This document shows, one piece after another, positions 1 to 64,000 of a DNA stretch of 64,000 nt. The notes under the pieces are model-generated. The model made no database searches. It was not told the origin of the DNA and saw only the letters and a program-made list of their open reading frames with translations. The position numbers and the translations under genes are program-made. This DNA is from Neocallimastix lanati (nom. inval.). Lineage: Eukaryota; Neocallimastigomycota; Neocallimastigomycetes; Neocallimastigales; Neocallimastigaceae. The first letter of the stretch is position 1. Each line of letters starts with the position of its first letter. The stretch is from contig JACVTC010000004.1 in NCBI GenBank assembly GCA_016946835.1, positions 1,481,001-1,545,000 on the forward strand, written 5' to 3'.

Positions 1-613
1 CTTTCATTATCAGCTATTCTTTTTTTTATTTTTTCCTTTTCTTCTTCTTCCTTCTTTTGAATATTTATAGCTTTTTCCATTTGTTTAGCCATATCAGATA
101 TAATTTTCTTTTCTTTCATAATTTCTTTTTCTTTTTCTTTTTCTTTTCCTTTATTTTTTTCTTCTTCTTCTTCTTCTACATAATTGGAACGAAGAAGTGC
201 TGCTTCTGAATCACGCAATAAACTCTTAATCGCTTCTACTAAATTACTGGCACATATCACTAATTGTTTATCCCCATCCATATCAAATCGACTACCAGAT
301 TTAACGGCTACTACTACTTTAAGTTGCTGTCCTATCGTATTAATACGTTCTACTGTATTAAGCAGTTGATGTTTAAGTCGTTTATCGGTGCAAGTTTCAC
401 TAATTTTTTGAGCATAGTTTAAAATTTTAACACAATCCATCATTTCTTGTGCAGTACGAATTAACATTTTTTTTGCTTGAGGTTTACTACGAATAATTTG
501 ATTGTAGTAGGAAAGTTCATCTAATTTTTGCGCAATGACATTAGCCTTATCAATAATTGGATTATTTTCTTGTTTCCATTTTGATGCTGCTAATTTCAAA
601 TCATAAGCGACAG

Positions 614-664
<51 letters not shown>

Positions 665-864
665 TTTATTTTATTTTTTTTTAAATATATAAATATATAT
701 TATATTTTTATATTATATAAGTTAGTATGTTAGTATAAATCAGTCAATAAATAAATATGCTAATAAATAAAAAATAATTATATAATAATTATATATATAT
801 ATATATAATTATTTTATATTATTTTATATTTAATATAAATATTATTATAAAAAAAAATAATAAA

Positions 865-899
<35 letters not shown>

Positions 900-920
900 T
901 AAAAATAATAATAAAAATAA

Positions 921-957
<37 letters not shown>

Positions 958-1011
958 GAAATAAAAATAAAATAATAATAATAATAATAATAATAATAGA
1001 AATAAAAATAA

Positions 1012-1042
<31 letters not shown>

Positions 1043-3821
1043 GAAATAAAAATAAAATAATAATAATAATAATAATAATAATAGTAATAGAAATAAAAAT
1101 AATAATAATAAATAAAAAAGTTTATATTACTTTAATTGGATTATTGGTAGCTTCATCTTTATTTAATGGTTGTACAATGAGATTACTATCAGCTAATGGT
1201 GATTGATAAATAAAACTCAAATTATTAACACTGAAACTTGTATTACTGGTGGAGGAGATATTGGAGGTGGTAGAAGAGTTTAAAGAATTTTGACGTAGAT
1301 TAGGACGAGTAGTAGTTGAAATCGGAGAACGTGGAGATAAGGGGGAAAGAGAGGATAATGATGATGATGATGATAATGGGGATTTATGACCTTTACTTTT
1401 ACCTCCTTTATTATTACTATTTAAGGCTAAAGAACTTGGGTTAAGTAAATAATCGGTTTGAGAAGACCGTTTCATTGCTGAAGGTGGAGTAGGTGGAAGT
1501 TCTTTAGAAATGGCATATCGACGATTAATACGAATAATTTGATCCAAGGTTTCAACCTCTTTTTTTAATTTAGTTAAACGATTTTTAATTTCTGAAAATT
1601 TTAATCTTTCTAATTCATCTCTTTGTTGAGTAGGTAATGGCATTTGACTAAGATCAGCAAAAGTCATATCGGATATAAGTCTGGAGGTATCTCCTGAACT
1701 TGTACTAATAGCTTCATTTAATTTTTCAAAGGTTTCTCTAGTAGAATCCTTAATTTCACGGTTATTCATATTTTTACCAATAAATTTCATTTCTTAATAT
1801 TTATTTTTTTATTTATTTTATTTTATTTTATTTTATTATTTTTTTTTTTATAGTATTTAAATTATATATATATTTTTAAAAAAAAAAAAAAGAATATAAA
1901 TTTATATAAAAATATTATTTATTTAAATTTAAGAATTAGTATATTTATAATTAAGTATTTATATGTATTATTTTAATATTTAAATAATTTATGTTTAATA
2001 ATATATATTTATGAATAATAATTAATAATATATGATGTATTAAATAAAAAATAAATATGACATATATATAAAAAATCTTACCATTTTTTATTTCTTTAAT
2101 TGATTTTTTCAATCGATCACGATAGGAATTATCCTCAGTATTGATACATTCATTCTTTGAAATATCAATTAATTGATTTACTGTAGCTAAGATTGATTTA
2201 TATTCTACAGGTAAATCTTCAATATTATTATCTTCATTTTTACAGAGTGCCTTAATATGTCCATTAATATTTAAACCTAACAAATAATTAAATAAATAAA
2301 ATTATATTATTAGTATAAATTTATTAACATAAATTATACTCGGGTTATATATATATTTACAAAATTATTAAATAAATAAATAAATAAATAAAAAAGAATT
2401 TATACAATTAAATAAATGATTAAATTATATAAATAAATATAACAAATATAATAAATATAAAAAATATATTATATATAATAAATAAATTAATAAAATAAAT
2501 TCTTTACTTGAACTGTCAAGAAGATCTTTCATCGAAAATACTCCTTCTTGATTAATAATATAGGACTTCACGTCATTGACAAGATATTCCCATGTATTAA
2601 TTATATTATCATAAAATAAATTAAAATTGCTTTCTTCCTTATGCTGACCGATAGCATAACTCGTCTTTAAGAGAAGAGGATAAAATTGACCAATAATACT
2701 TACTTTTTTAAAAATAACATCTTTATGAATTTGTAAATTTTCATTTGAGAGTAAATTAACAACACGTTCTAATATAAAAATAAATTGATTTTTATAAATT
2801 TTTAAAGCATGGACTATGGGATAATCTTCTTCTTCTTCGGTTATTCCTGGTATTGTTTTATTAATATTATGAATTAATTCCATTATTGATTCATTTTCAT
2901 TTCCATTGTTATTTTTATTATTGATATTTGTATCTTTATATTTTTTTAAATATTGCATTTCCTTTTGACTTTCGATATAGAGTTGAAGTTGTTGTTCATG
3001 ATAAGGTTGTAAAGTGGCTTCCTTTAATGTTCCTGCTTTGGCTTCACTTACAAAACTTCCAAAAAGAGAATCCATATTAGTGGAATTAGCCATTTCATCT
3101 GAAATTACAACAATAGAGGATATTACACATTTATTAAATAAATCTTTAAGATAAAGTAGATATTCCGTACGATATTCTAATTCAGCTACTAATTGATTTC
3201 TTAATGAATAAGGATAATTACTATTTTGACAATTTTTTATTAGATCTATAAAATCTACTTCTTTTCTTTTTAATAATCCAATTGTAGCACTAATATTTTG
3301 TTTTTGATTTGGGTCATATATAATTGGAAGTTGTTCTTTTTTTATTTAATAATAAATAATAATAAATAATAATAAATAAATATAAATATAAATATAATAT
3401 TAATATAAATATAAATATAAATATAAATATAAATATATGTTGAATATGAATATATATATATATAAATTTATATATATCAACAATAATATTATTATTAATC
3501 ACGTCAATAATAATATTAATAATTATAACAATAGTAACAGTAACAAAAATAGTTCATTTATAGAATTATTTTACCTTTTATATAATTTAATACTGAATTA
3601 TAACTAGATAAATACTTTTCTAATAAATCAAAAGCATTTTTATATTGTTTTTTAGAATGTAATTGTTGAAATATATATTGATAATTATGTACATTTTCCA
3701 TCATTTGAGTCAATGATCCTCCCTTATTTATTTTTATAATTATTGAAATAATGTATTTAACAAAAAAAAAAAAAAATATTTGTTTATACATATACATGTA
3801 ATTTAATTAAATAAATCAATG

Positions 3822-3864
<43 letters not shown>

Positions 3865-3908
3865 TATTATAGATAGAATAAAAAAAAAAAAAAAAAAATA
3901 GATATTAT

Positions 3909-3950
<42 letters not shown>

Positions 3951-5101
3951 CAATAATAATAAATAATATCATATAAAAAAAATTTAAAAAAAAAAAAAAG
4001 ATTATTCTTTTTTACTTTTGAAGTTTCTATGGTTTTTGAATCGTCATCACTAACAATATTATCAATATCTTGACAAGTTCTCTTTAAAATATTACAAATT
4101 ATACATTTTGAAGTAGTTATACTATCCGAATCAAAATTTTTAAGAATAGCTTTGTAGGAATTTAAAAGCAAAGGCGTAATTTTAGATATGGTATTAACAG
4201 ATATACGTAAACGAAGTTGAGATTGATGTGATAAAAGTTCAGGTATTCTATTATTTACTTGAGCAGCTAACGCCATAGAGCACTGAGAAAGTTGTCGTAA
4301 TGTAGAAATAGAATCCTGTACGGATTTTTCTTGATTTGTTGAATCAATAAGTTCACGTATATATTGAGATATTGCTTTAATTTTTCGAATTTCAGTTTCA
4401 TCATAAATGTCTAGAACATTAGTTATTCCTGATAATATTGTTTGAATTGCTACTACAAGCATATCTCGACCTTCTTTACTTTTTGTATCCTGCTTTAATA
4501 ATTCAGCTGATTGAAGTAATAATTTTGAGGCTTCCATTACTTAATAATATAAAATAAAAATTAAAAAAAAAAAAAATAATAATATTTTTTTTTCAATAAT
4601 GAAATTTAAATTTAATTTTAATTCAAAATAAATATACATTGTAATTTTTGTATTTAATATAGTATTGAATATCATATATATTAACATAAATTATAATTGA
4701 ATTATATTATATATAAAACGATAATAATATATATAAAAATTAGAAAAAAAAAAAATATTTAAAAAAAGGTTATGATTATAAATATATATATAAATAAAAT
4801 AAATAAAATTAAAAAATTAATAATTATCATTTATAAATATATATATATTTTTTATTGAAAATCAACCTTCGTTGCAGCCTTCAGGCATTTTTTGTTGTAG
4901 TATAACATCTTCTTTTATACTATTCATATAAGTATAGCCAACTTTTACAACTTGTTCGATTTGTTTTGATACTGCATTTGCAAAATTTGTTATATCCGGA
5001 AAATCTGAATTATTCTCTGTAACTTCTTCATTTAATATTATTAATTCTGATATTATTTCAACAATTGGAGATAATATTTTTTTCTTGGTTATTGTATTCA
5101 T
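1..5101 (-). CDS. Vinculin homologue (3' end beyond window edge)
   Basis: Actin-binding adhesion adaptor of the vinculin/alpha-catenin family. Seven exons on the minus strand fit in phase: 5101-4867, 4539-4016, 3722-3575, 3335-2508, 2276-2082, 1792-1131 and 614-1 (open at the edge), about 1068 residues in the window. The first exon matches the vinculin head start (ILSPIVEIISELIILNEE, then a PDIT block). Exon 2 carries REGRDML-like and DETEIRKI blocks. Exon 6 ends the head and holds a proline/serine-rich linker (PPTPPS near residue 745). Exon 7 is a clear vinculin tail, with TCTDKRLKHQLLNTVERI closely resembling the animal tail. Odd: where vinculin normally ends, this protein continues for more than 50 residues of Glu/Lys-rich, coiled-coil-like sequence and leaves the window. 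Intron 1 has a weak donor (GTTGAT). The family call is firm from remembered motifs; partners such as talin are inferred only. Confidence 0.9.
855..1112. repeat. AAT minisatellite in last visible vinculin intron
   Basis: The 516-nt intron between exons 6 and 7 contains a repeated block of about 40-55 bases: an AGAAATAAAAATAAAAT core followed by a run of AAT triplets, repeated about four times. The exon 7 acceptor sits directly after a long A-run on the coding strand. Confidence 0.75.
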
Positions 5102-7861
5102 TTTTATTATATTTATTTTTATTTATTCATATAAATATATATATATATAAGCCTTCTTAATAGATAGAATAGATATAAAATTTTAGTACTTTAGATATAT
5201 TAATAATTTCTTTTCTTCTTTCTTTTTTTTTTTTTTTTTTTTTTCTGTATGTTTATTTTGTTTAATGAATTTATTTCTAAGTTTTTTTTTTTTTTTATTA
5301 TGATGGAAAAGAATAATTAATTTATTTTAATAAATTTGATTGAATCTTTCTATAAGTTTATTATTATTAATAATATTGTTTATAGATTATGGTATATATA
5401 ATAAATAAATAAATAAATTAATAAAAAAATATTGATTATTTTATTATTAAAAAAATATTTGTTTTAATATTCCTAAAATTTGGTATATATAGTGAAATTA
5501 GGAATAATTATAATGTTTTCGTAATTTATTTTATTTATTACTATTGTTATTGTTATTATTACTATTATTTTATTTTATTTTTTTTTATTTTTTATTTTTA
5601 TTTTTTTTTTTTTTTTTTAATAATTTTAAGGTTTATTAATATTTATTTTTAATTAATGTCGTATTATTATTTTAATTGTAAGATTTAATTTTTGAACTAT
5701 ACAGTTATACTTAATAAATATAATTAATAATTAAAAGAAATTTACTTTCAATTTTAAAATTTCTTTTTAATTACTAATTATATTCATCAATTCGTTAATT
5801 TTTATCATAAATAATTAAGGAGGAAAATAGTAACTGTTATCAATAATAAATTTATTTTTATTTATATATAAGGAAAAAAAAAATTTTTTTAAATTAAAAA
5901 TTTTTTTTTTAATATGATCTTTTATATGGTACTACATAAATTAATTTTTTTTCTTTGTGCTTTATATTGCGGTGGCAAGTTTAATTGTAAATTACAATAA
6001 TTTTTTATAAATTTTTCTATTATTATTAAATATAGAATATAAATAAAAAAATATCAGAATTTATGTAATATTTATTTATTATTTTATTATTATAGCTATT
6101 ATTGTATTTTTTATCATTTTTTATTCTGCGAATGATTTTATTATTATTTTTATTATACAGATATTACATATGTATATTATAGTATAAATATGAAAAATTT
6201 AATAAATAATGATTTAAAATTTAATAATTAATACTTAATTTAATATTTAAAAAAATTTTTTTAGGTATTTATTAAATAAAAGAAGGATAATCATAAAATA
6301 TTTATCATTAATCTTTTCACAATTTCAAATAAAATGATGTTTTATTTTTAGACAAATTACTTTTTTTTTTTTTTTACTTAATATTTTTTAATATTAAAAA
6401 ATTTTTTTTTTGGTTTAAAAATTAGTTTCATATGTATAGTTTCTATTGAAGAAATTCCTTTATATTTAAAAGTACATTTAATTATGGTAATGGTTAATAT
6501 TATTTGTAAATTAATATCATTTTAATTTTCCAATTAATACTTTTTAAATTGAAACAAATACTAATAAAAATATAAAATTTAAAAATAAAAGTATAAAATC
6601 TGAAATATATATAAAAATAGTTGTAAAATTTAATCTTTTATTTTTAATTAAAATATTTTTATAAAATAAATATATGAATATACATATATATTTTTACAAT
6701 TCATAATATTTCAATATTTAAAAGAATATCGGCCTTTTTTTTATAATATATAATTGATGTTTAATTTTTTTTTTTTACCTTTATTTTATTATTATTATTT
6801 TGAATAAGTTTTATAGTTTTTTTTTTTTTTTTTTAACAAAATTTATATTAATTTAAGGTTACACAATTTAAAATAAAGAGTTACCATCATCTTAAAATTA
6901 AAAACTTTAATTATTAATAAACATTAATAATATAGTATTTTTTATTAAATATTTAATATTATTAAATATTTTAATATATTAAAATTACTTTTTTTTACTT
7001 TTTTTTTTTTTTTATTTTATTTTTTATTTTTTTTTAAAGTTTTTGAATTTTTAAATTTTTAAAATTTTTAATTTCTTAAAAAAATCATTTACTAATCTTT
7101 TTTTTCTTTATTTTGGCTTTATTTTTTTTTAAAAGGTTAAAAAAGCTTAAAAATGAAATCATTTTATTATTATTAATTTTTTAATCTTGATATAGAATGT
7201 TATTATTATCTTTTTATTTTAAAATAATTTAAAATACTATATATTTTTATTAAAAAATATATGATTATTTAGATATTTAAATAATTGTTAATAAGCATTA
7301 TAACATTTTAATAATGTTTGTAAAATCCATTTGAAAATATTTAAACAAATATATATTATTATTACTATTATTATTTCTATTTGTCAAAACAAATTAAAAA
7401 GAAAAAAGAAAACAAAAAACAGAAAATAAAATAAAAGTTTTTAAATTAAAAATAGATATTAAATATTGAATAGTAAATTTTATAATAATAATATAATATA
7501 ACCATTTATTTTGAAAATTTAAATTATATATAAATATATTATTATTATTATCAAAGATATCATAAAAGAAAATTAAAACTATATAAAAATATTAATATAA
7601 AATCTTAAAAATATTTTTATTAATATATTTTAAAAATTAATAATACATTTATATCAAACTATCATTAAATCAACATATGTAATAGAATTTATATAGCAAA
7701 TTCAATAATATATTTATTTTTATAATTCTTCATTAAAAAATAAAACAAACAAACAAATAAACAAGAAAGAAAACAAAACATAATTAAAAAAAATTAAACA
7801 AAATAAAATAAAATAATATCTCAAAAAATTTTTGAAATTAATAATATATATTTATAACTTT

Positions 7862-7897
<36 letters not shown>
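5102..7897. other. Intergenic spacer between divergent genes
   Basis: Nothing but A/T-rich spacer, homopolymer runs and short ATT runs is visible. It separates the divergently transcribed vinculin (-) and DHHC (+) genes, so it must hold both promoters. No individual promoter element can be supported. Confidence 0.6.
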
Positions 7898-7900
<3 letters not shown>

Positions 7901-10032
7901 AATAAAAGGAAAAATCTTATAGAATATTTTCCAATTTTTATGGTATATGGATTAGTCATTGCCTCATTTATTGATTATAATTTTAATTTTTGTTGTAAGT
8001 ACTATTATTTTTTGTTTAATACAAAGTTATTATATATAATATAGCAAAATTATCCATTTATATTTATATATTTATTATAATTATAAGGAAAAAAAAAAAA
8101 AAAAAAAAGATATTAAAAAAAAAAATTATTTTTTTTAATTACTTTTTAATACTAATTTAAAAAAAATTCATAATAGTATCTTTAATTTTTGAGGGTCATA
8201 TAATACAAAGTATTATATATTTAATTATATACAATATTTTACTAGTGTTTTTTGTTTATTGTTATTATATGGTCACAAATACAGATCCAGGAAGTCCATC
8301 AAGAGTATTAATTCTAATATTTTTGTCAAATTATAAAAAAAGCATTTAAAAACAAAATAATATTTATATATATATTTTTTCATTTTTTTTTTTTTTCTTT
8401 TTTGGTGGTTAATACATATTCATTTATTATTTTATTTTTATTTTAAAAATCATTAATAAAATTAAAAATATATAGGATGCTGTAAATATTATATCAGATG
8501 CTGAATTGACTTCTTATTATTCATCTCTCGAATCGAGTGAATTAAGAAATTTAATTGAATCTTCATGTTCAGATAACTCTCATGTATCAACGGGTGCTTT
8601 ATTAAAGAAAGAAGAAAAATTAGACAATGATTATATTAATTGTAATCTTACTGCTGATAATACTAATGATCATCAAATATCTACAGCTACTCTAAATAAT
8701 AAATCCAATGAAAATAATAATTATTCAATTGGTATACCATTAATGGAAATTTCATCTACTTCTAATACTAATGGACAGTATGATGGATCGACAGAAACTT
8801 TAATCAATTCATTAAATAGTAATCCTACAAGAAAAGAACAAGCTGTAGTTTTCGATACATTTTTAATGCAAAAACCTGATTTAGAAAATGGAGATACATT
8901 ACATACTGTTAATAAATTTGATCAAATTAGTATTGATATTGATAATGATAGTATAATAGAAAGAAATATGCAAAAACTACATAATAATAATAATAATGAA
9001 AATAATAATTATTTCTATAATTCTTATGAAGTGGAAAGACAATCTATTAATACTAAGCGAAATAATGAAAAAGAAGACCAAAAAAATAATTTTGTTTGTA
9101 AAAAGTGCTTTGGATTTAAACCAGAAAGGTAGTACATAAAATAGATTATTTTTAAATATGAATTATATTGAATAAAAATTATAAATAAAAATTATTTCAT
9201 ATGTATTTATAAACTTTTTTTTTTAAATAATTAATTTTAAAACTTTATTTATTTATATTGGATTGTGGATTACAATGTTATTTAAAAAAATATTGATTAA
9301 TTATATAATAAATAATAAATTGATTTAAATATTAAAATTTGCAGAACTCATCATTGTTCAATATGTAAAAGGTATATAGAGATAGATATTAAATAAATAA
9401 GATTTTGAAAAAAGGACATACTAATTTTATTTATTTATTTATTTATTTATTTTTCATTTTTTCTATTATTTTATTTTGTTTCTTATTTTTTTTTTTTACT
9501 TTTTTTTTCTATTGGCATTAAATATTATTTAGATGCATTTTGAAAATGGATCAGTACGAATTTAATAATTTTTTTATTTTATTTTATATATAAATAATAA
9601 ATATAAATAAGAAATCAATAAATTGAAAATTGAAATTATAGTTTGATATATTAAAATAATTATATATAAAATATTCATTTTATTTCTTTTTTAAAAACAA
9701 AAACAAATACTTTAGCCATTGTCCATGGTAAATATATATATATATATATAATATTAATCTAATTTTTCCTATTACATTGAGTAACTAATTATAATCATTA
9801 ATTTTTTATATTTTAAAAAATAAAATATCATGATAAAATACAAAATCAAACTTTTAGGATTGGTAATTGTGTAGGTTTCTATAATTATAAATATTTCATT
9901 CTTTTCCTTTTTTATGGGTCAATTTATATTTTATTCCAATATATAACAATTTTAATATCTTTTATCCTCCTTTTCCAATCTAATGATAAAGTAAATTATA
10001 TGTTAACAAAATTAAAATATATATTTAGTGTT

Positions 10033-10066
<34 letters not shown>

Positions 10067-10961
10067 TTTTATTTTTATTTTTATTTAATTTTTTTTTAAT
10101 GAAACTGTAAACTTCTTTAAAAACTAAATTTATAAATTTATATTAAATCATTATTAATTAATTAATTCTTTTTTTTTTTATTTATTTTTATTATCTATTT
10201 TTTTTATAATAAATTTTCTGTATAGATATATGAAATTTTTTTACGTCTTCCAACTTACAAACAACTTTGGATAATTCATATTTTTTTTTCTTTTATATTT
10301 GGTTTTTCAGTATCCTGTATGTTTTTATCTCATTTTCATGGAAATTTATTAAAAAATTCTACTACCCTAGAATTTTTTGATAAACACAGAAGAATTCAAA
10401 GATATCGCTATAATTTCCGTAGAGATACCTATAAAAGAAAAATTAATAAAATAAAAAATGAGATTAAAGAATTAGAAGAATTTATTGTAAAATTTCCCTC
10501 AGCTAGCAATATTAATAAAAAAAGAAAAGAACTTGAAAAAAAGAAAAAGGAACTACAATCAAAAATTAATTCTTATGATGAATTAGGAAAACTATCCTAT
10601 AAATTTGTATCGCCAAGTACTAAAAATATACCTAAAAGTATTTTACATAATCCCTATAATATTGGTAAATTAAAAAATTTTTATCAAGTTTTTGGTAGAA
10701 GTCCTAAACGTTGGTTTATTCCAGTACCATCAAGGTAAATTTGAAATATATATATATATATTTTTTATTTTATTATTATTTTTTTTTTTCTTTTCCATAA
10801 TTTTAATTTTATGGTTATTTTAATATTTAAATATAAAAATTAAATACCTTTAATAATTTCATTATTGACTAATTTAAAATTTTCATTATTATTTATTCAT
10901 TTGTCCTAGTATGGGTGATGGATATCATTTTCCAAAAAGGAAACTAGAAAGATTTATCTAG
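7898..10961 (+). CDS. DHHC palmitoyltransferase
   Basis: Integral-membrane S-acyltransferase that transfers fatty acids to protein cysteines, probably at Golgi, vacuole or plasma membrane. Nine exons join in phase: 7898-7994, 8177-8304, 8476-9128, 9345-9371, 9533-9553, 9716-9727, 9858-9990, 10226-10734 and 10910-10961, giving 543 residues. Two membrane spans precede a TDPGSPS motif, then a roughly 215-residue Asn/Ser-rich cytosolic insert (exon 3). The zinc-binding cysteine-rich domain follows (VCKKC, ERTHHCSICKR) with the catalytic MDHHCPW; the nucleophile is Cys311. Two further spans and a TTLE motif (the family's TTxE) come next, then a C-terminal tail with NPYNIGKLKNFYQVFG. Start: first ATG after a long A-run, directly before a family-like N terminus. 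Odd: the catalytic domain is cut by four phase-2 introns into exons of 27, 21 and 12 nt. The substrate is unknown. Confidence 0.93.
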
Positions 10962-11069
10962 TTAGCAAAAAAATTATATTTATATACATATTTATAATAC
11001 ATGTATATATATATATTTGAAAGATAATATTAATAATGAAACCATAATTTTTTTTTTTTTTTTTTTTTA

Positions 11070-11309
11070 GACTTAGAAAAGAATACGCTTAAGAATACAC
11101 TTCCAGTACTTTATTAAATAGATAATTTAATTTTTATGTATTAATTTTTTAAAAAAAAATACATTATATAATTTAATATAATTTAAAGATAATAAAACGT
11201 ATGTAAAAAATTAAGTAAAAACAAAAAATAATAAAAATTAAAAATAAATAAATTTTAATTAACCATAGAAAATTTAATGCAATAAAGAATAAAAATAAGT
11301 TCAAAAGTT
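11070..11309. repeat. Direct duplication, copy 1
   Basis: This block starts with TTTAGACTT..AATACGCTT and ends with AATAAAAATAAGTTCAAAAG. It is repeated in the same order and orientation at 11474-11723, with substitutions and indels. It lies just downstream of the DHHC gene stop. No coding potential is seen. Confidence 0.8.
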
Positions 11310-11473
11310 AAAAAAATTTCGGTGTGATGTAGCCGACACCCAAAAGCTGATGCAGGAAACCACATACTCAGTGTAGTAACATAATCACCATTAATCTAAA
11401 ATAATAAAACAAAGAAATAACATCTTTAAAATTGAGAGTGTTGGATCCACTAAACACTAATTTTTTTTTTTTT
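11310..11473. other. GC-richer segment between the duplicated blocks
   Basis: A segment (about 11325-11395) visibly richer in G and C than the spacer around it, followed near 11438 by TGTTGGATCCACTAAACAC, which can form a short hairpin. TGTTGG is a common start of copia-type LTRs, so this could be an LTR fragment, but no matching end was found. No reading frame is supported. Confidence 0.35.
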
Positions 11474-11631
11474 AGACTTTAAAAAAATACGCTTTTGATG
11501 CTTTATTAAATAAATTAAAATATTTTTATGTAATTCATTTAATAAAAAAAATACATTATATAAGATAAAGATAAAAAAATAAAATGTATATAAAAGATTA
11601 AGTAAAATAAAAAAAAATAATAAAAAATAAA

Positions 11632-11677
<46 letters not shown>

Positions 11678-11723
11678 AATCATAGAAAATTAAATGTAAT
11701 AAAGAATAAAAATAAGTTCAAAA
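11474..11723. repeat. Direct duplication, copy 2
   Basis: Second copy of the 11070-11309 block. It shares the TTTAGACTT, AATACGCTT, TTTATTAAATA and AATAAAAATAAGTTCAAAAG anchors, with a long A-run expanded inside it (11637-11674). Confidence 0.8.
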
Positions 11724-12356
11724 GTTCTACTAAACAATAATATTAAATACAGAAAATTAAATTTAAATATATATATTTATTATATAAATTAAAGCAAAAT
11801 AAATAAAATAATAAGAGAAATTTTAAAATTAAATGTATTTTTACAGAAATAATAGTTAATTAATAGCATTTATTTTGTATGTAAAAAATTATATCCAACT
11901 AAAAAAAATGTATATATATATATATATATATTGTTAAATTTTTGTTAATGTAATAGTAATTTAAAAACATAAAAATAAAGAAATAAAGAAAAAATAAAGA
12001 AATAGAAAATAAATATATAGAAAAGAAAAATAAAAAATAAATAAATAATGAAAATGAGATTAATTATAATTTTATGTATAATTTAAAAAACTTATCATAT
12101 AATATTTTATTTAATTTTAAATTTATAAATTATTGTTAAATAAAAAAAAAAAAAATTAAAATATAATAAAATAAAACTATAATTATAAAAAACTTTTGAA
12201 AAAAGTTTAATGTATTATTTAATTTAATAGTAATAATATATATATTATATATTTATATAATTTATTTTATTTACTAAAATATCATTTATATAAATCATAG
12301 AAAATATAAATAATATTTAGATAAAATTATATAAAAGATATTAATATTATAAATAT

Positions 12357-12388
<32 letters not shown>

Positions 12389-12437
12389 TATAATTTTTTT
12401 GTTGATAATAATGTCATTATTAAATATTATATTTTTA

Positions 12438-12480
<43 letters not shown>

Positions 12481-12610
12481 TTTATTAACTCTTAACATAT
12501 GTATTTCTAATATTTTGTAAATAAATATAAAAAAAAAGTTATTACATAATAATTATATATATTATAATAATATTAATATATATATATATATATATTTTTT
12601 TTTATAAATA

Positions 12611-12646
<36 letters not shown>

Positions 12647-12663
12647 ACTATATTATTATTTGA
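11724..12663. other. AT-rich spacer with homopolymers
   Basis: No gene seen. It contains a T-run near 12359-12387, an ATT run near 12445-12478 and a second T-run near 12613-12639, which lies directly 3' of the small gene's stop. Confidence 0.55.
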
Positions 12664-12931
12664 TTATACATGTGGTGTATGCGGTTTTCCTTTTCCTATA
12701 TTACTTATTGTTGATATTAATGAACCTAGGGATTTTTTCTTTTCTATTTTTTTTTAAAAAAAAATAAGATAGTTAGTTTAAATATATAGTTTTACTTAAT
12801 AAAAAAAAAAATACAACAAAAACTAAAAATTAAAAAATGAAATAAAATAAAAATTGATAGAAATTATATATAAGTAATTATTATATTGAATTACCATTAT
12901 CGGAGGATATGGAAGTTCGTGATTTAGGCAT
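12664..12931 (-). CDS. Small two-exon gene, 38-residue protein, function unknown
   Basis: Exon 1 (12931-12895) starts MPKSRTSISSDN and ends in donor GTAATT. Exon 2 (12743-12664) begins after acceptor AATAG, joins in phase to EKKKSLGSLISTISNIGKG and ends KPHTPHV before TAA. The whole product is basic and Ser/Thr-rich with a short amphipathic centre; there is no signal peptide or membrane span. Support comes from consistent splice phase, an ATG in context and a codon composition richer in G and C than the flanking spacer. It lies 381 bp 3' of the LIM-RapGAP gene on the same strand. No family was recognised. Alternatives: terminal exons of a longer, differently spliced transcript, or a remnant. 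Confidence 0.55.
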
Positions 12932-13073
12932 TACTAAATTTATTTAATAAATTTTTAAAGAATAAAAAAAAATATATTTATATATTATAAATAATGTTAG
13001 TATACTTAATTTTATAGTATAAATATATAAATATTGAAAATTTTAATTTTTTTCTCATCATGAACTCTTTATC

Positions 13074-13128
<55 letters not shown>

Positions 13129-13312
13129 TATTTGCTGTTTTCTTAATATTAAAATTTTTTATTATTTTTTATTCACTATTTTTTTTTCTTTATATATATA
13201 TTTTATTGATTGGTTTTTTTCATTCTATATCATTAATTTATTGTCATTTTTTTCTATTCAATACCATTTTGTTTATTTGATATATATATAAATATACACT
13301 ATATCTTTTTTT
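12932..13312. other. Short spacer with ATT run
   Basis: Between two minus-strand genes. It contains an ATT run at about 13074-13128 and no coding signal; it should include the small gene's promoter and the 3' UTR of the LIM-RapGAP gene. Confidence 0.5.
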
Positions 13313-19797
<6,485 letters not shown>

Positions 19798-19853
19798 TAT
19801 ATGTATATACTATATTTATTAATTATTTTTTTATAATATATACTCTTAATAGG

Positions 19854-19891
<38 letters not shown>

Positions 19892-21967
19892 TTATTATTG
19901 TTATTTTGAAAGAAATAAAATTAATCAAAAGTAATAATTGAGGAATTTTAGAAATAATAGAAATGAATATATTTAATTATTGTTTAATATTTTATTTCGT
20001 TTATGTTTATCCTTTATATATTTTTAATATGGTTATATTCTTGGTGTATAAAAAAAATATTATTATTTTTATTTTTATTATTATTTATATTCCTTTCTTT
20101 TTTTCTCCTTTGAAAACGAATATTAAGATAAAATATATATATATATTAAAAGTTTTTATTTTTATTTCAAAATAAATACAAGAAATATATATTGAGAGAT
20201 AATTTTTCACTTTCGTACATTAGTTTGTAATTTTTGATTATATATATATATATATTTTTTGTTATTATTAAATATAAATATATTAACTTCAATTATTTCT
20301 TTATATATAGTAGTTTCTTTTAAAAAAGTTTACTAATAGAATATATCTGTATATATATATTTTCCAATTCCAAGTACTTTCTTTATATATAATTCTAATA
20401 GTATTTGATTATAGATAATTCTTTTTATATAAAATATATTTTATAGGAATAAATTAAATAATATGTTTTTTGGTTTATATAAATTTATTTTGAAAATAGT
20501 TTGTTAGAGTCTTCTTTATTTTACATCATAATATACATATATGTTGACCTTTCTTAGTAATATTGATTTTAATAACAAATGTAATAGAATTATATTTATT
20601 GGAACTCTCTTATTAATTTAAAGATATATTATTATTCATATATATAATAATATTATATGTCTATTTTAAATTACTTTTATTAATCAATAAGAATATCAAT
20701 ACAGCATACATACAATAAAAAAAAAAAAAAAAAAAAAAAGTATAATATTATTTTTTCTAATAAAAAATTTAAATATATTTTCTATATATATGATATATAA
20801 AATTAGTTTATATATAAATTCTATTTATTATTTTTTTTTTGAAGAAAGTATTTAATCATTATTAATATTTTTAGTTTAAATGATATTTATGTAAGATTAT
20901 TATTATTTTTTTTTTAATCCATATTTATATTTTATAGTTAAACTTTAATATTATATATTATATTTAAGCAAATTATATTAACATATTAGTTTTATTTTTA
21001 TTATTTATATTTTATTATTATTTTTATTTTTATATCTTAATAATTCATTGTATTTTTAAATTTATATTATAGGTAACTAATTTTTAACTATTTTATTTTT
21101 AAATAATTTTTAAAAATTTAAAGTTTTAAAATATGAATTTCTCTAAAACTTTAAATATTATTAAAAATGAATTTATTATAAATAATAAAATTATCATTTT
21201 TTTTACAAAATAATAAAATAATTAATAAGAGATAAATAACAAATTAAAATTATCTATATAATAATTATGATCAAATCTAAAAATTTAATATAATAAATTA
21301 TTTCAAAATTAAAATTTTATTATAAAATTTTATATTATATATAAATATTAATTTTTTTTTTTATTTATTTAAAAAAAATTTTTAAAATTGGTAGAATTTA
21401 AAATCTTCGAAGAAATTTAAATATTTAAATTTCTATTAATTATTTAATAAATTAAATAATTATTATTTAATTTTATAATTAATCGTAATTGTCAAAAATG
21501 TATTATATATTCTTATTTATTATAATATTTATAAAAAGTAAACTACTATTTACTACAATATTAAAAAGTATTCTCTTATTTATTAATAATATCTATTAGT
21601 TATTAAAAAATAAAAAAAAAAAAAAAATTAGTATAATTATTAATTTGATTATTTTATTTGTGATTATGATTATGATTATGATTATTGATTATTGATTATT
21701 GATTATTGATTATTGATTATTGATTATTGATTAGGATTATAAATTATAATTTCACTTTAAAAATGATAATAATAATTATTTTAAATCTACATTTAAAGGT
21801 TGTAGTTAATATACTAATATTACCAAAAATATATTATCTATTAAATAAGATATACATAACGTTGATTTTAAATTTATTATAATTATTATTATTATTATTA
21901 TTTATTAGTTAATAAAGTTCATTAATTTATATATAATTTTAAATTATTTTATACAATAATTTAAAAA

Positions 21968-22008
<41 letters not shown>

Positions 22009-22079
22009 GATAAATATATATATTAATTTAACATAAAAATTTCAATAAAAAATAATTATTTATTTATTTTATCGCAAGG
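19798..22079. other. Intergenic spacer
   Basis: No gene seen. It holds T-runs (19857-19886), an A-run (20717-20739) and, at 21658-21733, a short tandem repeat of GATTAT/GATTATT. It separates the 5' end of the LIM-RapGAP gene from the 3' end of the F-box gene, both on the minus strand. Confidence 0.55.
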
Positions 22080-27169
<5,090 letters not shown>

Positions 27170-27411
27170 TTTTTTTTTATTATTATTATTTTGTTAAATA
27201 TTAATTAATAATAATCAATATGAATTTTTTATTATGTTTTTTATTATGTTATTTTACATTTATTAATAATTTATCTTTTTGTTGAATTTGTTTTTACTAT
27301 TTCTATATCATATTAATTATATTTTATATTTAATTTATTTTAATTATTCTTTATATTTTAATATTAAAAAAAAATTATATATTCAAATCTTCAAATCAAA
27401 GAAATTTAATT

Positions 27412-27493
<82 letters not shown>

Positions 27494-29340
27494 ATAAACT
27501 TTAAAATTCAATAAACTTAAATAATTAAGGAATTTATTTATAATTTAATTTTTAGTTATTTTAAAATTAAATAAAAATTTCCGTATATAAAATAAAATAA
27601 TATTAAATAAAACAATATATATATATAATATTATTCCCTACTTAAATTTTACTCTAATAATCATTTGATAAAAATACGAAAATACTGATTATAAGTATAT
27701 AAAACTATTTTATGATAATTATGATTTTGAATTAATAATAAATAATTGAAAAATAATGTATATACATTATTTATATACTAATAATTTCAATATATAAATT
27801 ATATATATAATATTAATAATAAAATAAATTATAAAAGTGTATGCTACATACATTCTATTAATTATTATTAAATACAGAAAAAAAAAAATAAAAGGACAAA
27901 TAATTAATGATTTTTTTAAAAAAAAAAAAAAAAAAAATCTAATGAAAAATAATATTATGAAAAAATTATAATAACATATAGATATAAATGAAAAAATAAT
28001 AAATGTTTTCCAATTATTGTTATGTAAGAAATATAATAAGTATAATAATAACAATAATTTGGAAATTTCTAACCTTCAAACTGTAAATTTATATTCATCA
28101 GAAAAATAAAACAGAGGTACAATATGTAATAAAAGTGTAATTTTAGTTATTATTCATATGTTAAGACATACGCTTCTGAGGAGGAAATTTAATAGTAGCT
28201 GCTTTCTTAACAAAAAAAAAGATGAAATTTTTGAAAACTTCAATGGTTTGTTACAGATAAAATAAATCTTATAAAAACTTCCATCAATAGAACTATTGCA
28301 TTAATTAATCATGTAATTTTGATCTAAAAATACATTTATTGATATATAATTAAATTTTCATAACCCGAATATGAATTATTAATAGTAAAAGTAGCATTTA
28401 TAAAAAGAAAATAAAAATAATCCTAATTTTTATGTTTATTTTTTTAATAAATATTAATAGTTGACTGTAACATAAATGAAAATTAGTATTTGATTAATAT
28501 ATACAGAGTAAAAAAATAACAACTTTACTGAAGCATTACATTTTTGAACAAAAATTTTAAATAAGAATATAAAAAAAATTTTATATATATTTAAAAATTT
28601 AAATTACTATTACAAATAATAAATGAATTTTTTTCTACTGGTAAATTGTATTTTACTTTAAAATTTAAATTATTGATTCCTGTATATGAGGATTCAAATT
28701 AAAACATTTGTAAATTTATTTCAAATATAAATATCAATTAAACATATTTTAAATATGTACGTATTTATGAATTTCAAAATATACTTAAGATTAAATATAA
28801 ATGAAATATTAAAATATTAAGTTAATTTATTAAATAAATCCTTTATTATTTTTTGAATTTATTGAATAATTCCTTTATTATTTTAGAAGTTCATTTACGA
28901 ACTTTTTAATATAAAATATAAATTATTAAATATATTAATAAATAAAGTTTAATTAAACAGTAATAAACATAAAAAAATTTTGTTATGCTAATAAAATTAA
29001 AATAAAAGCTATTAATATTGATTTTTTATCATTTAGCAAACAAAATTGATACACTAATCAATTATATAATTATAATATTATATATTATATATATAATCAT
29101 ATACATAACTACATAAATATTTAACAATATAATAATAAAAATAAAAACTTTTTATTTTTTAAATAAAAAAAATTTTTTTTTTTGGTGTAACAAAAAATTT
29201 CTTTTTATGAAAAAAAAAATAATAAATAAATAAAAAAATAAAAGAATAAAAAAAAATGAATCATTAAACATAATTGACAGTAAGTGGATTTTGAAACATT
29301 ATGCATAATATATAATATATTACATATTATTTTTATATTA

Positions 29341-30205
29341 CATAGTATATAAATAATAAATAATAAATAAATAATAAATAATAAATAATAAATAATAAAT
29401 AATAAATAATAAATAAATAAATAGATAAATAAATAATAAAAATATTAAATATTGAATATTAAATAAATAAAAAAAAATATTAAATATTATATATTAAATA
29501 AATAATAATTAATAAATAAATAATAAATAATAAATAATAAATAAATAATAAATAATAAATAATAAATAATAAATAAATAATAAATAATAAATAATAAATA
29601 ATAAATAAATAATAAATAAATAGATAAATAAATAATAAATAATAAATAATAAATAAATAATAAATAAATAGATAAATAAATAATAAAAATATTAAATATT
29701 ATATATTAAATAAATAATAATTAATAAATAAATAATAAATAATAAATAATAAATAAATAATAAATAATAAATAATAAATAATAAATAATAAATAAATAAT
29801 AAATAATAAATAATAAATAATAAATAATAAATAAATAATAAAATAATAAATAATAAATAATAAATAAATAAATAGATAAATAAATAAAAAAATATTAAAT
29901 ATTGAATATTAAATAAATAAAAAAAATATTAAATATTATATATTAAATAAATAATAATTAATAAATAAATAATAAATAATAAATAATAAATAAATAATAA
30001 ATAATAAATAATAAATAATAAATAAATAATAAATAATAAATAATAAATAAATAATAAATAATAAATAATAAATAAATAATAAATAAATAATAAATAAACA
30101 AATACATAATAAAATATTAAATATTGAATATTAAATAAATAAAAAAAATATTAAATATTAGATATTAAATAAATAATAATTAATAAAATATTATATATTA
30201 AATAT
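29341..30205. repeat. AAT/AAAT satellite with higher-order unit
   Basis: Almost only AAATAAT words. A longer signature (AAATATTGAATATTAAATAAA then AAATATTATATATT) recurs near 29445, 29690 (partial), 29900 and 30120, so the array has a secondary period of roughly 210-240 bases. Confidence 0.7.
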
Positions 30206-31035
30206 TAAATAGTATTAAATAATGTTATGGTATCATGAAAAATGTATAATGAATAAAAATAATGAATTAAAAAATAAGAATAAAATAATGAATAGTTAAA
30301 TAATAAAGTAAATTAAATATATGTTTTATTAACCAATATGTTTGTTACCAAGCAATCAGCATTCTGAGTTTTAAACATATATAAAAAAATACGTATATAA
30401 CAATAAAATAAAAATTAAAACCTTAAATTATAAAGAAAAATCTTAAAGATAAAAAAATGAAAAAAAATAAAAATAAAAAAATTAATTTACTTTTCAATTT
30501 TATTAATAATATTTGTCTTTAATTGAGGTTAGTAGAGTTTTTCCAACAATTAATGCTTATATATATAATAATACATAATGCTAATTAAATAATTAAAATG
30601 ATAAATAATAGATTTTAATGACTTAATATTTTTTTAAATAAGTTTTATATATAAAATATGAATGAATTCTTTAAATTTTAATTAAATTGCATTTTAAAAT
30701 AAAAATGAAAAATGTTACACTAAAACTCAATATATTATATTTATAATATGATATAATTAAATAATTTATAACAACGTATTATGTATAGTTTCAAAAAAAA
30801 TAAAAATCTATATTTTAATATTATTTTATACTTTTTATATATCGATGATATATAACCAAAATAATTTAATTAAATAAATTAATTTTAATATATGTAAATA
30901 AATTAATTTTTTATATTTTATCATATCATAAATAAATGGGATAAATTTTTTCATATATCAATGTATATTATCTATATATATTAAATTGTTATAAATAGTC
31001 ATGCTAAATCGAATTTCGATGTATTTTAATTTATT

Positions 31036-31194
31036 TTATAACTTAATCCTTGTAATACGAAATTCTATTTGTGCTTCTCTTTTTCTTAATTTATTTCTAT
31101 CTGAATCGTTAAAGTCATATATTATATTGTATTTCAATATATTGATTTTTTTAGCTAGATATTTTATTAAAAAATTTAATTCAAAATAGTTATA
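31036..31194 (-). pseudogene. Possible coding remnant
   Basis: On the minus strand a frame of about 50 codons reads like real, hydrophilic protein (YLAKKINILKY, then FNDSDRNKLRKREAQIEF) and ends at TAA 31038-31036. There is no start codon and no clear splice partner. The opposite strand also has a 62-codon hydrophobic frame with an ATG. No family was recognised. Confidence 0.25.
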
Positions 31195-31221
31195 ATTAAA
31201 ATTTTTTAATTAATTATTATG

Positions 31222-31257
<36 letters not shown>

Positions 31258-32613
31258 GTAAAGTTTAACCTATTATATTATATATTAATTTTAATATATT
31301 TTTCATATATATTTATTATATTAATTCTTTAAAAATACTTAAATATTTTTTAAACTAGTTTGTATTAATAAAAATAAAAAATAAAAAAAAACTGAAAAAC
31401 GTTAATAATACTAAATTACTAAATTCATAGAATAAATAATAAATAAAATTCAATAATAAATAATTATAATTAACAAAATAATATTATTAACACAATAATC
31501 ATTAAAATAATAATATTAATAATATTATAGATTATATATTAAAAATTGAAATGATATTATTTATCTTTTATTACAGTATTATTAATTACTACAGAGATTA
31601 ACAATATAAATTTTGTATCATGTTAAACATTTTAATAATAAAAGTTATATAAAAAAAATTTTTTTTTTTTCTGAAATTTATAGAAAATTTAAAAAATAAA
31701 AGATTAACATAATTATTAATAATTAATGGAAAAGAAATATTTTTCTTTTTTAATTAGTTATTAAAAATAACAAAAAGAAATAAAATAAAATTTAAAAGAA
31801 ATAAATAATATATTTAAATATAAAAAAATTAAAAAAAAATTATATAAAATTTAAAAATTTAACATTTTTAAAAAGATAAAAAAGAAAATCTTTTTGTATA
31901 ACAATATATATAAAAAAATTCTTTTTAATTTTTTTTTAACTTTTTTTAATATATACAATTTTTCTTTTTCTTTCTTGAATATATCTTAAATAATAATCGT
32001 ATACATTATTAAAAGAAAGAAAAGAAAAATTTATTAAAATAAAGTTCATAGATTAATTTAAAATTAAAATAAATAACAAATCAACAAATCAATAAATCAA
32101 AATAATAGAATATTAAATAATTTAAAAATAAATTTTAAAAACAAATTTAAACATCTTCAAAAATACAATAAAATAAAAAATATTAAAAATTAAATAAACA
32201 ATATTTAAAACAAAAATCATATAAAAAAATAATTTGAAAGTATATAAATAAAAATAAAAGTAATAATTTATTTATATTTGTGATTTAATAAATTAAAAAA
32301 AATATCATAATTAAACAGTAGCATTATTAATAAATTTAAACATAAAAGGTAAATAAATATGAAATTTTAGAAGTTTAATAATAACTTTTATATATTTATA
32401 TATATATTTATTTTTATTTTTATATTATATATAAAATTTTATATTTTTCATTTGTTACATTAAAATCTGAAATTAGATAATAAATAAAATAAATAAAAAA
32501 AAAAAAAAGAACAAAACTAACAAATATTTCAATAAAATATCATAATTCTTTCACTCTTAATACTTTTAAATTATAAATAAAAAGTATAAAATTAAAAATA
32601 TATATAAAAGAAA

Positions 32614-35299
32614 ATGGTAAATATAATAATTAAATATTTATTTAATAAAATACTTTTAAGAAACAGTAATTAATATTATTTTAAATATATATAGTTCTCT
32701 CAAAGATCATCTTCACCATACAATAATAATAGACCAGTATCTCCATACGCTAATAGACCAACTTCACCATTTACGCAGAGACCGGATACTCCTGTAAATG
32801 TTGAAAATGAACGTGAAAAGCTTAGAGAAGCTGGTAATTCTGAAAGAATAAATGCATTATCTGCTTTTGAAGATAAAATAAAAAATCAACGTTTACAAAA
32901 CGAGAAACAACAGCAATTAAGAATACAAAATAGAGAAAATGAAGTTTTCGAAAAAGCACATATACTTAAAGAAAAGTTAATAGAAAGTCAAAATGAAAAG
33001 TTGAAAGAAGAACAACTTCGTATAAAAAAGCAAAATGAATTATATTTAGAACAATCTAAGGAGCAAAAACAACATGTGGATGATTTTGAAAAACATAAGA
33101 GAGAAATGTTAAAACGACAAGAAGAAGAAAAGAAAAAAGAATTAGAAAGAAATGAACAACAAGCTTTTGAAAAAGCTTTATTAGTTAGAAAGAAGATTGA
33201 AGAAGAAAAAAGATTACAAAAACAAAGAGAAGAAGAAGAGCGTAGATTAGAAGAAGAAAGAAGAGAAAAGGAAAAAGCTGAAAAATGGAAAATTCAAAAA
33301 ATGAAATTCGAAAAATTAGAGGAAGAAAGAAAATTAAGACGTATGACACCCGCTCAAAGAGAAGAATATTTAGAAGCTAAAGCAAAGCGTGAAGCTGAAG
33401 AAAAGAAAAAAAAGGAAGAAGAAGAAGAAAGAAAAAGAAAAGAAGAAGAAGAAAGAAAAAGAAAAGAAGAAGAAGAAAGAATAAGAAAAGAAGAAGAAGA
33501 AAGAAGAAGAAAAGAAGAAGAAGAAAGAACAAGAAAAGAAGAAGAAGAAAGAACAAGAAAAGAAGAAGAAGAAAGAATAAGAAAAGAAGAAGAAGAAAGA
33601 ATAAGAAAAGAAGAAGAAGAAAGAATAAGAAAAGAAGAAGAAGAAAGAAGAAGAAAAGAAGAAGAAGAAAGAAGAAGAAAAGAAGAAGAAAGAATAAGAA
33701 AAGAAGAAGAAGAAAGAATAAGAAAAGAAGAAGAAGAAAGAATAAGAAAAGAAGAAGAAGAAAGAAGAAGAAAAGAAGAAGAAGAAAGAATAAGAAAAGA
33801 AGAAGAGGAAAATAGAAGAAAGGAAGAAGAAGATAAACAACATGAACTTCATTTACAGAAAGAAAAAGAAGAAACGAACGAAAAAGAAAGACAACATGAA
33901 CTTCAATTACAGAAAGAAAACGAAGAAGAAGAAAAAGCAAATGAGAAGGAAGGCCAACAACTACAAAAAGAAACAGAAGAGGAAGAAAAAGAAGCAAATG
34001 AAAAAGAAAGACAACATCAACTTGAATTACAAAAAGAGGAAAAAGAAAAAGAAACGAAGGAAAAAGAGATTGAAAGACAACATCAACTCCAAATCCAAAA
34101 AGAAAAAGAAGAAAAAGAAGCTCGTGAAAGAGAAAGACAACAATTAGAAAAAGAAAAAGAAGAAAAAGAAATTAAAGTAAAAGAAAGTAAAAAACGTCTA
34201 TTTATATTTAAAAGAAGTAAAAAGGATAAAAAAGATAAGAAAGATAAAAAAAGTAAAAAGGAAGCAAAAAAAGAAGCAAAAGAAAAAGAAAGACAACATC
34301 AAATAGAAATTGAAAGAGAACAAAAAGAAAGAGAAGCCCAAAAAAAGGAAATCGAAAGATTAGAAAAAATACATAAAGAAGAAGAAGAAAGAGAAAGAAA
34401 GGAAAAACAAGAAAAAATAATGAATGAAGTAGATGAAGTTGAAGAAAAGGTACATGAAGAAGAACATGAAGAAGAAAAGCAAGAAGAAAATGAAATAGAA
34501 TCACAAGAAATACATGATGAAAATAAAGATAATGAAAGGAAAACACTTATCATGGAAAGAGAGGAACAACTTCAACATTATTTTGCTGAAACTAGTCAAA
34601 GTTCCATAATTGAAAGTGAAGCATACCAAAATGTAATAATAGATTATGAAACTGAAAGAAAAAGAATAGCAGAAGAAAGAAAAAAATTAGAAAAAGAACA
34701 AAAAGAATTAGAAGAGGCTATGGAAATACTACGAAAGCAACAAGAAATTGATATTCGTAGAAAAAAAATTGAAGAGGAAAAAGTTATAATTCGTCGTGCT
34801 TACAGAGCGGAACACCGTATAAATAATCCAGAAGAAGAACCAAAAGAAAGAACCCCACTTCAACCAATGAAAGGTTTCTTAGATGATATGGCCAATTTTG
34901 ATGATGATAGTTGGAGTGATTTCTTTAAACAATATAATAGTAAAAATTTTTTTTTATTTCTTGTATTAAAATGAATAAAGCATAAATAATAATAATATAT
35001 AGAAAGATATAAATTATTTAGTAAATTTAATTTAATCTAAAAAAAAATATATGTATATTTTTATATATTATATTTATTTATATATAATTTATTATACTTA
35101 TTATTATTGAATAGTTGCTGAAGAAAACCTTCATAAATATGAACCAGAATCAAAACAAAACCCAGAGATAGAAAATAGATCAATAAAAGCAGAAATTGAA
35201 CTTAAAGAATTAAACTTACCAGAGGAAAGACCAACTTACCCAAGAGAAAGTTCAAAACATGGTTCAAAATCAAAATCCGGCTGTTGTATAGTAATGTAA
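32614..35299 (+). CDS. Charged helical rod protein with C-terminal CaaX box
   Basis: Predicted membrane-tethered, rod-like structural protein of about 810 residues. Exon 1 contributes only the ATG (32614-32616, followed by GTAAAT). Exon 2 is 32695-34939 and exon 3 35115-35299, all in phase. The N terminus is Ser/Pro-rich (FSQRSSSPYNNNRPVSPYA). Residues about 100-720 are Glu/Lys/Arg/Gln-rich and helical. Inside, residues about 241-382 are 17 near-perfect eight-residue units of the type RKEEEERI, the pattern of a stable single alpha-helix. The last exon ends SKSKSGCCIVM: a polybasic stretch and a CaaX motif (Cys-Ile-Val-Met) typical of farnesylation, with an extra Cys beside it that could be palmitoylated. 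No named family was recognised; similarity searches will be confused by low complexity. Confidence 0.85.
33412..33837 (+). repeat. 24-nt coding repeat for the ER/K helix
   Basis: About 17 tandem copies of a 24-nt purine-only unit (AGAAAAGAAGAAGAAGAAAG plus a variable triplet) encode RKEEEER followed by I, R, T or K. One unit is 21 nt, shifting the register by one residue. The antisense strand shows long Phe/Leu/Ser frames that are artefacts. Confidence 0.9.
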
Positions 35300-35855
35300 A
35301 AAAAAAAAAAAAAATATTAATAATAATGAAAAATAAAAAAAATAAAATAAAATAATGAAAATAAATTATAGGTTGTATTGTTTATGGTTTATAATTATAA
35401 TAATAATAATAGTAATAATAAAATATACATATTACAAGAAAAAAATTAGAAAATAAAATTTTAAAAATAAAGATAAATAAAAAAAAAAAAGAAAAATTGA
35501 AAAAGAAATTTTTAATATAATTAAGAAGTACTATACAAATCTTTTTCTTTTCAATTTTTTTTTTTATTATTATTATTATTTACTATAAAAATTTTTTCTT
35601 CTTCTTTTATATATATATATATTATTCATTTATATGTATATATATATATTTATTAATAACGATGCTTTTATTATCTTCTTTTTTTTTTTTTTATTTTTTT
35701 TTTTTTAAAAAATTATTTAAATTATTCCATTTTCATTAATAATACTATCATAATTTAGCAGTAAATTAATATAACCAATGAAGTCATATATATATTATTT
35801 AAGTATTAAAGCATATAAAGTTAAAACTAAATTAATAAATATATTTAAAAAAAAA

Positions 35856-35886
<31 letters not shown>

Positions 35887-36026
35887 GAGAGAAAAAAACA
35901 AAAAAAAAAAAATGTTGATTTCGTTTCTTTATTTTAAAAATAATAATAGTAATAAATTAATAAAAAAAAATAAAATAAAATAAAATAAAAAAATAAAATA
36001 AAAAAAAAATAAACAAAATAAGTAAT

Positions 36027-36062
<36 letters not shown>

Positions 36063-36509
36063 ATCAAATAATAGTTAATATTTTTTTTTAAATTAAATTA
36101 AAAGAATATGTATATAAAATACATACTTTAAACAATATAATTATCTAAAATTGAAACAAAGTAAAAAAGAAAAAACAGCAAATAAATATAGATAATATAT
36201 ATTATATAGAATAGATGATTATTATTTTTTTATAATTATTATTTTATTTATATACTATTTATATATAATATTCCTTTTCGTAATTATCGACTCCTTATTC
36301 ATATATATATATACATATATATTTATGCATATCTATATATATATATATATATTTATATAAATAGTAGGAAATTCAAAAAATAGAAATTTTTTTATTCTTT
36401 TTAGGAAATAATTGAAATAAAAAAATATATATAGAAAATAATAATAATAATAATAATAATTAATAAATTAATAAATTAATCAGTTATTAATTAAATTTAA
36501 AAAGAAATC

Positions 36510-36540
<31 letters not shown>

Positions 36541-37692
36541 ATAAATAAATATAAAAAGTAATAACCAAATAAATAAAATAAAATAATAAATAATAAATAA
36601 GAAAAAATAGTAATAATAATAATAAAATACAAGAATAAAATAAAATAAAAATTACTGGATTAATAAAATAACTAAATAAAGAAAAATAAAAATGAAATTA
36701 AAAAATAAAATGTTTAACAAAATTATTTATTATATATATATATATAATTATATTTATATATATTGATTTAGTGTTTCTGAAGAAAGAAGTTATTTATAAT
36801 ATATATTCATTAAAAAAGTTTTAAATAATAATCATTAAAATGATAGAATATTTTTTTTTAATCAAATTTTTTTTTGAATTAAATATTGTAATAATGAAAA
36901 ATATATATATATATAGTTGTATATTTGGGTAATATATATTATACAAAATAAATTATTTTGTAATATTAAAGACTAATACTAATGATTTTATATAATGAAA
37001 AATTCAATTTTTATTTTATTGAATTGATTTATTATTAAATAAAATAATAATAGTAATATTTCATAAAATAATTTTTTATTATTTTTTTTTTACTAAAAAT
37101 AGCAATAATATAAAAATCTCACTAAATATTTAATAAATATATATATATTTTTTTTTCATATGCACTTGTTTCGATTTAATTAAATATATATATATTATAT
37201 AAATATCATATATTTATAAAAAATTAATTAGTAATGAAATTGACAAATTTCAATTATATTCTCTACTAATTCTTTTATTTAATTTAATAACAATATTATT
37301 ATAAAAAAAATTCCTTTTAATTAAAATACATGTATTAATATAAAATATATATAGTGTTATATTTTATTGCTATATGTCACATTATTACTCTACTATTACA
37401 TTAATCTTATAGTAATATGAAATTTATATATTTATAATTATAAAATGCTATTATTATATATATTTAAATTATTTAATAATATTAAACTTTAATATATATT
37501 AAATTTTTGTAACACTATATCACTGAACTATTTTTATAAAAGCATGCATTTTTAATTAATATTTTTTGTTATAGCTTAAACTTTAATATCTAATAAATTT
37601 AATATAATAATTTTTTAATAAAAAAATATCAAAGAAATTTTAATTATAATAATTAAAATTTATATAAATATTATTTTAAAACAAATGAAATC

Positions 37693-37980
<288 letters not shown>

Positions 37981-38624
37981 AGCAGAATGAAAGTAGATAA
38001 TTAATAAAAGTAGATAATTAAAACTTTATTATACAAGTATAATTATAAATATATATATATAAACATTAATAAAGATGATCTTAGGAATAATTAATAAATT
38101 AAATATATAATATTAATAATTAATAATAGCTATAAAATTATAAAAAAATTATGATTTTTAAAAATACAATTGTTAAAAAAATTAAAAAAGCTGTTATGAT
38201 TAATTATAGTATTAATAATAATTAATTCTGTGATTATTACTAATATTATTATTATCACGTTTATAACTGAAACATAAACTCATTTATTATTTTATTATCG
38301 TTCTATTATTTTGGTTTATTAAATAATATTAATATTAATTGTTCAAGGTTGTAAGATTCACAAAAATATTAATTTTTTTTCATTATTTTATTATTTTTAT
38401 TGTTTTATAAATAATTATCAATATTTAATGATACTTCTTTAATAATAAAAATAATATTATTATCTAAATAAATTAAAAATTATATTATAAATATAAATAA
38501 TAATAAAATAAAAAATGTAATACAAAAATTTATTAAAATTTTAATAATAAAATAATTTTATATTTAAAATTCAAATATTAAAAATTTATTATAAAATTTA
38601 AAAATTATTAAAAATATAATAGCA

Positions 38625-38667
<43 letters not shown>

Positions 38668-38806
38668 TCATATATTATTAAAAATAAAATTATAATATGT
38701 ACGACATATAGCGGTTATATACATTTATTAAAAATACAATTATAACAAAAAAAAAAAAAACATCATATTTCAATTGTATTATTTTTTTATTTATATATAT
38801 ATATTG

Positions 38807-39055
38807 TATATTTTAAATTTCAAAAAGCTTTATGAATATATAAAATGAATTATAAATCAATTTTATTATTTTATTATTTATATATATATGGTATATTTTA
38901 AATTTCAAAAAGCTTTATGAATATATAAAATGAATTATAAATCAATTTTATTATTTTATTATTAATTTATATATATATATATATATATTGTATATTTTAA
39001 ATTTCAAAAAACTTTATGAATATATGATATGAAATTAATTATAAATTACTATTCA
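38807..39055. repeat. Three tandem copies of an 85-99-bp unit
   Basis: Units start at 38807, 38892 and 38991 with TATATTTTAAATTTCAAAAA and continue with CTTTATGAATATAT. The first two are nearly identical over their first 80 bases; the third is more diverged. Differences in length come mainly from TA-dinucleotide runs. Confidence 0.85.
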
Positions 39056-39180
39056 TTAAATTTTGTTTGTTACTTTTAAAATAATATTTAAATTTTTTAT
39101 TTTTTATTTGTTATAATTATTTTTATTTTTTTTTTTTATCTTTTAAATTATGGTATTATTGTTCTTATTTATTAATGTTT

Positions 39181-39223
<43 letters not shown>

Positions 39224-39289
39224 ATTTTATATCTTGTTTAACTCATTTTATTTATTATAAAAAAATATCTATCTTTTTAACATTTCCTC

Positions 39290-39638
39290 TTCCTCAATAA
39301 AAATAGCCCCTTAGATTCAATCTAACATTTAAAAAAAAAATGTATGAAACATTTTCAACTATCTTATAGATATATTTTCCTATAACTCGGATAACATTTT
39401 GGACAATTTTCAATTTAATTCTTATCACTTTTGATAAATAATAATGGTATGATACTTTTAATCATATCTCAATTAAATCCTAAATTAAGATTAGTGTATT
39501 TACAGTTAAAACTGAATAGATTTCTGAAGTGAATGAAATTTGATTTATTATAGTTCGTTCCTTTGATACCTTGTTTTGTTGTAATATCAGACGAATACAC
39601 TATAATAACATCGCTAAACCATTTTAATATTTTTTTCT

Positions 39639-39672
<34 letters not shown>

Positions 39673-39925
39673 TATTATTATTTTTAAAGAGTACTATATT
39701 CTATAATATAGTACTCTTTAAAAAGAAGTAATTTCATTTTATTTCCACAAAAATAATATCATCAACTTTTTTTTTTTTTTTTTTTAATACTAATACCATA
39801 TTTATAACAGTTATCTAAAACATCATAGATAAATAAATTAAATATGAAAGGAAAAAGAGAGCACCTTTGACAAACGGTATGATGAATATCAGTCCAACTC
39901 ATTCTAACGGACTTATTTTTTTTTT
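39290..39925 (-). pseudogene. Scrambled LINE-type reverse transcriptase remnants
   Basis: On the minus strand 39910-39800 reads TVCQRCSLFPFIFNLFIYDV, resembling the GVRQGCPLSPxLFNLFINDI block of non-LTR reverse transcriptases. After a T-run, VDDIIFV near 39760 resembles the FADDI catalytic block. Further along, 39480-39350 reads IIPLLFIKSDKN, a TAA, then IENCPKCY, resembling the fingers motif (PIFKKGDK..NYRPIS) that normally precedes the other two. Stops and frame changes are frequent. The wrong order suggests two fragments or a rearrangement. It is dead and cannot encode an enzyme. Confidence 0.5.
39681..39724. repeat. Perfect 20-bp inverted repeat, 4-nt loop
   Basis: Left arm TTTTTAAAGAGTACTATATT (39681-39700), loop CTAT, right arm its exact reverse complement (39705-39724). 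It sits among the LINE-type remnants, just after a T-run and a short ATT run. It could form a strong hairpin in RNA or DNA; origin unknown. Confidence 0.9.
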
Positions 39926-41151
39926 TTTTTTTTTTTTGAGGGATGATTTAATAAAATTAATTATATATATAAATTTTAATATTTTACTTTTTTTTTTTTT
40001 TTGACATATTTCTCTGATAAAAAAATGAAAAGACTAATTTTTTTTTTTTCATGATTATGAAAATCAAATTTATTAGAATATAATAAAAAAAAGTTTCTTT
40101 AAATACATACTTTAGAGAGAGATTCTACTATGTAAATATACGTTTATATGTTTGTGTTTTGATGGGTATTTTACTAAATGTTGAACATATAAATTATATT
40201 CATAAAATAAGTATAAATAGCATATATATAACACAGATAACACTTATACCAACATATTTCATGTATATATACAAATATCATATATCTTAATATTTATACT
40301 ATTTTAATACTATAAACAGTAATATTTGAAGCTAAATTTCTATAATATCTAGCCTTAATGAACAAGTTTAATCATCAAGAATAAAATTATTATAAAAAAC
40401 AATATTTTAAATAAATGTACATTTCTCATATATTATATATTACAACTACTAATAATATTATAATAGTATAATTTATAATTTTTTTTTATTTTTTATATAT
40501 TTATTTATTTATTTATTTATTTTTTTAAAAATAATAATATAAAAAAAATTTTTTTTATTTATTTATTTTTTTACATTTAAAAAAAAATATATCAACTCAT
40601 CATTTTTTTTTTATTCTGTTTTTATAATATAAAAAAATAAAAAATAAAAAAAATTTTTTTTTTTCTTTTTTCTTTTTATATATATATTTAATATAAAAAA
40701 TATAATATTTTTTTAATGACTGAATAATTTAAATGTAAATATTAATAAAGATTAAATGAAATTAATTTTTTTTTTTTTTGTTTTTTGTTTTTTGTTTTGC
40801 TTTTTTTTTTTTGTTTTTGTTTTAAATTATATATATATATATATGCTTATTCTTAAAATGTTTTGTTTTTTTGAAATCATTTTCTAAAAAAAAAAAAAAT
40901 AAAATAAAATTTTTTTTATTAATATTATTGATTATATGATTATTTAATGTAATATAAAATAAATTAAAATTATATAATAAATTAGAATTTCCTTTTCTCC
41001 TTCTTTTAATTAAGAAAATTAATTTAGTATTTATATATATATATTTATTATATATTATTGGTATCATGAGAAACTATCTATAATATATTAAATATTTTTA
41101 TTTTTATTCAAATGGATTTATTAAATAATTTTTTTTGGTTAAATTTTATTT

Positions 41152-44100
41152 TTAAATTAATAATTCATTATCCATATATTGATCATAAGAAGGAGTTTTG
41201 ACTGAATCTTCTCCAAAAATCTTTGTAACAATCATATTTATAAGATCTTCTGTTGTTATTTCACTATTTAGTAATGATGATTGAGGAAGTTCAACATTCT
41301 TTTCATCTTCAACCCATTTTACAATTTCTGTTGAAGTTAAAGAATCTAAACCATAGACTTGTAGTGGTACATTGGTATCAATATCTTCATCAACTAAACC
41401 CAATAAATCTTGTAATTTTTCAACAACTTCATTTCTTAAAAGTCCAACGACTTCTTGTCTATTTCCAGTAGAAATATTTTTCTTCTTTAACATATCATCA
41501 GCTACTATAGCTTCATGAGTTTGATCATATCGATTAACAGAACCATCAAATGTACTTTCACTATCAGCAATACTTGATACTGGTTTTGATTTTGAAATAT
41601 CATCATTGAAATCCATACTAGTATTATTGGATGGGACATTATAGAAATTTGATCCATCATTCTTAGCTAATAAATTACGAGAAATAATATTAATTAATTC
41701 ATTCGTGGTTACTTCATCACTTAGTAATTGATTTTGTGGTATGGAAATCTTATATTCGTCTTGAACCCAATTGATTACTTCCATGGCTGTTAAAGAATCT
41801 AATCCATAGACACGAAGTGGAATAGCGGGATCAATTTTTTCATCAACCAAACCTAACATATTTTGTAATCTATCACATACATCATTCTTTAAAGCTTCAC
41901 TATCTATATTATTAGTTTTTATTTCATCCTTTTGAAGAGTTGGAATGTGTTGATAAAGAGGATCAATATTGGATTGAACTTCAACAGTTTGAACATTTAA
42001 GCTAGTTGGAATTACTGGTGTAACTGGTGCTACTGTATTCTTAACAGCTGGGGCAACTATTGGTGCTGGTGCAGCAGCAATAGGTACTGGTGCAGCTGGG
42101 GACGATTCAGTAGCTGGAGCAGAAGAAGAACCATCCATAATGACATTAATTAAATCTTCAGTAGTAATATCATCTCCTAATAATTGACTTTGACTGAATT
42201 CAATATTCATTTCACTTTCTATCCATTTAGTTAATTCCATAGCAGTTAAAGAATCTAAACCATAGACACGAAGTGGAATGGTAACATCAATTTCTTCATC
42301 AATTAAACCTAACATGCTTTGTAATTTTTCAGTAATATCCTTGGTTAATTTGTCCCTGTTAAGACCACTAGATTTCTTAGCAATAGTAGCAGGTGCAGCT
42401 CTTACTTGAGCAACTGGAGCTGGAACTGGAGCTGGTTGGAACGATTTAACTGGTGGTTTAATTGATGCTTGAACTGGTGCTGGAACTGGTACTGGAACTT
42501 GTTGGAAAGATCTCGTTTGAGTAATATGTGTTGGAACTGGTGCTGGTTGGAAGGATCTTACTGAAGGTTGTTGATATGCAGCAACAGGTGCTGGTGCAGC
42601 TGGGGACGATTCAGTAGCTGGAGCAGATGAAGAACCATCCATAATGACATTAATTAAATCTTCGGTAGTAATATCATCTCCTAATAATTGACTTTGACTG
42701 AATTCAATATTCATTTCACTTTCAATCCATTTGGTTAATTCCATAGCAGTTAAAGAATCTAAACCATAGACACGAAGTGGAATGGTAACATCAATTTCTT
42801 CATCAATTAAACCTAACATGCTTTGTAACTTTTCAGTAATATCCTTTGTTAATTTCTCCTTGCTTAGACCATTAGATTTCTTAGCGGTAGCGACTGAAAC
42901 TTGAGTTCTTGATGTATCAACTGGAAGAGCAGCTGAAGCTATAACTGGAGCTGGTTGTACATTTCTTACTGGAACAGATTTTGGTACTCGAGTAGCAACT
43001 TGGGATGATTGGAGGTTTTGGGGTGAAACTGGTTTTGGAACTTGTGCATTAATAGAAGCGGTTTGGAAAGGTTTCGATTGATTAACAACTGGTATAGTAG
43101 CTGGTGCTGCGACTTGAACTGGAACCGAAGCTGAAGAAGAACCATCCATGATAACATTAATTAAATCTTCAGTAGTAATATCATCTCCTAATAATTGACT
43201 TTGACTGAATTCAATATTCATTTCACTTTCTATCCATTTGGTTAATTCCATAGCAGTTAAAGAATCTAAACCATAGACACGAAGTGGAATGGTAACATCA
43301 ATTTCTTCATCAATTAAACCTAACATGCTTTGTAATTTTTCAGTAATATCCTTGGTTAATTTGTCCTTATTAAGACTACTGGATGGTTTAGCAGCAGCAA
43401 CTGGAGCTGGTTGGAAAGATTTTGCTTGAGCAACAGGAAGAACTGGAGCTGGTTGGAAAGACTTTACTTGAGCCATTGGGGCAACCGTTGTTGGTTGGAA
43501 AGGTTTTGCTTGAGATACTGGGGCAGCAGCTGGAGCCGAAGCTGAAGAGGAACCATCCATGATGACATTAATTAAATCTTCAGTAGTAATATCATCTCCT
43601 AATAATTGACTTTGACTGAATTCAATATTCATTTCACTTTCAATCCATTTGGTTAATTCCATAGCAGTTAAAGAATCTAAACCATAGACACGAAGTGGAA
43701 TGGTAACATCAATTTCTTCATCAATTAAACCCAACATACTTTGTAATTTTTCAGTAATATCTTTGGTTAATTTGTCCTTATTAAGACTACTGGATGGTTT
43801 AGCCGCAGCAACTGGAGCTGGTTTGAAAGATTTAACTTGAGCAACTGGGGCAACTGGAGCTGGTTGGAAAGACTTTGCTTGAGCAACAGGAAGAACTGGA
43901 GCTGGTTGTAAAGATTTAGCTTGAGCAACAGGAAGAACTGAAGCTGGTTGGAAAGACTTTACTTGAGCCATTGGGGCAACCGTTGTTGGTTGGAAAGGTT
44001 TTGCTTGAGATACTGGGGCAATTGGAGTTGGTTGGAAAGACTTTGTCTGAGCAATTGGAGCAGCAGCTGGAGCCGGAGCTGAAGAGGAACCATCCATGAT

Positions 44101-47100
44101 AACATTAATTAAATCTTCAGTAGTAATATCATCTCCTAATAATTGACTTTGACTGAATTCAATATTCATTTCACTTTCTATCCATTTGGTTAATTCCATA
44201 GCAGTTAAAGAATCTAATCCATAGACACGAAGTGGAATGGTAACATCAATTTCTTCATCAATTAAACCTAACATGCTTTGTAATTTTTCAGTAATATCTT
44301 TGGTTAATTTGTCCTTATTAAGACTACTGGATGGTTTAGCAGCAACAACTGGAGCTGGTTTGAAAGATTTAGCTTGAGCAACTGGAAGAACTGGAGTTGG
44401 TTGGAAAGACTTTGCTTGAGCAACTGGAACAACTGAGGCAACAGCTGGTGTAATTGCTGGAGCAGATGGAGAAGATTCAGTAGCTGGAGCAGAAGAAGAA
44501 CCATCCATGATAACATTAATTAAATCTTCAGTAGTAATATCATCTCCTAATAATTGACTTTGACTGAATTCAATATTCATTTCACTTTCAATCCATTTGG
44601 TTAATTCCATAGCAGTTAAAGAATCTAAACCATAGACACGAAGTGGAATGGTAACATCAATTTCTTCATCAATTAAACCCAACATACTTTGTAATTTTTC
44701 AGTAATATCCTTAGTTAGTCTATCCTTGTTAAGACGAGTAGCTGGTTTAGCTACGGTAACTGGAGCAGCAACTTTCACTTGAGTGTTTGGAGCGGATTGG
44801 AAAGATCTTGATTTCATAGTAACATGATCAGCAGCTGGAGCTACAGTACCAGAATTAAAGGAACCTATCTGAACAGGAACTGGATTAATTGGAACTGGTC
44901 TAAAGGTTTTTATTGCCACTGGAGTAAAGGAACGCATGGAAGAAGTACCAGTAGCAGTGGCACCTGGTCTTGGAGTAGAGGTTGGTTCATCCATATAATG
45001 ACCACCACCATTCTTAATTAAAGATGGAAGATTCAATTTCTTTTCAGTTGGGTAGGTCACATTTGGAACTGGATTAACACCACGTAAATGAGAAATACTA
45101 CGAGTTACTGGAGCAACAAAAGTAGCATCATAGGACATATCAGCCCAATTCTTAGCCATGTAAACATTAGCTGGGAGATCATAACGAATTAAACCATCCA
45201 TAACATTAACTAATTCATCGGTATCTAAAAGAGCAATTAATTGCTCAAAGTCCTTGGATTGTTTTGTTTGATTCCACTTAGCTAAGTAACCAGAACCACG
45301 CATAGCTGGAAGTGCAATACAATTACCTGAAAGTCCCTTTTCTCTACGATGATCAACAATTGAACTTAAGAAGGCATTAGCAGCACCATAAGCCGTTTGA
45401 CCACGATTACCTAAGACATCAAGAATAGAAGAAAAGACCACAAACAATTGAACTTGATGAGCCTTTTGAGCCGTAACCAAATGTAAATTCCATGCTCCTT
45501 CAGCCTTGGCATTGAAACCCTTACGAAGTAAGGCAAGATCAGAAGTACTAATTAAACCAGGAGCAAAGCGATTAGCTAAATGGAAGACACCAGCAATTCT
45601 TGGTTGGCATTGTTCGAATAATTGTTTAACATCTGTCTTGTTAGTAATATCACAGGTCTTAATCATGACATTTATATTCTTTTCCATTAATGATCTAACA
45701 ATTGGTTGTTGGTATTGCTTTTCAACAGAACCACTAGTAGTTAATAAAATGTTCTTAGCACCACGGCTAACGAGCCAAAGAACAACTCTTAAACCTACAC
45801 CACCAAAAGCACCAGTAACTAAATAGGTCATGTTGGAATCAATCAAGGTTAATGGAGAACATTCATATTTCATTTTTTCATCAAATTCAATACATGTCTT
45901 GCCAATATTTCTACCACTAGCAAGATAGAAGAAGGCATCCTTGTATTTATTAGCTGGGAAAATTTTAGCTGGTATTGGCGTAAGTTTACCAGTATTGAAC
46001 AAATCAAAGATAATATTTTTGTAGACACTCATTTGTTGGTTACTGAGAAGATCAATATGGGATGAGACAAAGGAAATATTATTAAGAAGACAGTGAAGAC
46101 CCAACTTGCTGTCATTTAAAATATCTGTCTTTCCAATTTCAACAAATTTACCACCATTCTTTAAGCATTTAATTCCCATTCGAAGGCTACTTCCAGAAAG
46201 AGAGTTTAATACAAAATCAACACCTTCTCCATTCGTCCAATTCATTACATCACGATAAAATTCTTCTGGATTTCTAGAGTTGGTTACATGTTCAAGACCA
46301 TAGGTTTCACGGAGGAATTGTTGTTTAGAAGAAGAAGCACTAGCAATAATATTAGCACCCCAAAGTTGACATAATTTCACAGCAGCTTGACCAACACCAC
46401 CAGCAGCTGCATGAATTAAAATTGTTTGACCAGGTTTAATACCACCAGCACGAACGTGTAAACTGTAATAAGCGGTAATAAAAACAATAAACATACCGGC
46501 ATATTCAACTTTATACATACTTTCTGGAATCTTCTGAACAGAAAGTGGATCAACAACACTATAGGTACGTAATAGATGACCATACTTGTGAGAAAAGGCA
46601 ACCACTGGATCACCAATTTGTAATTTATTTCTTGGGTTGCTTGCGACGTTTTTACCGATAGCAACAACTCGACCAATACATTCCATACCTGGTTCATAAT
46701 CATCAAATCCAATAAGAGCATCCATAGCAGTCATAATATCCTTGAATTGTAATGAAACACCCTTTGTTTTAACAACAACTTCATCATCACTATAGGATGG
46801 AAGACCAATGCATTCACTGTACTTCATTTGACCAATTTGTCCATTAGCACTTCTTTCTAACTTTATGTTTGAAGACTTCACTACGGGTTCCTTATCAAGT
46901 TTCATAAATCTTACACATTGAATCTTACCATCAATAATTTCAACTTCTGGATCATCCATAGTTAAACTACTACGTAAAGTAGCTAAATATAGATCTTCAA
47001 ATTTATCGGTATGAGCAGTGAATAATGGGACTTTACATTCAGCACGAGCAGCACGAACCATACCAATAACTGCCTTACTAGTAGCTATAGCATGAGATTG

Positions 47101-50100
47101 AACAGATTCATCCTTGATGTACTTGGAAGCAGCAAACAACGTTGGGATTTCATAATTAACCATAGTCTTAAGAACCATAAATGCACGATCAATTTCTGGA
47201 CTTTCAATGTAACTAGTATCGATAACAAAGGTTTCCTTTGGTTCAATCATCTTACTCTCTACCATTTGTTGAATATTCTCAACATAATTACCTGGTAAAA
47301 CCCAAATATTCTGTAAACCAGCAACAACACTACCAATATGAGTGGCAAAAGTATTAGCTTCATTTTGTTGGTTTTCAGTACACATAACAATAACATTACG
47401 ACAATTGACAGGTAAAGATTCCGTAGTTGAAGGAGCCTTTTCTTCATAACCTAAAATATGAATCCAATCAATTGCCTTTTCGGCCTTGGTACGACGGAAA
47501 GACATAGTTAAACCTTCAACATAACCAAAGATATTTTTGTTTTCATCATATATGTAAACATTAGAAACACATTCCTTAAAGTCTTGTTTTACTAATTCAG
47601 TAGCAACAATAAGAGTACCTTCTGGGAAGTGACCACCTTGGCTTAAAACAATCTTCTTCATACGAATTGGAAGAGCTTGGCTATCACCAGCAGCAACACC
47701 AGAAGCAAAAACGATTTGAATACAGTTATCTAAAACAGCAGGATGACAAACCATCTTTTGATGTTCCTTAGTTACAGTTAACTTACCATATGCAACATTC
47801 TTTCCAGAACGAATAGCCTTATATAAACGGAATTCCTTACCATAATCTAAACCAATTTCTTCAGTACGGTTATAGAACATGGCTGGAGTAACACCTTGAC
47901 CACCAGCAACAGAAGCACATTGCTTAATGAAGTAATCAGCAGATGGAAGATTCTTTAAAGTTTCAGTTTCATCCTTATCGTTAAACTTACCTGAAGAAAC
48001 TTCAACATCATCATTAAAGATAATCTTATAAGTATGATTACTTCTTTCTTCTTCATAAGTAATTGGCATTGGTCCTGTAACGGTATTAAAATCAATGTTC
48101 TTATCAAAGATACCCATACGATCAAACTTCATATCTTCAAAAGAAATGATAGGTCTTTGAGCACTCTTCAATGGATGAGCAGTAGCAAAACCACTGAAGG
48201 CACGACTTACTGAACCAGCGGCTGGAAGAACAATTTTTTTATTAACAATGTGATCTTGAAGATATCTATGATTTTCAAAGTTCCATTGATTACCTGTACT
48301 GTACAATATATTAGTTTTAGAAGAAACAAAAGTAGTCTTTTGATGTTGTGATGCATCAGTAGCCTTTGGCTTAGCAATAGGAGCTTTAGATGATGCTAAA
48401 GATGTTGCATTAACAGCACCAGCAGCCGGAGCAACCTTACCAGACTTTATGTTCTTAAGAAGTTTAAGATCATCTTCTGTAAGACCCATTTCCTTAAGAA
48501 CAATGTCACGAGTAGTATAAATATCATGGTTAGAATCAGTACCAATACGATCGGTGTATTGCTTTCTAATAAACTTACGGTTCCATACGTGCTTTGGAAG
48601 AGTGAAATTTATTGAACGTAACTTCTTTAATGGAACAGTATCACCTGTCTTAATTTGCTTAAGATCAACCTTTCCTTCCCAAATTTGAGTATAATCGATG
48701 TATTCAATAGCATTATCAATAAATAAGACTGCACTAGTACGGCACATACTATCAATGTCATCCATTTTACGAGATAATGAAAAGTAAACGTTATCCTTGC
48801 CATAAATTTCTTTAAGATACATACCAAGAACTGGATGAGCACCAATTTCTAATACACGCTTAGAGCACTGAGTACCAATAGTGGCGGCTGCATAGAAATT
48901 AACTGGGTTACGGATATTAGCCCACCAGTAGTTTTCATCAAATGGACCATCATATTCTTGGCCCAAGCATGCGGAAATAAACTTACACTTTGGAGCATGA
49001 GTACGTTCACCAATTCCTTTAATACTTTCCTTGAAGGCTTGTTCAGCACCTTCAACATATGGAGAATGGAAGGCTTGCTTAACCTTTAAAACAACGGCAA
49101 AGAGATTTTGAGCTTTAGCTTCTTGAGCTACAGCATTAATTTGTTCAAGATCACCAGCTAAAGTAACAGAATTAGCACTATTAACAGCAGAGATGAAAAC
49201 ATTTGGCTTATTGCTCATAAAGTATTGTGCTTGTTCAACAGAACATCCAAGTGCTAACATACCCTTTCCAGTTCCATCTAATTGAGAAAGAATATGACCA
49301 CGCATATATAACAGTAAAACGGCATCTTCAAGGGTAAGTATACCAGCAGCATAAGCAGCAGCAACTTCTCCCATGCTGTGTCCATAAACTGCTTCTGGAG
49401 TAACACCCATAGCTTTCCAAATTTCAGTAAGAGCAATTTGAGCAACACCAATAGCAAGAATAGAGTATTGTGGAAGAGAAAGATCAGCTTCACTAATTTG
49501 GGCAGCATCACCCTTGAAAATTTGATACTTTTCAAAGATATCTTCACCACCATTGTAGGTAACAAGAACAGCAGCACAATAATCAACAACCTTCTTGAAA
49601 AGACCGTTCACTTGATACATACGTCTACCCATGTTTATAAATTGGGAACCTTGACCAGAGAAAGCAAAGTTGACACCTGGTTTTTCAATCATCTTTATAC
49701 GCTTCATGTATATCTTTTCATGTCTCTTAAACTTTTCAGCATCTCCTTGTATCATTTCTTCAATTAACGCTTTAGCTTCATCAACAGAGCCGAAAATCAT
49801 GGCTGAACGTACATTTTCAGATTCATGACATTGAGTAGCAATAAAAAGCTCTTGTAAAAGAACTTCCTTTGGAACTTCAGTACTCCATTTCTTTAAAAGT
49901 TTTTTAAGGGTTTGTTCATCAAAGGCGGAAAAGGTAGCTACTACTAGATTCTTTGGATCTTTAATGGTCATCTTTAAGTCTTCTGGTTTTTCATTTACTA
50001 CTTCTTCAAAAATAGCATTACCATTGGAACCACCAAAACCGAAGGAATTAACAGCGATACGTAATGTATGTGGAGTAGTCCATGGTTCTAATTTAGTGGC

Positions 50101-53100
50101 AACCTTAATACCTAATTTTTCAGCATCAATAGCTGGATTCATTTCGTTATGTGCAATGGTTGGAACCATAGTACGATGGTATAACATCAAAATGGCCTTA
50201 ATCATACCAATAATACCACTTGAATATTCACCATGACCAGTATTACCCTTACTAGAACCAATAATTAATGGATAAGTAGGTTGATCAATAATTTCTTCAG
50301 TTTCACCTGGACGAGTAGTTTTGATTTGTTTTCCTTCACGAACTCTACGACCATAAGCATAACCGATAGAACGAGCTTCAATTGGATCACCAACAGCCGT
50401 ACCAGTACCATGAGCTTCCACATAATCAATAGTGGCTGGATCAATATTGCACTTTTCGCAAACATGAGACAATAATTTGCATTGAGATTCGTAGGATGGC
50501 ATGGTTAAAGAAGGAGTATGACCATCTTCATTAGTACCACTACCTAAGATAGCACAGTAAATCTTATCACCATCTCTAACGGCCTTTTCATATGGCTTAA
50601 TCATAATCATACCAGCACCTTCAATACGAGAGTAGCCATCAGCATTCTTATCGAAAGGCTTACATGAACCATCAGTGGAAACTACACGAAGTTGAGAATA
50701 AGCGACATAATTTCCTGGTGCAAATAATAAATTAGTACCGGCGATAAGTGCAGCATCACAATCATCAGTAATCATGGAATTAATTGCAAGGTTTAAGGCA
50801 GTCATTGAAGCTGAGCATGCTGTATTAGTACAAACAGATGGACCATTTAAATCGAAAACATAGGAAATACGATTAGCAAGAATTGAAAGTTCAAGACCAG
50901 TAGCAGAATGTTGAGTTAAATCATTTGAATGAGAAATTTGAGATGCAACAAAGTCCATACCAGAAGAACCAACAAATACACCTGTTCTGGAACCTCTCAA
51001 CTTCTTAGGATTGATATTAGCATCTTCAAAAGTTTCAACAGCTAACTCTAATAACCAACGTTGTTCTGGTGACATTTCTTTAGCTTCATTTTGAGAAATA
51101 GAGAAATATTTATTATCAAAGTAGAATGCATCTTCTAAAAAGGCACCTCTATCAGTTTGTATGGTACCTCTCTTTGGTTCTTTGTTGTACCATTCTGCTG
51201 TATTCCAACGATCACCTGGAATCTCTGAGGTAAGACAACGTCCAGTAGTGAGCATTTCCCAGAAATCTTCTTTAGATTTAATATTACCTGGGAAACGACA
51301 ACCAACACCAATAACGGCATACTTTGGTTTATTAATTGGATGAAGATAACTTTTCTTTTCATAAGTATCAAATTCAGTAACTCTTGGTTTTAATGGATTT
51401 GGAATGGAAGGATAAATCTTAGAGGACTTATTAACTAAAATTTCAGGGTATTCTTGTTGAGCTACACGTCCTATAATACTTAAAGCTTCATCGATATCTT
51501 CATCAGTGAGTGAACCTAAAACAGTAGTTCTTAATCTAGCCATATTCTTTGGAACAGCTGGGAAAGCAACAGCAGAGAAATTTAAACCTTCTTCATATAA
51601 ACGTCTTTGGAATTTAATACCATTAATTTCATCATAAATCATAATTGGACATACACAACTAACACCTTCAATAATTTCAAAACCAAGGTTACGAATACCT
51701 TCTTTCCAATGTTTTACATTACGTTGAAGTCTGGCACGAATGCTATTTGGACCTTCTTCTTCAATTAAGTCAAGAGCTTTTAATGAAGTAGCAGCATATA
51801 CTGGGGTATTATTTGTTGAGAAAATAATACCACTTGAATTTTCTAATTTGTTTTGATACTCTCTTCTACAACAAATATAACCACCGTGAGAACAAAGTGA
51901 TTTAACTAAAGTACCAGTAACAAAATCAACAGATCCTGGCATATTAAAATAGTCTAATGTACCATAACCGTGTGGACCTTTATATTTTAGTTATTTCATT
52001 TCATTTTAAAAAACAATTATATTTAAGTAATAAAAATTGATTTAATCCAAATGACAAAATTGTTAAATAAATATTATATATATATATATATAATTATTAT
52101 TAATTGTATAAAATTTAACACATAAAAAATGAATTATATATTTTAATTAGTATATTGCAAAAAGATAATTAATTATTTATATATAATTGTATATAATTAT
52201 AGCTATTTTTATTTTTATTATAAATAAATTTAGCTCTTTCCATTTAATGAAAAAATTTTTTCATAAAAAACTTACCAATGATACCCAAAGCATGACATTC
52301 ATCAATCATAGTTTTACAATTGTATTTCTTTGCAATTCTAACAATATTTGGTAAATCACAAACATCACCTAGATTAATTTAAATTAAAAAATTATTTATG
52401 TACATAATCATAACATTATTAGATATTTGAGAGAACTTTTCATAAAATATTTTAAAAAAAAAAAAAAATATTAAATTTGAATATAATTATTTATATCAAA
52501 TAAGTTAAATTTTGAAATAATTTACCTTCCATACTAAATACACCATCGAAAATAATTAATTTAACTCTATCTGGGAATTTTTCATTAATTAATTTTACAT
52601 TTTTTTCTAAATCTTCCATATCATTGTGCTTATATTTAATCATTTTGGCTTTAGACAAATCAATACCATCGATAATTGTAGTATGATTTAATTCATCTGA
52701 AAAAACAAAATCTTTAGCACCAACAATTAATGGAATAATGGTCATATTTGCAAGAGTAGCTATTGTATTAAATATCATATTTAGTAAAATAAAATATATA
52801 TATATATATATAAAAATAATTATATATATATATATAATTATTTTTTTTTTTTTTTTTTTTTAGTAATGAAAACTCCATTTTATAATATCTTTAGCAATTA
52901 AATAAAAAATAAATTATATACATACCTCCAGAAGTAGTTACACCATATGGTAAACCATATATTTTACCTAAACGATAACCTAACTTCTCATGAAGATTAG
53001 TTAAACCACCAAATGGTGCACTTCCCAGAGGACTCAATCCATATTGTTCAATTGCTTTATAAGCAGCTTCTTTCATTCTTGGATCTTGATTTAATCCAAG

Positions 53101-53405
53101 ATAAGAAGTTGAACAAAAATTGATTTTCTATAATATATCAGTATAAAAAAAAAAAAAGGTTAAGCTATAAACTTTTTTTTTATTTTATTAAAAACTAAGC
53201 TTACTCTATTGGTTGGACAAGCAATATCAATACATTCTGAATAATCATGATATACATAAGCACCAGAGTGTTCAAGTTTAGCTAATTTATTTTGGGTTAA
53301 ATTAAATTTCATTTCTTCACATGGTAATGTACTATCAATTAATGCCCAAGCTTCCTTGGACTTTCTATTATCCCTTGGAGGAATATTAATAACTCTTGAA
53401 GCCAT
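41152..53405 (-). CDS. AOS-PKS megasynthase: alpha-oxoamine synthase + reducing polyketide synthase + 8 ACPs
   Basis: Five exons in phase (53405-53205, 53127-52926, 52759-52526, 52368-52276, 51977-41152) give 3851 residues. Residues 1-430 are a PLP-dependent alpha-oxoamine synthase: NFCSTSYLGL, DELNHTTIIDG, IDECHALG (Asp235, His238) and TGTLVKSLCSHGGY (PLP Lys269). KS: TACSAS (Cys631), EAHGTGT (His766), KGNTGH (His825). AT: GHSMGE (Ser1111) and AFHSP, suggesting malonyl-CoA. DH: His1486 in an HxxxGxxxxP-like site where Gly is Lys, with DNCIQ near 1657. A psiKR-like segment with no methyltransferase motif follows, then ER (HAAAGGVGQAA near 2102), KR (TGAFGGVG near 2296, YGAAN near 2439) and eight ACPs with GLDSLT serines (about 2692-3784). 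There is no thioesterase or reductase. Predicted: a reduced chain released onto an amino acid by the AOS (inference). The 10.8-kb last exon is intronless and richer in G and C than its neighbours. Confidence 0.93.
41230..44740 (-). repeat. Eight tandem acyl carrier protein domains
   Basis: Approximate domain spans on the minus strand, N- to C-terminal: 44740-44505, 44325-44095, 43790-43560, 43375-43145, 42865-42640, 42360-42140, 41910-41690 and 41450-41230. Each has GLDSLT, the phosphopantetheine serine site. The first six are essentially identical over about 80 residues (from KLTKDITEKLQSMLGLIDEE to VIMDGSSSA); the seventh and eighth are clearly diverged. The linkers are Pro/Ala/Val/Gln-rich, built from PAPVAPVAQAKSFQ-type words that vary in copy number. 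Confidence 0.93.
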
Positions 53406-53573
53406 TTTTATATATATTTCTCTTTTTGTAAAAAAAATAATAGATTCCTAAAAAAAATAAAAAAAAATTTTTTTTTCTAAAAATAAAGTATTAAAAAATA
53501 GAAATAAAACCAACAAAATATTTAATAATACAAACAATTGCTTTCTATCAGAAATACTTTTAAAATATATTTT

Positions 53574-53609
<36 letters not shown>

Positions 53610-54080
53610 ACCAATTTTTTAATATATGTGCAAAAAAATAATATATAAAATATTAAGTTTAAACTTTAAATAATGTATTGATGAGTTGATATTTAGTTTA
53701 TAAAAAAAACTAGAAATATAACATATTGCAAATTATTTAAATATATATATTTATATTATATTATGAAAAGTTAAATATATTAGTATTAAAATACAAAAAA
53801 TATTATAAAAAAGAATAATTAATATATTAATACTAAATATTTATAAAAATAATATATTTTAATATCTCTTTATGAACTTTTTAAGCAAATTAATTTTATA
53901 ATATTGTATTACACGATAATATTATAAAATTATTTATTTAACTATTTTAAAAATTAAATGAAATATTATTGCTTAAACTCTTCATTTAAATTATAAACAT
54001 TTTTATATATAATACTAAAAGTTTTATATCATTAAATATACCTTAAATATTTTAAAATATTATCTGTTTAATATTAATTT

Positions 54081-54129
<49 letters not shown>

Positions 54130-54537
54130 TTATATTTTAAGTTATGTAACTGTTTCTTCCTTCCTTAGAATTTAAGTTACACTTTTTAACATTAAAAAAT
54201 ATTTATCTTTGCTATCTGTTTTTCTCCAAAATAAATAATAAATTTATAAATTTTTAAAAAAAAAAATAATACTAATTCAAATTCTAGGTTATATATAAAA
54301 AAAATTATTAAATAATTTTTTTAGTTTGAATTAATTATTATTATTATATATATATATTATATTTGATATATAAAATTTTAGAAAATGTATATAAATATAA
54401 ATATTAATATTATTATAATTATTACTTTTGTAATGAATTTATATTTTAGCTACTTTTATTAAAATATATTTCTTTCCTTTTTTTAAAGAATATAAAAAGA
54501 ATTTTGATGAGTTGATGTTATATTTTTTTAAATTAAC

Positions 54538-54568
<31 letters not shown>

Positions 54569-56480
54569 GAAGAACTAGTTTTCAATAGAAATAATATTAA
54601 TATAAAAATATAAAAAATAATTATGAATTTAGTATTATGAATTCATGATATTCTAATAAAAATAATTAATTATTAATTAATATTAAAAACTTTATATATA
54701 CAATACAATATATCATTTTAAAATTATTAAAATTTAGGACTAATTAAACTAATTAAATTTATTTATTTACTTTTATGTTGATTTAATTAATTATTTATTT
54801 ATTAAGTTATTAATTTGTTTATTTATTTTTATTATCTATCAATTATTATTTATTTATTAATTTACATAATTATTTATTTAATTTTATATTTTGTTCATTG
54901 ATTTATTGATTTATTTATCAATTTATTTAATTATTAATTTATTTAATTATTTAATTTAAATTGAATATTTTCATATGTTTTTGTTACTTCAAAACAAAAC
55001 AAGGTTTTAACTAGAATAAAAAAAATGAATTATATAATATACAATAATATATATACATTATAATGTAACATATAATAAAATAATATGTTTATATTTTATT
55101 ATATAATAATATAAGAACATATAATTATATAATAAATTTTTTGACATTAAATATACAATTCTTTAAAATTCTTTTAATAATTTATATTAATTTTTTTGTA
55201 AATAAACCATTTAAAAATTTAATTCTAATAAAAGAACAAGATAATATATTATACATTAAATTATAATTATATGTAATAAAACAAAATAAATAAATTTAAA
55301 TCAATAATATGAAATAAACTTTTAATTGAATAAAAAAAATTACTAAATAAAAATATTTTTTTCTTATTCTGTAGATGATTAGTATGGAAATAGTATTACT
55401 TATTCAGTTTTACCATTATATTCTCATTTTATTATGCTAATAATTATAAATTGAAAAAAAAAAAAAAAAAAAAAAAAGATAAAATTAAAAAATTATTATG
55501 AAAATAATATTCAGTTCAAATAAATTATTTCATTTATTGATAAAAGTTATTTATTAATATTTAGAAGTATGTTTTATGCCATCTAAAATTTAATTTTATA
55601 AATCATTTAATAATCAGAATTATGTTAAAAGATATTTTTATTAGTTATTAATAAAATAAAAAAAAAAAAAATTTTTTTAATTAAATTAAATAGTAAAGTT
55701 TAATATAAAATTAAATAAAAAAATAAAAAAATAAAAAATATATATATTATATATAATATTAAATATTAACAATAATTAAATTAAATTTCATTATAAAAAA
55801 AAAAAAAAATAGTTATATAATATTATATATATATTTTTATATCAAGCATTTCTTTTAAAGGTTAAAAAAATTATTATTTAATATATAATAATTTATACTC
55901 CTTTTTTAATATATGATATTACTAATATTAATTATTTAAAGAATAATGAAATAGAAAATAAATTTTCTTTTATAAAATTATATTTTGTACATTTATTATA
56001 TGATTCTTAAAGAAAATTTTATATTAATATACTATATATATTAGCCTGTATTTTACTTTTCTTTATTTTTATTTTTTTTTTAATCCTTTTATTACAAAAG
56101 CTTAATATGTTTTTATATTTGTTACTATTTCAATTAATAAAATGTATTAATTGAAATTTTTCCATAATAATATATATAAAAAATTTACATTAAAGGATAT
56201 ATTATCAATAGCTTTATTATTATTTAATATTAATGAAGCAATTCATTCTCTATTTTTTATATTTATATATATACATCACTTTTTTATAAAAATCATTTAA
56301 AAATCTGATTAAATGATAAGAGTTAAAAATATGAATTTAAAATAGAAATAAAATAATAATATCAATTATTATAGTAATAATAATAATTTTCAATATTCAA
56401 TATTTAATTTAAAAAAAAAAATCACCTTAGAATAAATTAATAAGTTTAATGATTTTTTTATTTATTAATTTACATTTTTA

Positions 56481-56511
<31 letters not shown>

Positions 56512-56868
56512 TAAAAAATTAAAATATATATATATATATTAATATTCCTTATGTGTAATTATATCTCTAAATAATAAAAATAAAAAAAAAAAAAACAAAA
56601 TTAAAGTTAAATTAAAATTTGCCTTAATTAAATTTTTCATTTAATATAATAAAAACCATTCCATTTTATATGAAATATAAAGATCTAAAGTTCTGAATCT
56701 GAAACATAGGATTAGAATACTTAGCTATGAAAAATTATTATTATATCAATATTTTCTAAATTAATATATTACTATTTTAATAACAAGATTTAGTATATTA
56801 AAAATTAAATAATAAATAATATTTTTAATATAAATCAAGTAAAATAATAATAATAATAATAACATGTT

Positions 56869-56902
<34 letters not shown>

Positions 56903-56971
56903 TATTTTATATGGAAATGAATTAGCAACTAAAAATACTAAATAAAATAATCTTTATTGATTGTAATTTAT

Positions 56972-57238
56972 AATTATTATTTATTATTTATTATTTATTT
57001 ATTTATTATTTATTATTTATTTATTTATTATTTTTTATTTATTTTTTATTATTTATTATTTATTTATTTATTATTTATTATTTATTATTTATTATTTATT
57101 ATTTATTATTTATTATTTATTATTTATTATTTATTATTTATTATTTATTATTTATTATTTATTATTTATTATTTATTATTTATTATTTATTATTTTTATT
57201 ATTTATTTATTTATTATTTATTATTTATCATTTATCAT
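56972..57238. repeat. TATTTATTAT array
   Basis: Tandem TTATTTA words with a dominant 7-base period (TTATTTA), interrupted by TTATTTAT variants. It yields a Tyr/Leu/Ile-rich open frame that is not a gene. Confidence 0.85.
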
Positions 57239-57350
57239 TTATTCAAAAATTTTAATGTTTTTCTTTACTTTTTATGCTAGTAAATTCAATTTTTATTGAT
57301 GTTATTACCACTATTATATATATAAATATATAATACATATCAAGGAATTT

Positions 57351-57512
57351 AAATATATATTTTTGAATGATTATTACACATAAAAAAAAAAAATTAGAAT
57401 TAAAAAGCAAAATTTTAATAAAATTTCTTATATTTGACACCATTTTAATTTTTTTTATGTATAATAATCATTCAAAAATATATATTCAAGAATTTTTAAA
57501 GTTTTGCTTTTT
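57351..57512. repeat. Imperfect fold-back element
   Basis: 57351-57395 and 57447-57485 are inverted copies of one another (GAATGATTATTACACAT versus ATGTATAATAATCATTC at the core, flanked by A/T runs). A second shorter pair (AAAAAGCAAAATTTTA near 57402 and GTTTTGCTTTTT near 57501) is also inverted. It is MITE-like or the result of local rearrangement. Confidence 0.6.
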
Positions 57513-58285
57513 ATTGTCATTTAAATACTACTAAAGTACCAACATAGTTCCTTTTTCAAATGTATATATATATATATATATTATATTACCTAAAATAAAT
57601 AATAATAATATTTGATAATTATTTATTATTTTTATACTTATCTCAGATTATATATAATTTTTATTTTCTATTGTTAATATTTTCTTTTATTATTATTTTA
57701 TTTAGTTATTGTCAATTATTTTTGTTAATATTTTCTTTTGTTAATATTCTATTGTTAATAATAATTATTATGTAGTATTAATTATAAAATATTTAATATA
57801 AAGAGTAAAAAAAATTTATAAATACCATTTTTATTAATAATAAAAATAATATGAAATAACATAACATTATATATATATTCAATTATAAAATTGAATTTCA
57901 TAAGATAAATAAAAAGACTATTTAATGAATAATTTTAATTAAAATATTTACTATATAAGGAAAAATTAATTTATCATATCACGTCATCTTATTCTAAAAA
58001 AAATAAATTCTGTTGATTTTTATAATATATCATAATAATATGCAATATATTGTTAAAAAAATGTTAAAAAAAAAAAATAAAATAAAAAAATAAAAAAAAC
58101 ATTGATTTTTCCTGAATTTTATTCATATAAAATGCATTCCGCAAATGAACTTTAGGATTTTCTCATTTTTCCGCATAAAAGTTTTACAAATTATTATAAT
58201 TTTTTTTAATGAATAAGGGTTTTTTAAATCATATTCAATTTAAAATAAAATAATAAAATTTGTATTTAACGCATTAATAATAAAT

Positions 58286-58595
58286 TATAAATGATAAATA
58301 GTAAATAAGAAATAGTAAATAAGAAATAGTAAATAAGAAATAGTAAATAAGAAATAGTAAATAAGAAATAGTAAATAAGAAATAGTAAATAAGAAATAGT
58401 AAATAAGAAATAGTAAATAAGAAATAGTAAATAAGAAAAAATAAGAAATAATAAGAAATAATAAGAAATAATAAGAAATAATAAGAAATAATAAGAAATA
58501 ATAAGAAATAATAAGAAATAATAAGAAATAATAAGAAATAATAAGAAATAATAAGAAATAATAAGAAATAATAAGAAATAATAAGAAATAAGAAA
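58286..58595. repeat. Minisatellite: 14-mer array then 10-mer array
   Basis: About ten copies of AAATAAGAAATAGT (58296-58437) pass directly into about fifteen copies of ATAAGAAATA (58440-58592). The two units share ATAAGAAATA, so one array probably arose from the other by loss of four bases. Confidence 0.9.
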
Positions 58596-59429
58596 TAATA
58601 ATTTTTTCTTTATTATATTTATTTTGTTAATACTACCCTTTCATAATACTTCACTATTTATTTTATTTTTTTAATACTTTTAACTCTTTTATTATGCTTC
58701 ATTATGCTTCATTATTTTATTTTATGAAAAATGAATACATATAAAATAATCAAGAAAGTTTTGTTATACATTTATTAATATTTTTAGTTAATAATAAATA
58801 AAATGAAAAGGAATAATAATTTTGACGTAAGAAATAAAAGAGAAAATACCGTTTTACTTACTTCAACAGTAAAAAATTTATCTCTGTTTATAATTTAATG
58901 TTATTTCAATATACAGTTAAAATTTATATGTTTATATATAAAATAACTAATAATACTATGAAATGTTTCATTGTAATAAAAATTTTTTATAATAATAAAA
59001 ATATTAATATTATTATGATATAAATAATTAATAATTATGAGCGATAATTTTCATTAATAATGATTATATATATTGCTTTTCTTTTAGTTTATATAATTAA
59101 ATAAAAAAAATTAATAATATAAAAAAATATTAATGTCATAAATATAAGGATTATTTTTTTTTTCTTTTTTTTTTAGTCATTACATTTATTTTACGTTTAA
59201 TAATAATAATAAAAACTAATAATTACTAAAAACAAAAATTAACAATAACAAAATTAAGAATTAATAATAAATTATAATACTAATTCTAAAATCAATTATA
59301 TATATTATATATATATATATATTCAATTTTTTTTTTTAAAAAAAAAAAAATAAATAAATAAATAAAGTATGTCATATTATATATGTATTATAAAAAAAAA
59401 ATTTTTTTTTTTCTATACTTAGTTTATTG

Positions 59430-59750
59430 ATTTTCATACCTTAATTTAGACCTTGACTTACTATTACCTTTACTATTAACTATGACTAAAGCTACGATGA
59501 TACGAATGAAAGTGAGAACCGCTATCTCTACTTTTAACTATACTTCTATCTGTGATGTCTACTAATACTATTTATGATTCTACTTCTATCTCTGCTTCTA
59601 CTACTACTATAACTACGACTATGATTATGACTACAACTACTGTTATATCTATAATGATGATGATGTTTGCTCCCTCACCTAATATGACTACAATTTCGTA
59701 AAGAAGATCTTCTTCTTTTTTCTTGATATCTATTTAACATTAGTAAATTG

Positions 59751-59793
<43 letters not shown>

Positions 59794-59869
59794 TTCTCTA
59801 TTCATTTCTTCTCTCTTTTGCTTCATTTTTTATGCCTTTTTCATACATTTATCTTTTATATATATATAT

Positions 59870-59900
<31 letters not shown>

Positions 59901-60190
59901 CATATAAATATTTCTATATATAAGAATAAACTTCGATTTTTTTAGCACTATTATTATTACTACTATTACTATGATCATTATGTTTTTTTTTCTTTCTTTC
60001 TTTTTCCTATTTATTTTAGTCATTATCTTGTTTTCTTTTACTTCTTTTGATTCAGCATTTTTATCTTTATTATTATAATCTTCTTATGCTTCATTTTCTG
60101 TAATAACTTCATCGACTGTTTCTTTTTCTTGTTTTCATCCTTTGATTCAGATTCAATTTCACTTTCGGAATCATATAATTATGAAGCATA
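59430..60190 (-). pseudogene. Remnant of an Arg/Ser-rich (SR-like) protein gene
   Basis: On the minus strand 60185-60020 contains YDSESEIESESKDENKKKK, and 59740-59580 reads MLNRYQEKRRRSSLRN, then an RS-rich stretch (SRSYSSSRSRDRSR). In-frame TGA and TAG/TAA codons break the frame repeatedly, and A/T runs separate the two parts. The composition (acidic-lysine block plus RS dipeptides) is that of nuclear splicing or RNA-processing factors. The exact parent family cannot be named. Confidence 0.45.
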
Positions 60191-60289
60191 AATGCTAGAG
60201 GATTAATTTGAAAAAAAAAAATAAAAAAAAAAAAAAAAAAAAAAAAAAAATAGTCAATTAATCATTTGAATAAATATTTATTAAGAATA

Positions 60290-60378
60290 TTCATAATTTA
60301 ATTTTGTAAATTGAAATTACCTTATTAATTATATATTAATTAATAAAATGATAATAATTAATTCTTAAATCTGCTTCT
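60290..60378 (+). repeat. Left terminal repeat of the copia remnant
   Basis: Shares AATTACCTTATTAATTATAT and AATAATTAATTCTTAAATCT, in the same order, with 62878-62965. The full LTR boundaries cannot be fixed because the TG..CA ends are not clear. Confidence 0.6.
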
Positions 60379-62467
60379 CGTTATAAGATTAAGAGTCTCA
60401 GGTTAGACTAGTCGCACAAAATGAATTCCTGATTTTTACTTAAAGATGAAGAACGTCTCAACAAAAGAAATTTCGATGTCTGATATGAGAAAATTTGCAA
60501 CAAACTTAAATCTGAAAAACACTACTGCTTTATTGAATCAGACTACGTACGTAACTAATTTCAAGTCCGAAAACCACACTGGTGACGATCTCATTAAAAA
60601 GCCAGAAGATCTATAAACCAAGGAAGCTCTTTCTAATTCTTTCATCCTAAACAACATCACATTAGCTACCCACGAAAAGGTTAAAGTATACAAATGTCCA
60701 TTCGAGCTTAAGGAAAAATTAAAGAAGGAATTCGACAAAATGGAGTCCACAGATGTCAGATACGGGTTACGTCAAATCTTAACGACAGTATGGCCGTTAT
60801 GAATAAAATCAAAGAAATCTTAAAAAATTCTTAATGACAAAGCCTACAAACTAGGTGATCTTGAAGAAATCAAAATTATTTATAATGGATGTCCCAACAT
60901 GATTAAACAAAAATTAAATCTTGACAGAGATGAAAAACCTGAAGTTTTTATAAAATATATATACAGAAAAATTTCGGTCTTCTCATACGTCTTAAACCAA
61001 GAAGATTACCATCAAGGAAACTAAGAAAAAAAAAACACAATTACAATGACAATCCCATGAACATCGGTAACATCTGCAAAGCAACAAAGGTCGAAAATAG
61101 AATATCATTTATGAAAATTCAAAACCAAAAAACAAAAATGACTATAATTGAGAAATCAAAATACTGTTATATTTGCAAAATACCTGGACACACAACTGAA
61201 GAATGTTGTTTTAATGGAAAGACAAATTCTGATATTGAACACAAAAGAAACAGAATACAAAAATAAGAATCGTAGAAACAACAAGAAAAAATTCAAAATA
61301 TAATCACGAAAGGAAAAGATATGTAAGCGATATTGAATACAAGGAAAAACAAGAAAACGAAAGATCATCTATCGATGAAGTTAGAACTATGTTTGAAAAG
61401 GATTTAAACAACATTGAAATAATTAATAACAAGGAATCTCCTGAAGAAGATAGAAATGAAACTAATGAAAAAAAAAAAAAAAAAACAGAAACACAGGGCA
61501 ATAATGTTGATCATATTCAAGAAGGTGATAAAACATAAGGTAATCAAGATAATGAAGATACTGTAATCTAGACCAATGATACTGGATGATCTGGATATGT
61601 TAGCGAATTATTCAATCAAAATGGTACAACTTCACTCCTCTTAAGATAAGGTAATAATAAGAAAAACCGAAAAGAATGCTATCGGAAAATTTACTGAAGA
61701 TGAACTTAATATTGAAAGAATTCCCATTAATATTATTTAATCGACAAATTAACACCCTCAATACAAACAAAGAAAAGTTAACAAACTATAGTAAGCGCAT
61801 CTGGCATCAAAGGCATGGACATTTCTACCTTGAAGACTTGGGAAAGTATATATATCTACATAATGCTAAGGAAGTCGAATGTTTAGACTGTAAAATTTCA
61901 AAAGTTAAGAAAATTTCTCATAATAGAAATCCTCCAAAGACATCAAGAATTCTCGAAACCATCCATTCAGATGAAATGGGACCTATTAACAAATCAGTTA
62001 CTGGCAAAAATTATATTCTCATATTCTCACTTTCTTTGACGAATATAGTAGAAAATCCTGGATCTATCTAATTGAAAGGAAATCTAAAATCTCAAGACTA
62101 GTTATTCAATTTATTAATTTCATTAAAACATAATTCAATCACAAGATTAAAATGTTATAAAACTGATAATAGAAAGGAGTTCAAGAACAAAAAAAATAGA
62201 GCATTATTGCAAAAAGAACGAAAGAACGGAATTAAGAAGATTTACTATCCACCATAAAATCCTCAAAACAATGGTATGGCTGAAAGGTTAAACTGTACTA
62301 TTACAGATAGCGCAAAGACTATTCTACATTGGAACAAACTAGGAGCGGAATTCTGGTCACATAACAAATAAAAAACCCAATAATGGACAAGAAATATTTA
62401 ATAAATCAATCAAAAGAAAAAACATGATTACCTAAAGCAATACCGATTTCATCAATACAGATTCTGA

Positions 62468-62523
<56 letters not shown>

Positions 62524-62877
62524 TAGACTAGATGAATTACATCATTAACTAATCTTCCTGTGAAGAGACCAAGATCTCCACTAATTCCAACGAAGAAACA
62601 AAGAAACATAATCCTGAAAATTTACATAAAGAAATCTCAAAATATCAAACTCAATACATGCTCGTCCAACGCCCTAAATAAAAACATTAACGGACTAAAA
62701 ATGACTTATTTTTGACATATATTATTTTTATAATTGAAAAAAAAAAAAAAAAAAGAAAAAAAAAATTTAAATTAAAATATATTTTTCTTTAAATTCTCGT
62801 TTTATTACATTTCATTATTTAAATTTATTGTATTAAACTGAATAGACACAAAGCATAATTAATATATAAACTCATAT

Positions 62878-62966
62878 ATTTTTCATAAATTTTATAAAAT
62901 GTAATTACCTTATTAATTATATATTAATAAATATAATCTTAATAATTAATTCTTAAATCTGTTCGT
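62878..62966 (+). repeat. Right terminal repeat of the copia remnant
   Basis: Second copy of the 60290-60378 repeat, with a short indel in the middle. It is followed by GTTCGTTCGTTC and an AAT run. Confidence 0.6.
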
Positions 62967-63189
62967 TCGTTCTTAGTAATAATAATAATAATAATAATAA
63001 GATAAAAACTAATATAGATTAATTTGAAAAAGGATATTTTATATATTATCCTTTCTTCATTTGATCCTTAACGACAAAAAAAATTTAAATATATATTATT
63101 ATATTATTGTTATTTTTATATAAATAATAATAAAATATTAAATATTTTTTTAATATTTAATTTTTTCCCTTTTATTATTATAGAACTTT

Positions 63190-63565
63190 TTAATTGTATA
63201 TTTTTCCATTTTCTTTCAATTTCTATAAGACAATCAGCTTCTTCTTCAAAAATATATAAAATTTTTATATAATTTAAATAAGAAAAAAAAATTAAATATA
63301 ACAATTTAATATTTGTTATTTTATTCGTCATCTATACAATTATATATTATTATATATAAATATTATTTTTTTCTTTATAATTATCATTTTATATTATAAA
63401 TTACTAATTAATCTTGTTATCTTTCATTATTAATTAAATAAGTATAAACGTTTGAATTTTAATTCATATTTTTTGATATCATTCTTCACTTTTATATTTA
63501 GATTAGTAGGATTTTCTAAAATAAATCTTAATAAAGTTCTTCCATCAAATCCATATATAGTTGAA
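63190..63565 (-). pseudogene. Possible exons or remnant of an unrecognised gene
   Basis: Two minus-strand stretches look coding by composition: about 63565-63440 (STIYGFDGRTLLRFILENP, then LNIKVKNDIKKYELKF) and about 63270-63175 (FEEEADCLIEIERKWKNIQL). A GTTTAT donor-like site and an AAG acceptor-like site could join them, but no start or confident splice was found. No family was recognised. Confidence 0.25.
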
Positions 63566-63774
63566 ATTTTTTTTTGTTTGTTTGTTTTTATTATTGTTAT
63601 TTATAAATTTCCTTTATTTACTAATCTAATTTCTTTATCCTCCTTACCATAGCATTCCATAGAAAATAAATAAAGTAAGTATAATAATTTTTATTTATAT
63701 TAATATTAACATTTTTCATACAATTTTAATACTTTAAAATAGTATGTAAAACGAATTAGAATGGTTGATTTGAA

Positions 63775-64000
<226 letters not shown>

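Follow-up and report, generated by a model that had tools for sequence, protein, structure and literature searches.

A single gene in the 64-kb window of Neocallimastix lanati DNA analysed here encodes both an alpha-oxoamine synthase (AOS) and a polyketide synthase (PKS). This AOS-PKS gene occupies 41152..53405 of the minus strand, the strand that carries every window feature given with coordinates below. Its five exons (53405-53205, 53127-52926, 52759-52526, 52368-52276 and 51977-41152) have GT..AG borders; once joined, they encode 3851 aa, with no stop codon before the one at the end. By Pfam the domain order is AOS-KS-AT-DH-ER-KR followed by eight ACPs, which form the C-terminal end of the protein. 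A preliminary description had proposed that in-phase exons fuse an AOS to KS-AT-DH-ER-KR and tandem ACPs with nothing beyond the last ACP, and this is what the joined exons and the Pfam matches show.

The join between AOS and KS is independent of splicing, because the AOS residues from 245 on, including Lys269, and the KS lie in one uninterrupted frame. Exon 5 holds 3607 open codons, compared with a longest open run of 180 codons across 200 shuffles of its letters. Chance and mis-splicing were ruled out as sources of the fusion, since the lysine-bearing half of the AOS shares an open frame with the KS and the orthologues concur.

The N-terminal AOS (51448..53279, residues about 43-420) draws on all five exons, and its match to the Aminotran_1_2 family (PF00155, residues 67-412, 2.5e-39) covers the whole domain. 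The three catalytic residues named in the preliminary description are present at the positions it gave: Asp235 and His238 in exon 4, and Lys269 in exon 5 (codon 51901-51903). His160, Thr266 and Arg393 are present as well, so that the domain has the residues expected of a fold type I PLP-dependent AOS (K269, D235, H160, H238 and the carboxylate residue R393). Arg393 presumably holds the amino acid carboxylate, and His160 is taken to lie over the PLP ring.

Assigning this AOS to a particular enzyme class is another matter. The names SPT, KBL and BioF were each dropped, as no curated NCBIfam model scored above its cut-off (314 bits against 460 for KBL, 290 against 426 for BioF and 284 against 640 for SPT). 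The domain scores 234 bits against a bacterial KBL and 74 bits against the solved chain "Aminoacyl transferase sphA", which we take to be the sphingofungin enzyme. Two alignment positions also depart from the familiar enzymes: Ala104 occupies a position held by Arg in the Kbl, SPT and LCB2 rows and by Gly in E. coli BioF, and Thr74 one held by Asn in the Kbl, BioF and bacterial SPT rows. These substitutions suggest that the substrates may be unusual or the activity altered; the residues single out no particular amino acid, L-serine included.

The same fusion occurs in other gut fungi. A check for proteins sharing the AOS-KS-AT-DH-ER-KR-ACPn order in Neocallimastigomycota, suggested by the preliminary description, turned up P0001, a gene model of 3733 aa from Anaeromyces robustus, and P0002, one of 4276 aa from N. 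californiae. N. lanati itself has a second copy, on contig C46, whose four intron positions and phases match those of the window gene. Two protein searches that required 5-residue words in common and were bounded by length returned 4 proteins from 3090 candidates (the search for window-type proteins) and 7 from 2729; within those limits, window-type proteins outside N. lanati come from two named species. His160, Asp235, His238, Thr266, Lys269 and Arg393 are all retained in the window protein, the C46 copy and P0001, and their motifs in P0002. The orthologues thus lack the dead AOS that had been named as an observation that would tell against the proposal.

Selection has also preserved the domain. 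In a comparison of the window and C46 copies with our own NG86 script, dN/dS was lowest in the AOS (0.052), followed by KS (0.067), ER (0.077), AT (0.095), KR (0.111) and DH (0.113), with 0.26-0.32 in the linker and ACP regions. This shows that the AOS is under strong purifying selection between the two copies. Both the retained residues and the low ratio speak against reading the AOS as a structural or regulatory relic in this protein too, with its PLP residues kept by chance or for folding. What lends that reading some substance is the state of the domain in seven other members of a wider gut-fungal family considered below, all of which have lost AOS residues: six of the seven lack the lysine, and the seventh, C124, keeps it without both histidines and Arg393. 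On balance, a relic is highly improbable.

Downstream of the AOS lie the KS (50023..51318; PF00109, 1e-72; Cys631, His766 and His825 present), the AT (48802..49668; PF00698, 2.1e-48; Ser1111 in GHSMGE and His1214 in AFH), the DH (47488..48300; PF14765 or PS-DH, 2.8e-16; His1486 and Asp1660 present), the ER (45895..46788; PF00107, zinc-dehydrogenase, 1.1e-16; AAGGVGQAA) and the KR (45298..45828; PF08659, 9.9e-44; Ser2427, Tyr2440 and Asn2444). The chain has the domain content of a highly reducing type I PKS, and from its single module we infer that it would work iteratively. It is not clearly FAS-like, the PKS part scoring 474 bits against CurL and 474-476 bits against animal FAS. The expected DH motif is HxxxG; here Lys replaces the glycine (HIVNKK), as it does in P0001, P0002 and the C46 copy, and with that glycine lost full reduction of the chain is not certain.

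The tandem ACPs of the preliminary description proved to be an array of eight (41227..44730), six with near-identical cores. Eight PF00550 (PP-binding) stretches define cores at 44730-44506, 44319-44095, 43782-43558, 43371-43147, 42864-42640, 42360-42136, 41904-41680 and 41451-41227; every one contains YGLDSL, and Ala/Pro-rich repeats serve as linkers. A separate genome search likewise placed ACP matches at 8 places on this contig. In the 3851-aa protein Pfam detected neither a thioesterase nor a thioester-reductase nor a condensation domain at E<=0.001.

These features point to an iterative reducing PKS contained in one polypeptide, in which the PLP-dependent AOS at the N-terminus would release the chain from the ACP in the form of a long-chain alpha-aminoketone, a reading that we regard as likely, with considerable room for doubt. 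The AT would load malonyl units and the KS extend them, and on the ACP array the chain would be reduced by KR, DH and ER. An amino acid, be it Ser, Ala, Gly or another, would meanwhile form an external aldimine with the Lys269-bound PLP, Arg393 at its carboxylate and His160 over the ring; the aldimine carbanion would attack acyl-S-ACP, and with the departure of CO2 a free long-chain alpha-aminoketone would result. The C-terminal ACPs would have to reach the N-terminal AOS by way of the long linkers. Though it comes first in the polypeptide, the AOS would have to act last, because on chemical grounds its decarboxylative condensation leaves no thioester.

The distance between the N-terminal AOS and the ACPs is also what favours an independent AOS, one that would join acyl-CoA to an amino acid, with the PKS chain hydrolysed or released by an enzyme in trans and the fusion merely historical. 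KBL-type enzymes use acyl-CoA, and KBL-type proteins are among the nearest stand-alone AOS relatives, 35-40% identical among the matches listed (the best 120 of 6362, from 7999 candidates scored in a search that needs shared 5-residue words and applies length limits). Against this, no other release domain was found in the AOS-PKS protein, an intact AOS occurs among the family members read only where there are ACPs, and AOS release after a PKS has precedent (PMC12134224, PMC3870968). We consider an independent AOS improbable. The preliminary description, in which the AOS unloads the chain, is supported in part: in the single polypeptide, in an AOS whose sequence is intact, in the lack of another detected release domain and, on chemical grounds, in a condensation that can only end a chain. 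The "sphingoid-like lipid" that it suggested as product becomes one option only, as amino acid, chain length and degree of reduction could each differ, and as the genome apparently has ordinary SPT subunits at other loci: LCB2 at C335 (tested), with a near-identical sequence at C368, and a candidate LCB1 at C146, picked out by its Lys-less sequence only. With canonical SPT present, no metabolic gap demands the AOS-PKS.

If the favoured reading is true, the gene would allow a single protein to turn malonyl units into a long-chain aminoketone, its release enzyme sitting at an unexpected end of the chain. In the fumonisin and sphingofungin type of system, known from Ascomycota, the AOS is a separate protein. 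For the fumonisin type, PMC3870968 describes a PLP enzyme that releases a fungal PKS chain by transferring it to an amino acid, and sphingofungin is named in PMC12134224. The latter source reports that in Pseudomonas fluorescens MYb115 an iterative PKS, PfSgaA, and an AOS that joins serine, PfSgaB, together yield C24, C26 and C28 sphinganines; PfSgaB acts as SPT, in assays that used acyl-CoA surrogates. Bacterial SPTs are described as preferring acyl-ACP (PMC9386255). Since true sphinganines are made by a bacterial PKS and a separate AOS (PMC12134224), the chemistry proposed here is known and what is new is the architecture. Fumonisin-type and SgaAB-type pairs have a separate AOS, and PfSgaAB in particular consists of two bacterial proteins, whereas the window gene encodes an N-terminal AOS in the same open frame as the PKS, in one chain with eight ACPs. 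No description of the AOS-KS-AT-DH-ER-KR-ACPn architecture was found in the literature searched.

Three further proteins (P0004, P0010 and P0011, of which two are bacterial, one from Myxococcota and one from Streptomyces) share with the window protein an AOS with intact residues and a KS in one polypeptide. In these, however, the AOS comes last and a FAAL or KS first, and the gut-fungal proteins form separate clades in AOS and KS trees, both of which have long branches and a midpoint root. Horizontal gain from bacterial PKS-AOS fusions is accordingly not supported. PUFA synthases also have tandem ACPs, and more ACPs raised their output (PMC5067506). The array is common to both, but the PUFA synthase domain set differs from that of the window protein with its AOS, which scores 249.8 bits against the PfaA model (cut-off 1010.1).

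Rather than a lone oddity, the fusion is one branch of a gut-fungal AOS-KS family, which probably goes back to a single old fusion of AOS and KS and in whose other branches the AOS lacks catalytic residues. N. lanati has two copies of each type, although in two of the types one copy has decayed. Among readable members, intact AOS catalytic residues and ACPs (7-10) are confined to the window type. The KS cysteine is retained in the C522 type (P0005 and P0006), C27/C235 and C124. The C522 and C124 types have no AT serine and so cannot work alone. No ACP was found in P0005, nor in P0006, C27 or the C124 tail even at E<=5, nor by our own ACP profile in P0005-P0008, C27 and C124; the profile's P0001 control (7/7) is not independent, two building rows being orthologous ACPs and most rows the window's. 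C235 was left out of this verdict for a run of N in its sequence. Two types with a degenerate AOS carry C-terminal enoyl-CoA-hydratase (ECH) domains, and one of these also ends in HMG-CoA synthase; at the C124 end the ECH match falls below the cut-off (13 bits, E 0.056, cut-off 27).

Sisters that keep the KS cysteine without detectable ACPs, or without the AT serine, are what one might expect if the window protein belonged to a multi-protein synthase and, as the subunit with the ACPs, lent these to them. The AOS-fold would then pair the subunits, in the way that SPT is formed by LCB2 and a Lys-less LCB1, and the intact AOS would release a joint product, perhaps beta-branched. A single AOS-KS ancestor and the duplicated types fit such a complex. 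Other carriers exist, however, in short open frames with ACPs elsewhere in N. lanati (C141, C30 and C677, for example), and in two sister pairs with a degenerate AOS the dN/dS of that domain is relaxed (0.18 and 0.27, against 0.037 and 0.044 for KS), which speaks against a strict interface. Such a complex is doubtful. Quite doubtful is the fuller proposal that gut fungi run an AOS-fold-assembled multi-protein PKS to which the sisters add KS, reducing, ECH and HMG-CoA-synthase activities in trans and from which a beta-branched aminoketone is freed; there the ACP array and the one intact AOS of the family would both come from the window protein. Whatever their role, the sister enzymes indicate that a PKS-fused AOS can be retained or lost, or can perhaps take on a pairing role (cf. 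LCB1/LCB2).

The window gene probably corresponds to PKS family 1 among the six PKS families that Swift 2021 describes in anaerobic gut fungi (PMC8106346). Family 1 has two Neocallimastix copies with a Rap1-GAP neighbour and a WD40 neighbour; it is transcribed, and all copies are expressed in proteomics (PMC8106346). It has no assigned product in the text of that paper, where the words aminotransferase and oxoamine are absent from the main text. The favoured reading would give this probable family 1 a concrete product class, in organisms where hardly any polyketide has been assigned. One point against the match is that family 1 occurs in four strains while window-type proteins were found, within the limits of the protein search, in two named species. 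Among 16 open frames of the window, searched by Pfam with exons unjoined, there was no WD40 neighbour, a second point against the match, and no metabolic neighbour gene; Pfam matched a Rap-GAP and an exon resembling vinculin, the remaining hits being weak. The Rap/Ran-GAP exon (13316..14026; PF02145, 1.6e-20) is a neighbour common to both AOS-PKS copies and so points to family 1, lying at 374828-375649 on C46, on the same side and strand.

The AOS-PKS gene lies on the minus strand of the window in five exons with GT..AG borders (53405-53205, 53127-52926, 52759-52526, 52368-52276 and 51977-41152). The preliminary description held that in-phase exons fuse an alpha-oxoamine synthase (AOS) to KS-AT-DH-ER-KR and ACP domains with nothing after them, and this is borne out: the joined exons form a single frame of 3851 codons whose sole stop is terminal, and the gene models of Anaeromyces robustus and Neocallimastix californiae agree. 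Pfam recognizes Aminotran_1_2 (residues 67-412), KS, AT, PS-DH, a zinc-dehydrogenase ER, KR and eight phosphopantetheine-attachment stretches in the protein, and no domain past the last ACP. The last exon stays open for 3607 codons, against at most 180 in 200 letter shuffles, and starts within the AOS, upstream of the Lys269 codon, so the AOS-KS join is independent of splicing.

The same architecture recurs in other gut fungi, as a protein search with AOS residues 1-430 confirmed. Such searches are word-based and can miss relatives; this one, confined to long proteins, returned four of 3090 candidates: A. robustus BCR32DRAFT_248107 (3733 aa, 94% over the AOS) and N. californiae LY90DRAFT_512986 (4276 aa, 92%), each annotated as a single protein by its own annotators, P0003, which is wholly contained in the window protein, and a 1604-aa protein. 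The window's own genome (199 Mb) carries a second copy of 4289 aa on contig C46, which has all four introns in common with the window gene, in equal phases. The AOS of C46 and that of the N. californiae model are identical at 400 of 400 residues beyond a short segment around residue 29; in that segment the N. californiae model is shorter by 13 residues.

Counted by the motif YGLDSL, ACPs number 8 in the window protein, 10 in C46, 7 in Anaeromyces and 10 in N. californiae. Six of the eight window cores are near-identical (214-223 of 225 bases) and carry LINVIM; the repeats of the other three window-type proteins read LINIIM, and the window residue was not seen in them, as expected if repeats are homogenized within each gene. 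The array as a whole (window 41227-44730), in which cores are near-identical inside a gene and different between copies and repeats number 7 to 10, resembles a case of concerted evolution.

The window AOS has the residues of E. coli Kbl, BioF and LCB2 at His160, Asp235, His238, Thr266, Lys269 and Arg393, and appears by sequence to be catalytically intact. A dead AOS in orthologues had been named as evidence against the proposal; the N. californiae model keeps the AOS motifs as well. Between the window gene and C46, dN/dS (from our own NG86 script) is 0.052 for AOS, 0.067 for KS, 0.095 for AT, 0.113 for DH, 0.077 for ER and 0.111 for KR; outside the catalytic domains it is 0.26 in the AOS-KS linker, and the two ACP stretches give 0.32 and 0.27. 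Curated subfamily identity was rejected, every model falling below its cut-off: Kbl 314 bits of 460 needed, BioF 290 of 426 and Bacteroidota-type serine palmitoyltransferase (SPT) 284 of 640. Stand-alone relatives (120 listed of 6362) show 35-40% identity over 76-88% of the query, and the named ones among those 120 are prokaryotic or metagenomic and KBL- or BioF-like. Among ten that were typed, several exceed an SPT cut-off and others a KBL-type one. A solved chain named sphA is a far weaker match to the window AOS.

Among AOS matches in this genome, the AOS adjoins a KS in the window contig, C46, C522, C235, C13, C27 and C124; C77 holds a decayed form with the KS mostly gone. A 25-row KS tree, built from the 20 KS matches with available loci among the genome's 30 and from five others, places the nine AOS-fused KS domains in a single clade (100/100), and an AOS tree of 57 rows, including 40 of the 120 listed stand-alone relatives, gives the ten gut-fungal AOS domains a clade of their own (100/99); both trees carry a long-branch warning. 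Main-branch order is equal in the two, with some inner forks weak (93/78, 88/83). The window trio is ordered differently: the AOS tree pairs the window with C46, the KS tree C46 with Anaeromyces (85/68). An intron after residue 67 (phase 0) is shared by the window, C46, C522, C235 and C27; one after residue 134 (phase 1) by these and C13; and one after residue 212 (phase 1) by the window, C46, C124 and C77. None of the three occurs in the genes for the SPT subunits LCB1 and LCB2. Several further junctions are unshared, chiefly in C124 and C77, and some may be aligner artefacts. A single ancestral AOS-KS fusion offers the simplest reading of the gut-fungal family.

Outside the window type the AOS is degenerate. 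Lys269 is gone in six of the seven other members (C522, C13, C235, C27, C77 and Piromyces P0006); the seventh, C124, has the lysine and has lost both histidines and Arg393. In two degenerate sister pairs dN/dS is 0.18 and 0.27 for the AOS, taken over its large-exon part, against 0.037 and 0.044 for KS; C13, in the second pair, contains stops. Neither P0005, searched with Pfam, nor the C124 front part showed an ACP, and P0006, the C124 tail and C27 gave none even at E<=5. Our own ACP profile (mostly window ACPs, single ones of P0001 from A. robustus and P0002 from N. californiae, and some bacterial) found none in P0005-P0008, C124 and C27, with a best stray match of 3 bits, and recovered 7 of 7 in P0001, a control not independent of the profile; the count leaves out C235 (a 5000-base N run) and C13. 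The KS cysteine is kept by every sister type checked; the AT serine is gone in the C522 and C124 types and kept in C27 and C235. Among readable members, only the window type thus combines an intact AOS with carriers.

C522 (L045-L046) and P0005-P0008 represent a fungal PKS ending, beta-branching-like, in tandem enoyl-CoA-hydratase (ECH) and HMG-CoA-synthase domains, a type also present in Piromyces finnis (P0006). P0005 and P0006 carry at their ends two ECH stretches and an HMG-CoA-synthase domain with an NAC motif, which matches HMG-CoA synthases 2f82 and 2p8u best (245 and 227 bits) and the PKS enzymes CurD and PksG far more weakly (37 and 34 bits). C27 (L049) and C235 (L047) encode KS-AT proteins with a degenerate AOS; the C27 open frame has AT and two ECH stretches, without DH, ER or KR. 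C124 retains DH and KR; its ER motif is broken, and its ECH match, at 13 bits, falls below threshold. In C77 (L053) the AOS lysine is Arg and the AT motif, GYGAGE, has no serine.

Compared with solved structures, the PKS part has its highest score with mycocerosic acid synthase (576 bits), followed by 7zma (530), Pks16 (508), animal FAS (476) and modular CurL (474), and reaches 396 bits with fungal lovastatin synthase. It is therefore likely to build chains iteratively and to reduce them for the most part. The HxxxG motif of the DH is altered, and some oxygen may therefore stay in the chain. The KS-AT-DH-ER-KR part would build the chain, and the AOS would join acyl-S-ACP to an amino acid, yielding an alpha-aminoketone and CO2. 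This would be the final step, the end of the line, because there is no other release domain and an AOS product is without a thioester. Precedents for such release are reported: PfSgaB, an SPT partnered with the iterative PKS PfSgaA, was assayed on acyl-CoA surrogates and almost exclusively preferred serine (PMC12134224), SPTs of Rhodobacteria prefer acyl-ACP (PMC9386255), and a PLP protein releases fumonisin (PMC3870968).

Genes for an ordinary SPT also appear to be present. The window genome has an LCB2 gene at C335, a near-identical one at C368 and a probable LCB1 at C146; the C335 piece reaches 498 bits to SPT2 chains. Dihydrosphingosine, reported from Caecomyces churrovis (PMC12471499), can be explained by SPT alone. 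A survey of fungal sphingolipid genes reports preserved de novo ceramide synthesis and a reduced gut-fungal repertoire, and its main text contains neither "polyketide" nor "oxoamine" (PMC13161914).

In Swift 2021 (PMC8106346), 23 PKSs of gut fungi were grouped as six families, with every copy of family 1 reported as expressed by proteomics and one of its two N. californiae copies adjoining a Rap1-GAP gene. We infer that the window gene belongs to family 1, since a Rap-GAP gene lies about 27 kb downstream of the window PKS and about 23 kb from the C46 copy, on the same side and strand. Against this match, family 1 occurs in all four strains, and window-type proteins were found in A. robustus and N. 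californiae only, in a search limited by length and words; the WD40 neighbour of family 1 was not seen beside the window gene, and the main text of Swift 2021 lacks protein identifiers of the matched gut-fungal AOS-PKSs. That text also contains neither "aminotransferase" nor "oxoamine"; "aminotransferase" is likewise absent from the main text of a co-culture study (PMC8406330). In the open-access literature searched, no account of a PKS with an AOS at its N-terminus turned up, an absence that is not proof.

PKSs with a C-terminal AOS were also seen (P0010, P0011 and P0004), ordered KS-AT-ACP-KR-DH-AOS in Myxococcota, FAAL-ACP-KS-AT-ACP-AOS in Streptomyces and FAAL-ACP-KS-ACP-AOS in the third, P0004. 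Elsewhere in the window, two open frames of more than 750 codons (22083-24341 and 32695-34971) have no Pfam match at E<=0.01. Open frames at 60425-62071 with zinc-knuckle-like and integrase-like peptides resemble retrotransposon remnants by eye; the one run against Pfam gave no match. Open frames on contigs C721, C83, C445 and C755 run to 12,500-15,900 codons, contain many carrier domains and may encode giant NRPSs.
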